Origin: Candidatus Endomicrobiellum siamense
GTDB taxonomy: Bacteria; Elusimicrobiota; Endomicrobiia; Endomicrobiales; Endomicrobiaceae
Length of the DNA: 54,490 nt
Reading direction: 5' to 3'
NCBI GenBank assembly: GCA_031268145.1
Contig: JAIRXS010000044.1
Coordinates: 1-54,490, forward strand
Both the position numbers and the translations under genes were made by a program. The number at the start of each line of letters is the position of its first letter. Position 1 is the first letter of the stretch. This document shows positions 1 through 54,490 of the stretch, piece after piece. The notes below the pieces were generated by a model. That model saw only the letters and a list, made by a program, of their open reading frames with translations. It made no database searches and was not told where the DNA came from.

Positions 1-18
1 TTATGTCAATTAGATTAT

Positions 19-1404
19 CTAAATATATCTGTCTCTTAATCCATCGTCTATATCTTTAAAAAATCTATCTAATGTTTTTAAACTGGCTTTGTCTAGCTTT
101 GCTTTACTTCTTTCAATTAAAGCATATCCAATTTTTTTAACTTCAGGACTTGCAAAATCCTCAAGATATTCTTTTAAAGTAACTAAAGCATTAATATCAC
201 ACATATTTTTGATTTGCCCTGGCTTAGCCAAATTCATAAAGGTTTCGCCTGTTCTGTTTTTACGATAACAAGCAGCGCAAAAACTCGGTATATAGCCTTG
301 TGATAACAAAGATTTTATTATTTCGTCTAAAGTTCTCTGATCATTAAGATTGAATTGCTTTTCAAAATTATCATTGTTAGAAAACTTATCATCGTATCCG
401 CCTGGAGAAACTTTAGATTCTGCGCTTATTTGGGAAACTCCCAAATTTACAAGTTCATCTCTTAATTGAGAGGTTTCCCTAGTAGATATTATAATACCCG
501 TATATGGCACAGAAAGTCTTAAAACTGCAACTATTTTTTTAAAATCTTCATCACTTATTTTATAGTCTGGATTTGAAGCGTATGCAGACCCCTGAGCAGG
601 TTCAATACGAGGTACAGAAATTGTATGAGGGCCAACTCCATATGTTTTTTCTAAATATTCTATATGCATCATCATAGCAAGTACTTCAAAATATGGATTA
701 TAAAGTCCTAACAATGGTCCAATACCTACGTCATCAATGCCAGCCTTAAATGCATTATCAATTGCATCTAACCGATTATCAGGATCAGATTTTACACCTG
801 CTATATGAAGTTTTCTATACGTCTCTTCATGATAAGTCTCTTGAAATATTTGATATGTACCTATGCCAGACATCTTTAATGTTTTAAAGCTCTTACCATC
901 CATAGGGGCAACATTAATATTAACTCTTTTTATTTTATTACCATTATAATCTGCACTATATATAGCTTTGACTGCTCCTACATAGTAATCTAGGTTTTCT
1001 TTTGAATTTGCTATTTCGCCTGCAACCATTAAAATACGTCTATGTCCTTTTTTTAGAAGTATTTCTGTTTGTTTTTTTATTTCTTCAAAAGTAAGTTTTT
1101 TTCTTATTGTGACTTTATTGTTTGCAGCAAAACCACAATATAAACAGCTATTTGAACAATAATTACTTATGTATAAAGGTACAAACATAACTACACGCTT
1201 GCCATATATTGTATTCTTAACATAACTTGCAGCGTCAAAAATTTTTTGCAGATTTTTAGCATCTTTAACAGATAATAGTTTTGCTGTTTCTTCTAGAGAA
1301 AGTCTATTGAGACTTTTTGTTTTATTTAAGATAGTATCTATATCTACTTCAGTTGTTTTAATATCAAGTAATAGTTTTATTAGTGAATCATCTACGTGCT
1401 TCAT
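19..1404 (-). CDS. hydG: [FeFe]-hydrogenase H-cluster maturase HydG (radical SAM tyrosine lyase)
   Basis: HydG cleaves tyrosine to make the CO and CN ligands of the hydrogenase H-cluster. The radical-SAM CX3CX2C motif is at Cys83, Cys87 and Cys90 (CSNSCLYC). The C-terminal second-cluster motif CX2CX22C is at Cys376, Cys379 and Cys402. That second motif separates HydG from ThiH, and the 461-aa length is normal for HydG. The ATG has an ideal AGGAGG about 6 nt upstream. It lies 20 bp downstream of thrS, so the two are probably cotranscribed. The hydrogenase it serves is encoded at 30-34 kb and a HydE at 49 kb. HydF, the third maturase, is not in the window. Confidence 0.95.
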   Translation of the reverse strand: MKHVDDSLIKLLLDIKTTEVDIDTILNKTKSLNRLSLEETAKLLSVKDAKNLQKIFDAASYVKNTIYGKRVVMFVPLYISNYCSNSCLYCGFAANNKVTIRKKLTFEEIKKQTEILLKKGHRRILMVAGEIANSKENLDYYVGAVKAIYSADYNGNKIKRVNINVAPMDGKSFKTLKMSGIGTYQIFQETYHEETYRKLHIAGVKSDPDNRLDAIDNAFKAGIDDVGIGPLLGLYNPYFEVLAMMMHIEYLEKTYGVGPHTISVPRIEPAQGSAYASNPDYKISDEDFKKIVAVLRLSVPYTGIIISTRETSQLRDELVNLGVSQISAESKVSPGGYDDKFSNNDNFEKQFNLNDQRTLDEIIKSLLSQGYIPSFCAACYRKNRTGETFMNLAKPGQIKNMCDINALVTLKEYLEDFASPEVKKIGYALIERSKAKLDKASLKTLDRFFKDIDDGLRDRYI

Positions 1405-1424
1405 AATGCCTCCTTTTACAAACT

Positions 1425-3161
1425 TTAAAGTTCGTTAACTCCAGGTACACTTTTTTCTTTCAAAAAAGCAATAAAGTCTTCTACAGGCATAGCGCCCAAG
1501 TCTTTATTTCCTCTGGCTCTTACAGCAACTGCATTTGAATCTTTTTCTTTATTACCCACAACTGCTATATATGGTATTTTCTGTAATGCATTTTCTCTTA
1601 TTTTGTTACCAATTTTTTCACTTTTATTATCAAAAACAGCTCTTATCTCATTTTGCTTTAATTTTTGCAATAACTCTTTGCAATATGCTTCTTGTTCTTG
1701 ATTTATATTTGCTATAACTACTTGTACTGGAGATAACCACAAAGGCAAAGCACCTGCGTAGTGCTCTAATAGTACTCCAATAAATCTCTCTAAAGACCCT
1801 AACAATGCTCTATGAATCATGTAAGGTCTTTTCTTTTTACCTGAAGAATCTATATAAGAAATATCAAAACGTTCTGGCAAATTAAAATCAAATTGTATAG
1901 TAGAACATTGCCAAAACCTACCTATAGCGTCTTTTATTTTTATATCTATTTTGGGCCCGTAAAAAGCTCCTCCACCTTCATCTAGTTCGTAATTATACTC
2001 TGTCTTCTTTAAGGCATTTTCAATGGAAGCTTGTGCCTTTTGCCAATCTTGTATCTGACCGACATATTTTTTTTCTGGTCTTGTGGCAAGATATATCTTA
2101 TAGTCATTAAAGCCAAAAGTTTTAAGACAATTGATTGCCATATTAAACACATTTAACATCTCATCTTCTAGTTGTTCTGGGGATACAATAACATGCCCAT
2201 CGTCTTGCGTAAAACCTCTAACACGTAATAACCCATGTAAAACTCCAGATTTCTCAAATCTGTAAACTGTACCAAGCTCTGCATATCTTATAGGTAACTC
2301 TTTATAAGAATGTAACTTGGTCTTATAAACCATTAAATGCATTGGGCAATTCATAGGCTTTACTCTATAAGGGTTACCTTCTATTTCCATTGGAGCAAAC
2401 ATATTTTCTAAATATGTTTGCAAATGACCACTTATTTTAAAGAGTTCTTCACTTGCAATATGGGGAGTAAGTAAAAGATCGTAACCATTTTCTACATGAA
2501 ATTTCTTCCAATAACTCTCTATTATATCTCTAAGCATTGCCCCTTTCGGATGCCAAAGAATAAGGCCCCCGCCAATTGCTTCATTGATACTAAACAAGTC
2601 TAAATCTTTGCCAAGTCTTCTATGATCTCTTTTTTGAGCTTCTTCAATTTTTGTCAAATAAATTTCCAGGTCATTTTTTGTAAAAAAAGCTGTACCATAA
2701 ATTCTCTGCAGCTGTTCCCTAGAGGAGTCTCCTCTCCAGTAAGCTCCTGCAACAGAGAGAAGTTTAAAATACTTTAATTCCCCTGTAGATTTTATATGAG
2801 GACCTCTACATAAATCTGTAAAAGTTCCAGACTTATATATAGTCACAACATCGCCTTCTATTTGTGAAGCTATTTCTGACTTATATTTTTCACCTTTTTG
2901 ATTAAAATCTTTTATAGCTTCTTCTTTTGACATAGAAAAACATTCAAAGGGATAATTTTCTTTTATTATCTCTTTCATCTTTTCTTCTATTTTCTCAAGA
3001 TCAGAAGTTGTAAATGGTTTCTGCCTGTCAAAGTCATAATAGAAACCATCGTCTATGGAAGGACCTATAGCTACTTTTGTTTCAGAAAAAAGGTCCCTGA
3101 CAGCCGTAGCCATTATGTGCGCAGCAGAATGCCTTAAAGTTTCTAGAGAAATAGCTGTCAT
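1425..3161 (-). CDS. thrS: Threonyl-tRNA synthetase, lacking the N-terminal TGS domain
   Basis: This enzyme charges tRNA-Thr. The protein opens almost directly with the editing domain (HSAAH at residues 11-15, later the DLCRGPH segment). A class II catalytic core and anticodon-binding domain follow. The zinc ligands are visible as the Cys of MNCPMHL, the His of DDGH and the His of MIHRALLG. Motif 2 (TVYRFEKSGVLHGLLRVRG) is intact. At 578 aa it is about 60 residues shorter than E. coli ThrRS, and the missing part is the TGS domain. The ATG is preceded by GGCAGGT at a usable distance. The 212 bp upstream show no T-box leader and no recognisable TGS coding sequence. Confidence 0.95.
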   Translation of the reverse strand: MTAISLETLRHSAAHIMATAVRDLFSETKVAIGPSIDDGFYYDFDRQKPFTTSDLEKIEEKMKEIIKENYPFECFSMSKEEAIKDFNQKGEKYKSEIASQIEGDVVTIYKSGTFTDLCRGPHIKSTGELKYFKLLSVAGAYWRGDSSREQLQRIYGTAFFTKNDLEIYLTKIEEAQKRDHRRLGKDLDLFSINEAIGGGLILWHPKGAMLRDIIESYWKKFHVENGYDLLLTPHIASEELFKISGHLQTYLENMFAPMEIEGNPYRVKPMNCPMHLMVYKTKLHSYKELPIRYAELGTVYRFEKSGVLHGLLRVRGFTQDDGHVIVSPEQLEDEMLNVFNMAINCLKTFGFNDYKIYLATRPEKKYVGQIQDWQKAQASIENALKKTEYNYELDEGGGAFYGPKIDIKIKDAIGRFWQCSTIQFDFNLPERFDISYIDSSGKKKRPYMIHRALLGSLERFIGVLLEHYAGALPLWLSPVQVVIANINQEQEAYCKELLQKLKQNEIRAVFDNKSEKIGNKIRENALQKIPYIAVVGNKEKDSNAVAVRARGNKDLGAMPVEDFIAFLKEKSVPGVNEL

Positions 3162-3373
3162 TTCTTATACCTGCCTATTTTTTATTCATTAAGTACATTT
3201 TATCATTTTTTAATAAAAATATATTAGTCCTGCAGAATGACAAAAAAGCCACACTACCATCATCGCTTTTATTACTCCTTATTGGTCTATCATGAACACG
3301 CATTATCATGTCCACAAATATCTTAGATAAAATGGATCAACTTCAGAATAAAGCTATAAATGGATGGGCAGGA

Positions 3374-6157
3374 TTAAGAACTACGTTGATAAAAATCTAT
3401 TGGTTGTGTTCCAAATTTATAATTAATCCCAACATTCCCATAATAACCACTTTGATGTTTAGAAAATCGACCATTCAAATTTAAATAAACACCAAAATAT
3501 TTTGAGATATCATATAAAATCCCTGCACCAACAGCAGCACTGACTGTATCATTTTCTATGCTTTTAATATTCATCTTTTGAGTACCATTTTTTAAGGTAG
3601 CTCTAAATACCCCTTCTTTACCATGGCATAACAAATCTGCGTGAAGCGACATGCTCCATTTTAATCTACCATCTGTACCATTACTTGTTTCAACTCCTAA
3701 ATAAGAATCTATTCTATTATACGAGCCTTCAAAAACAAGTAGATTTGCGTCTTGAGCTCCTCGTTCAGCAAATTCATTTCTTGTAATATACGCATAATCC
3801 ATACCTATAAATGGTTTTATACAGAAATTATTACTTATATAATAATTATAAGAACAATCTCCAGAAGAGTGAAGGCTATAACCCTCAAAATCCGCACTTG
3901 CATTTCTATTTAAAAATTCTATAGTTCTAAAAGAAGAGTAATTTTGTCTTGTCGCAATAATAAATGCTCTAATTTCAAAGTCGTTTTCAAAAAACCTAGA
4001 CCAATAACCACCAACATTGTATTCTTTAATATCAATCTTATCACCGTTTTGCTTTGTGTTGGTTTCATTATAACCTAAAGTTATACCAAAAATTCTTGTA
4101 TCCTCTCTTAAAGTATCAAAACCTATTTGTATACCATCATTGAAAGCATTAAAAGCCCCTGGAGAATCTAAAGTTCCTTTAAAAGTATTTTGGCCATTAA
4201 AACCTTGCACCCAAACATTTCTTTTATAATAACTATCACTGCTAGGGAAATAGCTCCTATCTAATCTTGACAGCACATTACTTTTGTATGTATCAACAGC
4301 AGGTATAACTATCGCATTTGCATAAATGTGCCCTGATAAATTAAGCAAAGCATTTTTTTTATCTTGAACATTTCCCATTTTATCTACTAAATCTATTACA
4401 AAGAATAAATCTTCTTTAGCTTTACCATAATTACCATCTAAAGAAAGCGCTACTTGTCTTTCGTTATCTGTTAAATTTTCAATGTCGTTTAACTCATTAA
4501 CATAAATGTTCAGGTTAACAGTTTTCCATGCAGCAGAATTTCCTGTATCGTAAGTTACATAAGATGTAACTCTTGTCATTATATTGCCATCAATATTACT
4601 ATTATCTATTAATATATTTCCTTTAGCGGTTCCTGAAGAAGAAACAATATTATACGTCACAGTTGAAATATTTATGCCAATAAAGCTTATTTTAACTTTA
4701 GTTCCGTCTAAATCAGCAGCATTGGTAATAACAAATTTGTCTACATCAGTACTTTGCAAATCTAAATCATAATAAAATAAAGCCTTAGAGGTAAAAGTAG
4801 ATATTTCTATATTATAGTCTTTTTTTCTTCCTAAATTAATAGTAGCAGACGACGAAAAAGTAACAATTCCGCCTTTAAAACTAGAACCTTCACCAAAACT
4901 TAAAAACCCATCTAATACATTAAAAGTTGTCAAAGTAAAATCGCCATTTAGATTAAGAGTTCCTTTTCCTTTTTTATTGACAGTATCGTTGCCAAGGCTA
5001 GAGCATCTTATACCACCATTTAAAGTTATATTTCGCAACTCGCTGGCATCTAAATTTAAAATATTTTGACTACCAAGTGTAGAATGTCCTCCCATATAAA
5101 TGTCATTTCTTATTGTTTCATTGTTTATAGCCATATTATTGCCGCTAAATAATACATCTTTAGTAATAGCACCTATATAAGAATTTACACTATCGTATAC
5201 ATAAATTGCGCCGCCTTCTTGAGAAGATTTATTGTCACTAAAAGACGCACCATCATTTATACTTATACCCTTTGAAAATACAGCTCCTCCTTTAGAAGAT
5301 GTAGTTTCATTGCCAGTTGCCATAACATATGATTTAAAATAGACATGCCCAGCGCTAGAACAAATAGCTCCGCCATTCTCGTTTGACTTATTATAAGAAA
5401 TTGTAGTATTGCTATTAAACTCCACATTGTTTAAAGCAAAAATAGCTCCACCATTACCTGAGGCTGCATTACTGGAAAGTTCTACTGATAAAGAATCTGA
5501 CTTAAATACAACGCTTCCACTTGAGTAAATAGCTCCACCGTCATGAGCCTGTCCAGAAGAATGTAAAGCCACATTGCTTACTAAATATGCACCGCCATTA
5601 AATGTAGCACTACCTACAACACATAGAGCTCCACCATTATATGCAGCAGTATTAGAAATAAATGCTACACTATCTGTGGGATTAGAAAACCAAATATTAC
5701 CACCAGCATAAACTGCCCCGCCACAAGCACTAGAAGTGTTTTGTTCAAAAAGGATATTTCCATATAAATTAAAATTAACAGAATTTGTATGAATCGCACC
5801 ACCGCCGTCATTGTTAGTTGTAAGTGTGTGTTTGCCCTTTTGCAGAGCAATATTATTTATCGTTACATAACCCTGCCTTACATCAAAATAAAAAAACTTA
5901 TTATTGCTAGAAGCGCTTAAAGTCCTTATAACACTTTGACTCTCAGAACATATAATAGAATTATCTATAGGTTGTTTTCCAGAAGCAATATCAAAATTGC
6001 CAAAGAAAATGCCTGGATTTGAGTTTGTTATTTGTGTCCATTTAAAATCATCATCTACATCACTTTGATTTGTAAAGTTTACATTTGCATAGCCAAACAA
6101 AGGAAGGAAAGTACAAAAAAGCAAAATAATAGAGCTTATTGCTTTTAACTTTTTCAT
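3374..6157 (-). CDS. Autotransporter with chlamydial Pmp-type GGAI/FxxN repeats
   Basis: This is a predicted type V secreted surface protein. It has a signal peptide (Lys-rich start, hydrophobic core, likely cleavage near FGYA-N at about residue 25). The passenger, about residues 60-330, carries at least eight GGA(I/V/L) motifs (GGAIYSSG, GGAIFALN, GGAICSSA, GGAVFSKG, GGAIYVYD and others). Many are preceded by FxxN or similar (FEQN, FISN, FSDN), as in Chlamydia polymorphic membrane proteins. The last 270 or so residues look like an autotransporter beta-barrel. The final strand-like segment NVGINYKF ends in the expected Phe, but 12 further residues follow (GTQPIDFYQRSS), which is unusual. It stands alone between thrS and the tad genes. 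A host-attachment role is inference. Confidence 0.85.
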   Translation of the reverse strand: MKKLKAISSIILLFCTFLPLFGYANVNFTNQSDVDDDFKWTQITNSNPGIFFGNFDIASGKQPIDNSIICSESQSVIRTLSASSNNKFFYFDVRQGYVTINNIALQKGKHTLTTNNDGGGAIHTNSVNFNLYGNILFEQNTSSACGGAVYAGGNIWFSNPTDSVAFISNTAAYNGGALCVVGSATFNGGAYLVSNVALHSSGQAHDGGAIYSSGSVVFKSDSLSVELSSNAASGNGGAIFALNNVEFNSNTTISYNKSNENGGAICSSAGHVYFKSYVMATGNETTSSKGGAVFSKGISINDGASFSDNKSSQEGGAIYVYDSVNSYIGAITKDVLFSGNNMAINNETIRNDIYMGGHSTLGSQNILNLDASELRNITLNGGIRCSSLGNDTVNKKGKGTLNLNGDFTLTTFNVLDGFLSFGEGSSFKGGIVTFSSSATINLGRKKDYNIEISTFTSKALFYYDLDLQSTDVDKFVITNAADLDGTKVKISFIGINISTVTYNIVSSSGTAKGNILIDNSNIDGNIMTRVTSYVTYDTGNSAAWKTVNLNIYVNELNDIENLTDNERQVALSLDGNYGKAKEDLFFVIDLVDKMGNVQDKKNALLNLSGHIYANAIVIPAVDTYKSNVLSRLDRSYFPSSDSYYKRNVWVQGFNGQNTFKGTLDSPGAFNAFNDGIQIGFDTLREDTRIFGITLGYNETNTKQNGDKIDIKEYNVGGYWSRFFENDFEIRAFIIATRQNYSSFRTIEFLNRNASADFEGYSLHSSGDCSYNYYISNNFCIKPFIGMDYAYITRNEFAERGAQDANLLVFEGSYNRIDSYLGVETSNGTDGRLKWSMSLHADLLCHGKEGVFRATLKNGTQKMNIKSIENDTVSAAVGAGILYDISKYFGVYLNLNGRFSKHQSGYYGNVGINYKFGTQPIDFYQRSS

Positions 6158-6252
6158 ATTTAAGAATTGTATACAATATTTTTCATTTTGTCTATTAACA
6201 AAAACCTGAAAAAAATAAATATTGTTTTCCTTTATATTTATGCCTCTGTTTG

Positions 6253-7131
6253 TTATGCGCCAAAACTTAAAAAATTAATAGCTATGGGACCAAATATAAC
6301 TATAAAAATTGTAGGAAATATCAACAAAATTAATGGAATAAGAATTCTTATAGGAGCTTGGTGAGCTTTTTTTTCTGCATGAAAATAAATGTCTTGTCTT
6401 AAAGAACTCGATAAACGCTTAAGGGACTCGGCCATACCACAACCAGAATCTAAAGACGTGTTAATAACGCGAATAAAAAAAGAAAGTTCTCTAATGTCTG
6501 TTTTAGCAGTCATTTCTGCAAAAGCAATTGTTTTGTCATATCCTAATGATATCTTTGATAAGGCATCTTTAAAATCAAAAATTAAAGGTCCTTCCAAAAT
6601 ATTTACAATTTTATCACTAGCTCTATAAAAATCTAATCCTGCAGCTAACATGATTGAAAGTAAATCTGCCACATCTGGAATTTGTTTTAAAACAAGTTCT
6701 TTTCTTTTTTTCAATTGTTCTTTAATTTTTATAAGAGGAAGAAAAAAGAATAATAAAGCAATTAAAATGACAATAAAAATATTCCTGCTTATAAATACTG
6801 CACAAATCAATACTCCAGAAATAGCAGATAATATTTGTGATGCAAAAAAACTATAAGTATCAACTGCTTTAGTATCAGAGTTTATAGAGTATAAATTTGA
6901 TTCAATCTTGCTAATATAATTTAAAAACTTTTTATTTTTTATGTATCTAAACAAATTACCTAACTTTGATGAAATATTAAAAATAAAAAATTTTAAAATA
7001 TTTTTATTGTTTCTTTTATTTATAAAACTTTCCACTTTGTTAGCTTTCTCAATTTTAGATATTTTATTGCATATAACAGAAACAACAGAAAAGATAAAAA
7101 TTGTAAAGCTAAAATAAAAAAGTATTATCAT
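6253..7131 (-). CDS. tadC: Tad pilus inner-membrane platform protein TadC-like (T2SSF domain)
   Basis: TadC is a polytopic membrane protein of the Tad/Flp pilus assembly platform. The 292-aa protein has an N-terminal membrane segment, a hydrophobic pair around residues 85-130, then the cytoplasmic GspF-like domain (PDVADLLSIMLAAGLDFYRA, GMAESLKRLSSSLRQ) and a C-terminal membrane segment (LIPLILLIFPTIFIVIFGP). It overlaps tadB by one base (TAATG), so translation is probably coupled. It is the last gene of the pilus array. The C terminus with its short FLSFGA tail looks complete. Confidence 0.85.
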   Translation of the reverse strand: MIILFYFSFTIFIFSVVSVICNKISKIEKANKVESFINKRNNKNILKFFIFNISSKLGNLFRYIKNKKFLNYISKIESNLYSINSDTKAVDTYSFFASQILSAISGVLICAVFISRNIFIVILIALLFFFLPLIKIKEQLKKRKELVLKQIPDVADLLSIMLAAGLDFYRASDKIVNILEGPLIFDFKDALSKISLGYDKTIAFAEMTAKTDIRELSFFIRVINTSLDSGCGMAESLKRLSSSLRQDIYFHAEKKAHQAPIRILIPLILLIFPTIFIVIFGPIAINFLSFGA

Positions 7132-7937
7132 TAAAAGTTTATCTCCGTCATTTTTCTGACTATAAAAGAACCTAAAACAACCATAATAACAACTATTAAA
7201 AGCAAAATATTGCCCACTGAAGTTACAAACAAAGGTTGCATCATATCAGGTTCTATTAAATACATCATAAAAATTATACCAAAAGGGACTAAACTTACAA
7301 TATTTCCTGAAAGCTTGCCCTGCGATGTTAACGCATTTATCTTTGATTTAGTTACAGTTCTTTTAGATACTAACTCTATAATTTGATCAAATATGCCTTT
7401 TAAACTTGCACCTGTATCTTTAGATATCTTAAGTGTATTTAATATAAATTTAAATTCCTTGCTATTAGTTTTAAAAGATGCCTGTTCTATTGCTTCATCG
7501 AAACTTAAACCTAAAGACAGAGATTTTGATATTTGTTCAAACTCGCTTCTTATAGGTTCTTTAAGTTCATTTTTTACATCCACTATAGCATTTGTTATAG
7601 TTCGCCCTGACTGTAAAGAATTTTTTATAATAGTTAAAGCTTCTAAAATCTGCAAGTCAAAAAGATTTGAAACTTTTTGTTGCTTTATAAAGTTTATATG
7701 CCAATTAAAATAAGCATATAAAATACATAAAATTAGCGAGAAAATAATATTTTCTAGTACAAAAAAGGATACAATAAACACAATAAATAAAGCAAACACT
7801 ATTTTTTTTCTTAAAAGATTCCAAAAACTATTTTTATTTTTAAACTTTATGTTTTGTGTTAAATTAACCTTTAAAATAAAACACATTAAACAAAATATAA
7901 ACATAAATAAAGAGAACAAAAATAAAAGTTCTTTCAT
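7131..7937 (-). CDS. tadB: Tad pilus inner-membrane platform protein TadB-like (T2SSF domain)
   Basis: TadB pairs with TadC to form the platform on which the CpaF motor acts. The 268-aa protein has N-terminal hydrophobic segments, a cytoplasmic GspF-type domain (LEALTIIKNSLQSGRTITNA, LSLGLSFDEAIEQ, KDTGASLKGIFDQI) and two C-terminal membrane segments. Its ATG overlaps the cpaF stop in an ATGA arrangement. Gene order cpaF-tadB-tadC is the standard tad order. Confidence 0.88.
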   Translation of the reverse strand: MKELLFLFSLFMFIFCLMCFILKVNLTQNIKFKNKNSFWNLLRKKIVFALFIVFIVSFFVLENIIFSLILCILYAYFNWHINFIKQQKVSNLFDLQILEALTIIKNSLQSGRTITNAIVDVKNELKEPIRSEFEQISKSLSLGLSFDEAIEQASFKTNSKEFKFILNTLKISKDTGASLKGIFDQIIELVSKRTVTKSKINALTSQGKLSGNIVSLVPFGIIFMMYLIEPDMMQPLFVTSVGNILLLIVVIMVVLGSFIVRKMTEINF

Positions 7938-9913
7938 TTAAAATATCTCATGTCTATATTAAATCCATTGCGATGTGCCAAATTGAGAAATTCTGGAATA
8001 TAATCACAAAACATAAAATCTCCACACACAGTGCCATTGTCAAAAGACTTTTGGACATACTGAAAAATAGGTTTTATCTCGTATATATTATCATCGTTTA
8101 TTCTATTTATGTGCGAAATTGAAGATATTTTTCTTGACCCATCTTGATACCTTGAAAGCTGTACAATAATATCAATAGTAGATGCAATTTGTGTTACTAT
8201 AGACCTTTCAGGAATGTCTATACCTGCCATAAAAATCATTGTTGTAAGTCTTGAAATAGCATCGTGAGGTGAATTTGCATGTAAAGTAGTAAGACTTCCT
8301 TCATGACCTGTAGACATTGCCTGCAACATATCTAAAGCTTCGCCACTACGACATTCTCCAACAATTATTCTATCTGGCCGCATTCTTAAAGCATTTATAA
8401 CAAGCTTTCTAATATTTATTTCTCCTGTACCTTCTTGAGATTTAGGTCTGCTTTCAAGCCTTACAACATGCTTTTGCTGCAGATTTAGTTCTGCAGAATC
8501 TTCTATAGTTATTAATCTTTCAGTTTCAGGAATAAAAGAGGATATTATATTTAATAAAGTAGTCTTCCCTGTACCAGTTCCACCAGAAACAATAATATTT
8601 TTCTTTAACAAAACTGCAGTTTCTAAAAACTTAACCATATTTTTACTTATGCTATTTGAGGAAATTAATGAATCTATTGAAAGTTTATCTTTAGAGAATT
8701 TTCTTATTGTTACAATACTACCATTTAAAGCTACAGGGTGTATTACAGCATTAACCCTAGAACCATCTATCAGTCTAGCATCTACAATAGGAGAGGCTTC
8801 ATCTATATGCCTACCTACTCTATGGATTATTCTATCTATGATTATTCTAAGATTTTTTTCACTTGGGAACGATAGATCTGTTTTAAATATTTTTCCAAAC
8901 TTTTCAATAAATATATTTTTGTGCCCGTTTACCATTATTTCTGTAATTGAAGGATCTTTTAACAAGTCTTCCAAAACTCCAAGACCTGATATTTCATCAC
9001 AAAGCTCTTTAAGTAACTTATTAAGAATTTCTTTTGGCAAATTTAAATTATTGATCTTTATTGTCTTTAATACAACATTTTTTGTGATATCTTTTAACTT
9101 CTTTTCATCCTTTTCTTGAATAAACTCTTTCATCTCTTCAACAAGTGTTTTATATATATTGCTTTTAAGCTCCTTGTAAACGTTTTCGTTTTGATAATAA
9201 GACGAACCTTGAATTTCTGTCTTTAAAAAATTTAAATTCACAATTTTTTCTAAAGCTAAAACATAAGAATTTGACTTATCTCTATATGAAAATGTTGGAG
9301 ATAAAATTTGCTCTTGAATAAAACCGTTAAAGTCAGCATTAACGACATCAGCTATATTGAAATTTCCTAACATATTGTCACAATAAAAATCATAATTTAA
9401 ATTCAGTCTAAACAATATAAATTTCAAAGCGCTATTTAGAAAACTATATTCTTGTAAAGACAAAAGAGCTTTTTTTGTAGATAAACTGTCGGAAAAATAA
9501 GGTATAAGACAATATTTTGCTTCTGTAATTAAACGCAAAACATTTTTACTTGTATGACATGGTAAAACAACATATACATTTTTAAAATATGTATCTAAAA
9601 TAGATACAAGGTATATTATACTTTCTATATTATTTATATTTTCAAATGCATCTTTAACACACAAAACACTACTACTTCCATGAGAAGATAAATAATCTTT
9701 TATAATATTAAAATTCCCACTAGACAAAACAGGCAAAATATCTTCTATATATTTTACTGAGTTTTTGTAAATAGACCAAAAAGCACTTGAATCTGGCAAT
9801 GAAAAATCTATAATTATACTATCAGTTTTTTTATTGGAATTTATAGACTCTAAACCATAAGCTATAAGATTACATTGCAACAAGGAAAAGCTACTTGGAG
9901 ATATTAAAAGCAT
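7934..9913 (-). CDS. cpaF: CpaF/TadA pilus motor ATPase fused to a degenerate TadZ/CpaE-like N-terminal domain
   Basis: The C-terminal ~430 residues form the hexameric secretion ATPase that powers Tad pilus assembly. Walker A is GGTGTGKTT near residue 443. The arginine-finger region and the Walker B/His-box segments RIIVGECRSGEALDMLQAMS and TLHAN are all intact. Residues 1 to about 210 are extra. They follow the order of a MinD/ParA-type fold as in CpaE/TadZ: a Walker-A-like position (SPSSFSLLQCNLIAYGLE), a strand plus DFSLPDSSAFW, then FKNVYVVLPC, AKYCLIPYFSD and ALKFILFRLN. The P-loop Lys and Gly residues are gone, so this part should not hydrolyse ATP. The ATG at 9913 is preferred over the TTG at 9925 because GAGG lies 6 nt upstream of it. 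No separate tadZ gene is visible. The fusion reading is by eye. Confidence 0.88.
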   Translation of the reverse strand: MLLISPSSFSLLQCNLIAYGLESINSNKKTDSIIIDFSLPDSSAFWSIYKNSVKYIEDILPVLSSGNFNIIKDYLSSHGSSSVLCVKDAFENINNIESIIYLVSILDTYFKNVYVVLPCHTSKNVLRLITEAKYCLIPYFSDSLSTKKALLSLQEYSFLNSALKFILFRLNLNYDFYCDNMLGNFNIADVVNADFNGFIQEQILSPTFSYRDKSNSYVLALEKIVNLNFLKTEIQGSSYYQNENVYKELKSNIYKTLVEEMKEFIQEKDEKKLKDITKNVVLKTIKINNLNLPKEILNKLLKELCDEISGLGVLEDLLKDPSITEIMVNGHKNIFIEKFGKIFKTDLSFPSEKNLRIIIDRIIHRVGRHIDEASPIVDARLIDGSRVNAVIHPVALNGSIVTIRKFSKDKLSIDSLISSNSISKNMVKFLETAVLLKKNIIVSGGTGTGKTTLLNIISSFIPETERLITIEDSAELNLQQKHVVRLESRPKSQEGTGEINIRKLVINALRMRPDRIIVGECRSGEALDMLQAMSTGHEGSLTTLHANSPHDAISRLTTMIFMAGIDIPERSIVTQIASTIDIIVQLSRYQDGSRKISSISHINRINDDNIYEIKPIFQYVQKSFDNGTVCGDFMFCDYIPEFLNLAHRNGFNIDMRYFK

Positions 9914-9933
9914 TTTATGCCTCAAATAAATTA

Positions 9934-10764
9934 TTATTTGTTTACATTTACATACTTATTTATTATCTCTAAAACTTCTTTTTGATTTGTAAATTTTACA
10001 TCTCTCGTATAATTTTGATTGTTTATGACTCTTGAAACATCTTTAATTATAGATGAAGCTTTCAAAGGCTCAACGTTATAATCTTTTATGTCACCGTTAG
10101 GTCTTATTAGATACTTTAAACTCCCTTTTTGAGCAAAAAGGATAACTTTTTGGGCATCTTCTGTAGACAAAGCTAAGGTTAATATATTGGTATTGCTATT
10201 TTCGTCATCTTGCTTTTTTACAGAACCTATGTAGTTATTACCTACAGCTAAAACTAAAATATTTTGCGCTATAGGAAATACCGTATCTTGTAATTGTCTA
10301 TTAGAGTCTGTATATTCGACTACTGCAAAAATATCAATTTTACTTCCAGGTGATAAAATACCTGCACTATCTATGTCAAAAGTCACTAGCAACGCTTTCG
10401 TACCATCTGGCACCAAATTACTTATTCCATATTCGCTTATTTTTGACAACTTACTTGAAAGTACCTGTTCATTTTCTTCTATTGTATTTAAGGATATATA
10501 CTCGCTAGAGCCATCAGGTAAACAAATTTCTTTTATATCATTAAAGACTTTTGGTTGAGCATATTCCTTGGGCACATATTTCTCCGAAAGCATCTCTTGT
10601 TTTATAACCGTGCCTTGAGGTATAACCTGCAAAGCTACAACTACTTTAACAGGCTCCGTCATAACTTTATATTTTGTTTCTAAATCTGAAATATAAATAT
10701 ATGCAAAAAACAAAGAAAGTATTGCAAAAACTATAGCTATAAATAATATTTTTTTATTACTCAT
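9934..10764 (-). CDS. cpaB: Flp pilus assembly protein CpaB/RcpC-like (SAF domain)
   Basis: CpaB/RcpC is a periplasmic Tad component thought to act at the secretin. The 276-aa protein has one N-terminal membrane anchor (ILFIAIVFAILSLFFAYIYI). A SAF-type segment follows (VVVALQVIPQGTVIKQEMLS), then a YISLNTIEENEQVLSSKLS region and the RcpC-like domain (LVTFDIDSAGILSPGSKIDI). It starts 3 bp after the flp pilin stop and ends 20 bp before cpaF. The organisation and length match the family. Confidence 0.85.
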   Translation of the reverse strand: MSNKKILFIAIVFAILSLFFAYIYISDLETKYKVMTEPVKVVVALQVIPQGTVIKQEMLSEKYVPKEYAQPKVFNDIKEICLPDGSSEYISLNTIEENEQVLSSKLSKISEYGISNLVPDGTKALLVTFDIDSAGILSPGSKIDIFAVVEYTDSNRQLQDTVFPIAQNILVLAVGNNYIGSVKKQDDENSNTNILTLALSTEDAQKVILFAQKGSLKYLIRPNGDIKDYNVEPLKASSIIKDVSRVINNQNYTRDVKFTNQKEVLEIINKYVNVNK

Positions 10765-10767
10765 AGC

Positions 10768-10941
10768 CTATTCTTTGTCAGCTTTTTGAACAACTTTTGC
10801 AGCGCTTTCAAATTTACTTTTAACTTTTTTACCTAAAGACTTATATGCAACAAAAACTATGCCTACAACAACTGCTATAATAAGAATATACTCTACCATT
10901 CCTTGTCCTTTATGTCTTTTAATCCAGTTGAAGTTTAGCAT
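10768..10941 (-). CDS. flp: Flp-type prepilin (57 aa)
   Basis: This short gene encodes the likely major pilin subunit. Translation gives a short basic leader, then the class III prepilin signature GQGMVEYILIIAVVVGIVF. That is a Gly followed by hydrophobic residues with the conserved Glu-Tyr pair, followed by a basic tail (KSLGKKVKSKFES). Cleavage would occur after a Gly in HKGQG. The ATG immediately follows the TAG stop of tadE (TAGATG), and its ribosome-binding site AAGGAG lies inside the last codons of tadE. Position between tadE and cpaB fits a tad locus. No prepilin peptidase is in the window. Confidence 0.88.
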   Translation of the reverse strand: MLNFNWIKRHKGQGMVEYILIIAVVVGIVFVAYKSLGKKVKSKFESAAKVVQKADKE

Positions 10942-11469
10942 CTACCATCTCTCCTTATATTTTGTTTTGCGTCTTGAAAACTTTGGATTTCCAGTTCCCG
11001 ATAAAACTTCTAATTTAGAACTTATTTTAATATTATCTTTCCCTATAATTTTTAATATTCTAGGCATTTTATATGAATATGTTATTTCCACAAAAGATTT
11101 TTTTGGAACTAACTGTTTAATAGAACTAAAAACATCTAAAGAATGTAAATCTGTTATATCAAGTAAATCTACATCTAGCGGCATGTAATCATTTATCTGT
11201 ATTGCTATGCTTAGTTTTTTTGAGTCCAAAGTCCTACCGAGCGTTTTTGCATTACAAAGATAATCTTTTATATCGTTTTCTATATATTTTTTATCAAAAT
11301 CAGTATAAGCAATTAAATCTATGCCGTATTTTGTTGCCGTTACGATTTGTTGCCAAGTCAGTACAAGTGAAGCAAAGTATACAATTGTAAAAAGGAAAAC
11401 AATAATTAAAGGAACAATTAAAGCAGCCTCTACTAACGCTTGCCCCCTTAACTGTTTAAAATATTTCAT
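10942..11469 (-). CDS. tadE: TadE-like pseudopilin
   Basis: TadE/TadF are minor pseudopilins needed for pilus biogenesis. The 175-aa protein has the TadE signature at its N terminus (RGQALVEAALIVPLIIVFLF), a single membrane helix, and a periplasmic remainder without clear motifs. It starts 3 bp downstream of the RND pump stop. Its end carries the ribosome-binding site of the flp pilin. TadF and TadG are absent, so this may be the only pseudopilin of the set. Confidence 0.8.
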   Translation of the reverse strand: MKYFKQLRGQALVEAALIVPLIIVFLFTIVYFASLVLTWQQIVTATKYGIDLIAYTDFDKKYIENDIKDYLCNAKTLGRTLDSKKLSIAIQINDYMPLDVDLLDITDLHSLDVFSSIKQLVPKKSFVEITYSYKMPRILKIIGKDNIKISSKLEVLSGTGNPKFSRRKTKYKERW

Positions 11470-11472
11470 AAT

Positions 11473-14400
11473 TTATAGATCTTGTTTATGAAGCGCCTCT
11501 TCTGTATAGTCTATCATTCTTTTCTCAGGTCTTTTTGCAAGTTTTCTTAAAAACAATCTTAAATTATTCATGTATTCAAAAATCGCAGGCACAACAATTA
11601 ATGTAAGAATTGTAGAACTTATAACGCCTCCTATAACAACAATTCCCATACCTTTTCTAAACTGACCTACCTCACTAAGACCTAATGCTGTTGGTAACAT
11701 TCCAGCTATAAGAGCAAAAGAAGTCATAAGTATAGGACGAAGCCTCACTACACCTGCTTTTATTATTGCATCGTTTATATTTAAACCTTTTCTCATCTGT
11801 TGTTGGATATAATCTACTAAAAGTATAGAGTTTTTTGCCACAATACCTAACAACATTATCATCCCAATAAGCGTAAACATGTCAATTGACTGCCCTGCTA
11901 TAAGCAAAGCAAAAATACCACCTATAATAGCTAGAGGAAGAGCCGTCATAATTGTAAATGGCGTAATAATAGACTCATATAAACTTGCAAGCACCATAAA
12001 AATAAATATAAGCGATAATCCAGCTGCAATGATAATGCTCTTAAACATCTCACCCATCTCTTCTGAATTACCGTAAAGATTAAAAGCTACATGTTTCCAC
12101 TTTTCTAGATTTTCAGATTTTGATTTTTCTTCATTAAAAATTCTGAGAGCCTCTTTTTCGATTTCATTTATTGTTCCTCCCGTAGCAAGATTACCCTCCA
12201 CTGAAACATAGCGTACTCTATCTTCTCTAAATATCTGCGTAGGGCCTTGCTCCATTTTTATAGAAGCAACATTTTTTAACTTTACAAGCTTATTATTTAC
12301 ATTGTTTACATAAATTGTATCTAAATTTTGAGCAATATCTTGCTGAGCCTCTGCAAATCTAACTTTTATATCATATTCTAAACCATTCTCTCTGAATTTG
12401 CCTGCCAAAGCACCATCTATCATAGCTCTTACTTCATTTCCTACAACAACAGAACTTACACCATAGTCTTCCATTTTTTTAGGGTCCATCTGTATTTGCA
12501 CTTCAGGCTTACCAATTTTATAATTTGACTGAACATCTACAAAATAAGGTATTTCCTTAAAGCGTTTTATTAAAACTTGAGATACATCATACAAGACATC
12601 TATATTGTCTCCATTGAGTGCCATAATAAACTCGCTTTCACCACCTCCACCAACACTTTGTCTTACTATAGAAATTTTCAATTCATCGCCAAATTTCTCT
12701 TTAAAAACTTCTCTAAGATAGTCTTTCATTTGCGAACTTGAACGAGTTCTTTTAGGAATATTCTTGTTTTCTTTTTTACCAAAAAGTCCAAAAAAGCCTC
12801 CTTTAGATTTTGCCGGAATCATTTTTACATATATGCTTGACTGGTTTGCAAGACTAGATAACATCCCACTTTGCCCTATCGCTACAGAAGCAAACTCTAT
12901 ATTGGAATCGTTCATCAATATTTCTTCAGCTTGTTTAGTATATTTATCCATCTGATCTAAAGAAGTGCCAGGTTTTGCTTCTAAGTTAATATTAAATTCA
13001 CCCCATTCGGCAGCTGGCATAAAAGTTGCTTTTAAATATTTTTTTGCCGCGCCAATAGTAAAGATAAATACAAGCACTGCGATCGTAATAGTTGCAAATT
13101 TCCAACTTATAGAAAAATGTTTTTTATTCTTGCTATATTCAAAATCTACTGCTTTTGCTTTTACAATAAGTGATATTAATTTTTTATAAGAACTCTCTAA
13201 AATGTTAAAACATATATTAAACCACTCTACTGTAAATTTTCTAAAAATTTTAATTATGACTTCTTGAAGTTTACTTTTTTGCACTTTTTTAGCATTGTGA
13301 TCGGGAATCATGTACGCTGAAAGCAAAGGCGCAATAGTTAAAGCGTCCAATATAGATATGAACATCGCAAACACAACTGTTAAACCAAATTCTTTAAAAA
13401 ATTGCCCCATAACGCCGCTCAAAAAAGCCACTGGCAAAAATACAGCAATCACAGTACTTGTAGTGGCTATAACTGCTAAAGTAACCTCATTTGTTCCATC
13501 TAAAGCCGCTTTTATAGGATTTGCGCCTTCTTCATAATGCCTAAAGATATTCTCTCTAACAACAATAGCATCGTCAATCAAAAGACCAACAGTCAGCGAT
13601 AAAGCCATTAAAGACAGTACATTTAAGCTAAATCCAAATGCATACATAAAAACAAAAGAGCCTATCAAACTGTTTGGCAAAGAAAGTGCTGTAATAAAGG
13701 TTGAACGCCAACTAGCTAAAAATAAATAAACTACAATTACTGCAAGAAAAACGCCCTCAATAATTGTTGATTTAACATTTTCTATATTCATTCTCACACC
13801 ATACGCAGAATCTGAAATCATAGTAAGTTGTGGTTGTCCATCATACTGCAAATACTTTTGATTTACTTCGTCAATCTTTTTCTTTATCCCATCTGATATT
13901 GCCACGTCATTACCTTTTGCCTGTCTATAAACTTGTAAAAGAAGAGCAGGCTCAGAAACAAAATTACCATTTTCTCTAATATCTATTCTTGCGCGAGACA
14001 CCTCTTTTTCAACCCCATCTTCTACAACAGCGACATCGCCAACTGTAACACGTCTATCATTGCCTAAAAAATTTACAACAACATCATTAATCTGAGCAAT
14101 AGATCTAAATTCGCCTAAAGTTCTAAATTCTATTTCTTTTGTCCCTCTGTTTACTTTGCCAGCAGGTATATTTAAAGAGTTGGATTTAATTTTCGCTGCA
14201 AGAGATGTAAGAGTAAGCTCATAATTTTTAAGTTTGTCTTTATCCGCATTAATATGTATTTCTCTTTTTTGTCCGCCAATAATGTTTATCTGTGATACGC
14301 CAGAAACTTGAGCCAAATCTTTAGAAACTACGTCGTCTGCAAAATCATACATCTGTTTAGATGTAAGACCCTTTGCCTTCAAACTGATAGTTCCTATAGG

Positions 14401-14808
14401 AAGGCTGTTAATATCTGCCTTCAATATTACTGATTCTTTTATATCGTCAGGTAAGTTAAGTCTAATTTGCCCGACTTTGTCTCTAACTTCTTGAGTTGCA
14501 ATATCGGGATCTTTTGAAAGTTGAAACTCGCAAAAAACTACAGACATATTATCTTGATTTATTGAGTTGACGTGTTTTAAAGCAGAAATACCGCTGACTG
14601 CATCTTCTATAGGTTTTGAAACAAGCTGTTCAATTTCAGCTACTCCTGCCCCAGGGTAAGAAGTCATAATTAAAACATATGGGAACTCCACATCAGGAAA
14701 CATTCTTACGCTAAGTTTACTTAAAGAAATAGCGCCTAAAATTATAAATGCCATAAGTAATGCTATTATAAAAGTGGGTCGTTTAATTGCTATCTTTGCT
14801 AAATTCAT
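11473..14808 (-). CDS. RND-family multidrug efflux transporter (AcrB/HAE1 type)
   Basis: This is a proton-driven inner-membrane efflux pump of 1111 aa. It opens with the typical first helix (MNLAKIAIKRPTFIIALLMA) and MFPDVEFP/TSYPGA. The proton-relay Asp pair is in TVGLLIDDAIVVRENIF, and the TM10 Lys is in LLGIVAKNSILLVDYI. Two large periplasmic loops are present. It is about 60-80 residues longer than AcrB, partly from a Lys-rich insertion (KSKGGFFGLFGKKENKN) in the second loop and an extra C-terminal tail. It lies 16 bp after the TolC-like gene. No membrane-fusion adaptor gene accompanies it. The substrate is unknown. Confidence 0.92.
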   Translation of the reverse strand: MNLAKIAIKRPTFIIALLMAFIILGAISLSKLSVRMFPDVEFPYVLIMTSYPGAGVAEIEQLVSKPIEDAVSGISALKHVNSINQDNMSVVFCEFQLSKDPDIATQEVRDKVGQIRLNLPDDIKESVILKADINSLPIGTISLKAKGLTSKQMYDFADDVVSKDLAQVSGVSQINIIGGQKREIHINADKDKLKNYELTLTSLAAKIKSNSLNIPAGKVNRGTKEIEFRTLGEFRSIAQINDVVVNFLGNDRRVTVGDVAVVEDGVEKEVSRARIDIRENGNFVSEPALLLQVYRQAKGNDVAISDGIKKKIDEVNQKYLQYDGQPQLTMISDSAYGVRMNIENVKSTIIEGVFLAVIVVYLFLASWRSTFITALSLPNSLIGSFVFMYAFGFSLNVLSLMALSLTVGLLIDDAIVVRENIFRHYEEGANPIKAALDGTNEVTLAVIATTSTVIAVFLPVAFLSGVMGQFFKEFGLTVVFAMFISILDALTIAPLLSAYMIPDHNAKKVQKSKLQEVIIKIFRKFTVEWFNICFNILESSYKKLISLIVKAKAVDFEYSKNKKHFSISWKFATITIAVLVFIFTIGAAKKYLKATFMPAAEWGEFNINLEAKPGTSLDQMDKYTKQAEEILMNDSNIEFASVAIGQSGMLSSLANQSSIYVKMIPAKSKGGFFGLFGKKENKNIPKRTRSSSQMKDYLREVFKEKFGDELKISIVRQSVGGGGESEFIMALNGDNIDVLYDVSQVLIKRFKEIPYFVDVQSNYKIGKPEVQIQMDPKKMEDYGVSSVVVGNEVRAMIDGALAGKFRENGLEYDIKVRFAEAQQDIAQNLDTIYVNNVNNKLVKLKNVASIKMEQGPTQIFREDRVRYVSVEGNLATGGTINEIEKEALRIFNEEKSKSENLEKWKHVAFNLYGNSEEMGEMFKSIIIAAGLSLIFIFMVLASLYESIITPFTIMTALPLAIIGGIFALLIAGQSIDMFTLIGMIMLLGIVAKNSILLVDYIQQQMRKGLNINDAIIKAGVVRLRPILMTSFALIAGMLPTALGLSEVGQFRKGMGIVVIGGVISSTILTLIVVPAIFEYMNNLRLFLRKLAKRPEKRMIDYTEEALHKQDL

Positions 14809-14824
14809 TACATTATCCTCTACT

Positions 14825-16276
14825 TTAATTTACTTTTAGTTCAAGATTGTAACTATAAAATGCTTTTGCTGTCTCAGATATTCTAATAAGCTCCAAAATA
14901 CTTCCAAGAACATTTAATGTAGCGTCATCTAAAGCTTGTTCTGTCTGTAAAACTAAATAAGTTGTTGTTCTTCCTGTTTTTAATAATTTTTCATCTTCTT
15001 GTTTTCTTTGTTTTTGTATCTGTTCTATTTCTATAGCTAAAATATTTTTTAATTTTGCATCGTTCCAATCATCTAAAAGTTGTTGCCAATCATTATTTTC
15101 TTTAATAGATAAATACTCCGCTTTTTTCTGAGCAGAAATCTTTGCCGCTTCATAGCCCTGATTTAATATCCTTCTTAATTTAAAGTTTAAAGGTAAACTA
15201 TATCTTAATCCTAAAGAATATGAAGGTCTTTGAGCTCTTGTTAAGTTGTCTTTAACAAACTCAAAATCTTCGTCTACGCCATTAAGCGCAAGTTGTCCAC
15301 TTAAAATTAAGTCCGCTCCACTAGTTTTTTTGTTTGATATTTGATCATACGTGGCACTATTTACATCTTCTAAACTAGAAAGGACATCAAGTCTTGTACA
15401 AATTTTTTTAGGTTCATAGTCACTATTAAAAGCTTCTCCTTTTTCTTCAAATTTTTCAACATCATATTTAACAATTACATCTGTAATAGCCAAAAACTGA
15501 TTTACAGTTCTATTTGCTTTATTTTCTTGTTCATAAGCATTTTTTAAATTTAAATTCCCAAGCTTTACTGCCGCTTGAGATTGTAATAAGTCTGACTTTT
15601 CAGCTAAATCCATACTGAATCTTTTTTGATTCCAATCTAAAATTTTCTCTAATCTATTTAAAGCATTTTTTCTAAAATCTATAACTGTTTTAGCATAAGA
15701 TAAATTCCAATAAGCTATTTTCGCATTAAGCAAAACATTTTGTTTTTGATATTCCAATAAATATAAGGCTGACTTTGCACTAGCTTTTGCTTTTGCAACA
15801 GATGCCTTTGTAGTTCCACCATTTATATCTTTCAATAATGATTGTTGTAATTTTATAAATGGAGCAATATCAGTAACATTCAAATTCACACTATCGCTCA
15901 TAAAAACAGAATCCGTATGAGATCCATTTAACCCAAAGGAAACTTGAGTACCAAAACCAAACATTTTATTTACAGCTGCATCATAAGCAAGATTTTTAAT
16001 TTCATACGGTCTACCAAGTAAAGAAAATGGTCTTCCGCTTTTATCATCCGCACAACTAACACCAGCACTTAAAAAATACGAATATACCATTTCTATCTGA
16101 GCAAGCTTCCCTTTAATCGCATCAATATTTAATTGTATGGACTTTAGTTCACTATTATTTTTTAAAACTAAATTTAAACAATCGTCCAAAGTTAAAACAT
16201 CTGCATTTACATTTATTACAAAAAAAGAACACACAAAAACAAATACTAATTTTATAATCTTATTCATTTCACTCAT
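14825..16276 (-). CDS. TolC-family outer-membrane efflux protein
   Basis: This is the predicted outer-membrane channel of the adjacent RND pump. It has a signal peptide (KLVFVFVCSFFVINVNA) and begins its mature part with DVLTLDDCLNLVLKNN, the standard OEP start. Two long alpha-helical repeats follow, with QEDEKLLKTGRTTTYLVLQTE near the end, another family hallmark. Length 483 aa is normal. The start could also be the ATG at 16267; GGAG lies 2 nt before the first ATG and 11 nt before the second, so the choice is open. It follows rlmD by 18 bp in the same array. Confidence 0.88.
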   Translation of the reverse strand: MSEMNKIIKLVFVFVCSFFVINVNADVLTLDDCLNLVLKNNSELKSIQLNIDAIKGKLAQIEMVYSYFLSAGVSCADDKSGRPFSLLGRPYEIKNLAYDAAVNKMFGFGTQVSFGLNGSHTDSVFMSDSVNLNVTDIAPFIKLQQSLLKDINGGTTKASVAKAKASAKSALYLLEYQKQNVLLNAKIAYWNLSYAKTVIDFRKNALNRLEKILDWNQKRFSMDLAEKSDLLQSQAAVKLGNLNLKNAYEQENKANRTVNQFLAITDVIVKYDVEKFEEKGEAFNSDYEPKKICTRLDVLSSLEDVNSATYDQISNKKTSGADLILSGQLALNGVDEDFEFVKDNLTRAQRPSYSLGLRYSLPLNFKLRRILNQGYEAAKISAQKKAEYLSIKENNDWQQLLDDWNDAKLKNILAIEIEQIQKQRKQEDEKLLKTGRTTTYLVLQTEQALDDATLNVLGSILELIRISETAKAFYSYNLELKVN

Positions 16277-16294
16277 TTCTCCAATTCATAAAAA

Positions 16295-17650
16295 CTAATT
16301 TGATTCCAATGCCACTATAACCTCAACATGACTGGTATGCGCAAAAACGTCAACTGGTACGATTTCGATCGGTCTATATTTATCATTTTTAATGATAATT
16401 TGCAAATCTCTTGCCAAAGTAGAAAGATTGCAAGAAACGTAAACAATCCTTTTAGCTTTAGAAGAAAGTAAAAAATTAATAACATCTTTTGTAAGTCCAG
16501 CGCGAGGGGGATCAACAACTATCAAGTCAAATTTGTACTCTGTTGTATTAACCCAGTCCTGACAGCTAGAAACAAAAAATTGAGCATTGCCAATACTATT
16601 TATGACCGCATTTTCTTTTGCATTTACAATTGCCTCTGGTATTATATCGACCCCTACAATTCCCTTAACATTGCGAGCTACAGATAAACCTATAATACCT
16701 GCACCACAATACAAATCCAACAATATATCATGTTTACATGGTCTTAGAAGTTTTAATACTTGGTTATACAAAACTTCTGTGCCTTTTGAATTCGTTTGAA
16801 AGAAAGAAAAAGGAGAAATATTAAAGTAAAAATTTTTACCGCCAACTTCAAGTTTCTCTCTTATAAAAGAATTGCCAGATAATAAAATCAACTTATTTGG
16901 AATTATAGAATCTGACTTTTTATAATTTATAGTCCAATACAAACTGTCAACAAAAACTGAAAGCTCTTTTACAATAGGGTCTAATACATCTTCTCCCACT
17001 GTAAGCTCATTTGTCACTATATTTACAAGAAGTTGACCATTATTTTGAGCTTTACGTAAAACTAAATGTCTAAAAAATCCTTCATGGATTTTATTGTTAT
17101 AAGCAGTTAAATTGCTTTTTTTAGCAAAATTCTTTACTAGCTCCACAACTTTAGAAAAATCTTTATCAGCTATAAAACATGGCGGAACAGAAATATATCT
17201 ATTAAAACTTCCCCTTTCATGAAGACCCAAATCTAACTCGCCGTTATTATTAAAAAAACTAAATTCCATCTTATTTCTATAATACCATTGTACTGGACTT
17301 GGTAGTATCTTAGAAATATTTAGGCCTGTTATAAAACTTAAAAGTTCTTCTAAATACTCTTGTTTTAAAGTTAATTGATTTTCATAAGAAAGATTCTGAA
17401 AACGACACCCTCCGCAAACGACAAAAGACTTACATTTAGGTTTAATTCTATCATCAGATTTTAAAATAATATTCTTTAATATGCCCTCTCTATAAGTTTT
17501 TTTATCTCTTATCACTAAAACTTCTGCTTTCTCTTTTGGTAAAAGCCAATCTGTAAATAAAGCCAAACCATCTTCACATCTACAAAGAGAACGACCAGGA
17601 AAAACAATTTTTTCGCAAACAACAGTAATAATTTTATTTTTTAAGGACAT
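16295..17650 (-). CDS. rlmD: 23S rRNA (uracil-5)-methyltransferase, RlmD/RumA family
   Basis: This is an SAM-dependent RNA m5U methyltransferase. An N-terminal TRAM-like domain is followed by iron-sulfur cysteines (PKCKSFVVCGGCRFQ) and FFQTNSKGTEVLYNQVL. The SAM-binding segment LDLYCGAGIIGLSVA comes next, then VVDPPRAGL. The catalytic Cys segment is YVSCNLSTLARDL. Length 451 aa is typical. Its first 10 bases overlap the end of the response-regulator gene. RlmD (U1939) is the default assignment, but RlmCD-like specificity cannot be excluded. Confidence 0.88.
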   Translation of the reverse strand: MSLKNKIITVVCEKIVFPGRSLCRCEDGLALFTDWLLPKEKAEVLVIRDKKTYREGILKNIILKSDDRIKPKCKSFVVCGGCRFQNLSYENQLTLKQEYLEELLSFITGLNISKILPSPVQWYYRNKMEFSFFNNNGELDLGLHERGSFNRYISVPPCFIADKDFSKVVELVKNFAKKSNLTAYNNKIHEGFFRHLVLRKAQNNGQLLVNIVTNELTVGEDVLDPIVKELSVFVDSLYWTINYKKSDSIIPNKLILLSGNSFIREKLEVGGKNFYFNISPFSFFQTNSKGTEVLYNQVLKLLRPCKHDILLDLYCGAGIIGLSVARNVKGIVGVDIIPEAIVNAKENAVINSIGNAQFFVSSCQDWVNTTEYKFDLIVVDPPRAGLTKDVINFLLSSKAKRIVYVSCNLSTLARDLQIIIKNDKYRPIEIVPVDVFAHTSHVEVIVALESN

Positions 17651-18603
17651 GAACTTACTTCTTTTAAAGACTTTATCTCCTCTTTTGCAGTTTCTAAATC
17701 TAAAAGAGTAGCTTGAAGCTCTGCAATTTTAATTTCTAACTTTTCATACAATTTAGTATTGTTTATAGACTGCATAATTTGAGCAGCAAAAACCAAAATA
17801 TTTTTTAAATCTGATTGAGTAAATGTAGCATCATTAGAAGTTTTTGTAAACAACAAGCACCCAACAACTTTCCCAGTAAAAACTAAGGGAAACACTAAAA
17901 CACATCTAATTTCAATTACAGAATCAAAAATCTCAGAAAATTCTTTTTTTATATTGTCAGCATTAACAATTAAAGGTTCGCTATTATCTGGTCTATCTTG
18001 ATAAATCTTTAGAATAAAACTTTCTAATGCTCCTCTTGAAGAGTCAAACATCGGTACAGAAGACGTTGCTAAATACATCTGTCCTTGCGCATCTTTTAAA
18101 AAAATTGAAACGTCTTTTGATAAAGTTGCGTTCTTAAGTAAAGAGATAAAAATAGGAAAAAGTTCTTCTAGTTTTACGCTTGAAAAGATAGCAGTTGAGC
18201 TTTCATATAAAGCCACAAGTATTTTAAGTTCGCTTTTTTCTATAGCTTTCTCTACTAAAGCAGAAAGTTCATCTATATTAAAAGGCTTTTGAAGAAAATC
18301 ATAAGCTCCGCTACGCATAGCATATAAAGCATTATCTATCGTTGCATGTCCTGTCATCATTATAACTTCTGTTTCTGGAGATTTTTCTTTTATAACTTTT
18401 AAAAGAGAAATACCATCAAATTTTGGCATTTTTATATCTGAAATCACTATATTAAATTTATTTGAAGTAATTTTAGATGCAGCATCTTGCCCATCAACAG
18501 CATACAAAACATCATAACCAAGACTTGAAAACTCTTGAATCAACAGTTCCCTTATATATTGTTCATCATCAACAATTAAAATTTTACCTTTGCTTACAGA
18601 CAT
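17641..18603 (-). CDS. Response regulator with REC and GAF domains, no DNA-binding domain
   Basis: Residues 1-125 are a receiver domain: acidic pair in ILIVDDEQ, phospho-acceptor Asp in IVISDIKMP, conserved Thr in VIMMTGH and Lys in FLQKPF. The middle, about 130-290, reads as a GAF-like sensory domain (VLVFPLVFTGKVVGCLLFTK). The last 35 residues are a coiled coil (KLEIKIAELQATLLDLETAK). No HTH, GGDEF or HD output is present, so output is probably by protein interaction. It lies between yajQ and rlmD in one array, with no histidine kinase nearby. REC is certain; GAF is a pattern call. Confidence 0.85.
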   Translation of the reverse strand: MSVSKGKILIVDDEQYIRELLIQEFSSLGYDVLYAVDGQDAASKITSNKFNIVISDIKMPKFDGISLLKVIKEKSPETEVIMMTGHATIDNALYAMRSGAYDFLQKPFNIDELSALVEKAIEKSELKILVALYESSTAIFSSVKLEELFPIFISLLKNATLSKDVSIFLKDAQGQMYLATSSVPMFDSSRGALESFILKIYQDRPDNSEPLIVNADNIKKEFSEIFDSVIEIRCVLVFPLVFTGKVVGCLLFTKTSNDATFTQSDLKNILVFAAQIMQSINNTKLYEKLEIKIAELQATLLDLETAKEEIKSLKEVSSCP

Positions 18604-18613
18604 TTTTCATCCT

Positions 18614-19111
18614 TTATCTATAATTAGTAAACTGTAAAGGCAAACAAAAAGAAGTTTCTTTTAAATAAGATATGACTTGTTGCAAATCATCTTTTTTAGA
18701 AGAAATAACTTTAACTTTTGAACCATCTATCTGCGTTTGAACTTTTATTTTAGATTCTCTAATAAGTTTTGATAATTCTTTAGCTTTATCTGACGGAAGT
18801 CCAGAAATAATTTCTGCAACTTGTCTAACATAACCTTCAAAAGCCTTCTCCTGAGGTTTATAATTTAAAGATTTTATAGAAACACCTCTTTTTGCAAAAC
18901 GCCCTTCTAGTATCTCTTTTAAAGCTTTCATTTTATAATCGTCATCCGCAACAAGAGTAATCTTTTTATCATTCTTGTTTAATTCTATTGATGACTTACT
19001 TCCTTTGAAATCAAATCTATTTGATAATTCTTTTTGTGCTTGATTAACAGCATTTTCAACTTCCATCATATTTACTTCAGAAACAATATCAAAAGAGAAT
19101 TTATCTGCCAT
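18614..19111 (-). CDS. yajQ: YajQ-family nucleotide-binding protein
   Basis: This 165-aa protein belongs to the UPF0234/YajQ family, some members of which bind cyclic di-GMP. It shows the family start (MADKFSFDIVSEVNMMEVEN), SNRFDFKGSKSSIEL in the middle and the LQFTNYR terminus. The ATG at 19111 is chosen over an upstream in-frame ATG at 19150 because GGAG sits 7 nt before it and family members begin with MxxFSFD. The upstream ATG lies inside a separate 32-aa gene. Its role here is not shown by the sequence. Confidence 0.93.
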   Translation of the reverse strand: MADKFSFDIVSEVNMMEVENAVNQAQKELSNRFDFKGSKSSIELNKNDKKITLVADDDYKMKALKEILEGRFAKRGVSIKSLNYKPQEKAFEGYVRQVAEIISGLPSDKAKELSKLIRESKIKVQTQIDGSKVKVISSKKDDLQQVISYLKETSFCLPLQFTNYR

Positions 19112-19139
19112 TTTACACTCCAAAACAATTGAAATTCCT

Positions 19140-19238
19140 TTATTTAGCATTTCCCTTCATAATTATATACACAAAGAAAAAAATAAATAAAGCCATAAAC
19201 ATATACGCCGGCCAGTCTGACACTAAATCAATGTACAT
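19140..19238 (-). CDS. 32-aa single-pass membrane peptide
   Basis: The ATG at 19238 is preceded by a perfect AGGAGG with 6-nt spacing, one of the best ribosome-binding sites in the window. The frame runs 32 codons to a TAA, 28 bp before the yajQ start. The peptide begins MYIDLVSDWPAYM, continues as one hydrophobic helix (MALFIFFFVYIIM) and ends KGNAK. It has no match that I recognise. Small subunits such as CcoQ or KdpF have similar shapes, but no partner complex is encoded nearby. It appears to lead the 13-kb minus-strand array. Confidence 0.6.
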   Translation of the reverse strand: MYIDLVSDWPAYMFMALFIFFFVYIIMKGNAK

Positions 19239-19306
19239 TTCTTACCTCCTAATTAACAATAAAATGAACTTGTATTGTACTTTATTTTACTAGTTCTATC
19301 AACACC

Positions 19307-19352
19307 GTTGGAGTCAAATAGATAGGGTTCTTATTAGATTGAAGAATTCCAT
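19307..19352 (-). mobile_element. Transposase 3'-end relic, inverted relative to the copy at 26.8 kb
   Basis: Reading the minus strand from 19352, the bases match 26797-26841 with about four substitutions and one indel. Both begin ATGGAATTCTTCAA. Both encode the MEFFNLI end of an IS481/rve-type transposase. Farther upstream (about 19420-19480) a weaker LRYF resemblance is visible but is full of stops. The rest of 19239-19600 holds no intact gene. This marks the left edge of the accessory island. Confidence 0.6.
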
Positions 19353-19599
19353 TAAATTTTCTCATAATTTTACGCTCTTTCTGACAAGTCAAATAACCAA
19401 CAGAGACAATCCTATTGTTGTTCACAATTTAAGAACATTGCCTACTTGAAGTTAAAGAAATATCGCAATTTTGACTTTGCACTTTGCGTAAAAGTTTTAT
19501 TTTACCAATAACAGCTTTTGTCAAAATTGTCGGTTTAAGCAAGTGGTTTAGTCTTTTGCTTTTTAGGATTATCGCTTTGTTCTAAAATCTTACGCTTGC

Positions 19600-21003
19600 G
19601 TTCCTCTCGAAAATGCTCAAATCTATAATGATATAGAAATTTTAAAAAGCCAAGCTGACAGTAGACCAATAAATTTTGTTGTTATTTATTCGGGAATGTT
19701 AAAAGATACAATAAGTCTTACTGGGATGTTCGTATTGCTTGGAACATTAAATTGGTGGATTCCATTTTTGATGCTATTAACAACTCTACCTTATTCTTTT
19801 GTTGTAATCAGATTGCAAGCAGCTACATGGAGTTCTTTATTATCTGGAAGCGTTGAATCTAGAAAAATGACCTATTTTAGTTTTTTAGCGCTCACTAATC
19901 TTTATGCTAAAGAAATAAGATTATTTAATTTTTCTAATTTCTTAATAAAAAATTTACAGAATCATTTTTAAAATTACATAAAACCATGAAAAAAGTAAGA
20001 GTTGAAAAATTATTGTTTATATATCCAGCAATTATTCTAGCAATCAGTGGCAATACTTTTGTATTCTGGTGGATAGTAAAATCCACATTGAAAGGTTCTA
20101 TCAAAATTGGCTCAATTGTTTTGTTAATTCAGGCATTATCACAAAGTCTTTATTACTTAGTAGGTTTATTAGAAAATTTTGGATACCTGTACGATAAAAT
20201 ATTATTTTTTGATAAATTTTTAATTTTCATGCAATATAAATCACCATTTCATCAAAAAATATTCTTGCCAGTTCCAGAACAATTTGAATCTTTATATTTT
20301 CAAAATGTATCTTTTAAATATAATGACAGAGATTTAGTATTAAATGGATTCAATTTAAGAATTAAAAAAGGCGAAAAAGTTGCTATTGTTGGTGAGAATG
20401 GATCGGGTAAAAGTACTCTGGTAAAACTAATTATGAAGTTTTATGAACCTACAGAAGGAAATATTTTTGTAAACAATATAAATTTAAAGAATATTTAAGT
20501 GCAGTTTTTCAAGATTTTGGGAAATATCATTTAACCATAGGAGAAAATATAAACATTGGAAATGGAATAAAAAAAAATGACTTTTCAATTATTAATGCTG
20601 CAAAAAAATAAATATACATGACTGGATAGGAAATATGCCAAATGAATATAATACACAATTAGGAAAAGAGTTTGACGGAACAAATTTATCTGAAGTTCAA
20701 TGGCAAAAAATCGCATTAGCAAGATCAATTATAAAAAAATCTAGTATCATAATTCTAGATGAACCGACAGTTTCATTGGATCCTAAAAGCGAATATGAAA
20801 TATTTTCTAAGTTTTCAGATCTAACAGAAGGGAAAACGGCATTAATGATTACACATAGACTCGGTTCTATTCAAAAAGCTAATAGAATTATAGTAATTGA
20901 AAAAGGAAAAATTATAGAAGATGGGACTCATAATGACTTAATAAAAATTAATGGAAAATATACTAATTTATATAATATTCAAAAAAACTTATATGAATTT
21001 TAA
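19600..21003 (+). pseudogene. ABC exporter (peptide/bacteriocin type), decayed into pieces
   Basis: The pieces together encode a membrane domain and an ATPase. The membrane part starts near LENAQIYNDIEILKSQ (about 19600) and lacks its N-terminal helices. It runs to about 19955, where one missing A in an A-tract shifts the frame. It resumes as TESFLKLHKTMKKVRVEKL. The ATPase has an intact Walker A (VGENGSGKSTLVKL). A small deletion at about 20495 breaks the frame before YLSAVFQDFGKYH. An A7 tract at about 20612 (eight A would restore the frame) breaks it again. The last piece has an ABC-signature position reading LSEVQWQKIALARS and Walker B SIIILDEP. The HRLGSIQKANRI segment is intact. Confidence 0.85.
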
Positions 21004-21104
21004 TTTATACTTTGAATATTTATTTTTTATATTTTTTGGCCAAGACTGTTCTTCCATATATGTCTATTGCTATTATAAAACAACACCTTACTTCTTTTTC
21101 TTTT

Positions 21105-21806
21105 TCATTTAGATGTATACTGTCTACTTGTACTATCTCCACAGACTCTTTTGTTTGGATCCCTTTGCCCCTCTCTTTGTGTTCGATAGGAGATAATGTC
21201 TTTTACTGAGACTACAGGAATATTATGTTGTCGAGAGAATTCCATAATTTCTGGCATCTTTGCCATACTTCCATCTTTATTAGTAAGCTCACACAGCACA
21301 CCATATGGAGGAAGACCTGCAAGTCTCATCAAATCTACTGTGGCTTCTGTATGTCCTTGTCTCTCCAGAACTCCACCAGGTCGTGCAATTAATGGGAAAA
21401 TGTGTCCTGGCTTGCAAATATCTAACGCACTAGCAGAATCTTTTATTGCCGCTTTTATTGTTGTAATTCTATCAACTGCCGATACTCCTGTTGTAACACC
21501 TGATGCAGCTTCAATGGAGACAGTAAATGCTGTCCCAAAACGACTAGTATTGTTTTCAACCATCAAGCTAAGCTCAAGGGCAGATGCTTTTTCTGATGTG
21601 ATACAGAGACAGACGATTCCGCTGCATTCGCGAATTAGCATTGCCATTTGTTCTCTATTTAGGCTAGCTGCAGAGAAAATTAAATCTCCTTCATTTTCAC
21701 GATCTTCGTTGTCAACAACTAAGACTCCTTGGCCCGTTTTAAGTGAAGTAAGTGCAGCAATAACTTGTTCTGTTGGGGTAGAGTAAAGCCTTGGATTTTG
21801 ACTCAT
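21105..21806 (-). CDS. ribB: 3,4-dihydroxy-2-butanone 4-phosphate synthase
   Basis: RibB converts ribulose 5-phosphate to the four-carbon precursor of riboflavin. The active-site acidic loop is [11 protein letters not shown], followed by IRECSGIVC, the substrate loop [22 protein letters not shown], and [16 protein letters not shown]. Length 233 aa matches stand-alone RibB; there is no GTP cyclohydrolase II half. The ATG at 21806 has AAGGAGGG just upstream and is preferred to the longer frame starting at 21869. By eye the gene is richer in G and C than its neighbours and reads like a proteobacterial RibB, suggesting acquisition. No FMN riboswitch is visible upstream, and no other rib gene is in the window. 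Confidence 0.93.
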
Positions 21807-22114
21807 GATCCCTCCTTTGATATGGCATAGGGGCACTACAAAGAAAACACACTTTAACAGCAAACTCAATTATTAATAAGCAATTGTCGTGATTCTCTTT
21901 CATCTGACTTGTTCGTGGGTTCTAGAATTAGATTAGATTTACTAATAATTTCTATCAAAAATTTGATTCACCAAGAATATCTATGCGATTTAAGGCGTTT
22001 GTATTTCAGATACTTCATTAGCGCTTAGCGACAGAGATAAGCTTCACGTATACCTATAAGCTGATGACCCAAGATTAGCTGTCAAAGTATTTTACCTTTT
22101 AATTACAAAGCATT
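21807..22114 (-). other. Gene-poor gap between the cyclase gene and ribB
   Basis: There is no intact gene here. On the minus strand, about 21875-21970, a short open stretch reads NLILEPTNKSDERES and ends in a stop; it looks like the tail of a lost gene. The conserved FMN-riboswitch core (GGGGUGAAAUUCCC type) is absent ahead of ribB. No convincing terminator or promoter is seen. Confidence 0.4.
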
Positions 22115-23230
22115 CTAGTGATACATTACGTTTCTCAGTAGATTAAGAGAACTATCAATTTCTTTCTTGGTAACATCATTAGCAAATATACACTTACCTA
22201 GCCCTTGTGGCAAGGGTATGCGCTGAAATCCACTTCTATGATTTATTCTTTCTTGAACACTTTCCCATAAAATCTCACTCGTGATATTAGGATGAAAACA
22301 AGGAAGACCCAGACATTGCATTAGATTGAATATTCTTTGTAATTGGTTTTCACTAATATGGTTTCTGACTAATGCAAGACAAGCTGAATATGCAATATCA
22401 ACTGCTACGGCTTCTCCATGAAGCAATGGGGATTCTTTAATCATTTCAAACGGCAAGCTAAACGTATGTCCAAAATCAACGCAGCGTTCCAAATTGTCTT
22501 CAAATAAATTCGGCTCAAGTTCTTCGACTATGTCAATAATTGATTGGTTAAGAATGTAACTAGATTCTTCATTTTGAAAATTTGAATCGATGGCATTTTT
22601 GCCAAAACTCTCTAAATATTCAAAAAGTTTTGCATTTTTTATTAATGCTATCTTAACTATTTCTCCAGTTCCATTTATAATATGCCGTTTGGGTAGAGTT
22701 TTTAGAAAGGACCTGTCCAAATATACAAATTGCGGTGAATCAAAAGTGCCAAGGCGATTTTTATGTCTATCCAGATTGATACCAGTTTTAATACCAACAG
22801 ATGCATCTACATATCCCATTAATGTTGTGGGAATGCTTATATGTGGAACTCCTCTACGATAGCAACTTGCAACAAAATTGCCAACATCCATAAGAACTCC
22901 ACCACCTATTACAATTATCGGTTCATTTCGTCTATCAACGTCAAACTCTGCAAGTTCTCGTGCTATATATAAGAATGTATCTATATTCTTATTTAGTTCA
23001 CCTGCTTCCACTGGTATAATTTTATAATTAGATGTAAATTTAGCGAGGTATTTATGGATCTTATCATGATATTTATCTGCTATAAATGAATCTACAATAA
23101 TAAATCTCTTGCTACCCATATCGAAGTTTAAAATATTTTTAGTCTCATCAAAGACATCTTCACAAAAAATCAAAGAATAGTCCACTCTCTTTTCAAAAGA
23201 AATTTTAAGTATGTTTTTTGCTATTTTCAT
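22115..23230 (-). CDS. Sugar-phosphate cyclase of the dehydroquinate-synthase superfamily (EEVS-like)
   Basis: This is an NAD- and metal-dependent cyclase of about 371 aa. NAD binding is shown by VIGGGVLMDVGNFVAS. Metal ligands are the Glu of NGTGEIVK, the His of DFGHTF and the His of LLHGEAVAVD. The diagnostic stretch reads IPTTLMGYVDASVGIKTGIN followed by KNRLGTF. Dehydroquinate synthase normally has GGVxGD, LLAQVDSSVGGK and KNLIG. The MD, GYVDA, GIK and NRLG variants resemble 2-epi-5-epi-valiolone synthase and related cyclitol cyclases. The ATG at 23230 is favoured (AGAGG 5 nt upstream) over GTG at 23236. It lies 75 bp downstream of luxS. The product is not proven, and AroB remains an alternative. 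Confidence 0.8.
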   Translation of the reverse strand: MKIAKNILKISFEKRVDYSLIFCEDVFDETKNILNFDMGSKRFIIVDSFIADKYHDKIHKYLAKFTSNYKIIPVEAGELNKNIDTFLYIARELAEFDVDRRNEPIIVIGGGVLMDVGNFVASCYRRGVPHISIPTTLMGYVDASVGIKTGINLDRHKNRLGTFDSPQFVYLDRSFLKTLPKRHIINGTGEIVKIALIKNAKLFEYLESFGKNAIDSNFQNEESSYILNQSIIDIVEELEPNLFEDNLERCVDFGHTFSLPFEMIKESPLLHGEAVAVDIAYSACLALVRNHISENQLQRIFNLMQCLGLPCFHPNITSEILWESVQERINHRSGFQRIPLPQGLGKCIFANDVTKKEIDSSLNLLRNVMYH

Positions 23231-23305
23231 TTTCACCTCTTGTTTTTTGTGAATTAATTGAATTGATGATCATTTGTAGCTATGCTAAATCATAGTTGTC
23301 AATTT

Positions 23306-23701
23306 TTACATTACAATGCCGATTGATCCAAAGTTTTTAATAACCTTGGAAACAACAAATTTCGCTTTGTCAAGGTCATGATCAAGATAATTACCACATT
23401 GCACTTGTGTTTGATATGGAACAAATTGTTCATTTAGAATTCCTTCCAATGTTTCTTTATATTTTAGAATCATATGAGATCTATCTATTTTCCCATAGAT
23501 GCATAAATAAAATCCGGTTCTACATCCCATCGGAGCTAACAGAACATAATTGTTACCTAGAACCCGCCGAAAGTGTTTAATCAATAAATGTTCAAGTGAA
23601 TGTAGCGTGGTTGACTCTATTTCTTCTTTCCCTGAGTTGACAAACCTAAGATCAAAAGTGGAAATCCAGTCTTGGTTCTCTGTTTCTTTTAGGTTTATCA
23701 A
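23306..23701 (-). CDS. luxS: LuxS (S-ribosylhomocysteine lyase), start codon missing or displaced
   Basis: LuxS splits S-ribosylhomocysteine to homocysteine and the AI-2 precursor DPD. All key residues are present: FDLRF, the HxxEH zinc motif in LHSLEHLL, catalytic Cys in APMGCRTGFY, and zinc Cys in QCGNYLDHD. The first possible start in frame is TTG at 23701, giving 131 aa, about 25 short. Homology clearly continues upstream to about 23743 (DSLDHRNVHAPYIRL, the true LuxS N terminus). That part has no ATG, GTG or TTG in frame. The frame runs straight back to the TAG that ends the preceding TIM-barrel gene, leaving only 17 sense codons and no start before the TTG. It may be a start-loss pseudogene, use a rare start, or be made by UAG readthrough. 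Confidence 0.8.
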   Translation of the reverse strand: MINLKETENQDWISTFDLRFVNSGKEEIESTTLHSLEHLLIKHFRRVLGNNYVLLAPMGCRTGFYLCIYGKIDRSHMILKYKETLEGILNEQFVPYQTQVQCGNYLDHDLDKAKFVVSKVIKNFGSIGIVM

Positions 23702-23761
23702 TCGAATGTATGGGGCATGAACATTTCGATGGTCAAGTGAATCACCAAGTGTTGACCACCC

Positions 23762-25015
23762 CTATTCGTCTATTAAGTGCTGAGCTTCTTTTGAATAGTT
23801 GGTAAAAAAGTTCTGTATAAATGAATAGCTTTCAGGTAAAACTTTTTCCCACATCTTAGTATGGTTGTATAATTCAACTGTGACAAATCCATCATATTCA
23901 AGCTTATCTATAAGCTTTAAGCATGTTTTTAGGTCAATCTCGCCAAATCCAAGTCTCTCATGGTAATGTACTTTGCCTTTTACTGTATTGCATATTGCCA
24001 TCTTAATGATTGGATTACTGCCATTTCTTAGATATGCAAGTGCAAGTCCAGTTTTTTCCAAAGTTTTTAAAGAAATGCCCGGGATAGAGTCTGTGTATGC
24101 TTTTACTTCTGTCTTCAAATCGTCAGATATTTTTTGATATTTCAATTCTTCTAAGGCAATATGTCTCACATCTGGCACAAGTTTTTTGAGTGATGCATTT
24201 ACATCGGGATCAAGTTTTTCATAAAAATTCCATATTGTATTTGCATTATGGTACAAAATATCATCACCGATAGAACATATACGATCATCATTGTCGTCAG
24301 GCTGACTTGTAATTTCATTTAAACTCTCTATTTGCCGGAACCTAAGCGCGTGTCCACTTTTTATATCTGCAAGATGCATATATCCAGTATAATTTATGTT
24401 ATTCTCAATTGCTTCTAAATAGTTATCTTCTGTACAGTATGTATGGCCAATATCCATGTGTAGCTTGAATTTATCCGAATTTATAATCTTTATAAGATCA
24501 ACTCCTTCTTTAATTGTTTCAATGAACATTCCTGGTTCTGGTTCAATTACTAAAGTTATTTTTCTATTGCCAATATAAGTTAGAATCTCATCTATTCCAC
24601 TTTTCAGGAATTCAATAGGTTTTATATCTTTATTTTCGATATTCTCTTGCCTTATGTATCCACTTTGAAAGCTTACAATTGGAGTATTTAGTTTTTCGGC
24701 TAAATCCACACCTTTTTTTATAAGCTCAATTCTTTTGGATCTGGATAATGCGTCAAGAGAAATAATTGACGGTTCATGTGGAGTTGTTGATAGAAAAAAT
24801 GTTGTTGCCGTAGAAATGCAAACTGGTTTTATATCTCTTGTCTTTAAAAAATTAATAAGATCATTTATATATTTGTCTGTTGCTCTATATGGATTCAATT
24901 GTTGATCATTAAATGAGAATTCGAATCCTTTAAAGCCAGCATTTTCAATTTCAGAGATTGCCTTACAAACAGGCTCATAGGCCAATCCGTTCAAGCTATA
25001 ACTAAGATTAATCAT
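23762..25015 (-). CDS. TIM-barrel sugar isomerase/epimerase-like protein (AP endonuclease 2 superfamily)
   Basis: The 417-aa protein has the xylose-isomerase-like TIM-barrel pattern. It starts INLSYSLNGLAYEP with AGFKGFEFSF (strand 1). Later segments are VSFQSGYIR, LVIEPEPGMF (metal-ligand Glu), KLHMDIGHTY (Asp and His), YMHLADIKSGH and FVTVELYNH. It is longer than typical members because of an insertion of about 100 residues (about 240-340). It heads a three-gene run with luxS and the cyclase, and luxS follows in the same frame directly after its TAG. I do not recognise the exact substrate. An acyclic or cyclic sugar linked to the neighbouring cyclase is inference. Confidence 0.75.
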   Translation of the reverse strand: MINLSYSLNGLAYEPVCKAISEIENAGFKGFEFSFNDQQLNPYRATDKYINDLINFLKTRDIKPVCISTATTFFLSTTPHEPSIISLDALSRSKRIELIKKGVDLAEKLNTPIVSFQSGYIRQENIENKDIKPIEFLKSGIDEILTYIGNRKITLVIEPEPGMFIETIKEGVDLIKIINSDKFKLHMDIGHTYCTEDNYLEAIENNINYTGYMHLADIKSGHALRFRQIESLNEITSQPDDNDDRICSIGDDILYHNANTIWNFYEKLDPDVNASLKKLVPDVRHIALEELKYQKISDDLKTEVKAYTDSIPGISLKTLEKTGLALAYLRNGSNPIIKMAICNTVKGKVHYHERLGFGEIDLKTCLKLIDKLEYDGFVTVELYNHTKMWEKVLPESYSFIQNFFTNYSKEAQHLIDE

Positions 25016-25028
25016 CTATTCCTCTCTT

Positions 25029-25192
25029 TTATTTATATAAATTATTTAGGATTCTTGTGTAAATATACATATTGAGCTTAATTAAATCATCAGTATCTAT
25101 TCAAAAATTCTTAAATCTTGTTACATCTTCATACAATTTCTTTAAATCCTGTGTTTTTTCTAATCCCAGGTTGTTTTCTATCAAATATGTTT
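25029..25192 (-). pseudogene. Gene relic just upstream of the TIM-barrel gene
   Basis: On the minus strand one frame reads TYLIENNLGLEKTQDLKKLY and continues through EDVTRFKNF, one stop, then IDTDDLIKLNMYIYTRILNN, ending in TAA. The composition looks like natural protein, but the single internal stop and frame breaks further upstream (25200-25330) indicate a dead gene. The family is not recognised. The end is only 13 bp before the TIM-barrel ATG, so it may once have been the first gene of that operon. Confidence 0.45.
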
Positions 25193-25430
25193 TAAATTAT
25201 TTCCCTATCGCTTGTTGGCAATGAAAAGCTATAACTGTCATAACATTTTTCAATGAACTGTCTTTACTTTTTTCTTAAAAAATAAGCTCTTTTCTTTTTT
25301 AAACTTTACCATTTTCCCTCCAATCTTAATTTTGCATGAATTTAATATCTGCCTTCTGCGTTTACAAAAAATCGAAGATTTTATTCATACTTTTTCATAC
25401 ACACCCTCCTTTTTTTAACGACAAAATGAA

Positions 25431-25470
25431 AAAGCCATTGTCTGAAAAATCAGACAACGGCTTTACTTTT
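25431..25470. terminator. Strong bidirectional hairpin terminator
   Basis: Two 15-base arms (25431-25445 and 25450-25464) pair with a single A-C mismatch around an AAAA loop. The arm begins AAAGCC and ends GTCTGA. A T-rich run follows on the plus strand (ACTTTTTT), and TTTCATTTT follows on the minus strand, so it could end transcription both ways. It now sits between relics. Confidence 0.65.
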
Positions 25471-25507
25471 TTATGAAAAAATGCTCTTGCGGAATTTACT
25501 ACATTAT

Positions 25508-25549
25508 ATGTTGTATGCTGTATGTTGTATGCTGTATGTTGTATGCTGA
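25508..25549. repeat. 14-bp direct tandem repeat, three copies
   Basis: The unit ATGTTGTATGCTGT occurs three times head to tail with no spacers (the last copy ends in A). This is a slippage-type minisatellite, 37 bp after the hairpin terminator. No coding or regulatory role is evident. Confidence 0.85.
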
Positions 25550-25763
25550 AATCTGCATTTTTTCCCCTTTGTTAACTTAGCATGTATTTTACAAAATATT
25601 ATCGCAAAAAAACAAGTTCAAAATTTCCTATATTACTTTCTTCTTTAAATCACCTTACACTACTACATCCATCTTTACATATAGGCACTAGTTTAATTTT
25701 GTCCTTCACTAAAGGTACAATTAATAATATATTTTTCAATTTCTTCACCTATTTAATACAACT

Positions 25764-25919
25764 TTAGTGATTACAACGCGAAAAATAAATGTTTACTAAA
25801 TTCTCATATGACATTGTACACGTTCTTAGTTGATTAAAACTGTTATGAAGTAGAAGATTCCTTGCGCCACGAATTGCATTTTCAAAATTAAACACCTTAT
25901 AATTACTTATTTCTAACAT
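25764..25919 (-). pseudogene. 51-codon remnant with a ribosome-binding site
   Basis: A GGAG lies 9 nt before an ATG at 25919. The first 21 residues (MLEISNYKVFNFENAIRGAR) resemble the start of a conserved hypothetical protein found in Firmicutes and phages, recalled from memory. Afterwards the sequence diverges (NLLLHNSFNQLRTC) and stops. It is probably a truncated or frameshifted gene. The gap 25550-25763 shows nothing convincing. Confidence 0.35.
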
Positions 25920-25994
25920 TTATCAGCGCTCCTTTACTTATTTAGTTTAGGTATTTCAAAACTTTCTAAGCCATATAAATAATGAAATTTTTAA

Positions 25995-26075
25995 TTACAT
26001 AAAATGAATATCTTTTTCCAATCTAACTATAAATTCCACAGATTTAGATTTAAAAACTGCTGCGTTTCTTGACAT
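25995..26075 (-). pseudogene. 26-codon remnant, possible four-helix-bundle (S23-type) protein start
   Basis: The ATG at 26075 opens MSRNAAVFKSKSVEFIVRLE, which resembles the first helix of the four-helix-bundle (23S rRNA intervening-sequence) protein family. It stops after 26 codons and nothing of the remaining helices is seen downstream. The assignment rests on a short match and is weak. Confidence 0.3.
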
Positions 26076-26214
26076 TTTATTATTTTGAGCTATAATCTGT
26101 AAAGGGATTGTAGTATCTCATAACTCAAACCACCAGAAAAAGAAAAGGAAGAAAAAATAAAGCAAAGGGAAAAATAAAGTATATTATAAAAGAAGTTTAA
26201 GCGTAAAAAGCTTT

Positions 26215-26480
26215 ACAGTCATTATTGATAATAATTAAAAGTTTACGCATAATAGCAACCATTTTGAGTTTGCCATGATTAAGAAGATGATGATAAAAAG
26301 CCTTTAAAGCAAGGTTATGTTTAATAGCAACAAGAACGCACATAAAGAGAGATCGTTTAACCAAAGGTCTGTACCAAGGGAAGTTGTGTGGTGCTTAGAA
26401 GAAGAGCCAGAGTCATTGGCAAAAGAAGCAAGGCCAGCCAAAGTAGCAATTTGCCTACGATTAATAAGGCCAAGTTCAAA
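26215..26480 (-). mobile_element. IS110-family transposase C-terminal relic
   Basis: On the minus strand, 26480 to about 26406 encodes ELGLINRRQIATLAGLASFA followed by NDSG. After a frame change, 26370 to about 26220 encodes RPLVKRSLFMCVLVAIKHN and then ALKAFYHHLLNHGK and RKLLIIIN. These are the Cys/Ser-rich C-terminal segments of IS110-type transposases. The DEDD catalytic half is missing, so it is inactive. The 62-codon plus-strand frame here is only its antisense shadow. Confidence 0.75.
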
Positions 26481-26595
26481 TAGACCTTATCGGCAAAGAA
26501 ATTAGGCAATTTTGCACTTACAGCCTTAAGTATAAATTAAGCGTCCATCAGATTTATGAACAGGTAAGAAGCAAAGATGCCACTGATTTTTTGTC

Positions 26596-26877
26596 TTGCC
26601 ACCTGGCAAGCCTAACTTAAATGCTGGCCTTAAAAGGCTTAAGAGAACTTGCCAAGAAGAATACTTCTTGCGCTATTTCAATGAACTAGATTGCGATTTT
26701 AATTCCTTGCAGCAATTTGTCAAACAAAAACAATTTGACTACAATTACAATAGACTTCATCCTTCCTTAGTTGTAAATAACCCTACCTTTACACCCATGG
26801 AATTCTTCAACCTAATAGGACCCTATCTCTTTGACTCTAACACACCTTGTAACGCCCATTCAGAATACTCTTTTTAA
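26596..26877 (+). mobile_element. IS481/rve-type transposase C-terminal relic
   Basis: The 93-codon frame encodes the end of an integrase-core transposase: LKRLKRTCQEEYFLRYFNEL, QFDYNYNRLHPSL (the conserved RxHxSL box) and TPMEFFNLIGPYLFDSNTP. The catalytic DDE residues upstream are missing or frameshifted; 26520-26595 shows only fragments. Its last part matches the inverted relic at 19307-19352, so the two bracket the accessory island. Confidence 0.75.
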
Positions 26878-26945
26878 AAGAGTAACAGCTAATATAAATT
26901 GCAACATTATTTTATCTTTGATTATTCTTAGAATTCAAATTAATT

Positions 26946-28130
26946 TTAAAATTTTTTATACACTGGCGACATCAAACGTAACTTTTCAACAGTCTTAGGC
27001 AATTGTTCCAAAACATAATCAACATCATCTTGGGTGTTATAGTGTCCAAAAGAAAATCTTATAGCTCCTTGAGCAGACACAGGGTCAACACGCATGGCTT
27101 GCAAAACATGTGAACCACCACCAAATCCTATCGCACAAGCAGAACCCGTAGAAGCAGCTATACCATACATGTCTAACATTACAAGCAAAGCTTCACCCTC
27201 TATATACTTAAAACTTACATTTAAAATATTAGAAATAGCCCGATTACCACTTCCATTAACTATTATTTCTGGGATTTTTTTTATAATCCCTTCTTTTAAC
27301 TGTTCTCTCAAAAATAATACATGCTTATCATTTTCTTCCAAATTAGCATTTGCTATATCAAATGCTTTAGCAATACCGACAACATAAGGAATATTTTCCG
27401 TACCTGGACGAAGTGCATTTTCTTGACTACCCCCAAAAGTTATAGGTTCAATTTTTGTTCCTTTTCTTACATATAAAACGCCTATACCTTTTGGAGCGTA
27501 AAACTTATGCCCCGACATTGTAAGCAAATCTACTTTTAATGTTTTAACATTTAAACAAACTTTCCCCGCTGTTTGAACTGCATCTGTATGAAAATAAATT
27601 TTATTTTTTCTATTTGCATTTATTGTTTGTAAGTAGGTTCCTATTTCCTCTATAGGCTGTATAGCCCCTACCTCATTATTTGCATGCATCACACTTACAA
27701 GGACAGTGTCCTCTCTAATAGCTTGTTTTAAGTCATTTAAAGAAATGACCCCGTCTTTGTCCACGTCAAGGTAAGTTACGCTATAGCCATTTTTTTCAAG
27801 ATGTTGACAAGGATACAAAACAGCATGATGCTCAATTTTCGTAGTAATTACATGACCTTTTGTATCTTGAGTGTTTACTATACCAAAAATTGCGATATTG
27901 TCCGACTCAGTACCACACCCTGTAAAAAATATTTCATCTATATTAGCGTTTAAAAGAGAAGCTATTTTTTCTCTGGAGTTATTTAAAGCTTTTTTTGTTT
28001 GTCTCCCAAAAGAATGAATACTTGCAGCATTCCCATATATGTCAGAAAAGTACGGTTCCATTTCTTTTATAACTTCAGCATTTACTATTGTAGTAGCGCT
28101 ATTATCCAAATAAACTTTCTTTTCTTGCAT
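26946..28130 (-). CDS. Cysteine desulfurase (NifS/IscS family)
   Basis: This PLP enzyme mobilises sulfur from cysteine for Fe-S cluster and thio-nucleoside synthesis. It shows YLDNSATT at the start, SVMHANNEVG, HTDAVQTAGK, the PLP Lys in MSGHKFYAPKG, and the catalytic Cys in STGSACAIG. Length 394 aa is normal. The loop around the catalytic Cys and the absence of an iscR/iscU neighbour fit a NifS-type enzyme. It follows mltG by 4 bp. In this window its likely clients are hydrogenase Fe-S clusters and MnmA (inference). Confidence 0.93.
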   Translation of the reverse strand: MQEKKVYLDNSATTIVNAEVIKEMEPYFSDIYGNAASIHSFGRQTKKALNNSREKIASLLNANIDEIFFTGCGTESDNIAIFGIVNTQDTKGHVITTKIEHHAVLYPCQHLEKNGYSVTYLDVDKDGVISLNDLKQAIREDTVLVSVMHANNEVGAIQPIEEIGTYLQTINANRKNKIYFHTDAVQTAGKVCLNVKTLKVDLLTMSGHKFYAPKGIGVLYVRKGTKIEPITFGGSQENALRPGTENIPYVVGIAKAFDIANANLEENDKHVLFLREQLKEGIIKKIPEIIVNGSGNRAISNILNVSFKYIEGEALLVMLDMYGIAASTGSACAIGFGGGSHVLQAMRVDPVSAQGAIRFSFGHYNTQDDVDYVLEQLPKTVEKLRLMSPVYKKF

Positions 28131-28134
28131 GTAC

Positions 28135-29091
28135 TTAATTGACCTCTTTGTTTTTAGAAACTTCTTGCTTGTTTTTATTATGTTCTTTTAAATCATCTGA
28201 AAATAAATGTTCTCCATTTCCTTTAGAAACAAAAAATAAACTTTTTACATTTGCAGGATATAATGCTGCATTTATTGATGCACTTCCAGGACTACATATA
28301 GGTCCTGGAGGAAGACCAGAATGTAAATATGTGTTGTATGGAGATTTAAACTTCGTATCTTTTACAGTAAGTTTCTCTTTATGTATACCCATAGCATACA
28401 AAACAGTTGCACAAGATTGCAACCTAATTTTTCTCTTAAGTCTATTATTAAAAACTGCAGATATTATTGTCCTTTCCTCAAAGACTGCTGCTTCTTTTTC
28501 AATAATTGATGCAAGTGTTACAATATCTTTAAAATCCATGTTTAGTTCTTTTGCCCTTTGTAACATATTAGGCGTTATCCTTTTATTAAATTCATTGTAC
28601 ATCATATCTATTATTTGTTCTTCATTAATACCTGGAACAACAAAATATGTATCTGGCATTAAATAACCTTCTAAATTCCGCATAGTTGCAATTTTAATAA
28701 ATTTTTCTTCATCTATGGGAATTTGTTGAAATATTATATTTGCTATTTGCTTAATAGTATTGCCTTCTGGCACTGTAATTTTTATATTATCATTAGAACC
28801 TCGCCTCAAAGCCTTCAATATAGTAATCATATTATCTTTACAAGAAAAAGAGTAAATTCCAGCCTTAAGCTTTTTGCTTGCTCCAGTAAAATCAACTAAT
28901 TTTATAAATAAATTTTTAGATATTATTAAATTATTATTTTTAAGTTTAAAAGATATGGTACCAAGCGTTTCACCTTGGTTTATTATTATTCTATTGTGTC
29001 TATCTGGCAACAGTAAGTAAACCGACATAAGGATAATAAAAAGTAATACTATCGCAAGTATAAATAAATAAAGTTTCACTTTTTTAGCCAC
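28135..29091 (-). CDS. mltG: Endolytic murein transglycosylase
   Basis: MltG cleaves nascent peptidoglycan strands in the inner membrane. There is one N-terminal membrane helix (LFILAIVLLFIILMSVYLLL), a LysM-like segment (IIINQGETLGTISFKLKNNN) and the YceG domain. The catalytic Glu is in ASIIEKEA, followed by VFNNRLK and the SPYNTYLHSGLPPGPICSPG block. Translation begins at GTG (29091) with GGAG upstream. Its start overlaps the end of the NYN-domain gene by 16 bp. Confidence 0.93.
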   Translation of the reverse strand: MAKKVKLYLFILAIVLLFIILMSVYLLLPDRHNRIIINQGETLGTISFKLKNNNLIISKNLFIKLVDFTGASKKLKAGIYSFSCKDNMITILKALRRGSNDNIKITVPEGNTIKQIANIIFQQIPIDEEKFIKIATMRNLEGYLMPDTYFVVPGINEEQIIDMMYNEFNKRITPNMLQRAKELNMDFKDIVTLASIIEKEAAVFEERTIISAVFNNRLKRKIRLQSCATVLYAMGIHKEKLTVKDTKFKSPYNTYLHSGLPPGPICSPGSASINAALYPANVKSLFFVSKGNGEHLFSDDLKEHNKNKQEVSKNKEVN

Positions 29092-29564
29092 AAATTCTCC
29101 AATTCTTTATTTATTTTATCTTTTATATCATTGTTAAATTTTTGCATAAATTCAGCATCCTTTCTTTTAAACCTTTTAGATAAAAACATTTCTACACTTT
29201 CGTATTTTGCACAAAATGCGCTAATTCTGCGTCTTATACCTCTGTCATCTGTAACGACTGTTATATTATAAGGACTCTCTGATGTCTCTACAATTTCTAC
29301 TATAATGTCATCTGCAGATGACATCCCATCGCTAAATATTATTTCTATCCCCTCTATATAAGTTTTACTATAACCACTAGTTTCATTAGGATTAGAGTTT
29401 TTAGATTTAAAATCAAAAATTATTGAAATAGAATTTTTCTGACTGCCATGTGGTTTAAAATCTTTAATAAATTTGATTAGTTTCCTGCGCCTGTCTTCTA
29501 ATGTGTTAGATATAAATATATCGCTTGAATTTATTACATTGTACCCATCTACTAGATAGTGCAT
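29076..29564 (-). CDS. NYN-domain putative ribonuclease, YacP/Rae1 type
   Basis: The 162-aa protein starts MHYLVDGYNVINSSD, the metal-binding opening of the YacP-like PIN/NYN domain. It retains IIFDFKSKN, GMSSADDIIVEIVE and VVTDDRGIRRRISAF with the conserved acidic residues. B. subtilis Rae1/YacP is a ribosome-associated endoribonuclease. The ATG has GAGGGG upstream. It lies between ruvX and mltG and may be translated in a coupled way with mltG. Confidence 0.8.
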   Translation of the reverse strand: MHYLVDGYNVINSSDIFISNTLEDRRRKLIKFIKDFKPHGSQKNSISIIFDFKSKNSNPNETSGYSKTYIEGIEIIFSDGMSSADDIIVEIVETSESPYNITVVTDDRGIRRRISAFCAKYESVEMFLSKRFKRKDAEFMQKFNNDIKDKINKELENLWLKK

Positions 29565-29601
29565 TAACCCCTCAAAAGATTTAAGATAACCAAAAAGACT
29601 T

Positions 29602-30030
29602 TTATATAGTCTTATTACATTGCATATTTAAATAAGTTTGTAAAATAAAAGACGCCGCAATTTTATCTTTTAAACCTTTTCGTTTTTGTCTTGACAGGTT
29701 AGCTTCTTCAATAAGCAGTCTTTCTGCTTGAGCTGTAGTAAGTCTCTCATCTAACGTTACTATATCAATATCTGAAATTGATTTAATTGCCTCTATTACT
29801 TTATGTATAGATTCTACCATTTCACCTTCTGTACCGTTCATGTTGATTGGCAAGCCGAAAACTATACAAGAAACATCATTGTTTTTTGCAATATCAACAA
29901 TCGCTACAGCATCTTTTTTTAAAGATACACTTTCAACTATATCAAACGGACTAGCGACAACTTGCAATATGTCAGTCATTGCTATACCTATCCGTTTTAA
30001 ACCATAGTCTACACCCATAACTCTACTCAT
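29602..30030 (-). CDS. ruvX: YqgF/RuvX-family pre-16S rRNA nuclease / Holliday-junction resolvase-like protein
   Basis: This is a small RNase H-fold nuclease. Conserved segments are MGVDYGLKRIGIAMTD at the start, VFGLPINMNGTEGE, LDERLTTAQAERLL and DKIAASFILQTYL. The ATG at 30030 gives 142 aa and the usual family start; the longer frame begins at GTG 30039. It follows hydA by 15 bp, so it may ride on the hydrogenase transcript. Confidence 0.9.
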   Translation of the reverse strand: MSRVMGVDYGLKRIGIAMTDILQVVASPFDIVESVSLKKDAVAIVDIAKNNDVSCIVFGLPINMNGTEGEMVESIHKVIEAIKSISDIDIVTLDERLTTAQAERLLIEEANLSRQKRKGLKDKIAASFILQTYLNMQCNKTI

Positions 30031-30045
30031 AAATCCCACTTTATC

Positions 30046-32046
30046 TTATTTAATTTCCTTATCAATTGCTTCTTTGACAGATTCATTTGAAGCATGGCTT
30101 ATTGTTGTATCAGCAACTTTCACATTTGGCGCACTAAAACATTTTTCTAAGCATATAGATGCAGCTATATTTACTTTATCTTTATAATTTTTATTTTCAA
30201 CATAATCTACAATATGTTTTAAAATTTCCTTTGAACCTTTCTTCATACAATGATTTCCAAAACAAACATTAACCTCTAACCCTTTACTGTTTTTCTCTGA
30301 AATTTTTACGCTTTCTTTAAAGCGTTTTTTATAAGTATAATGCGTATGCAAATATTCGTGAGCCTTTTTACTGCCCGGCTTACTACCTAAATAGTCATTA
30401 TATATTTTCTGCACATAAGGATTATCCTGTGGTTTATGAAGTTCTAAAGTTTTATCGTTTTCATAGAGAATTCTTGTTCTATTTTTTCTAGTGGCCAAGT
30501 CATTATAAACAGGCTGCCCTGCTCCTCCTATACATCCTCCTGGACAAGCCATAACTTCTACAAAATCATATTTTCTCTTTTGTGTTTTTAATTCTCTTAA
30601 AATTTGTCTTGCATTCTTTAGTCCATATACAATCGCTATTTTCAATTCTCTACCTAAAAGATTTATTTTTGCCTCTCTTATACCATCATCACCTCTTACA
30701 AAACTAAACTGTTCCGATTCATCATACTCACCGCCTGTAATATCACTTGCGACATTTCTCAGCACAGCTTCTGTTACGCCTCCAGAATTCCCAAATATCA
30801 CACCCGCACCTGTTTTAAAACCTAACGGCATATCAAAGGCATAAGCGTCTAAATCTTGAAATCTCAAGCCAGATTCTTCTATCATTATTGCAAGCTCTTG
30901 AGTAGTTATAACATAATCAATATCTATTTCCCCATTATTTGCAAGTTCTCTTCTTCTAGCTTCATATTTTTTAGCTGTACATGGCATTACAGAAACAACA
31001 ACCAAATCTTCCTTCTTTACACTTAAGACATTTGGCATAATCCTCCTAGCGATTGCGCCATACATACCCTGAGGAGAACGACAAGTTGAAAGATTTTTAA
31101 TAAATTCTGGATAATATTGTTCCACAAATTTTACCCACGCTGGACAACAAGAAGTAAAGAGAGGAATATTATTACCTTCTTTTATTCTTTCCAAAAATTC
31201 GTTAGCTTCTTCAACTATAGTCATGTCTGCAGTAAAAGATACATCAAAAACTTTATAAAAACCCATTATTTTTAAAGCTGTAACGATCTTTCCTGCTGCT
31301 TCAGTTCCATTTTCTCTGGTAAATCCAAACACTTCTCCAATCGCGGCTCTAACAGCAGGAGCTATAGCTACTATAACCTTTTTATTTTTATCGCTTAAAG
31401 CCTTCCATACTTCCTTAACTTCAGATCTTGGAATAACTGCTCCAGTCGGGCAAACCCTACTGCATTGTCCACAATATACACACTCAGATAATTCTAAATC
31501 TTTACTAAAGCTTGGACAAACTACAGATTTTGAACCCCTATTTACAAAACCTAACGCGCCTATACTTTGTATTTCATCACAAAACCTTACACAATCACCG
31601 CACAAGATACACTTATCTTGTTGCCTGACTAAAGCATATGTAGACAAATCTTTATCTGTTTTACGCACAACATTTTTAAATCTAACAGTTTCTATACCAA
31701 GTCTTCTTGCAAGAGTTTGAAGTTTACAGCTTTGACTCTTTTGGCAAGTCGTACATTCCCTATCGTGGTTTGCAAGTAAAAGTTCTATTACGATTTTTCT
31801 CAAGTTTATTATTTTTTCAGTATTTGTATTAATAACCATTCCAGAACTTGGAGGCGTAGAACAAGCTGGAATTATACCCATACTTTCAACTTCGACCATA
31901 CAAAGTCTACATGAACCATATGTACTTAGTTCTGAATGATAACAAAAAGTTGGAAGTTCTATTTTTGCTTTTCTTATAACTTCCAAAATATTTTTTTCAT
32001 TATCAAAAAAAACTTTTATGCCATTTATCATTAAATATTTTTCCAT
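30046..32046 (-). CDS. hydA: NADH-dependent [FeFe]-hydrogenase catalytic subunit HydA (HndD-like)
   Basis: This is the H2-forming subunit of a trimeric, probably electron-bifurcating hydrogenase. Domains in order: [2Fe-2S] ferredoxin (Cys35, 46, 49, 62); His-ligated cluster (HDRECTTCQKSQSC); two [4Fe-4S] motifs (CILCGDCVRFC and CVYCGQCSRVC); then the H-cluster domain with TSCCPAW, MPCTAKKYEA and EVMACPGGCIGGAGQP. A C-terminal thioredoxin-like [2Fe-2S] domain (CFGNHCMKKG, CLEKC) completes 666 aa. P3 reads GGAGQP where GGGGQP is usual. CAGGAG precedes the ATG. It is the third gene of hydC-hydB-hydA. Confidence 0.96.
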   Translation of the reverse strand: MEKYLMINGIKVFFDNEKNILEVIRKAKIELPTFCYHSELSTYGSCRLCMVEVESMGIIPACSTPPSSGMVINTNTEKIINLRKIVIELLLANHDRECTTCQKSQSCKLQTLARRLGIETVRFKNVVRKTDKDLSTYALVRQQDKCILCGDCVRFCDEIQSIGALGFVNRGSKSVVCPSFSKDLELSECVYCGQCSRVCPTGAVIPRSEVKEVWKALSDKNKKVIVAIAPAVRAAIGEVFGFTRENGTEAAGKIVTALKIMGFYKVFDVSFTADMTIVEEANEFLERIKEGNNIPLFTSCCPAWVKFVEQYYPEFIKNLSTCRSPQGMYGAIARRIMPNVLSVKKEDLVVVSVMPCTAKKYEARRRELANNGEIDIDYVITTQELAIMIEESGLRFQDLDAYAFDMPLGFKTGAGVIFGNSGGVTEAVLRNVASDITGGEYDESEQFSFVRGDDGIREAKINLLGRELKIAIVYGLKNARQILRELKTQKRKYDFVEVMACPGGCIGGAGQPVYNDLATRKNRTRILYENDKTLELHKPQDNPYVQKIYNDYLGSKPGSKKAHEYLHTHYTYKKRFKESVKISEKNSKGLEVNVCFGNHCMKKGSKEILKHIVDYVENKNYKDKVNIAASICLEKCFSAPNVKVADTTISHASNESVKEAIDKEIK

Positions 32047-32048
32047 GA

Positions 32049-33923
32049 TTAACTCCTGACAATAGCATCAAATTTACAAGAATCTTTACATACTCCACAT
32101 TTAATACACTTTGGCACATCAATTTTATATCGCTCTTTCAGTTTTCCAGAAATAGCCCTTACAGGACATTTAGTAGCACATAAGCCACAACCAATACATT
32201 TGTCGGTTATTTGATAATTTAATAATTTAACACATTCACCTGCAGGACATTTTTTATCTTTTACATGTGCATCGTACTCTTCTTTAAAATATCTCAAAGT
32301 AGATAATACAGGATTTGAAGCGGTTTTGCCAAGTCCACATAATGACCCTATTGCAACTGCCCTTGCGAGTTCTTCTAGAAGAGATAAAGTATTTACAGTT
32401 GCTCTTCCTTCTGTAATGTCTGTAAGCATTAAAAGCATTTGCAATGTACCTTCTCTACACAAAACACATTTCCCACAAGATTCGCTTTGAGTAAATTGCA
32501 TAAAAAATTTTGCTACGTTTACCATGCAATTATGTTTACTCATAACAACAAAACCGCCAGAACCTACCATTGCGCCAACAGTTTTTAAAGAATCAAAATC
32601 TAAAACAATATCTAAATGCTCTTTTGTTAAACAACCACCTGACGGTCCACCTATTTGTACAGCTTTAAAATTATCTTCACTTAAATTGCCGTCCTCGTCA
32701 GGAACACCACCTGCTATATCAAAAATAACATGTTTTAAAGTTGTGCCAAATGGAACCTCTATAAGACCTGTATTTAGAACATTTCCCGTAATTGCAAATA
32801 TTTTTGTACCTGCAGAATTTTGTGTTCCATTTTTCTTAAAATTATCCGCACCATAATTAATTATTATAGGCACATTTGCAAGCGTTTCAACATTATTTAT
32901 AGCAGTGGGGTTGCCCCAAAGCCCGCTTTGAGAAGGTATGGGAGGTTTAGGTGAAGGCATGCCTCTTTTTCCCTCAATAGAAGCTATCAAGGCTGTCTCC
33001 TCACCACAAACAAAAGCTCCTGCTCCTTCCATAACATGTAAAATAAAACTATGATCCGAACCAAAAATATTTTTGCCAAGTATACCAATATCTCTGGCGT
33101 CTTTTACTGCTTTTTGCATTCTAGAAACCGCTAAAGAATATTCCGTTCTAACGTATATATAACCTTCATCAGCACCTATTGCTTTTGAAGTAATTATCAA
33201 GCCCTCTATAATGCTATGAGGATTGCCTTCCATAACGCTTCTATCCATAAAAGCGCCAGGGTCACCTTCATCTCCATTACAAATCACATACTTTTTAGCA
33301 GAATTTTGAACTCTAGTAAAATCCCACTTTTTTCCTGTTGGAAATCCAGCGCCTCCACGACCTCTCAAACCTGATTTTATAAGTTCATCGCAAATCTCTT
33401 TCTCTGTCATATCTATACAAGCTTTTTTTGCCGCTTTATACCCATTATTAGCTATATATTCTCTAATATCTTCTGGGTCTACAACTCCACACTGTTTTAA
33501 AATAATTCTATTTTGCTTTGTATAAAAAGGTATATCTTCTTGACCTTTACAAACTTTATCTTTATCGTGATAACATAATCTTTCTATAATCTCATCTTGC
33601 AGAACGCTTTTTTCTAAAATTTCTTTAACATCAGAAGCTTTAACTTTTGTATACAGTATCCCTTGAGGCAAAATATTTAATAAAGGTCCATGTTGGCAAA
33701 ACCCTTGACAACCACTTTTTGAAATTAAAGTGTCTTTAATTTCTTCTTTTAATTCTATATGAATATCTACCCCAATCTGTTTAGATATACTTGTAAGAGT
33801 TTCAAACACATCTAAAGAACCATTTGCTACGCAACCTGTTCCTGCACATACAATAATTCTCTTCTTTATATCTTTCCTTGAATTAGCAAACTCTCGAGTT
33901 ATAGTTTCTAAATCTATATCCAT
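32049..33923 (-). CDS. hydB: Bifurcating hydrogenase NADH/FMN subunit HydB (NuoF-like)
   Basis: HydB binds FMN and NAD(H). The N-terminal thioredoxin-like [2Fe-2S] domain has CAGTGCVANGS and SGCQGFCQHGP. The NuoF core has GRGGAGFPTGKKW (FMN/NAD), CNGDEGDPGAFMD, EGAGAFVCGEETAL and the [4Fe-4S] ligands in ESCGKCVLCREGT. Two C-terminal ferredoxin motifs (CIGCGLCATKCP and CIKCGVCKDSC) follow. Length 624 aa matches HndC/HydB. It starts 2 bp after hydC and ends 2 bp before hydA. Confidence 0.95.
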   Translation of the reverse strand: MDIDLETITREFANSRKDIKKRIIVCAGTGCVANGSLDVFETLTSISKQIGVDIHIELKEEIKDTLISKSGCQGFCQHGPLLNILPQGILYTKVKASDVKEILEKSVLQDEIIERLCYHDKDKVCKGQEDIPFYTKQNRIILKQCGVVDPEDIREYIANNGYKAAKKACIDMTEKEICDELIKSGLRGRGGAGFPTGKKWDFTRVQNSAKKYVICNGDEGDPGAFMDRSVMEGNPHSIIEGLIITSKAIGADEGYIYVRTEYSLAVSRMQKAVKDARDIGILGKNIFGSDHSFILHVMEGAGAFVCGEETALIASIEGKRGMPSPKPPIPSQSGLWGNPTAINNVETLANVPIIINYGADNFKKNGTQNSAGTKIFAITGNVLNTGLIEVPFGTTLKHVIFDIAGGVPDEDGNLSEDNFKAVQIGGPSGGCLTKEHLDIVLDFDSLKTVGAMVGSGGFVVMSKHNCMVNVAKFFMQFTQSESCGKCVLCREGTLQMLLMLTDITEGRATVNTLSLLEELARAVAIGSLCGLGKTASNPVLSTLRYFKEEYDAHVKDKKCPAGECVKLLNYQITDKCIGCGLCATKCPVRAISGKLKERYKIDVPKCIKCGVCKDSCKFDAIVRS

Positions 33924-33925
33924 TT

Positions 33926-34399
33926 CTACTCCTTTATTTGATCAATTAAAGCAATAGCTTTAGAAGGCGTCATCTGTCCGTATACCTTACCATCTAAAAC
34001 AACAGCAGGAGAAAGGCCGCATGTTCCAAGGCAAGAAACCGTTTCTAATGTAAAAAGCATATCCTTAGTTGTGGTTTGGGAATTATTTAAATTAAGTTTC
34101 TTTCTTAAAGCTTCTATTATACTTTCTGACTTTTTTACATGGCAAGCTGTTCCATCACAAACTCTTATAATGTGTTTTCCTTTTGGAATTAATGAAAAAT
34201 GAGAATAAAAAGTTGCAACGCCATAAACATTTGCTGGGGAAATATTTAAAGCTGAAGATATGAAAGTTAAAACTTCTTGAGGTAAATATTTGTATTCTTC
34301 TTGAGTAGCTTGTAAAATTGGAATGAGTTTAGATTTATCAAAGGAATATTTTTCTAAAATACTGCATACAGACTTAAATTTTTCATAGTTTGATTTCAT
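33926..34399 (-). CDS. hydC: Bifurcating hydrogenase [2Fe-2S] subunit HydC (NuoE-like)
   Basis: The 157-aa NuoE-type thioredoxin-fold protein has its four cluster cysteines in CDGTAC and CLGTC. The N-terminal helical domain is recognisable from ILQATQEEYKYLP and VATFYSHFSL. GGGAGAG lies just before the ATG. It is the first gene of the hydrogenase operon. The 96 bp upstream are AT-rich without a promoter I would commit to. Confidence 0.94.
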   Translation of the reverse strand: MKSNYEKFKSVCSILEKYSFDKSKLIPILQATQEEYKYLPQEVLTFISSALNISPANVYGVATFYSHFSLIPKGKHIIRVCDGTACHVKKSESIIEALRKKLNLNNSQTTTKDMLFTLETVSCLGTCGLSPAVVLDGKVYGQMTPSKAIALIDQIKE

Positions 34400-34495
34400 T
34401 TATCTCTCCCATAAAGGAATTTCCAATAAAATACTTATACAAAGTCTTTATCATTAAAAGAAAACAAAATTAACTTTTTATCTATAGTTTTTAAG

Positions 34496-34801
34496 TCATT
34501 TTAGTATAAACAATTTAATTTTCAAAACAATTCCTTTTACTGATATAACAAACTTTTTTATACTTTCAAATAGTTTATTTATTTCAAAATTATTTTTAAT
34601 TGTACTAGCTTTATCATATACAGAAGAAACATTTTCTGAAATAAATTCTTGAGCTTTTACATTTTTATTTGCCTCTTGTCTTTGTCCAGAATTGTAGGGC
34701 TCTTCTAACACAATTTCTTTAGAATTAAAGTTCTCTGCAGCAAACATAAAATGCACTATAGAAAATAATAAAACTAAACAGGAAATTAGTTTTTTTACCA
34801 T
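34496..34801 (-). CDS. Small exported protein of unknown function (101 aa)
   Basis: A clear signal peptide (MVKKLISCLVLLFSIVHFMF, then AAEN) is followed by a charged, helical mature part of about 78 residues. It ends with an amphipathic or weakly hydrophobic stretch (ISVKGIVLKIKLFILK). No family is recognised. It lies 5 bp downstream of the antiporter gene and is probably cotranscribed with it. Confidence 0.6.
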   Translation of the reverse strand: MVKKLISCLVLLFSIVHFMFAAENFNSKEIVLEEPYNSGQRQEANKNVKAQEFISENVSSVYDKASTIKNNFEINKLFESIKKFVISVKGIVLKIKLFILK

Positions 34802-34806
34802 ATTAT

Positions 34807-35973
34807 TTAGTCTTTTTGTCTTGATAAGAGATACTTTAATATTATTGGCGTAATAAAAGTTGTAAGCATTATAACAGCAACTAGAGCACTATAGTCTTTT
34901 ATTCCAAAAACATTATTTTTTAAACCAATACCAGCAAATATCAACCCAACTTCTCCTCTTGGCACCATAGAGACACCTATCAAAAATCTATCAATCCCTT
35001 TTTTAAATACTACAACTCCTGCAATCGTTTTACCAACAAAAGCCACAACAAAAAGAATTGTAATTAAAACCAAAATTTCTCTATTTGCAGCAACAAAAGG
35101 ATTAAAAGTACTTATGTCAACCTTAGTTCCCATCAAAACAAAAAATATAGGAACAAAAAATGCATAAATGGGTTTAATGTCTCTTTTAATTTCTTCGCTT
35201 TGTTTGATTGTAGAAAGCACTAATCCAGCAACAAATGCACCTACTATTGGAGCTAACCCAACTTTTGTTGAAAAAGCAGAAATAATAAAGCAAAAAGATA
35301 TACCTACAATGAATATTACGTGGTCTTGCTTCATACGTGAAACTATCCTAAAAATGGAAGGAGCAATGAGAATCCCAGCTAAAATAGATAAAATTAAAAA
35401 TAAAATAGCCGTACCACTTATAGAAGCAACTGTACCTAAAGTTACAGTACCTCCTTGTACTAGTTTTAAAACAACAGCAAGGATAGCAAGACCTATGACA
35501 TCATCTATAACAGCCGCTCCTAAAACTATCTTTGCCTCTTGTGTTTCAAGCCTATTGAGGTCCATAAAGACTCTGGCTGTAATGCCAACTGAAGTAGCAG
35601 TAAGCACTGCTCCTGTAAAAATTGCTTGGATATTTGTAAATCCAAAATGCAAAAACACAAAATATCCTAAACAATAAGGAGCTACAACTCCCACAACAGC
35701 CACTGCTGTAGCCCAAACACCAGCTTTCAAAAACTCTCTTATATCTGTAGAAAGACCTACCTCAAAAAGGAGTATGATTGCGCCAAGTTCTGATATAGCG
35801 GAAAGACTCTCCATTTCATGAACAAGACCTAAAACGCTAGGCCCTATAACAATACCTGCTAAAAGCTCTCCTACTATAGTGCTTTGGCCAAGCTTTAAGG
35901 AAATTTCCCCAAAAATTTTAGCAAAAAATAAAATACTTACTAAGGCTATTAAAAATGCAAACATATCATGCAT
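34807..35973 (-). CDS. Monovalent cation:proton antiporter (CPA2 family)
   Basis: A membrane protein with about 12 helices and the CPA2 pattern: GQSTIVGELLAGIVIGPSVL near the N terminus, LFEVGLSTDIREFLKAG, the TATSVGITARV segment, the ion-binding pair in AAVIDDVIGLAILA, and VPRGEVGLIFAGIG near the end. There is no C-terminal TrkA-N/RCK domain, unlike KefB/KefC. ATG 35973 has AAGGGG at good spacing and is preferred to TTG 35976. Na+ or K+ specificity cannot be read from the sequence. Confidence 0.88.
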   Translation of the reverse strand: MHDMFAFLIALVSILFFAKIFGEISLKLGQSTIVGELLAGIVIGPSVLGLVHEMESLSAISELGAIILLFEVGLSTDIREFLKAGVWATAVAVVGVVAPYCLGYFVFLHFGFTNIQAIFTGAVLTATSVGITARVFMDLNRLETQEAKIVLGAAVIDDVIGLAILAVVLKLVQGGTVTLGTVASISGTAILFLILSILAGILIAPSIFRIVSRMKQDHVIFIVGISFCFIISAFSTKVGLAPIVGAFVAGLVLSTIKQSEEIKRDIKPIYAFFVPIFFVLMGTKVDISTFNPFVAANREILVLITILFVVAFVGKTIAGVVVFKKGIDRFLIGVSMVPRGEVGLIFAGIGLKNNVFGIKDYSALVAVIMLTTFITPIILKYLLSRQKD

Positions 35974-35991
35974 CAAAATTCCCCTTATATT

Positions 35992-36666
35992 TTAACTATT
36001 ACTTTTCTTCCAAGGATTGTTGCAAGGATAAGTTTCATGACAACCTTCTCTTATACAATCTGGACCAGCATTATTAAAAAGCAATAGAGCTTCTTTCTTC
36101 ACAAGCTGCAACATACGACAAGCCATTTCTCGTATTTCCCATTGCGCTCTGTTACAAGCCCTTAAAGAAAAAAAATGCCTTAATTCTCTTGCATTCATTG
36201 TAAATATAATCTTTGTAGCACTAGCATTAGGAAGAATAAATCTTGCATCTTCAGTTGGAATATTTTCTTTCAAAAATTCTTTATAAAGTTTTTCTAAACT
36301 ATTCAAAAAATCATTGTATTTTTTAAAAAGATCTGTATTATTTTTTATACTTTCAGGCACAATAAACTCAAGATCGTTTTCAAGCTTAACATATCGCTGA
36401 CTTTGAACCGAAAAAGAAGCTAATCTATGCCTCGTAAGTTGTGCAAGCAATGCTCTAGAAACACCTTCTACACCAAAAGTAAAAGTTACATGTTCAAGTA
36501 CTGAATTGTGCCCTGAAGCAATAACTTTGGACAAAAGTTTTTTAATTTTTTCTCTATCAAAATTTTGTGAAATTTCATCTATATTTGTAGAGCTGTAACA
36601 AAGCCTTGCAGCTATTGCACAAATCCTCTCGGAGTCTTGGGTAAACTGTAAAAGATTAACTTTCAT
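35992..36666 (-). CDS. thyX: Flavin-dependent thymidylate synthase
   Basis: ThyX makes dTMP using FAD and methylene-tetrahydrofolate. The signature RHRxxSxxxxSxRY is present as RHRLASFSVQSQRY, with HNSVLEHVTFTF before it and LRHFFSLRACNRAQWEIR after it. Length 224 aa is normal. It stands 28 bp downstream of purA. The 5-formyl-THF cyclo-ligase at 46 kb serves the same folate pool. Confidence 0.95.
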   Translation of the reverse strand: MKVNLLQFTQDSERICAIAARLCYSSTNIDEISQNFDREKIKKLLSKVIASGHNSVLEHVTFTFGVEGVSRALLAQLTRHRLASFSVQSQRYVKLENDLEFIVPESIKNNTDLFKKYNDFLNSLEKLYKEFLKENIPTEDARFILPNASATKIIFTMNARELRHFFSLRACNRAQWEIREMACRMLQLVKKEALLLFNNAGPDCIREGCHETYPCNNPWKKSNS

Positions 36667-36694
36667 ATAAAACTGATCTCCTATTTTATAGAAA

Positions 36695-38037
<1,343 letters not shown>

Positions 38038-38075
38038 TAGAATTTGGCGTGAAGCGCCATTAGATTTAAAACAAG

Positions 38076-38148
38076 CGCTCCCAACGAGATTTGAACTCGT
38101 GTCGCAGGATTGAAAATCCTGTGTCCTAGACCCCTAGACGATGGGAGC
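38076..38148 (-). tRNA. tRNA-Glu (UUC)
   Basis: The 73-nt gene folds as a cloverleaf. The acceptor stem is GCTCCCA/TGGGAGC with discriminator G. The anticodon arm is CAGGA-TTTTCAA-TCCTG with TTC in the loop. The T arm ACGAG-TTCAAAT-CTCGT is intact. CCA is not encoded. It lies 3 nt downstream of tRNA-Lys on the same transcript. Confidence 0.95.
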
Positions 38149-38151
38149 AAA

Positions 38152-38224
38152 TGAGCCCGGTGCGGCTTGAACGCACGACAACCTCATTAAAAGTGAGGTG
38201 CTCTACCAACTGAGCTACGGGCCC
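38152..38224 (-). tRNA. tRNA-Lys (UUU)
   Basis: The 73-nt gene has acceptor GGGCCCG/CGGGCTC (one G-U pair), D arm GCTCAGTTGGTAGAGC and anticodon arm CCTCA-CTTTTAA-TGAGG with TTT. The T arm is GTGCG-TTCAAGC-CGCAC. CCA is not encoded. It is the first gene after a strong promoter at 38.3 kb. Confidence 0.96.
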
Positions 38225-38288
38225 TTTTAGATTAAAATTATTTGTTAAGTCGGGTAGAACTAGACTCAAACTCACCAATAATTTGAAA

Positions 38289-38317
38289 ATTGTACTAAAA
38301 ATTCCATTTCTTGTCAA
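38289..38317 (-). promoter_or_regulatory. Sigma-70-type promoter of the tRNA-Lys/tRNA-Glu unit
   Basis: On the minus strand a consensus -35 TTGACA (38317-38312) and -10 TACAAT (38294-38289) are separated by exactly 17 bases. The expected start is near 38282, giving a leader of about 58 nt before tRNA-Lys. This is one of the two best promoter matches seen in the window. Confidence 0.8.
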
Positions 38318-38421
38318 ATTTCATTTAATAATTAAAACTCAAAATCAAAAATGGTTAAAATCGGATATTTTATTCTAGCATATTTTGACAAATTTTTAAT
38401 AAATTGCTTAAAATAGTTCTC

Positions 38422-39507
38422 ATGAATGAAAGAGATTTGTCCTTATTTAAACTTATTTTTAATACAGATATAAGCACTGCAAAACTTTTTAAATTGCTTA
38501 AAAAATTTGGCGACATAGACACTATCGCTAAGCTAAATAAAAAAGATCTAATGTCAATAAATGGCATAGGAAATTTTCTAGCTGAGAAAATTATTACTTC
38601 TTTAAACTCAGACAAAACTTTAAAAGAATTTGAATTAGCAGAAAAAAATAATATAAAAATAATATTATACAATAGTAATCTATATCCAAAACCATTAGAA
38701 AATTTACCAGATAAACCACTTGTTTTATATATAAAAGGAAATATTAGAGAATCAGATTATAATTCTATATCAATAGTAGGATCAAGAAAGATAAGTAACT
38801 ATGGTAAAACTGTCACTTCAGATTTTGCTTCTTACTTTGCAAATCTAGGAGTAACAATCATATCTGGACTTGCTAGAGGAGTAGATGCTTTAGCACACAG
38901 TTGCGCTATAAAAAACAATTCAAGGACTATCGCTGTTTTGGGAAATGGACTTTTGATAAATTATCCTCCTGAAAACAAAACGCTTCAAGAAGAAATTGCT
39001 CAAAATGGAGCAATAATAAGCGAGTTCCCTTTAACTCAAAAACCTGATAAAAGTACTTTCCCCAGAAGAAACAGAATAGTAGCAGGCTTGTCTAAAGCTA
39101 CATTAGTAACGGAAGCTTCTTTAAATAGCGGAGCACTTATAACAGCAAGGATTTGCGCAGATTATGGCAGAGATGTTTTTGCTGTACCAGGAAATATTTA
39201 TTCTGAAGTTTCTAAAGGCACAAATGAGCTTATACAAAACGGCGCGGGAGCAGCTTTAACCCCTCAATATTTAGCAAATATCTTAGGGTTTACTTTAAAA
39301 AATAATAAAGATACTGAAAAAAAATTAAAAGGACTTGAACTGGAAGTTCTTAATTTGATAGAAGATAGCGAAAATGGCATACCATTAGATTTAATTGTCA
39401 ACAAGTTAAACACAAATATTTTAGAAACATCTTGTATATTATTAAAGTTAGAATTAACGGGATTTATAAAAACTGCTCCTGGGCAAATATATTTCAGGAT
39501 TTATTAA
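38422..39507 (+). CDS. dprA: DNA-processing protein DprA (Smf)
   Basis: DprA loads RecA onto incoming single-stranded DNA during transformation. It has an N-terminal helix-hairpin-helix (LMSINGIGNFLAEKIITSL). The Rossmann domain follows (YPKPLENLPDKPLVLYIKG, SIVGSRKISNYGK, GLARGVDALAHSCAI, LGNGLLINYPPEN, FPRRNRIVAGLS, GALITARICADYGRDVFAVP). A C-terminal winged-helix-like segment (NLIEDSENGIPLDLIVNKL) completes it. The gene appears intact. The start is uncertain: ATG 38422 or TTG 38404, neither with a clear ribosome-binding site. It is followed 32 bp later by topA, a common pairing. Confidence 0.93.
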   Translation: MNERDLSLFKLIFNTDISTAKLFKLLKKFGDIDTIAKLNKKDLMSINGIGNFLAEKIITSLNSDKTLKEFELAEKNNIKIILYNSNLYPKPLENLPDKPLVLYIKGNIRESDYNSISIVGSRKISNYGKTVTSDFASYFANLGVTIISGLARGVDALAHSCAIKNNSRTIAVLGNGLLINYPPENKTLQEEIAQNGAIISEFPLTQKPDKSTFPRRNRIVAGLSKATLVTEASLNSGALITARICADYGRDVFAVPGNIYSEVSKGTNELIQNGAGAALTPQYLANILGFTLKNNKDTEKKLKGLELEVLNLIEDSENGIPLDLIVNKLNTNILETSCILLKLELTGFIKTAPGQIYFRIY

Positions 39508-39539
39508 TACTTGCTTGGCAGACTTTAGAGAGGTAATAA

Positions 39540-41726
39540 ATGGCAAAATATCTTGTTATAGTGGAGTCTCCAGCAAAAGAAAAAACTATATCAAAAATTT
39601 TAGGGAAAGATTTTATTATAAAAAGTTCTTTTGGACATATAAGAGACTTGCCTAAAAGTAAACTTGGAATTGACATAGAAAATAATTTTAAACCGACATA
39701 TATAGATATACCCAAAGCAAAAAAAACTATATCCACCTTAAAAGAAATATCTGACAATATAAATAAAGTTTATTTAGCTACAGATTTTGATCGCGAAGGA
39801 GAAGCTATAGCTTGGCATCTAAAAGAAGCTCTTAAGCTTCCTATCTCAAAAATTTCAAGAATAACATTTCATGAAATTACTCATGATGCAATACTTGATT
39901 CTGTAAAACATCCACGAAATCTGGACATGTGGCTTGTAAACAGTCAACAAACGCGTAGACTTTTAGATAGACTTGTAGGATACAAACTTTCGCCATTATT
40001 ATGGAAAAAAGTAAAAATAGGACTTTCTGCCGGAAGAGTACAATCTGTAGCTGTAATGATTATATGCAATAGGGAAGAAGAAATACAAAAATTTACCCCA
40101 CAAGAATATTGGAGTATAGAAGCGGAATTATTAAAAGAATTTTCTTTTAAAGCACAACTTTTTGCTAAAAACGACATTAAATTTAAAAAACTTTCTATAA
40201 AAAACAAAGAAGAAGCAGATAAAATACTTAACAAACTAGAAGGCGCAAAATATGAAGTACAATCTATAGAAACAAAACAGCGCAAACGTCTACCTTACGC
40301 ACCTTATACAACATCCACTATGCAACAGGATGCATCAAGAAGGTTGGGATTTTCAGCTTCAAAAACAATGATGATAGCTCAAAAACTATATGAAGGTATA
40401 AATATTGGAAATAGCCAAGTAGGTCTTATAACATACATGAGGACTGACTCTCTAAATATTGCAAAAGTAGCGCAAGAAGAAACTTTAGAATTCATAGAAT
40501 CTCAATACGGCAATAAATTTACGCCAAAATCTCCTAAAAGCTACAAAACAAAATCTAAAGGGGCCCAAGAAGCACACGAAGCTATAAGGCCAACATCTGC
40601 TAAAAGAACACCAAATAATATAAAACAATATTTATCTAATGATGAATTTAAACTCTATGATTTAATTTGGAAAAGGTTTTTAGCAAGTCAAATGACAGAA
40701 GCAATTTATAATACAGTAACAGTTACTATATCTGCAAACGAATATTCTTTTAGAGCTTCTGGGAATACATTAATTTTTGAAGGCTTTCTAAAAGTTTACA
40801 ATATTAATGACGAAGAAAAGGAAACAAAATTACCTCCTTTAAAAGAAAAAGAAATATTAAAGCTTTTAAAAGTTCTATCAACACAACATTTTACAGAACC
40901 TCCACCTCGTTATAATGAAGCCAGCTTAATTAAAGCCTTAGAAGAACACGGCATAGGAAGACCTTCAACATATGCACCTACAATCAAAACAATTTTAGAT
41001 AGAGTGTATGTTCGTCTTGACGGAAAAAAATTTGTGCCTACAAATCTTGGAATTGTGGTAAATGATGTTTTAAAAAAACATTTCGGAAATATTATCAACA
41101 TAGAATATACTGCTCATGTTGAAGAAAAATTAGACGAAATTGCCGAAAATAAAGCTGTATGGCAAGATGTATTAAAAAAATTTTATATACCTTTAGAAAA
41201 AAATTTAAAAGATGCTGAAGTAAAATTAGAAAAACAAAAAGTTAAACCTCAAGAAACTGATTTTAAATGTCCTACCTGCGGCAAAGTTATGGTAATTAGA
41301 GACTCTAGAGCAGGACAATTTTTAGGTTGTTCTGGATATCCAAACTGTAAAACCACATTGCCTCTAAATAAGGAGGGTACTCCTATACAAGAACAAGAAA
41401 CAGGTATGACTTGCAATAAATGTGGCAGTCCTTTAATTAAAAAGGTAGGATTTAAAGGCAAAGAATATTTAGCTTGTAAAAGATATCCTGAATGCAAAAC
41501 GACTTACAATATAGACAAAAACGGACAAAAAGTTATAAAACCAGAACCAGAACATACCGGCCTTAAATGCGAGAAATGCGGGGCAGAAATGTTAAAAAGA
41601 ATAGGGAAAAGAGGACCGTTCCTTACATGCTCAGCATTCCCTAAATGTAGGAATTTACAATGGATCAAAGCAACCAAAAACGAGAAACTCAAAACACAAA
41701 AGAAGACATCAAAGAAGAAAGCTTAA
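39540..41726 (+). CDS. topA: DNA topoisomerase I with three C-terminal zinc fingers
   Basis: This is a type IA topoisomerase relaxing negative supercoils. The TOPRIM domain is shown by YLVIVESPAKEKTISKILG and TDFDREGEAIAWHL. The active-site Tyr is in ITYMRTDSL, preceded by GLSAGRVQSVA, with EAHEAIRPT and GIGRPSTYAPT following. The C terminus has three C4 zinc fingers (starting CPTCGK, CNKCGS and CEKCGA). Length is 728 aa. AGAGAGG precedes the ATG. Its end overlaps the xer gene. Confidence 0.96.
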   Translation: MAKYLVIVESPAKEKTISKILGKDFIIKSSFGHIRDLPKSKLGIDIENNFKPTYIDIPKAKKTISTLKEISDNINKVYLATDFDREGEAIAWHLKEALKLPISKISRITFHEITHDAILDSVKHPRNLDMWLVNSQQTRRLLDRLVGYKLSPLLWKKVKIGLSAGRVQSVAVMIICNREEEIQKFTPQEYWSIEAELLKEFSFKAQLFAKNDIKFKKLSIKNKEEADKILNKLEGAKYEVQSIETKQRKRLPYAPYTTSTMQQDASRRLGFSASKTMMIAQKLYEGINIGNSQVGLITYMRTDSLNIAKVAQEETLEFIESQYGNKFTPKSPKSYKTKSKGAQEAHEAIRPTSAKRTPNNIKQYLSNDEFKLYDLIWKRFLASQMTEAIYNTVTVTISANEYSFRASGNTLIFEGFLKVYNINDEEKETKLPPLKEKEILKLLKVLSTQHFTEPPPRYNEASLIKALEEHGIGRPSTYAPTIKTILDRVYVRLDGKKFVPTNLGIVVNDVLKKHFGNIINIEYTAHVEEKLDEIAENKAVWQDVLKKFYIPLEKNLKDAEVKLEKQKVKPQETDFKCPTCGKVMVIRDSRAGQFLGCSGYPNCKTTLPLNKEGTPIQEQETGMTCNKCGSPLIKKVGFKGKEYLACKRYPECKTTYNIDKNGQKVIKPEPEHTGLKCEKCGAEMLKRIGKRGPFLTCSAFPKCRNLQWIKATKNEKLKTQKKTSKKKA

Positions 41727-42595
41727 AAACAGTGACTTCTTTTGAAAAGTACCTTAAAGCTGAAAAAAATTTTTCAAATCATACTTTAAGAGCTTATTTG
41801 AAAGATATACTTGATTTTATTGCATTTTTACAAAACAAACAAAAAAGCTTTGTAAATGCAAATAAATATAATATTAGAGAATTTCTAGAAAGCTTAAATA
41901 TAAGAAGCGTAAGTAAGCCTACTATTGCAAGAAAGTTTTCTGCATTGCGTACTTTTTACAAATTTTTAATAATTAATAATATCTTAGATAAAAGTCCTAT
42001 AGATTCAATGACTTCACCTAAAAAAGATAAAAAAGTTCCTTTATTTTTAACGGAAAAAGAAATGCAAGCTTTACTTAATATTGAAAATATTAGCCTCAGA
42101 GATAAAGCAATGATTGAACTTTTGTACTCTTGTGGACTTAGAATAGAAGAACTTATGAGTTTAAATATTAACAATATAGATTTTATCTCTAATACTCTTA
42201 CAGTTAGAGGAAAGGGAAATAAGGAAAGACTAGTACCAGTAGGTGATAAATGTCTTAATGCTGTAATGGAGTATATAAACGAACGCCGCGTTTATGGACT
42301 TCCTTATGATCTAAAATCTCCTCTCTTTTTAAACAAACATCTAAATAGGCTAGAGCAAAGAACAGCAAGAAGAATTTTACACAAATATTTCATTAAAGCA
42401 GGACTTACCAAAAAAGTAAGTCCCCACACTTTAAGACATACTTTTGCAACACACATTTTAGATAGAGGCTGTGATTTAAGAAGCGTACAGGAAATGCTTG
42501 GGCATAAAAATCTTTCTACAACTCAAATTTACACTCATGTCACAATAGAAAGTTTGAAAAAAGTATACCAAAAAGCTCACCCTAGAGCCAAATAA
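41660..42595 (+). CDS. Tyrosine recombinase, XerC/XerD family
   Basis: This recombinase probably resolves chromosome dimers. A SAM-like N-terminal domain (FEKYLKAEKNFSNHTLRAYL) precedes the catalytic domain. The catalytic residues are Arg in YSCGLRIEELMSLN, Lys in VRGKGNKERLVPV, HxxR in SPHTLRHTFATHI, His in MLGHKNLSTTQ and Tyr in IYTHV. The ATG at 41660 has AGGA 7 nt upstream and overlaps topA by 67 bp. GTG 41732, just after the topA stop, is an alternative that removes a poorly conserved extension. XerC versus XerD cannot be settled by eye. Confidence 0.92.
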   Translation: MDQSNQKRETQNTKEDIKEESLKTVTSFEKYLKAEKNFSNHTLRAYLKDILDFIAFLQNKQKSFVNANKYNIREFLESLNIRSVSKPTIARKFSALRTFYKFLIINNILDKSPIDSMTSPKKDKKVPLFLTEKEMQALLNIENISLRDKAMIELLYSCGLRIEELMSLNINNIDFISNTLTVRGKGNKERLVPVGDKCLNAVMEYINERRVYGLPYDLKSPLFLNKHLNRLEQRTARRILHKYFIKAGLTKKVSPHTLRHTFATHILDRGCDLRSVQEMLGHKNLSTTQIYTHVTIESLKKVYQKAHPRAK

Positions 42596-42623
42596 TGAAA
42601 CATGATTTAAGGATACCAAGTTT

Positions 42624-43523
42624 ATGAAACAAGCTGATCACATTAAACTTTTAATGGAAGAAACTGGCTGTGAAGAACCTCAAGCAGAGTTAGCACTAAA
42701 TTTATCAGACAACAATCTTGAAAAAGCTCTATCTACAATAAGTTTTCTATTAAAAGTTATAAAAATATTTAAAATCAAATTAATTTTTCTAAAAGAAAAC
42801 ATGTATGGGTTAGTACAAATCGCTATTAACATGAAAACATCTGAAACTCTACGTTTTAGTACAGCTTTTTCGCAAAATCCAGCAATCTACGAAATATCAG
42901 AAAACATAGATTGGTTTTCTTTTGAGAAAGCAATTTTTTCAGCTAGAATTGAAACTGGATCTTTAGAAAAATATACTCAAAATATTGAAGAAAATTTTAA
43001 ATTGTACTTACAGCAAGCAATAAAAGAAATAATTTTTGTTTCAAGTGATGAAATTTCAGACATTATAAAAGCATTTTTTAGTCCAAGCGATATAGATATC
43101 AAAATTCTAGAAGAAGAATTAAATCTAACTCAATTTAAAAAATTTCCAGATAACAATTTAAAAAGTAATTGTATTTCTCTTACAGGTTACGATATTGGAT
43201 TTGTAAAATTAGAAGCTCAGATATTAGAAGATACTAATGGGAAGCATATAAAAAAAATCCAAGAAGGCGAAACTGTATTTTCATTAATAACAGATAAAAG
43301 AGATATCTCGCATTATCTAGTACATTTAATTGGCGGCAAAGAAAACGGTATAATCTCTCCAATACCTGCAACAGTACAAAAGGTCTGTTATAAAAACGAA
43401 ATTTATGAAGTGCATTTATACTATGCCCCTTCTATTACAGGACTTGCAAAAGTACAAAAAGATTCTAAATTAAAAGTTCTAGAAGAAAAACAACTGTGGT
43501 GGGAAAAAATTTTGCCTTGGTAA
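42624..43523 (+). CDS. Conserved-looking protein with UBA-like N terminus, unknown function
   Basis: The 299-aa protein opens with a segment resembling the UBA/TS-N fold (IKLLMEETGCEEPQAELALN, then DNNLEKALSTI). UBA/TS-N domains occur in EF-Ts and nascent-chain factors. The central part is acidic and helical with no motif I know. The C-terminal region (NGIISPIPATVQKV) looks like a compact beta domain and ends WWEKILPW. No signal peptide is present, and a hydrophobic patch (FLLKVIKIFKIKLIFL) is too basic for a classic membrane helix. It follows xer by 28 bp in the dprA-topA-xer array. I do not assign a function. Confidence 0.6.
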   Translation: MKQADHIKLLMEETGCEEPQAELALNLSDNNLEKALSTISFLLKVIKIFKIKLIFLKENMYGLVQIAINMKTSETLRFSTAFSQNPAIYEISENIDWFSFEKAIFSARIETGSLEKYTQNIEENFKLYLQQAIKEIIFVSSDEISDIIKAFFSPSDIDIKILEEELNLTQFKKFPDNNLKSNCISLTGYDIGFVKLEAQILEDTNGKHIKKIQEGETVFSLITDKRDISHYLVHLIGGKENGIISPIPATVQKVCYKNEIYEVHLYYAPSITGLAKVQKDSKLKVLEEKQLWWEKILPW

Positions 43524-43587
43524 TAGTAAACTTATAAGGCTAATTTTTATTTGACAAATGAAGTCACCTGACTTGACTGTTTACGGA

Positions 43588-43725
43588 TCATTCAAGTAAT
43601 TTTACTAGACTTTGTGTTTCAACATCGATTTCAGGTCCTGCAATATGTTCTTTACCTGCAATTTCTATTACTGCCGTTCTTAATCTTGACAAACGACGAA
43701 CAAATTTTTTAATACTTAACTTCAT
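43588..43725 (-). pseudogene. Short 45-codon frame in the 43.5-43.8 kb gap, probable relic
   Basis: The frame reads MKLSIKKFVRRLSRLRTAVI and continues IEIAGKEHIAGPEIDVETQS before stopping. The composition is protein-like, but there is no clear ribosome-binding site and no family is recognised. Just upstream on this strand an inverted pair ATCTGGTT/AACCAGAT lies about 40 bases apart (43783-43836). The rest of 43524-43835 shows nothing convincing. Confidence 0.3.
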
Positions 43726-43835
43726 TCTATCTGTATACCTAATGCTGCAAACATACCGTTAAATGCGCTTCTATACTTGTATCTGGTTTGATGACAGAAA
43801 GAATGACGACACTTGTGGGTGGATAGAACCAGATA

Positions 43836-44144
43836 TTAATAATCTAAAATAGCTAAATTGTTATTAATAAATTTTTTAAATTGATCCGAGACTGAATTTA
43901 GGTCAACAATGTCAACTTTGTATGGTAAAAGAGAATTTTCAAAAGCAACAGATAATTTTGTATATACTCCAAATGGAATTTTTTGTCCAGCATAATCTAT
44001 AGCCAAATCTAAATCAGAATATTTTTTTACAGTACCGCTTCTCCTTGATCCAAATACATAAACAATGGTATTTAAATCTTTTAAATTCTCATTTAGAATT
44101 TTGCGCACTATACTTAAATGACGTGGTTCTATATTTAATTTCAT
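43836..44144 (-). CDS. MntA-like nucleotidyltransferase (antitoxin of a HepT/MntA-type pair)
   Basis: The 102-aa protein has the minimal nucleotidyltransferase signature: GSRRSGTVKKYSDLDLAID, i.e. the GSx10DxD pattern with both catalytic Asp residues. Its ATG overlaps the stop of the upstream partner by 4 bp. In the HepT/MntA system the MNT-domain protein adds AMP to the HepT RNase and neutralises it. A generic nucleotidyltransferase/substrate-binding pair is the alternative reading. Confidence 0.85.
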   Translation of the reverse strand: MKLNIEPRHLSIVRKILNENLKDLNTIVYVFGSRRSGTVKKYSDLDLAIDYAGQKIPFGVYTKLSVAFENSLLPYKVDIVDLNSVSDQFKKFINNNLAILDY

Positions 44145-44551
44145 AAACTTTTAGATTTTTCAATAAGTTTTTCTAATAAAAATTCAACTTCTTCTAAAAA
44201 ATCAGAAACTATTAGAATGACAGTATCAGCCTTAGCTTCGTCATAAGTATGGCTTGTTATATTACGTCTTTGTCTATATATTATCCATCTTTCAAGGTCG
44301 TTAAGTAAAAGACCTTTCTCATTAGCAGTGCGCACAATATTAGCAAAAGACATTTCATCTATTTCTTGACTGCTAAATTGATATTTCTCTAAAAAGCGTT
44401 TTAAAATTTTATGCGATAATTCATAAGTATATTCAAACCGTTGTATAACAGCATCTCTTACAAAAATATTTGTTTTATCTTTATTAAATTCTACCCATAC
44501 CTCTTTAAGACTTTTAGCAGCCTTCTCAAACGACGATAAATCTAAAGCCAT
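44141..44551 (-). CDS. HepT/HI0074-family protein (putative RNase toxin)
   Basis: The all-helical 136-aa protein matches nucleotidyltransferase substrate-binding proteins of the HI0074/HepT group: VIQRFEYTYELSHKILKRFL in the first half and RRNITSHTYDEAKAD in the second. The latter contains the RX4HXY RNase motif of HepT (R, four residues, H, T, Y). It is the first gene of the pair, with its partner directly downstream. Whether it acts as a toxin here is inferred from the motif. Confidence 0.83.
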   Translation of the reverse strand: MALDLSSFEKAAKSLKEVWVEFNKDKTNIFVRDAVIQRFEYTYELSHKILKRFLEKYQFSSQEIDEMSFANIVRTANEKGLLLNDLERWIIYRQRRNITSHTYDEAKADTVILIVSDFLEEVEFLLEKLIEKSKSL

Positions 44552-44635
44552 AAATTAGCTCCTTAACTGACACAGCAAAGTATTTTTCAATTAATTTTAT
44601 CAAAAAATAAAAAAAATGTAGTTAAATCGCACAAA

Positions 44636-44676
44636 TTGACAAATACAGATATTTACATTACTCTTATTAATGTAAA
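44636..44676 (+). promoter_or_regulatory. Promoter -35 with a 9-bp palindrome over the -10 region
   Basis: A perfect -35 TTGACA (44636-44641) is followed 17 bases later by a poor -10 (TACTCT, 44659-44664). A perfect inverted repeat TTTACATTA/TAATGTAAA (44652-44660 and 44668-44676, 7-bp spacer) overlaps the -10 region. The layout suggests a repressor operator. The downstream gene is the 35-aa exported peptide at 44708. The remainder of 44552-44700 shows no gene. Confidence 0.5.
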
Positions 44677-44707
44677 AGATGTTAAACTTAAACAGAGAGG
44701 ATTGATC

Positions 44708-44815
44708 ATGAAAACAATTTTACTTTCTGTCTGTTCTGTTATCTGCTATTTGATGTTTATTAGTGTCTCTGTTTACGCTGATGCACCTAATGGAAAAAAG
44801 AAGTTTCTATTATAG
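44708..44815 (+). CDS. 35-aa peptide that is almost entirely a signal sequence
   Basis: AGAGG lies 7 nt before the ATG. The peptide reads MKTILLSVCSVICYLMFISV then SVYADAPNGKKKFLL: a textbook signal peptide with a likely cleavage after VYA, leaving only about 11 residues (DAPNGKKKFLL). A perfect 21-bp hairpin begins 3 bp after the stop. Promoter, palindrome, ribosome-binding site, frame and hairpin form a complete small transcription unit, against a random ORF. It could still be the start of a deleted exported protein gene. Confidence 0.5.
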   Translation: MKTILLSVCSVICYLMFISVSVYADAPNGKKKFLL

Positions 44816-44817
44816 TT

Positions 44818-44872
44818 GTTTATCACTTTTCCATCACAATTTATGTGATGGAAAAGTGATAAACTTTATTTT
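44818..44872 (+). terminator. 21-bp perfect hairpin terminator
   Basis: The arms at 44818-44838 and 44844-44864 pair without a mismatch around a 5-nt ATTTA loop (the arm begins GTTTATCAC). TTTATTTT follows on the plus strand, fitting a rho-independent terminator for the 35-aa gene. The rny stop codon (44866-44868) lies immediately beside it, so it may also end the convergent rny transcript. Confidence 0.75.
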
Positions 44873-46410
44873 GCGACATCTTGAGCACGAATCTCTCTAA
44901 TAACTGTTATTTTAATTTGACCTGGATACTCTAATTCTTGTTCAACTTTCTTTGCGATATCGTGTGCTAAAACTTGAGCCTGTGCATCATTTACGTTTTC
45001 TGGTTCTACCAGTATTCTAACTTCTCTTCCTGCTTGTATAGCATAAGCCATGGACACACCGTGAAATTCCTTTGCAACTTTTTCAAGCTTTTCAAGACGT
45101 TTTAAGTAATGTTCTACGGACTCTCTTCTTGCACCTGGTCTTGCTGCAGAAATTGCATCAGCAGCAGCTATAACAAAAGCTTCAGGACTTGCGGGTGCTT
45201 CTATACCTTCGTGATGAGACAAAATTGCATTTACCATCTTTGACGATTCACCATACTTTTTAGCTATGTCAGCTGAAATTTGATGATGAGTACCTTCAAC
45301 TTCATGATCTACAGCTTTACCTACATCGTGCATAAGCGCAGCTTTTTTGCAAAACATAACATCAAGACCTAGCTCCCCAGCTATAGCACCTGCAAGCCAT
45401 GTAACTTCCAACGTGTGTTGGAGCTGATTTTGACCGTAAGATGTCCTGTATTTTAACTTGCCAAGAAGTTTAATAATTTCTATGTTAAGGCTAGGAACGC
45501 CTGCATCAATTGCAGATTGTTCTCCGACTTCTTTTAAGTGCTGATCCATTTCTTTTCTAACTTTTTGTACAACTTCCTCTATTCTTGCAGGGTGAATTCT
45601 TCCATCTGCAATTAGTCTTTCTAAAGCTATTTTTGCTATTTGTCTCCTAACACCATCAAAAGCAGAAACCGTTATAGCTTCTGGTGTATCATCAACTATT
45701 AAATCTACTCCTGTAATTTGTTCGAATGCTCTAATGTTTCTTCCCTCTCTACCAATAATTCTACCTTTAATCTCATCGTTTGAAATTTGTACTGTAGAAG
45801 TAGTAATATCTGCAGCATGATCTGCAGCTACGCGTTGTATTGCTACAGAAAGAATCTCTTTAGATTTCTTATCTGCATTTTCGCGAGTTTCTTGTTCAAG
45901 CCTTTGAGCTAAAATAGCAACATCTTGTTTTGCCTCTTGCTCCATTTTACTCATGAGCATTTTTTTTGCTTCTTCCTTTGTAAGACTAGAAATTTTTTCT
46001 AAAACTACTTTTTCTTCTTCTTTTATTTTTTCTATTTCTGCAAACTTTGAAGATAAAGATTGTTCCTTTGAAAAAATATCTTTTTCTCTCTTAACCAAAT
46101 CTTTCTCTTTACTATCAAATGCATCAATTTTTCTATATAAATTTTCTTCACGCTGATTAAGTCTATTCTCCATACTTTGAACAGATTGTTTTCTTTCTTT
46201 TATTTCTTGTTCAAAACCCTTTCTTTCCTTATCAACAATAACTTTGGCCTCTAAAAGAGCTTCTTTAGTCTTTGTTTCAGCTATCATTTTAGCTTCTTTT
46301 ATAATTCTTTCTGAAATTTGCTCTGCAGATTTTGCATTAACTTTGGCATACACTAAACGCAACAAATAACCCAAAACCAAAAAGATTAACGCAATTATAA
46401 ATATTCCCAT
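44866..46410 (-). CDS. rny: Ribonuclease Y
   Basis: RNase Y is a membrane-anchored endoribonuclease that starts mRNA decay. There is one N-terminal membrane helix ([20 protein letters not shown]) and a long coiled coil (about residues 30-200). A KH domain follows ([20 protein letters not shown]), then an HD domain with HD in [19 protein letters not shown]. The C-terminal part has [13 protein letters not shown]. Length 514 aa is standard. AAGGAG precedes the ATG. Confidence 0.96.
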
Positions 46411-46419
46411 ATTGACTCC

Positions 46420-47013
46420 TTAAACATCTAAAACTTTTATAAATCTTTTTTCTGTAACTATACTTCCAACAGGGATATCGTGCTTTGCAACTGGAACGTC
46501 TTTAACAACTTGAAAATCATATGCAAGTCCTACAATTTTTGCACAGTCAATACCTTTTAGGAATCTGTCATAAAAACCCTTTCCGTAGCCAATCCTATAG
46601 CCTAATTCACTAAAAACAATGCCTGGAACAAAAAATAAATCTATAGATTCTTTACTAATCACATTGTTTTTGTTTACTTCAGGTTGCCTTATGCCACAAA
46701 ATAACCTGTTAGCTTCTTTAAGCTTGAAAATTCTTACAGCTCGCATTTGTACACTTTTCATATTTGTTATGGCAGCCACTGAAACATCTTTTTTATCTTC
46801 AAAAGCAAAGTTTATTAATAAATCTGTTGACATTTCTCTGCCACAAGATAAGTAAAACATTATTGTTTTTGCTTTCTTATATATGGAAAGGGCTTTTGCT
46901 TTACAAGCTGTTTCCATGCTATAGTCTTTTAGAACTTCTAAAGTTAAGTTATTTCTTAAAGATAAAAACTTAGTTCTTATCTGTTTTTTTCTTAATTCTA
47001 AACAAACGTTCAT
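46420..47013 (-). CDS. 5-formyltetrahydrofolate cyclo-ligase
   Basis: This enzyme converts 5-formyl-THF to 5,10-methenyl-THF (ygfA/fau family). It shows KKQIRTKFLSLR at the start, TIMFYLSCGREMSTD, and the signature GYRIGYGKGFYDRFL. PVAKHDIPVGSIVTE lies at the end. The start is ambiguous: ATG 47013 gives 197 aa and a 44-bp overlap with rarA, while ATG 47049 overlaps by 80 bp. Family length favours the shorter form. Together with rarA, the 6S candidate and zapA it echoes the zapA-ssrS-ygfA order. Confidence 0.88.
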   Translation of the reverse strand: MNVCLELRKKQIRTKFLSLRNNLTLEVLKDYSMETACKAKALSIYKKAKTIMFYLSCGREMSTDLLINFAFEDKKDVSVAAITNMKSVQMRAVRIFKLKEANRLFCGIRQPEVNKNNVISKESIDLFFVPGIVFSELGYRIGYGKGFYDRFLKGIDCAKIVGLAYDFQVVKDVPVAKHDIPVGSIVTEKRFIKVLDV

Positions 47014-48289
47014 GAAGTTTGCTCTCATATCCTTCTTTTGACGGAACATAAAGCTCTATAGGATCTGGAAAATAACTTTGTTCCACATAATGTCCATCAA
47101 AATCGTGAGGATATTTATATCCGTTTCCATGTCCTAATTTTTTACTATCAAAATTTGCATCTTTTAGATGATTTGGTACTTTCCTAATTTTACCATTTTT
47201 AACTTCATTTATAGCTTTTCCTATAGCAAGGTAAGTGGAGTTAGATTTAGGTGCAGTCGCCACATAAATTGCTGCTTGAGATAAAATAATTCTTGCTTCT
47301 GGCATGCCTACAAATTTAACAGCTTCTAATGCAGAAACAGCAAACATTAATGCTCTTGGATCTGCCATGCCTACATCTTCTGAGGCACAAATAATTATTC
47401 TCCTTGCTATAAAACGAGGATCTTCACCTGCTAAAAGCATTTTTGCTAACCAATAAACACTAGCATCTGGATCACTCCCTCGCATAGACTTTATAAATGC
47501 AGAAATATGATCATAGTGAGCATCAGAAGTTTTATCGTAGACTACAGCTCTCTTTTGTAGAGATTCTTGAGCTACAAAAATATCAAATATTCTAACTCCT
47601 TTAGCATTAGCTTTTGTAGAAAGCACCCCTATTTCTAAAGCATTTAATAACTTCCTTGCATCGCCACTAGAATTCAAAACTAAATGTTTCTTTGCTTCAT
47701 CTGATATTTCAACGTTGTAACTACCAAGACCACTTTCTTTATCTGTTAAAGCAGATTCCATTATTTTTAAAAGAGCTTCATCGCTTAAAGCAAAAAATTC
47801 AAAAACTGTACTTCTTGAAATAATAGCTGCATTTATATAAAAAAAAGGATTTTCAGTTGTTATACCTATTAATGTTATAATGCCTCTTTCTACATCTGGC
47901 AGCAAAGCATCCTGTTGAGAACGATTAAAGTGGTGTATTTCATCTAACATTAATATGGTTTTTTTACCAGATGTTTCTAAACGTGCTTTTGCAGAATCTA
48001 TTATCTTTCTAATATCTGATATTCCTATTGTTACCGCGTTTGCCTCATGAAAATAAGCTTTAGTTCTTGAAGCTATAATTCTAGCTAAAGCACTTTTTCC
48101 AGTACCAGGAGGGCCAAAGAAAATTACAGATCTCAAACTGTCTGATTCTATTAAGCGTCTAAGCAGTTTCCCCTTTCCAACAATGTTGTCTTGACCCATA
48201 AAAGCTTCTAGGGTGTTTGGGGCCATTTTTAGAGCTAAAGGCCTATATTTTTTTTGAGCCTCATTTTTTAAAAAGTCTGTTTGTTCCAT
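46970..48289 (-). CDS. rarA: Replication-associated recombination protein A (RarA/MgsA AAA+ ATPase)
   Basis: This clamp-loader-like ATPase acts at stalled forks. The family start is RPLALKMAPNTLEAFMGQDN. Walker A is FGPPGTGKSALAR, Walker B is ILMLDEIHHF, and sensor 1 is LIGITTENP. The C-terminal RarA region has SDAHYDHISAFIKSMRGSDP, YWLAKMLLAGEDPRFIARR and NHLKDANFDSKKLGHGNGYKYPHD (given here as family landmarks). Length 439 aa is normal. No ribosome-binding site is visible before the ATG, which sits in the T-tract that ends the upstream RNA. Confidence 0.94.
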   Translation of the reverse strand: MEQTDFLKNEAQKKYRPLALKMAPNTLEAFMGQDNIVGKGKLLRRLIESDSLRSVIFFGPPGTGKSALARIIASRTKAYFHEANAVTIGISDIRKIIDSAKARLETSGKKTILMLDEIHHFNRSQQDALLPDVERGIITLIGITTENPFFYINAAIISRSTVFEFFALSDEALLKIMESALTDKESGLGSYNVEISDEAKKHLVLNSSGDARKLLNALEIGVLSTKANAKGVRIFDIFVAQESLQKRAVVYDKTSDAHYDHISAFIKSMRGSDPDASVYWLAKMLLAGEDPRFIARRIIICASEDVGMADPRALMFAVSALEAVKFVGMPEARIILSQAAIYVATAPKSNSTYLAIGKAINEVKNGKIRKVPNHLKDANFDSKKLGHGNGYKYPHDFDGHYVEQSYFPDPIELYVPSKEGYESKLHERLFRIKKKTDKN

Positions 48290-48292
48290 AAT

Positions 48293-48450
48293 AAAAAATC
48301 CGCAGATGCCGTTAGTTTAACCTGTTTAAAGCCTTCTTTTTTTCAAGTGAGATACAGTGGCATAAGCCCTCGAGCATACACTCGACTGCTGTTCTCTTGA
48401 GTAGACTTGTAGGAATAAACAAGGTCAAAACATCACCAACACTGCAGATC
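48293..48450 (-). ncRNA. ssrS: 6S RNA candidate
   Basis: The 175-bp gap between zapA and rarA folds, on the minus strand, into one long interrupted hairpin. The closing stem is AUCUGCAG (48449-48442) with CUGCGGAU (48305-48298). GUUGGU then pairs with ACUAAC. A 12-bp stem with one bulged U joins 48428-48416 to 48317-48328. An asymmetric central bubble follows, then CAAGU/ACUUG. GAGAACAG pairs with CUGUAUCUC (one bulged A), and a UCGAG/CUCGA tip closes the fold. A T6 run ends it. Size (about 155 nt), the central bubble and the position directly after zapA are those of 6S RNA, which binds sigma-70 RNA polymerase. The fold was drawn by hand. Confidence 0.75.
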
Positions 48451-48464
48451 AAATATGAAATATT

Positions 48465-48755
48465 TCAATTATTATAATCGTATTCATCTAGCTGTTTGAT
48501 AATATCTTTGATTTTTTTCTTATAATTATTTGAAATACTTTCTTGCGAATCCTTTAATTTAAGTAGATCTGCTGCAATTTTCACAGCAGTCAACGCTGCA
48601 ATCTTCTGAGTGTCGGGAACTTTAATATTTTCGTTTTTCACTTGCATCCATTGCTCATTTACAAAATTAACTATCCTATTAAAACTTAATTCGTCTATAT
48701 CATCTATATTAAGCTCTATATCTCTACCCATAATTCTTTCACGGGTTGTTGCCAT
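48465..48755 (-). CDS. zapA: Cell-division protein ZapA
   Basis: ZapA is a small FtsZ-ring-associated protein. The 96-aa sequence has the ZapA pattern: IMGRDIELNIDD near the start, FVNEQWMQVKN, VPDTQKIAALTAVKIAADLL (the conserved NxQRIAVLAALNIADEL-like helix) and a C-terminal coiled coil. It starts 2 bp after the coiled-coil gene and is directly followed by the 6S RNA candidate. Confidence 0.85.
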   Translation of the reverse strand: MATTRERIMGRDIELNIDDIDELSFNRIVNFVNEQWMQVKNENIKVPDTQKIAALTAVKIAADLLKLKDSQESISNNYKKKIKDIIKQLDEYDYNN

Positions 48756-48757
48756 TG

Positions 48758-48988
48758 CTATAAAACCTTTACAGTGTCAATTTTTTTTATAATACACTCT
48801 ATCTTAGAAACCACTTCTTGTGAATTTCTCTTTAATACAATGTATTGATCCAATTTTTTTTTATTTTGTTCATTTTCTTTCTTTAAATAATCAAGCTCTA
48901 ACTTTAATTTACGGTTTTCACTATCAAGTTTTTGTAACTTTTCTACAACTTTTTTAACTTTTGAAGACAAAATTTCAAGATCTCCCAT
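48758..48988 (-). CDS. Small coiled-coil protein next to zapA (ZapB-like)
   Basis: The 76-aa protein is nearly all heptad coiled coil (KKVVEKLQKLDSENRKLKLE, then LDYLKKENEQNKKKL). Size and position ahead of zapA suggest a ZapB-type partner of the division ring, but such short coiled coils cannot be assigned by sequence alone. ATG 48988 is taken because the longer frame to 49024 adds a non-coiled hydrophobic start. No clear ribosome-binding site is seen for either. Confidence 0.6.
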   Translation of the reverse strand: MGDLEILSSKVKKVVEKLQKLDSENRKLKLELDYLKKENEQNKKKLDQYIVLKRNSQEVVSKIECIIKKIDTVKVL

Positions 48989-49157
48989 AAATTTTATTCT
49001 ATAAATTAAAAGTAATGTTGTCAATTTCTGTAAGGGTTTCCAAAATTAAATGTGGATTGTTTTTGATAAGATTAAACTTTCAATAGTCCAGGTTTAAATT
49101 TTAAATAACAAATTTCCTCTCTTATATTTTTTTCTTAATATTTTGTACAATATTACA

Positions 49158-50225
49158 ATGGAAGATAATATTGATCTTATATTGCAAAAATCTATAGAAA
49201 CTCACAATTTATATGAAAATGAAATTTTATATCTTTTAAAATCTAAAGATACTAAAAAAATTTGTTCTTTTGCAGATATCGTAAGAAAAAAATATTTAGG
49301 AGACGAAGTACATTTAAGAGCATTAATAGAATTTTCAAATTATTGTAAGCAAAATTGCCTTTACTGCGGCTTACAAAGAGATAATTTAAAACAGGAACGA
49401 TACCGTATAAAAGAACAGGATATAATTAGTCTAGCAAAACAAGCAAAAGATTACGGATACAAAACCGTAGTTTTACAGTCTGGAGAAGATATTTATTATA
49501 CTGTAAAAAAAATGGCATATATAATATCTGAAATAAAAAAATTAGATATTGCAATAACTTTAAGTGTCGGCGAAAAAACTTTTAATGAATATAAAGCATA
49601 TAAACAAGCAGGGGCAGATAGATATCTACTAAGAATAGAAACTACAGATGAAACTCTTTATAATAAACTTAATCCTCAAATGAGTTTCAAAAATAGAATA
49701 CAGTGTTTGGAAAACATTAAAAAACTTGGATTTGAAGTTGGCTCTGGAATATTGATTGGACTCCCAGGACAGACACTTAAAAGTATTGCAAAAGATATTG
49801 TCTATTTACAATCTATACAAGTAGACATGGCAGGTATCGGACCATTTATTTATAATCCAGATACCTCTATATTATCTTTTGGCAAGATAAATCAGTACGA
49901 TAATTTTGACTTATCTATTAAAGTCATGGCTATTTTACGTTTAATCATGCCGGATATTAATATACCTGCTACAACTGCAATGGAAACTTTAAACTCTAAT
50001 GGTAGAATTATAGCTTTGCAAAGTGGTGCAAATGTAGTTATGCCTAATGCTACAGAAATTATTTACAGAAAAAAGTATCAAATATACCCAGGGAAAATTT
50101 GTTTAAATGATTCCCCAATCCACTGTAGGGCCTGTATAGAAAATAAAATTAAATCTATAGGTAGATTTATTTCTCAAAATAAAGGATTTCATAAACAATC
50201 ATCCTCTAACGTTGTTCTGAATTAA
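49158..50225 (+). CDS. hydE: [FeFe]-hydrogenase maturase HydE (radical SAM)
   Basis: HydE is a radical SAM enzyme needed to build the H-cluster. The cluster motif CX3CX2C is in FSNYCKQNCLYCGLQ. Further family segments are VVLQSGEDIYYT, LRIETTDETLYNKLNP, GSGILIGLPGQT, DMAGIGPFIYNPDT and ATTAMETLNSNGR. The GPFIYNP and METL stretches favour HydE over BioB and PylB. The ATG at 49158 is taken over TTG 49143. It is divergent from the zapA operon and followed 32 bp later by mnmA. Confidence 0.9.
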   Translation: MEDNIDLILQKSIETHNLYENEILYLLKSKDTKKICSFADIVRKKYLGDEVHLRALIEFSNYCKQNCLYCGLQRDNLKQERYRIKEQDIISLAKQAKDYGYKTVVLQSGEDIYYTVKKMAYIISEIKKLDIAITLSVGEKTFNEYKAYKQAGADRYLLRIETTDETLYNKLNPQMSFKNRIQCLENIKKLGFEVGSGILIGLPGQTLKSIAKDIVYLQSIQVDMAGIGPFIYNPDTSILSFGKINQYDNFDLSIKVMAILRLIMPDINIPATTAMETLNSNGRIIALQSGANVVMPNATEIIYRKKYQIYPGKICLNDSPIHCRACIENKIKSIGRFISQNKGFHKQSSSNVVLN

Positions 50226-50257
50226 TAGCAAATTTTGAAATTGTGGAGAAATTTATT

Positions 50258-51442
50258 ATGCAAAAGATTTTAGTTGGGTTAAGTGGAGGCGTGGATTCTG
50301 CCGTTGCCTCTTATTTATTAAAAAAACAAGGTTTTGACATAATAGGAGTCATGATGTCTATCTGGGACAATTCCTATCCAATTCCGAAAAATAAAGATAT
50401 GGACGCTTGTCTGGGGCCAGAAGAGGATGATATTGAATCTGTAAAAAAGATTGCAGATTTTTTAAAAATTCCTTTACATATATTAGACTGTAGAGAAGAA
50501 TATAAAAAAGTAGTCATTGAAAATTTTAGAAATGAATATAAACAAGGACGCACACCAAACCCCTGTGTATGGTGTAACGCATATATAAAGTTTGGCGTTT
50601 TGCCAACAACAGCAAAAAAACATGGTCTTGCTTTTGATAAATTTGCTACAGGCCACTATGCAAATATAAAGTTTAATGATTCTATTGGAATGTATCAATT
50701 ATGTAAAGCGTTTGACGAAACAAAAGATCAAACTTATTTCTTATATAGATTAAATCAAAAAATTTTATCTCAAATAGTGTTTCCGTTAGGGAACCTGAAA
50801 AAAGAAGAAGTGAGAAATATTGCAAAAGAAATTGGCATGCCTGTAGCACAAAAACCAGACAGTCAAGATTTTTATTGCGGCGATTATAACGACATACTAC
50901 AGTTTCCTATAAATTCTGGAGATATTATAGACAAGAATGGAAAAGTTTTAGGAAAACATAATGGAATTTGGAATTATACTATAGGGAAACGTAAAGGATT
51001 GGGTTTATCTGGAGGAACAAAAGAACCTTTATATGTAATAAATATTTTAGCCAAACAAAATGCTATAGTAGTAGGCCCCAAAGAAGATCTATATTCAAAA
51101 TGTTTAACTGCTGTAAAAGTTTCTTGGGGATCTATTGCTGCCCCTACACAACAAATACAAGTAGCTGTAAAAATTAGGCAACAACATAATCCCGCAAAAG
51201 CTACCATTACACCTATTGACAAGTCTTCTGTAAAAGTTGATTTTCAAGAAGCTCAAATGTCTATTACAGCTGGACAAAGCGCAGTGTTCTACAAAGACGA
51301 TGTGGTTCTTGGCGGTGGTATAATATGGGCCGCAAGTTCTTGCTTTAAAAGTTCTATCGGTTCCTTTTCGTTAGCGCGTTCGTTGTCGTCAATCAAAACG
51401 CAAAATTTTTCAAAATGTAGATTTAAATTATCACAGCCATAA
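50258..51442 (+). CDS. mnmA: tRNA-specific 2-thiouridylase MnmA with an abnormal C-terminal tail
   Basis: MnmA thiolates U34 of tRNA-Lys, -Glu and -Gln; two of those tRNAs are in this window. The PP-loop is VGLSGGVDSAVAS. The catalytic cysteines are in TPNPCVWCN and DSQDFYCGDY, with FATGHYA, KDQTYFLY and GKRKGLGL conserved. The normal end is reached at VVLGGGIIW (about residue 357). A further 38 residues (AASSCFKSSIGSFSLARSLS and so on) do not belong to the family and overlap the convergent ATPase gene by 12 bp. ATG 50258 is preferred to GTG 50243. The core looks functional. Confidence 0.92.
   Translation: MQKILVGLSGGVDSAVASYLLKKQGFDIIGVMMSIWDNSYPIPKNKDMDACLGPEEDDIESVKKIADFLKIPLHILDCREEYKKVVIENFRNEYKQGRTPNPCVWCNAYIKFGVLPTTAKKHGLAFDKFATGHYANIKFNDSIGMYQLCKAFDETKDQTYFLYRLNQKILSQIVFPLGNLKKEEVRNIAKEIGMPVAQKPDSQDFYCGDYNDILQFPINSGDIIDKNGKVLGKHNGIWNYTIGKRKGLGLSGGTKEPLYVINILAKQNAIVVGPKEDLYSKCLTAVKVSWGSIAAPTQQIQVAVKIRQQHNPAKATITPIDKSSVKVDFQEAQMSITAGQSAVFYKDDVVLGGGIIWAASSCFKSSIGSFSLARSLSSIKTQNFSKCRFKLSQP
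51335..51430 (-). pseudogene. Coding relic antisense to the mnmA tail
   Basis: On the minus strand, directly after the ATPase stop and in another frame, an open stretch reads LHFEKFCVLIDDNERANEKE and then PIELLKQELAAH. It has natural-looking composition and richer G and C than mnmA. It probably marks foreign DNA that replaced the end of mnmA. The family is unknown. Confidence 0.35.
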
Positions 51443-52666
51443 CGCCGCTATCGGCACAGCAAGCATTCCTTCGCCAAACGATAACGTTTGCGAACCGGAA
51501 TACAAAACAATCCCCAAATACGCTTTTTTATCTTTAACAATATTATTTTTAAACCACATTTGATGGACAAAATCTCCTTTTGAAACGCTGTGGCTGGCCT
51601 TAACCTCACAACCAAGCAATGAGCCGTCGCTGCTACGCTCTATTAAAAAATCTATTTCACGTTGTCTTGCATCACGATATTGATACAAAGAATAATCTCT
51701 GTCCAATTCGACCTGCACTGATAATTCTTGATATACAAACGTTTCCATAATTTTGCCGGATTTGTCCGTGTCAAGCATAATGTCGTCTTTTTTATATCCT
51801 AAAACAGCGGTCATAAAACCTGTGTCGGCAACATATGTTTTTGTTATGCGCCCGATGCGATCATAATCCGTTTTTATCCATGGTTTTACCCTATCAAATA
51901 AAAACAATGTTTCAAGCGCATTGATATATCCCGTTATTGTGGGGCGCGATACGCCAAGGTGTGCACAAATTGCCGAAACATCCATAAATTTGCCAGACCA
52001 AGAAGCCATAATTTCTATCAAATCTTTTAAAGCGTCTTGCCTAACAATATTTGCTACGTCTTTTAAATCTCGTTTTATTAAAGCTTCAATATAATCTCTG
52101 TGCCAATCTATTCTTTCGACCTGCGTCGTTAGGCGCTCTGCTTCCGGAAATCCGCCACGAAACGCAATATCAAAAATAGCCTCTTTGTCATAACCTTCAA
52201 TCTGCGAAGGGAAATCGTTTGCAAACGCGCGTTTTAAAAATATCGGTTTTTTTTGTAAAATTTCCCCCTGCGTTAATGGTCGCAAGCGGATATGTTTAAC
52301 CCTTCCAGCCAAACTTTCCGTCACGCTTGGCAAAGTTTGTATATTTGCGGAACCCGTAATAAGATATTGCCCTAGGCGATTGTCATTATCAACTGCATAT
52401 TTAATTGATTGAATTAATTCCGGAACTTTCTGAATTTCGTCTATAATCATTGTGCCAGCTTTATTTTTAACAAATCCCAAAGGGTCGTTTTGAGCGGCTT
52501 TGCGCACATTTTCTTCATCTAGTGCTCTAAAAATATTATCTTTATTCAAAATATCTTTGGCAAGCGTTGTTTTGCCTGTTTGCCTTGCGCCCGATATAAC
52601 CACCACACGGCGAACTTTCAATGCCTGTTTTAGGTTATCTGCCAACCAACGCGGAAATTTCGACAT
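51431..52666 (-). CDS. AAA-family ATPase with DUF4143 domain
   Basis: The 411-aa protein has the AAA_14 N-terminal half: Walker A VVISGARQTGKTTLAKDIL, Walker B GTMIIDEIQKVPELIQ, sensor YLITGSANIQTL and SLAGRVKHIRLRPLTQGE. The C-terminal DUF4143 half has FVYQELSVQVELDRDYSLYQ, then DARQREIDFLIERSSDGSLL and CEVKASHSVSKGDF. The nuclease-like ExK arrangement is in EIDF and EVK. These proteins are widespread accessory genes of uncertain function. CAGGAGATT precedes the ATG. By eye the base composition is richer in G and C than the neighbouring core genes. Confidence 0.9.
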   Translation of the reverse strand: MSKFPRWLADNLKQALKVRRVVVISGARQTGKTTLAKDILNKDNIFRALDEENVRKAAQNDPLGFVKNKAGTMIIDEIQKVPELIQSIKYAVDNDNRLGQYLITGSANIQTLPSVTESLAGRVKHIRLRPLTQGEILQKKPIFLKRAFANDFPSQIEGYDKEAIFDIAFRGGFPEAERLTTQVERIDWHRDYIEALIKRDLKDVANIVRQDALKDLIEIMASWSGKFMDVSAICAHLGVSRPTITGYINALETLFLFDRVKPWIKTDYDRIGRITKTYVADTGFMTAVLGYKKDDIMLDTDKSGKIMETFVYQELSVQVELDRDYSLYQYRDARQREIDFLIERSSDGSLLGCEVKASHSVSKGDFVHQMWFKNNIVKDKKAYLGIVLYSGSQTLSFGEGMLAVPIAALWL

Positions 52667-52830
52667 TTTAATCTCCTGTTATAAAATCAATAACAATTTA
52701 ATTATAATATATACTTGGATTAAATGTAAAGAGTTTATGTGGAAATATGCAAAGTGATTGTCTGGTATATTGCAAACTAAATATGTGTAAAAATATAAAA
52801 AATACTCGTTTTACACAGTAGTTTTATATC

Positions 52831-52888
52831 TTAATCTACGTATATATTACATAGATTAATTGACTTTGCGTAAATTACAAGTTATAAT
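52831..52888 (+). promoter_or_regulatory. fic promoter with adjacent inverted repeat
   Basis: The -35 TTGACT (52860-52865) and the perfect -10 TATAAT (52883-52888) are 17 bases apart. Immediately upstream an 8-bp inverted repeat, TTAATCTA (52831-52838) and TAGATTAA (52852-52859), abuts the -35. A third half-site (TAATCTA) overlaps the -10 end at 52885-52891. This looks like a repressor-controlled promoter. The start would fall just before 52900, supporting the fic ATG at 52915. The stretch 52667-52830 shows nothing else. Confidence 0.7.
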
Positions 52889-52914
52889 CTATGCAAAAAA
52901 CGCGGAGATTGTAT

Positions 52915-54015
52915 ATGAAACATTACATACACCAACTAGATGGATACCCTAAATTTGCTTGGGACAGCGCAAAAATCCTTGATATTTTGACCAACGTTGC
53001 AATAAACCAAGGGACAATTTTAGGCAAAATGCAACAATTTGGTTTTGGCATACAACAAGAAGCTATGTTGAATGCCCTTACCGAAGAAATTACCAAATCC
53101 AGTGAAATAGAAGGCGAAATATTAAACTCTCAACAAGTTCGTTCTTCATTAGCACGCCGTCTAAACATAAAGCTGGAAAATCCAGTCCCAGAATCACATC
53201 ACATTGATGGAATTGTACAGGCAATGATGGATGCTGTAAATAATTACAAAATGCCTCTTACAGATGAAAGGCTTTTTGGCTGGCATGCATCATTATTTCC
53301 AACAGGATATAGCGGCATGCACAAAATAAAAATCGCTGCATATAGAACCGAAGAAATGCAAGTCGTATCCAGTAAAAATTACCGTGATCTTATCCATTAC
53401 GAGGCGCCGTCTCCTAAAAAAGTTTCAGCACAAATGAAAGAATTTCTTAGTTGGCTAAATGCCAATGGCAACGAAAATCCATTGTTAAAAGCCGCTATTG
53501 CACATTTATGGTTTGTTATAATTCATCCTTTTGATGATGGCAACGGTCGTCTGACACGCAGTATAACCGAAATGATGCTTGCACGCGCTGAAAATACAAA
53601 TTTGCGTTTTTATTCGATGTCTGCTCAAATTCAAAAAGAAAAAAAGGATTACTACGGCGTTTTAGAAGAAACAAACACAAGCACGTTAGATATTACTATA
53701 TGGCTAGAATGGTTTTTTGGATGTCTCCAGCGCGCAATAGAAAGCAGCAACGATATTATCGGAAAAGTCTTGGAAAAGGCAGCATTTTGGCAAAGACACG
53801 CGCTTGATATAACAAATGAAACGCAACGAGAAATTATTAACAAACTTATGGATGGCTTTACCGGCAATATGACTAGCGGCAAAGTTGCCAAGATATTTAA
53901 AATTTCACAAGATACTGCTATAAGGTTACTTAAAGACCTGTCGGAACGTGGTTTCTTATCAGTTCAAGCTGCTGGACGCAGCACACATTATGTGCTGATT
54001 AATACGCAAAGATAA
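52915..54015 (+). CDS. Fic-family protein (DUF4172 plus Fic domain), class II autoinhibited
   Basis: Fic enzymes transfer AMP or similar groups to target proteins. The N terminus (HYIHQLDGYPKFAWDS) is the DUF4172 start. The inhibitory-helix motif SxxxEG is SSEIEG at about residues 62-67, placing it in class II. The active-site motif HPFDDGNGRL is at about residues 204-213, complete and with the catalytic His. The C-terminal part reads as a winged-helix-like segment (SGKVAKIFKISQDTAIRLLK). ATG 52915 has GGAG 7 nt upstream. No separate antitoxin is seen. Confidence 0.93.
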   Translation: MKHYIHQLDGYPKFAWDSAKILDILTNVAINQGTILGKMQQFGFGIQQEAMLNALTEEITKSSEIEGEILNSQQVRSSLARRLNIKLENPVPESHHIDGIVQAMMDAVNNYKMPLTDERLFGWHASLFPTGYSGMHKIKIAAYRTEEMQVVSSKNYRDLIHYEAPSPKKVSAQMKEFLSWLNANGNENPLLKAAIAHLWFVIIHPFDDGNGRLTRSITEMMLARAENTNLRFYSMSAQIQKEKKDYYGVLEETNTSTLDITIWLEWFFGCLQRAIESSNDIIGKVLEKAAFWQRHALDITNETQREIINKLMDGFTGNMTSGKVAKIFKISQDTAIRLLKDLSERGFLSVQAAGRSTHYVLINTQR

Positions 54016-54035
54016 AAATAATAACAAACTATTAT

Positions 54036-54161
54036 GTGCAAAAAGCATTGCTTGATACGAACATTATTATCCATAGAGAAAATTATACAGTCTCAAATTA
54101 TATCAACCCACTTGGTCTTCTTGTACTATTACAAATTGTTGATATAATAAGACGCTTTTAG
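54036..54161 (+). pseudogene. PIN-domain toxin relic
   Basis: A 41-codon frame (starting at GTG) contains KALLDTNIIIHREN, the metal-binding first strand and helix of VapC-like PIN proteins. It then loses similarity (PLGLLVLLQIVDIIRRF) and stops. The other acidic residues of the PIN active site are missing. A match this short is suggestive only. Confidence 0.4.
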
Positions 54162-54230
54162 TATAATTTATGCAATTAAACTATTGTAGTGCATAAAAAT
54201 GACATATTTTATGCATTGTATAGAGGCAAT

Positions 54231-54490
54231 ATGCTAACAAGCATTATAGGACAGCAAAAAGAAGAAAGAGATTTGCTTTTGTCAAAAAATTTAGGTAAGC
54301 TTCTTGAAAATTTAGTTTTTGTAGAATTGTTACGGCGCGACTTTTCAGCTATACAATCTCTTTTTTATTACCGCACCCGAAACGACAAAGAAATAGATTT
54401 TGTTTGTAGGCAGGCAAACCAAGTTTCAGCACTGATACAGGTTTCTTATGATATATCAGCCTCAAAAACATTAAAACGCGAAGTTTCTGC
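54231..54490 (+). pseudogene. 5'-truncated AAA/DUF4143 ATPase, running off the window
   Basis: The frame from ATG 54231 encodes the DUF4143 half only: NLGKLLENLVFVELLRRDF, FYYRTRNDKEIDFVCRQ and SALIQVSYDI. The first half with the Walker motifs is absent; upstream, 54190-54230 reads KNDIFYALYRGNML in frame and then meets a stop. It is a second, different copy of the family seen at 51-52.7 kb. The end lies outside the window, so its 3' state is unknown. Confidence 0.65.

Follow-up and report, generated by a model that had tools for sequence, protein, structure and literature searches.

The luxS-like gene in the window (the whole stretch of DNA analysed, 54,490 nucleotides of Candidatus Endomicrobiellum siamense, contig JAIRXS010000044.1) most likely lacks a usable beginning as a result of its decay into a dead gene, and not through some unusual mode of translation. 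We assign a probability of about 65% to the reading that a mobile element, inserted recently into a reduced, symbiont-like Elusimicrobiota genome, carries the gene as cargo and that the gene is on its way to becoming a pseudogene. This reading draws on an insertion, a missing in-frame start codon, a missing conserved N-terminus, a search that did not find Pfs in this genome, and a pseudogene next door (Table 1). The luxS finding is real and its explanation probably ordinary.

Table 1. Coordinates of the insertion, its ends, its cargo, and the luxS junction within the window.
Feature	Position	Strand	Evidence or remark
Inserted element, 7535 bp (7.5 kb), inverted IS-derived ends	19307..26841	.	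Absent at matching site in 5/5 sisters
Direct repeat ACACC, 5 bp, left copy, target-site-duplication-like	19302..19306	.	
Direct repeat ACACC, 5 bp, right copy	26842..26846	.	
Left end, transposase 3'-end fragment, inverted relative to right end	19307..19352	-	89% over 45 nt
Transposase remnant (integrase core piece), holds right end 26797-26841	26587..26874	+	PF13683 rve_3
ABC exporter remnant over several reading frames, pseudogene	19567..21003	+	PF00005, TIGR03375
ribB-like DHBP synthase, open	21105..21812	-	PF00926 E 2e-79; TIGR00506
Sedoheptulose-7-phosphate-cyclase-like gene, open	22115..23230	-	Solved relative 4p53
LuxS-like frame without start codon	23306..23761	-	PF02664 E 9.4e-35
Junction stretch, no LuxS-like coding signal in frame; out-of-frame GTG 23759, TTG 23748, GTG 23745	23737..23761	-	
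TAG stop closing TIM-barrel gene	23762..23764	-	
Xylose-isomerase-like TIM-barrel gene, 417 aa, open	23762..25015	-	PF01261 E 5e-33

The preliminary description of this DNA had placed luxS in frame behind the UAG stop of a TIM-barrel gene, with no start codon of its own, and this was confirmed: 151 open codons follow the TAG directly, beginning with GGG (23761-23759) and ending at the stop at 23306. Its statement that no ATG, GTG, or TTG occurs in that frame between the TAG and the first TTG also held. This TTG (23701) comes after 20 codons and leaves 131 aa, and the only in-frame near-start between the TAG and it is ATT 23707. All the starts between the TAG and the conserved LuxS region are out of frame, and one of them, GTG 23759, opens a frame of five codons whose TGA lies close to where LuxS similarity begins. 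That luxS shares the frame of the upstream TAG is a 1-in-3 coincidence.

In alignment, residue 8 of the LuxS frame fell on residue 8 of B. subtilis-type LuxS chains, which we take to come from that species, and residue 1 stood opposite Met1. A start is therefore expected at the TAG or within a few nucleotides of it. LuxS similarity had been described as extending upstream of the first TTG; this proved correct from residue 8-9 onward (S/L before DH), whereas residues 1-8 carried no signal. When the bases of the in-frame codons 1-8, before LDH, were shuffled, 652 of 999 shuffles scored as LuxS equally well or better. One other frame puts a Phe at the right spot and gains +3 to +5 bits, yet 115 of 999 shuffles were as good or better. 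This out-of-frame N-terminus was set aside as proof of an indel, and a motif of that weakness leaves an indel undemonstrated.

The rest of the frame belongs to the LuxS family. In the profile search, residues 9-143 matched PF02664 at 120.1 bits (cut-off 27), and the NCBIfam equivalog cut-off was not reached (best 135.6 versus 208 bits). The earlier claim that all catalytic and zinc residues are kept was correct: H54, E57, H58, C80, C122, R39, and R65 are present, and we assume for them the metal and catalytic roles known in LuxS. The frame differs from other LuxS at its N-terminus, which is incomplete, with neither a start codon nor Phe7 of the SF motif. Phe7, four residues before His11, was found in 33/33 aligned homologues, as was His11 itself. 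Pro43 and Ala61, otherwise invariant, are also altered. The 33 homologues (L002, L039, L006-L024, and L071-L082) were the loci that passed the motif filter, and all those tried were used.

Across near-invariant columns, the LuxS frame retained 20 of 23, the metal and catalytic positions among them. In a leave-one-out comparison, 20 positions did not vary among the other 33 sequences, and the LuxS frame departed at 3 of them; in the list sorted by departures, L024 followed with 2/22 and L007 with 1/21, and the other 31 had none. The frame was also the most divergent of the set (39% to its nearest relative in this comparison), so the three departures may partly reflect divergence, since it lies farther from its nearest relative than the comparison sequences do. 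The best LuxS relatives found were clostridial-type, at 37-42% identity. Judged from the alignment, the 5' end appears damaged as that of a LuxS gene.

LuxS depends on S-ribosylhomocysteine supplied by the Pfs nucleosidase. None of the 41 genus genomes, this one included, had a match to Pfs/MTAN (TIGR01704), which is a further difference from ordinary LuxS settings; other LuxS-bearing genomes of the same family had a Pfs match in 11/11 cases (G062, G065, G074, G115, G122, G138, G156, G161, G170, G177, and G186). The present genome is a draft of 47 contigs, 94.88% complete, and one such draft is no proof of absence; as Pfs was missing in all 41 genomes, many of them incomplete, it is likely absent. 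The genome measures 1.26 Mb with 31% GC and has an FeFe hydrogenase and a Tad pilus gene, in keeping with a symbiont of the Endomicrobium type.

The luxS frame lies within a 7.5 kb insertion. Inverted IS ends, a target-site duplication, and an empty site in relatives, the marks of a composite-transposon-like element, were all found, and a second comparison of the left and right ends gave 42 nt at 90%. The sisters examined were G015, G021, and G029 (iscS 93-95% identical), G113 (88%), and G018 (83%). In all five, the flanks of the element (left to ~19305, right from ~26866-26956) adjoin: two sisters have a gap of 16-19 bp, a third has 188 bp, a fourth shows a slight overlap, and G018 has 975 bp. 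No blastn match to the island was obtained in any of these five genomes, and three of them carry a single copy of the ACACC stretch with small differences (L061, L062, and L063). The transposase remnant matched PF13683 with E 4.8e-5, below Pfam's cut-off, and only remnants, with no whole transposase able to move the element, were seen in the insertion. The stretch is what a composite-transposon-like insertion would leave. Pseudogenes have been reported in Endomicrobium (PMC4505116), and the available part of PMC8809381 describes abundant horizontal acquisition and possible competence for the genus; the cargo of the luxS island is not mentioned in what is available of the two papers. A short tandem repeat of the TGTATGCTGTATGT type occupies ~25505-25550, a non-coding part of the insertion. 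Outside the insertion, a response-regulator gene (17641-18603) is complete both here and in G018, occurs as fragments in G015, G029, and G113, and was not found in the G021 stretch compared.

From left to right, the cargo consists of a broken ABC exporter, a ribB-like gene, a cyclase-like gene, the luxS frame, and the TIM barrel. Each half of PF00005 is matched by a separate piece of the exporter, the two pieces lying in different frames, and one piece matches TIGR03375. The nearest solved relative of the cyclase-like gene was 4p53 'Cyclase' (E 8e-82), presumably ValA, and plasmid relatives of its protein, at up to 44.5%, are annotated as sedoheptulose 7-phosphate cyclase. The gene exists besides a separate AroB-like gene (G000:C9), which is unusual for a reduced genome. 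Third-position GC is low in luxS, the TIM barrel, and the cyclase, as in host genes, and composition is therefore no marker of foreign origin for them. By gene type, the cargo resembles ebo-type clusters in bringing together a sugar-phosphate cyclase (EboD) and a xylose-isomerase-like TIM barrel (EboE), as the accessible main text of PMC5133447 describes them; it differs in that no EboA, B, C, or F lookalike was recognised in the insertion, and LuxS does not appear in that accessible text.

The cargo proteins were searched for in other genomes. LuxS (P0001) had no match in 34 congener genomes. The TIM barrel (P0002) had no genus match in the 340-genome phylum search and no close homologue in these 340 genomes or in 398 genomes of the phylum of G340; the non-self matches covered part of the protein at 21-34% identity. 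For the cyclase (P0003), the genus gave only 31-39% matches, in 24 of 41 genomes including this one, of the kind that would be expected for AroB. LuxS was matched in 153 of 391 genomes from the class of G340 (best 42%), and neither the TIM barrel nor the cyclase lay near LuxS at any of 12 loci from that class within the retrieved stretches. Viral contigs gave no match for the three proteins; plasmid and phage LuxS matches were at ~40% or below among the matches listed, and one search of genome contigs returned a single LuxS at 38%. No relative among the genomes searched shared the order TIM barrel-luxS-cyclase. With LuxS and the TIM barrel unmatched in the genus and the cyclase matches only AroB-like, this genome alone, of all those searched, carries the cargo. 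In one library, no literature was found that joins luxS or readthrough with Endomicrobium, or luxS with sedoheptulose 7-phosphate cyclase.

These results can be joined in a model in which a horizontally acquired luxS is in early decay. luxS would originally have been the middle gene of an operon with the TIM barrel and the sugar-phosphate cyclase, its start once beside the stop of the gene before it, the usual layout of coupled operons. Some small lesion within codons 1-9, probably an indel, would have cut this start off from the remaining codons, after which little or no full-length LuxS would be made. With no Pfs to supply S-ribosylhomocysteine, the loss of LuxS would be cheap. We infer a real lesion that arose after the island had arrived and that abolished luxS expression. 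Of the three options in the preliminary description (a small lesion near 23743 that removed the start, a rare initiation codon, and UAG readthrough), the first fits best: the conserved N-terminal Phe is absent from the frame, the mobile island around the gene is decaying, and no Pfs was found. The interpretation given there was thus partly supported, and it was silent on the out-of-frame GTGs by the TAG, on the mobile element, and on the absence of Pfs. The frameshifted ABC exporter in the same insertion was counted in favour of luxS decay. Counter to decay, the luxS frame, its 5' end aside, is open over its 151 codons and retains most of the near-invariant residues, and the TIM barrel, cyclase, and ribB genes are open as well, so the decay, if real, is recent. 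None of the five sisters examined holds a luxS copy that could date the lesion.

The main rival to decay, which we consider unlikely, is a sequencing or assembly error that hides an in-frame start at the true junction of a normal LuxS gene. The assembly is a draft in many contigs, and a single erroneous base within codons 1-9 could conceal a start; the remaining frame is open. Long homopolymers are absent at the junction, however, where the longest single-base run is four G; Phe7 and two further conserved residues also depart, and the insertion holds another gene close by that is plainly broken.

A shortened LuxS could instead arise by coupled re-initiation at the in-frame TTG 23701 or ATT 23707. 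The TTG-started frame of 131 codons exists, but its product would be without the first 18-20 residues, including the His11 invariant in all 33 homologues, which makes this route improbable.

UAG readthrough would yield a TIM-barrel-LuxS fusion of ~569 residues, which we regard as very improbable. The two frames are continuous, and the 151 codons behind the stop are the longest such frame among the six TAG-ended window genes examined; behind the other TAG stops, one frame had 57 codons and four had 2-3. A long frame is expected anyway, since luxS lies in the frame of the TAG. Of the 40 window genes, 6 end in TAG, and the fused LuxS part would be without the invariant Phe7. Natural readthrough would be marked by coding signal right behind the stop or by a junction conserved in relatives; codons 1-8 carry no LuxS-strand signal, and no relative with such a fusion or a conserved junction was found among the genomes searched. 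The fusion proposal thus found no positive support.

Programmed frameshifting from an out-of-frame GTG by the TAG into the LuxS frame deserves hardly any credence. The five-codon frame of GTG 23759 does end close to where LuxS similarity begins, but no slippery sequence was recognisable at its TGA, and the context of this TGA presumably differs from the RF2 type. We give just as little weight to the idea that a mobile cyclitol-type cluster (sedoheptulose-7-phosphate cyclase plus TIM-barrel isomerase) took up a LuxS-fold enzyme that acts without Pfs on another sugar substrate, with TAG recoding producing it as a TIM-barrel-LuxS protein. Initiation at a rare codon was rejected, as no near-cognate start was found in the frame before the conserved His11.

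If decay is the right reading, the locus offers a snapshot of gene decay in a mobile island that a reduced genome has only recently acquired, and it warns against taking in-frame abutting genes for fusions. More interesting, and something a specialist might follow, is the combination of a LuxS-like gene, a sedoheptulose-7-phosphate cyclase, and a TIM barrel in a genome that yielded no Pfs.

A natural Pfs-LuxS fusion was noted in G074 (L024, C1:495485-496483), where both domains occupy one frame of 395 codons. As at the present locus, LuxS there ends a longer frame, and the bacterium is of the same family; the G074 frame differs in being continuous without a stop and in having Pfs rather than a TIM barrel as the partner.

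Follow-up and report, generated by a model that had tools for sequence, protein, structure and literature searches.

6S RNA is a well-known small RNA that holds RNA polymerase by posing as an open promoter. In E. coli K-12 its gene lies in the order zapA-ssrS-fau, with fau in the position of the 5-formyltetrahydrofolate cyclo-ligase (5-FCL) gene, which agrees with the proteobacterial arrangement that an earlier note on the DNA studied here had described. In LAB and B. subtilis, 6S RNA adjoins rarA (PMC8414754). Known pRNAs carry GG at positions 4/5 or 5/6 plus an adjacent A (PMC8414754), pRNA synthesis on E. coli 6S RNA starts at U44, and a collapse pairing is described for the 6S RNAs of B. 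subtilis and A. aeolicus (PMC8876501). Ms1 RNA, of Actinobacteria, is ~300 nt long, has extra terminal hairpins and is bound to core polymerase (PMC9130861). In the literature that we searched, no paper links 6S RNA to Elusimicrobia or to Endomicrobium; the gene may have been detected before in work outside that search.

In this study, we analysed a window (the whole stretch of DNA, 54,490 nt) from a genome of Endomicrobium type (Elusimicrobiota), whose nearest RarA proteins, 85-87% identical, come from termite-gut MAGs of 'Candidatus Endomicrobiellum'. The minus strand from 48453 to 48293 is almost certainly the single 6S (SsrS) RNA gene of this genome, and the locus is an additional member of a known RNA family (Table 1).

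Results

A full-length match to the 6S RNA model

In an all-Rfam search of a 0.9-kb region, the locus matched RF00013 over positions 1-187 of 187 (41.2 bits, E 9e-7), and this was the sole match to that model in the whole genome at E<=10. Other Rfam matches in the region, to snoRNA and miRNA models, were weak and at chance level (E >= 0.1), and were set aside. The curated gathering score of RF00013 is 46.4 bits; because the window copy falls below it, a default Rfam scan makes no call here and routine annotation overlooks the gene. The earlier note, working from the letters of the DNA, had proposed a 6S RNA at 48293-48450. The identity is upheld by the full-length match, which is under the gathering score in the window and above it in relatives; the neighbourhood was right too, but the strand, which is minus, had not been given, and the interval ended three bases short of 48453. 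The exact ends (48453 and 48293) are placed by the model. On R1, a covariance model that we built from 35 family sequences, the window copy scores 169.9 bits, the window sequence itself being in the building set.

Table 1. Coordinates of the 6S RNA gene, its parts and its neighbours in the window
Feature	Position	Strand	Basis and remarks
6S (SsrS) RNA gene, ~161 nt	48293..48453	-	RF00013 match; 5' end ~48453, 3' end in T-tract at 48293
Closing stem P1, 5' strand	48437..48449	-	13 pairs, 7 with double-sided changes, 97.8% of cells paired, 35 sequences
Closing stem P1, 3' strand	48298..48311	-	Covariation count; 12-13 of 13 pairs persist in decayed relatives
5' strand of P2, the downstream helix; templates the predicted pRNA	48412..48425	-	Helices 2 and 3: 10 pairs, 5 double-sided, 96-100% paired
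P2, 3' strand	48320..48333	-	Covariation count
Predicted pRNA start, template C	48409	-	Same RF00013 column as E. coli ssrS U44; predicted pRNA 5'-GUAGGAAUAAACAAGG
Central bubble, 5' side	48397..48411	-	RF00013 alignment and consensus fold
Central bubble, 3' side, A-rich	48334..48348	-	RF00013 alignment and consensus fold
Apical arm, short, forked	48349..48396	-	GAGAACAG/CUGUAUCUC stem bearing two small hairpins, 48370-48385 and 48359-48368
T-tract closing the RNA	48293..48298	-	Sequence; 3 bases ahead of rarA start codon
zapA, upstream neighbour	48465..48755	-	PF05164 (ZapA), 45 bits; stop codon 11 nt before RNA
rarA/mgsA, downstream neighbour, start 48289	46970..48289	-	PF12002 (MgsA_C/RarA), 227 bits
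5-formyltetrahydrofolate cyclo-ligase (5-FCL)	46420..47049	-	TIGR02727, 142.5 bits; Pfam 5-FTHF_cyc-lig, 131 bits
rny (RNase Y), next in conserved cluster	44866..46410	-	TIGR03319, 671 bits

Pairing is conserved by compensatory change

The gap between zapA and rarA (48290-48464) contains one long hairpin, interrupted so as to leave six helices and a central bubble of unequal sides, and ending in a T-tract, much as the earlier note had drawn it by hand. The minus strand folds at -48.4 kcal/mol against a mean of -36.0 for shuffled sequences (z -3.41), with none of 200 shuffles equalling it; folding was one of the checks that the note suggested, and the minus strand alone was better than chance. 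An RNA from the plus strand was dismissed (z -1.45, no notable Rfam match). By itself the z-score is moderate evidence; the strong evidence is the conserved, covarying pairing in 35 relatives, the other property that the note had proposed to look for. When a 39-pair structure was counted on 35 sequences aligned by MAFFT, blind to structure, 91.8% of pair cells were standard, a percentage biased towards the structure because the consensus and the window's own fold each supplied part of it. Sliding the partners by 1-3 columns as a control brought pairing down to 30-49%. That bias does not explain the double changes, which occur on both sides of 22 of the 39 pairs and amount to 107 cells, compared with 34 +/- 5 after shuffling. 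A rod with a closing stem, a large asymmetric central bubble and an apical stem is thus kept by compensatory change. The closing stem and P2 are paired in 96-100% of cells and apical helices 4-6 in 81-86%, the latter with double-sided changes in 4, 4 and 2 pairs. The two-hairpin apical fork belongs to the Endomicrobium group; two sequences (L018 and L030) show a single hairpin there.

A predicted pRNA template

The junction of P2 with the 5' side of the bubble follows the pRNA template rule, with a predicted pRNA, 5'-GUAGGAAUAAAC, whose start aligns to that of E. coli at U44. The template CC, which would give GG at pRNA positions 4/5, is kept in 33/35 and 34/35 sequences, and an A stands immediately upstream of the pRNA start in 31/35. 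When the template is kept single-stranded in silico, to imitate a bound pRNA, folding shifts in favour of a collapse pairing (AAGUCU/AGGCUU) that joins the bubble's 5' side to the 3' strand of P2. This helix is pairable in 91% of cells, a value equalled by shuffles and dropping to 82% with a +1 slide, and the family alignment gave no covariation support for it.

Occurrence and decay among relatives

6S RNA fills the gap between zapA and rarA in ~40 Endomicrobiaceae loci. Searching 100 related genomes with RF00013 gave a match in 48, above the cut-off in 30; the best score among them, 69 bits, came from another family of the same order, where the RNA again lies beside rarA. R1 finds 6S RNA in 67 of the 100, including distant families of the phylum that are absent from its building set. 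Within the family, 39 genomes carry intact copies (>100 bits on R1), 13 of which exceed the Rfam cut-off. Neither model matched in four Elusimicrobiota families (f8, f13, f16 and f17) with genomes 88-99% complete; absence from f8, f13 and other families of the phylum may be real or may reflect a limit of sensitivity.

Twelve relatives in the genus have an eroded or erased 6S RNA at the conserved site. Seven genomes retain eroded copies scoring 69 to 22 bits (L036, L033, L024, L019, L177, L045 and L043), L177 keeping a remnant of 64 nt with an 11-bp closing stem followed by T7, and five others (L172-L176) have no recognisable 6S RNA between zapA and rarA. This is not a matter of missing sequence, since zapA is intact. 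Mapped on a tree of four proteins, decay requires four changes, at least two of them on well-supported branches. Among symbionts with published single-cell transcriptomes (PMC8809381), those of Pyrsonympha and Dinenympha have an intact 6S RNA and that of Trichonympha agilis a decayed one. We lean towards the reading that 6S RNA has been lost repeatedly and stepwise in this genus of termite-gut symbionts, the bubble and apical arm going first, the closing stem and T-run being left as a bare terminator, and erasure following.

Such losses raise the question of whether the window copy was itself recently inactivated, as twelve genomes of the same genus carry eroded or erased copies. We consider this very unlikely, since the window copy retains all 39 consensus pairs, scores as given above on R1 (with the caveat of the building set) and belongs to a six-member clade in which no copy has decayed.

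The decayed genomes are smaller than the intact ones, a comparison confounded by kinship. A second sigma-70-type factor is present in 10/21 intact and 0/12 decayed genomes (Fisher p 0.005), yet with 2 to 4 independent tree contrasts and the same confounding by kinship, an association with intact 6S RNA is not established. In most relatives that have this factor it is an open frame of 317-351 aa. The window's own genome shows it on contig C43 (L184:1375-2329), seemingly split by a frameshift into two parts, one of 182 aa and one of 124 aa, that are read in different frames.

Gene neighbourhood and the role of rarA

The order on the minus strand is zapB-like ORF – zapA – 6S RNA – rarA – 5-FCL – rny, and the Pfam matches in Table 1 bear out the arrangement from zapA to the cyclo-ligase that the earlier note had given. 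The small coiled-coil ORF upstream of zapA (48758-48985, minus strand) has a weak ZapB-like match of 22 bits, below the Pfam cut-off, and is conserved together with zapA in the family. A scan for sigma-70 promoters upstream of the 6S RNA found no match. Given this and the short distance to the zapA stop codon, the RNA probably arises from a zapA-6S-rarA-5-FCL-rny transcription unit, either by processing or by initiation within it.

In all phylum 6S loci examined except two (L109 and L110), rarA comes next after the RNA. These two (L180, L181) have 6S RNA directly upstream of 5-FCL and rny, like the proteobacterial order, and their 6-kb stretches contain no rarA. Outside the phylum, one locus each of Auribacterota and Nitrospirota (L059, L065) has 6S RNA upstream of rarA with rny downstream, and in Scopulibacillus (L055) it lies near rarA on the opposite strand.

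In most of the family the RNA immediately precedes rarA in the same orientation, a position that would also suit a cis-acting rarA leader (a riboswitch or attenuator) with no more than a likeness to 6S RNA. The spacing between the two nevertheless varies from 0 to 347 nt, and in L109 and L110 the RNA precedes 5-FCL instead. In addition, one relative (L062, genome G018) has a rarA (L062:1166-2479) with 12 in-frame stop codons and an RNA still scoring 124 bits, which speaks for selection on the RNA that does not depend on rarA. A leader therefore has barely any probability left. The same holds for an intrinsic terminator of the zapA unit in which P1 and the T-tract alone are selected and the remainder is filler: P1 and the T-run do persist in decayed relatives, one of which retains just the 64-nt hairpin with T7, but across the family conservation and covariation extend to P2, the bubble sequence and the apical stem, and these parts match RF00013 in the same order. 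P1 may also serve as a terminator, which leaves the rest of the RNA unexplained. A simple terminator scan of the flank found nothing, the scan being blind to stems with a long, structured loop between their strands.

Discussion

The 6S reading has points against it, namely a score under the cut-off, the lack of a sigma-70 promoter match, an altered apical arm and several lineages of the genus that are without 6S RNA. Our data firmly extend 6S RNA to the Endomicrobiaceae and give this lineage a 6S model of its own; of the intact genes found there, only about one in three exceeds the Rfam cut-off.

By analogy with known 6S RNAs, the rod with its open central bubble would imitate a melted promoter, and the RNA would bind the RNA polymerase holoenzyme with the primary sigma factor, keeping the enzyme inactive as growth slows; an RpoD-type sigma factor is encoded in the genome. 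Once nucleotides return, polymerase would initiate opposite C48409 and, with the bubble's 5' side and P2 as template, make a short pRNA that starts with GUAGGAAUAAAC, and this synthesis would open P2 and release the enzyme.

If the stepwise loss proposed above is true, the genus offers a natural series for asking at what point bacteria can do without 6S RNA, perhaps after alternative sigma factors vanish. The decay series could make testable why symbionts lose or keep it.

Among known systems, Ms1 RNA shares with the window RNA a rod with a central bubble and, on the presumed binding of the window RNA, an association with RNA polymerase; it differs in its length, its extra terminal hairpins and its binding to core polymerase, and it was not matched here. 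B. subtilis 6S-1 and the 6S RNAs of LAB share the rarA neighbour (PMC8414754) and the possible collapse pairing, which in the window RNA lacks covariation support, but rarA is upstream of 6S RNA in LAB and downstream of it in the window. Compared with E. coli 6S RNA, the window RNA is shorter (~161 vs 183 nt), no E. coli-type hairpin is predicted in its A-rich 3' bubble, and rarA sits between it and 5-FCL; relative to the Rfam consensus, its apical arm is shorter and forked. The zapA–6S–rarA–5-FCL order unites the proteobacterial neighbourhood (zapA–ssrS–5-FCL) with that of the firmicutes (6S beside rarA), and this combination suggests an old cluster. With the family RF00013 as a whole, the window RNA shares a full-length model match, the rod, the central bubble, the closing stem, a single copy, a P2 predicted to encode a pRNA with GG at 4/5, and a place beside zapA and 5-FCL.
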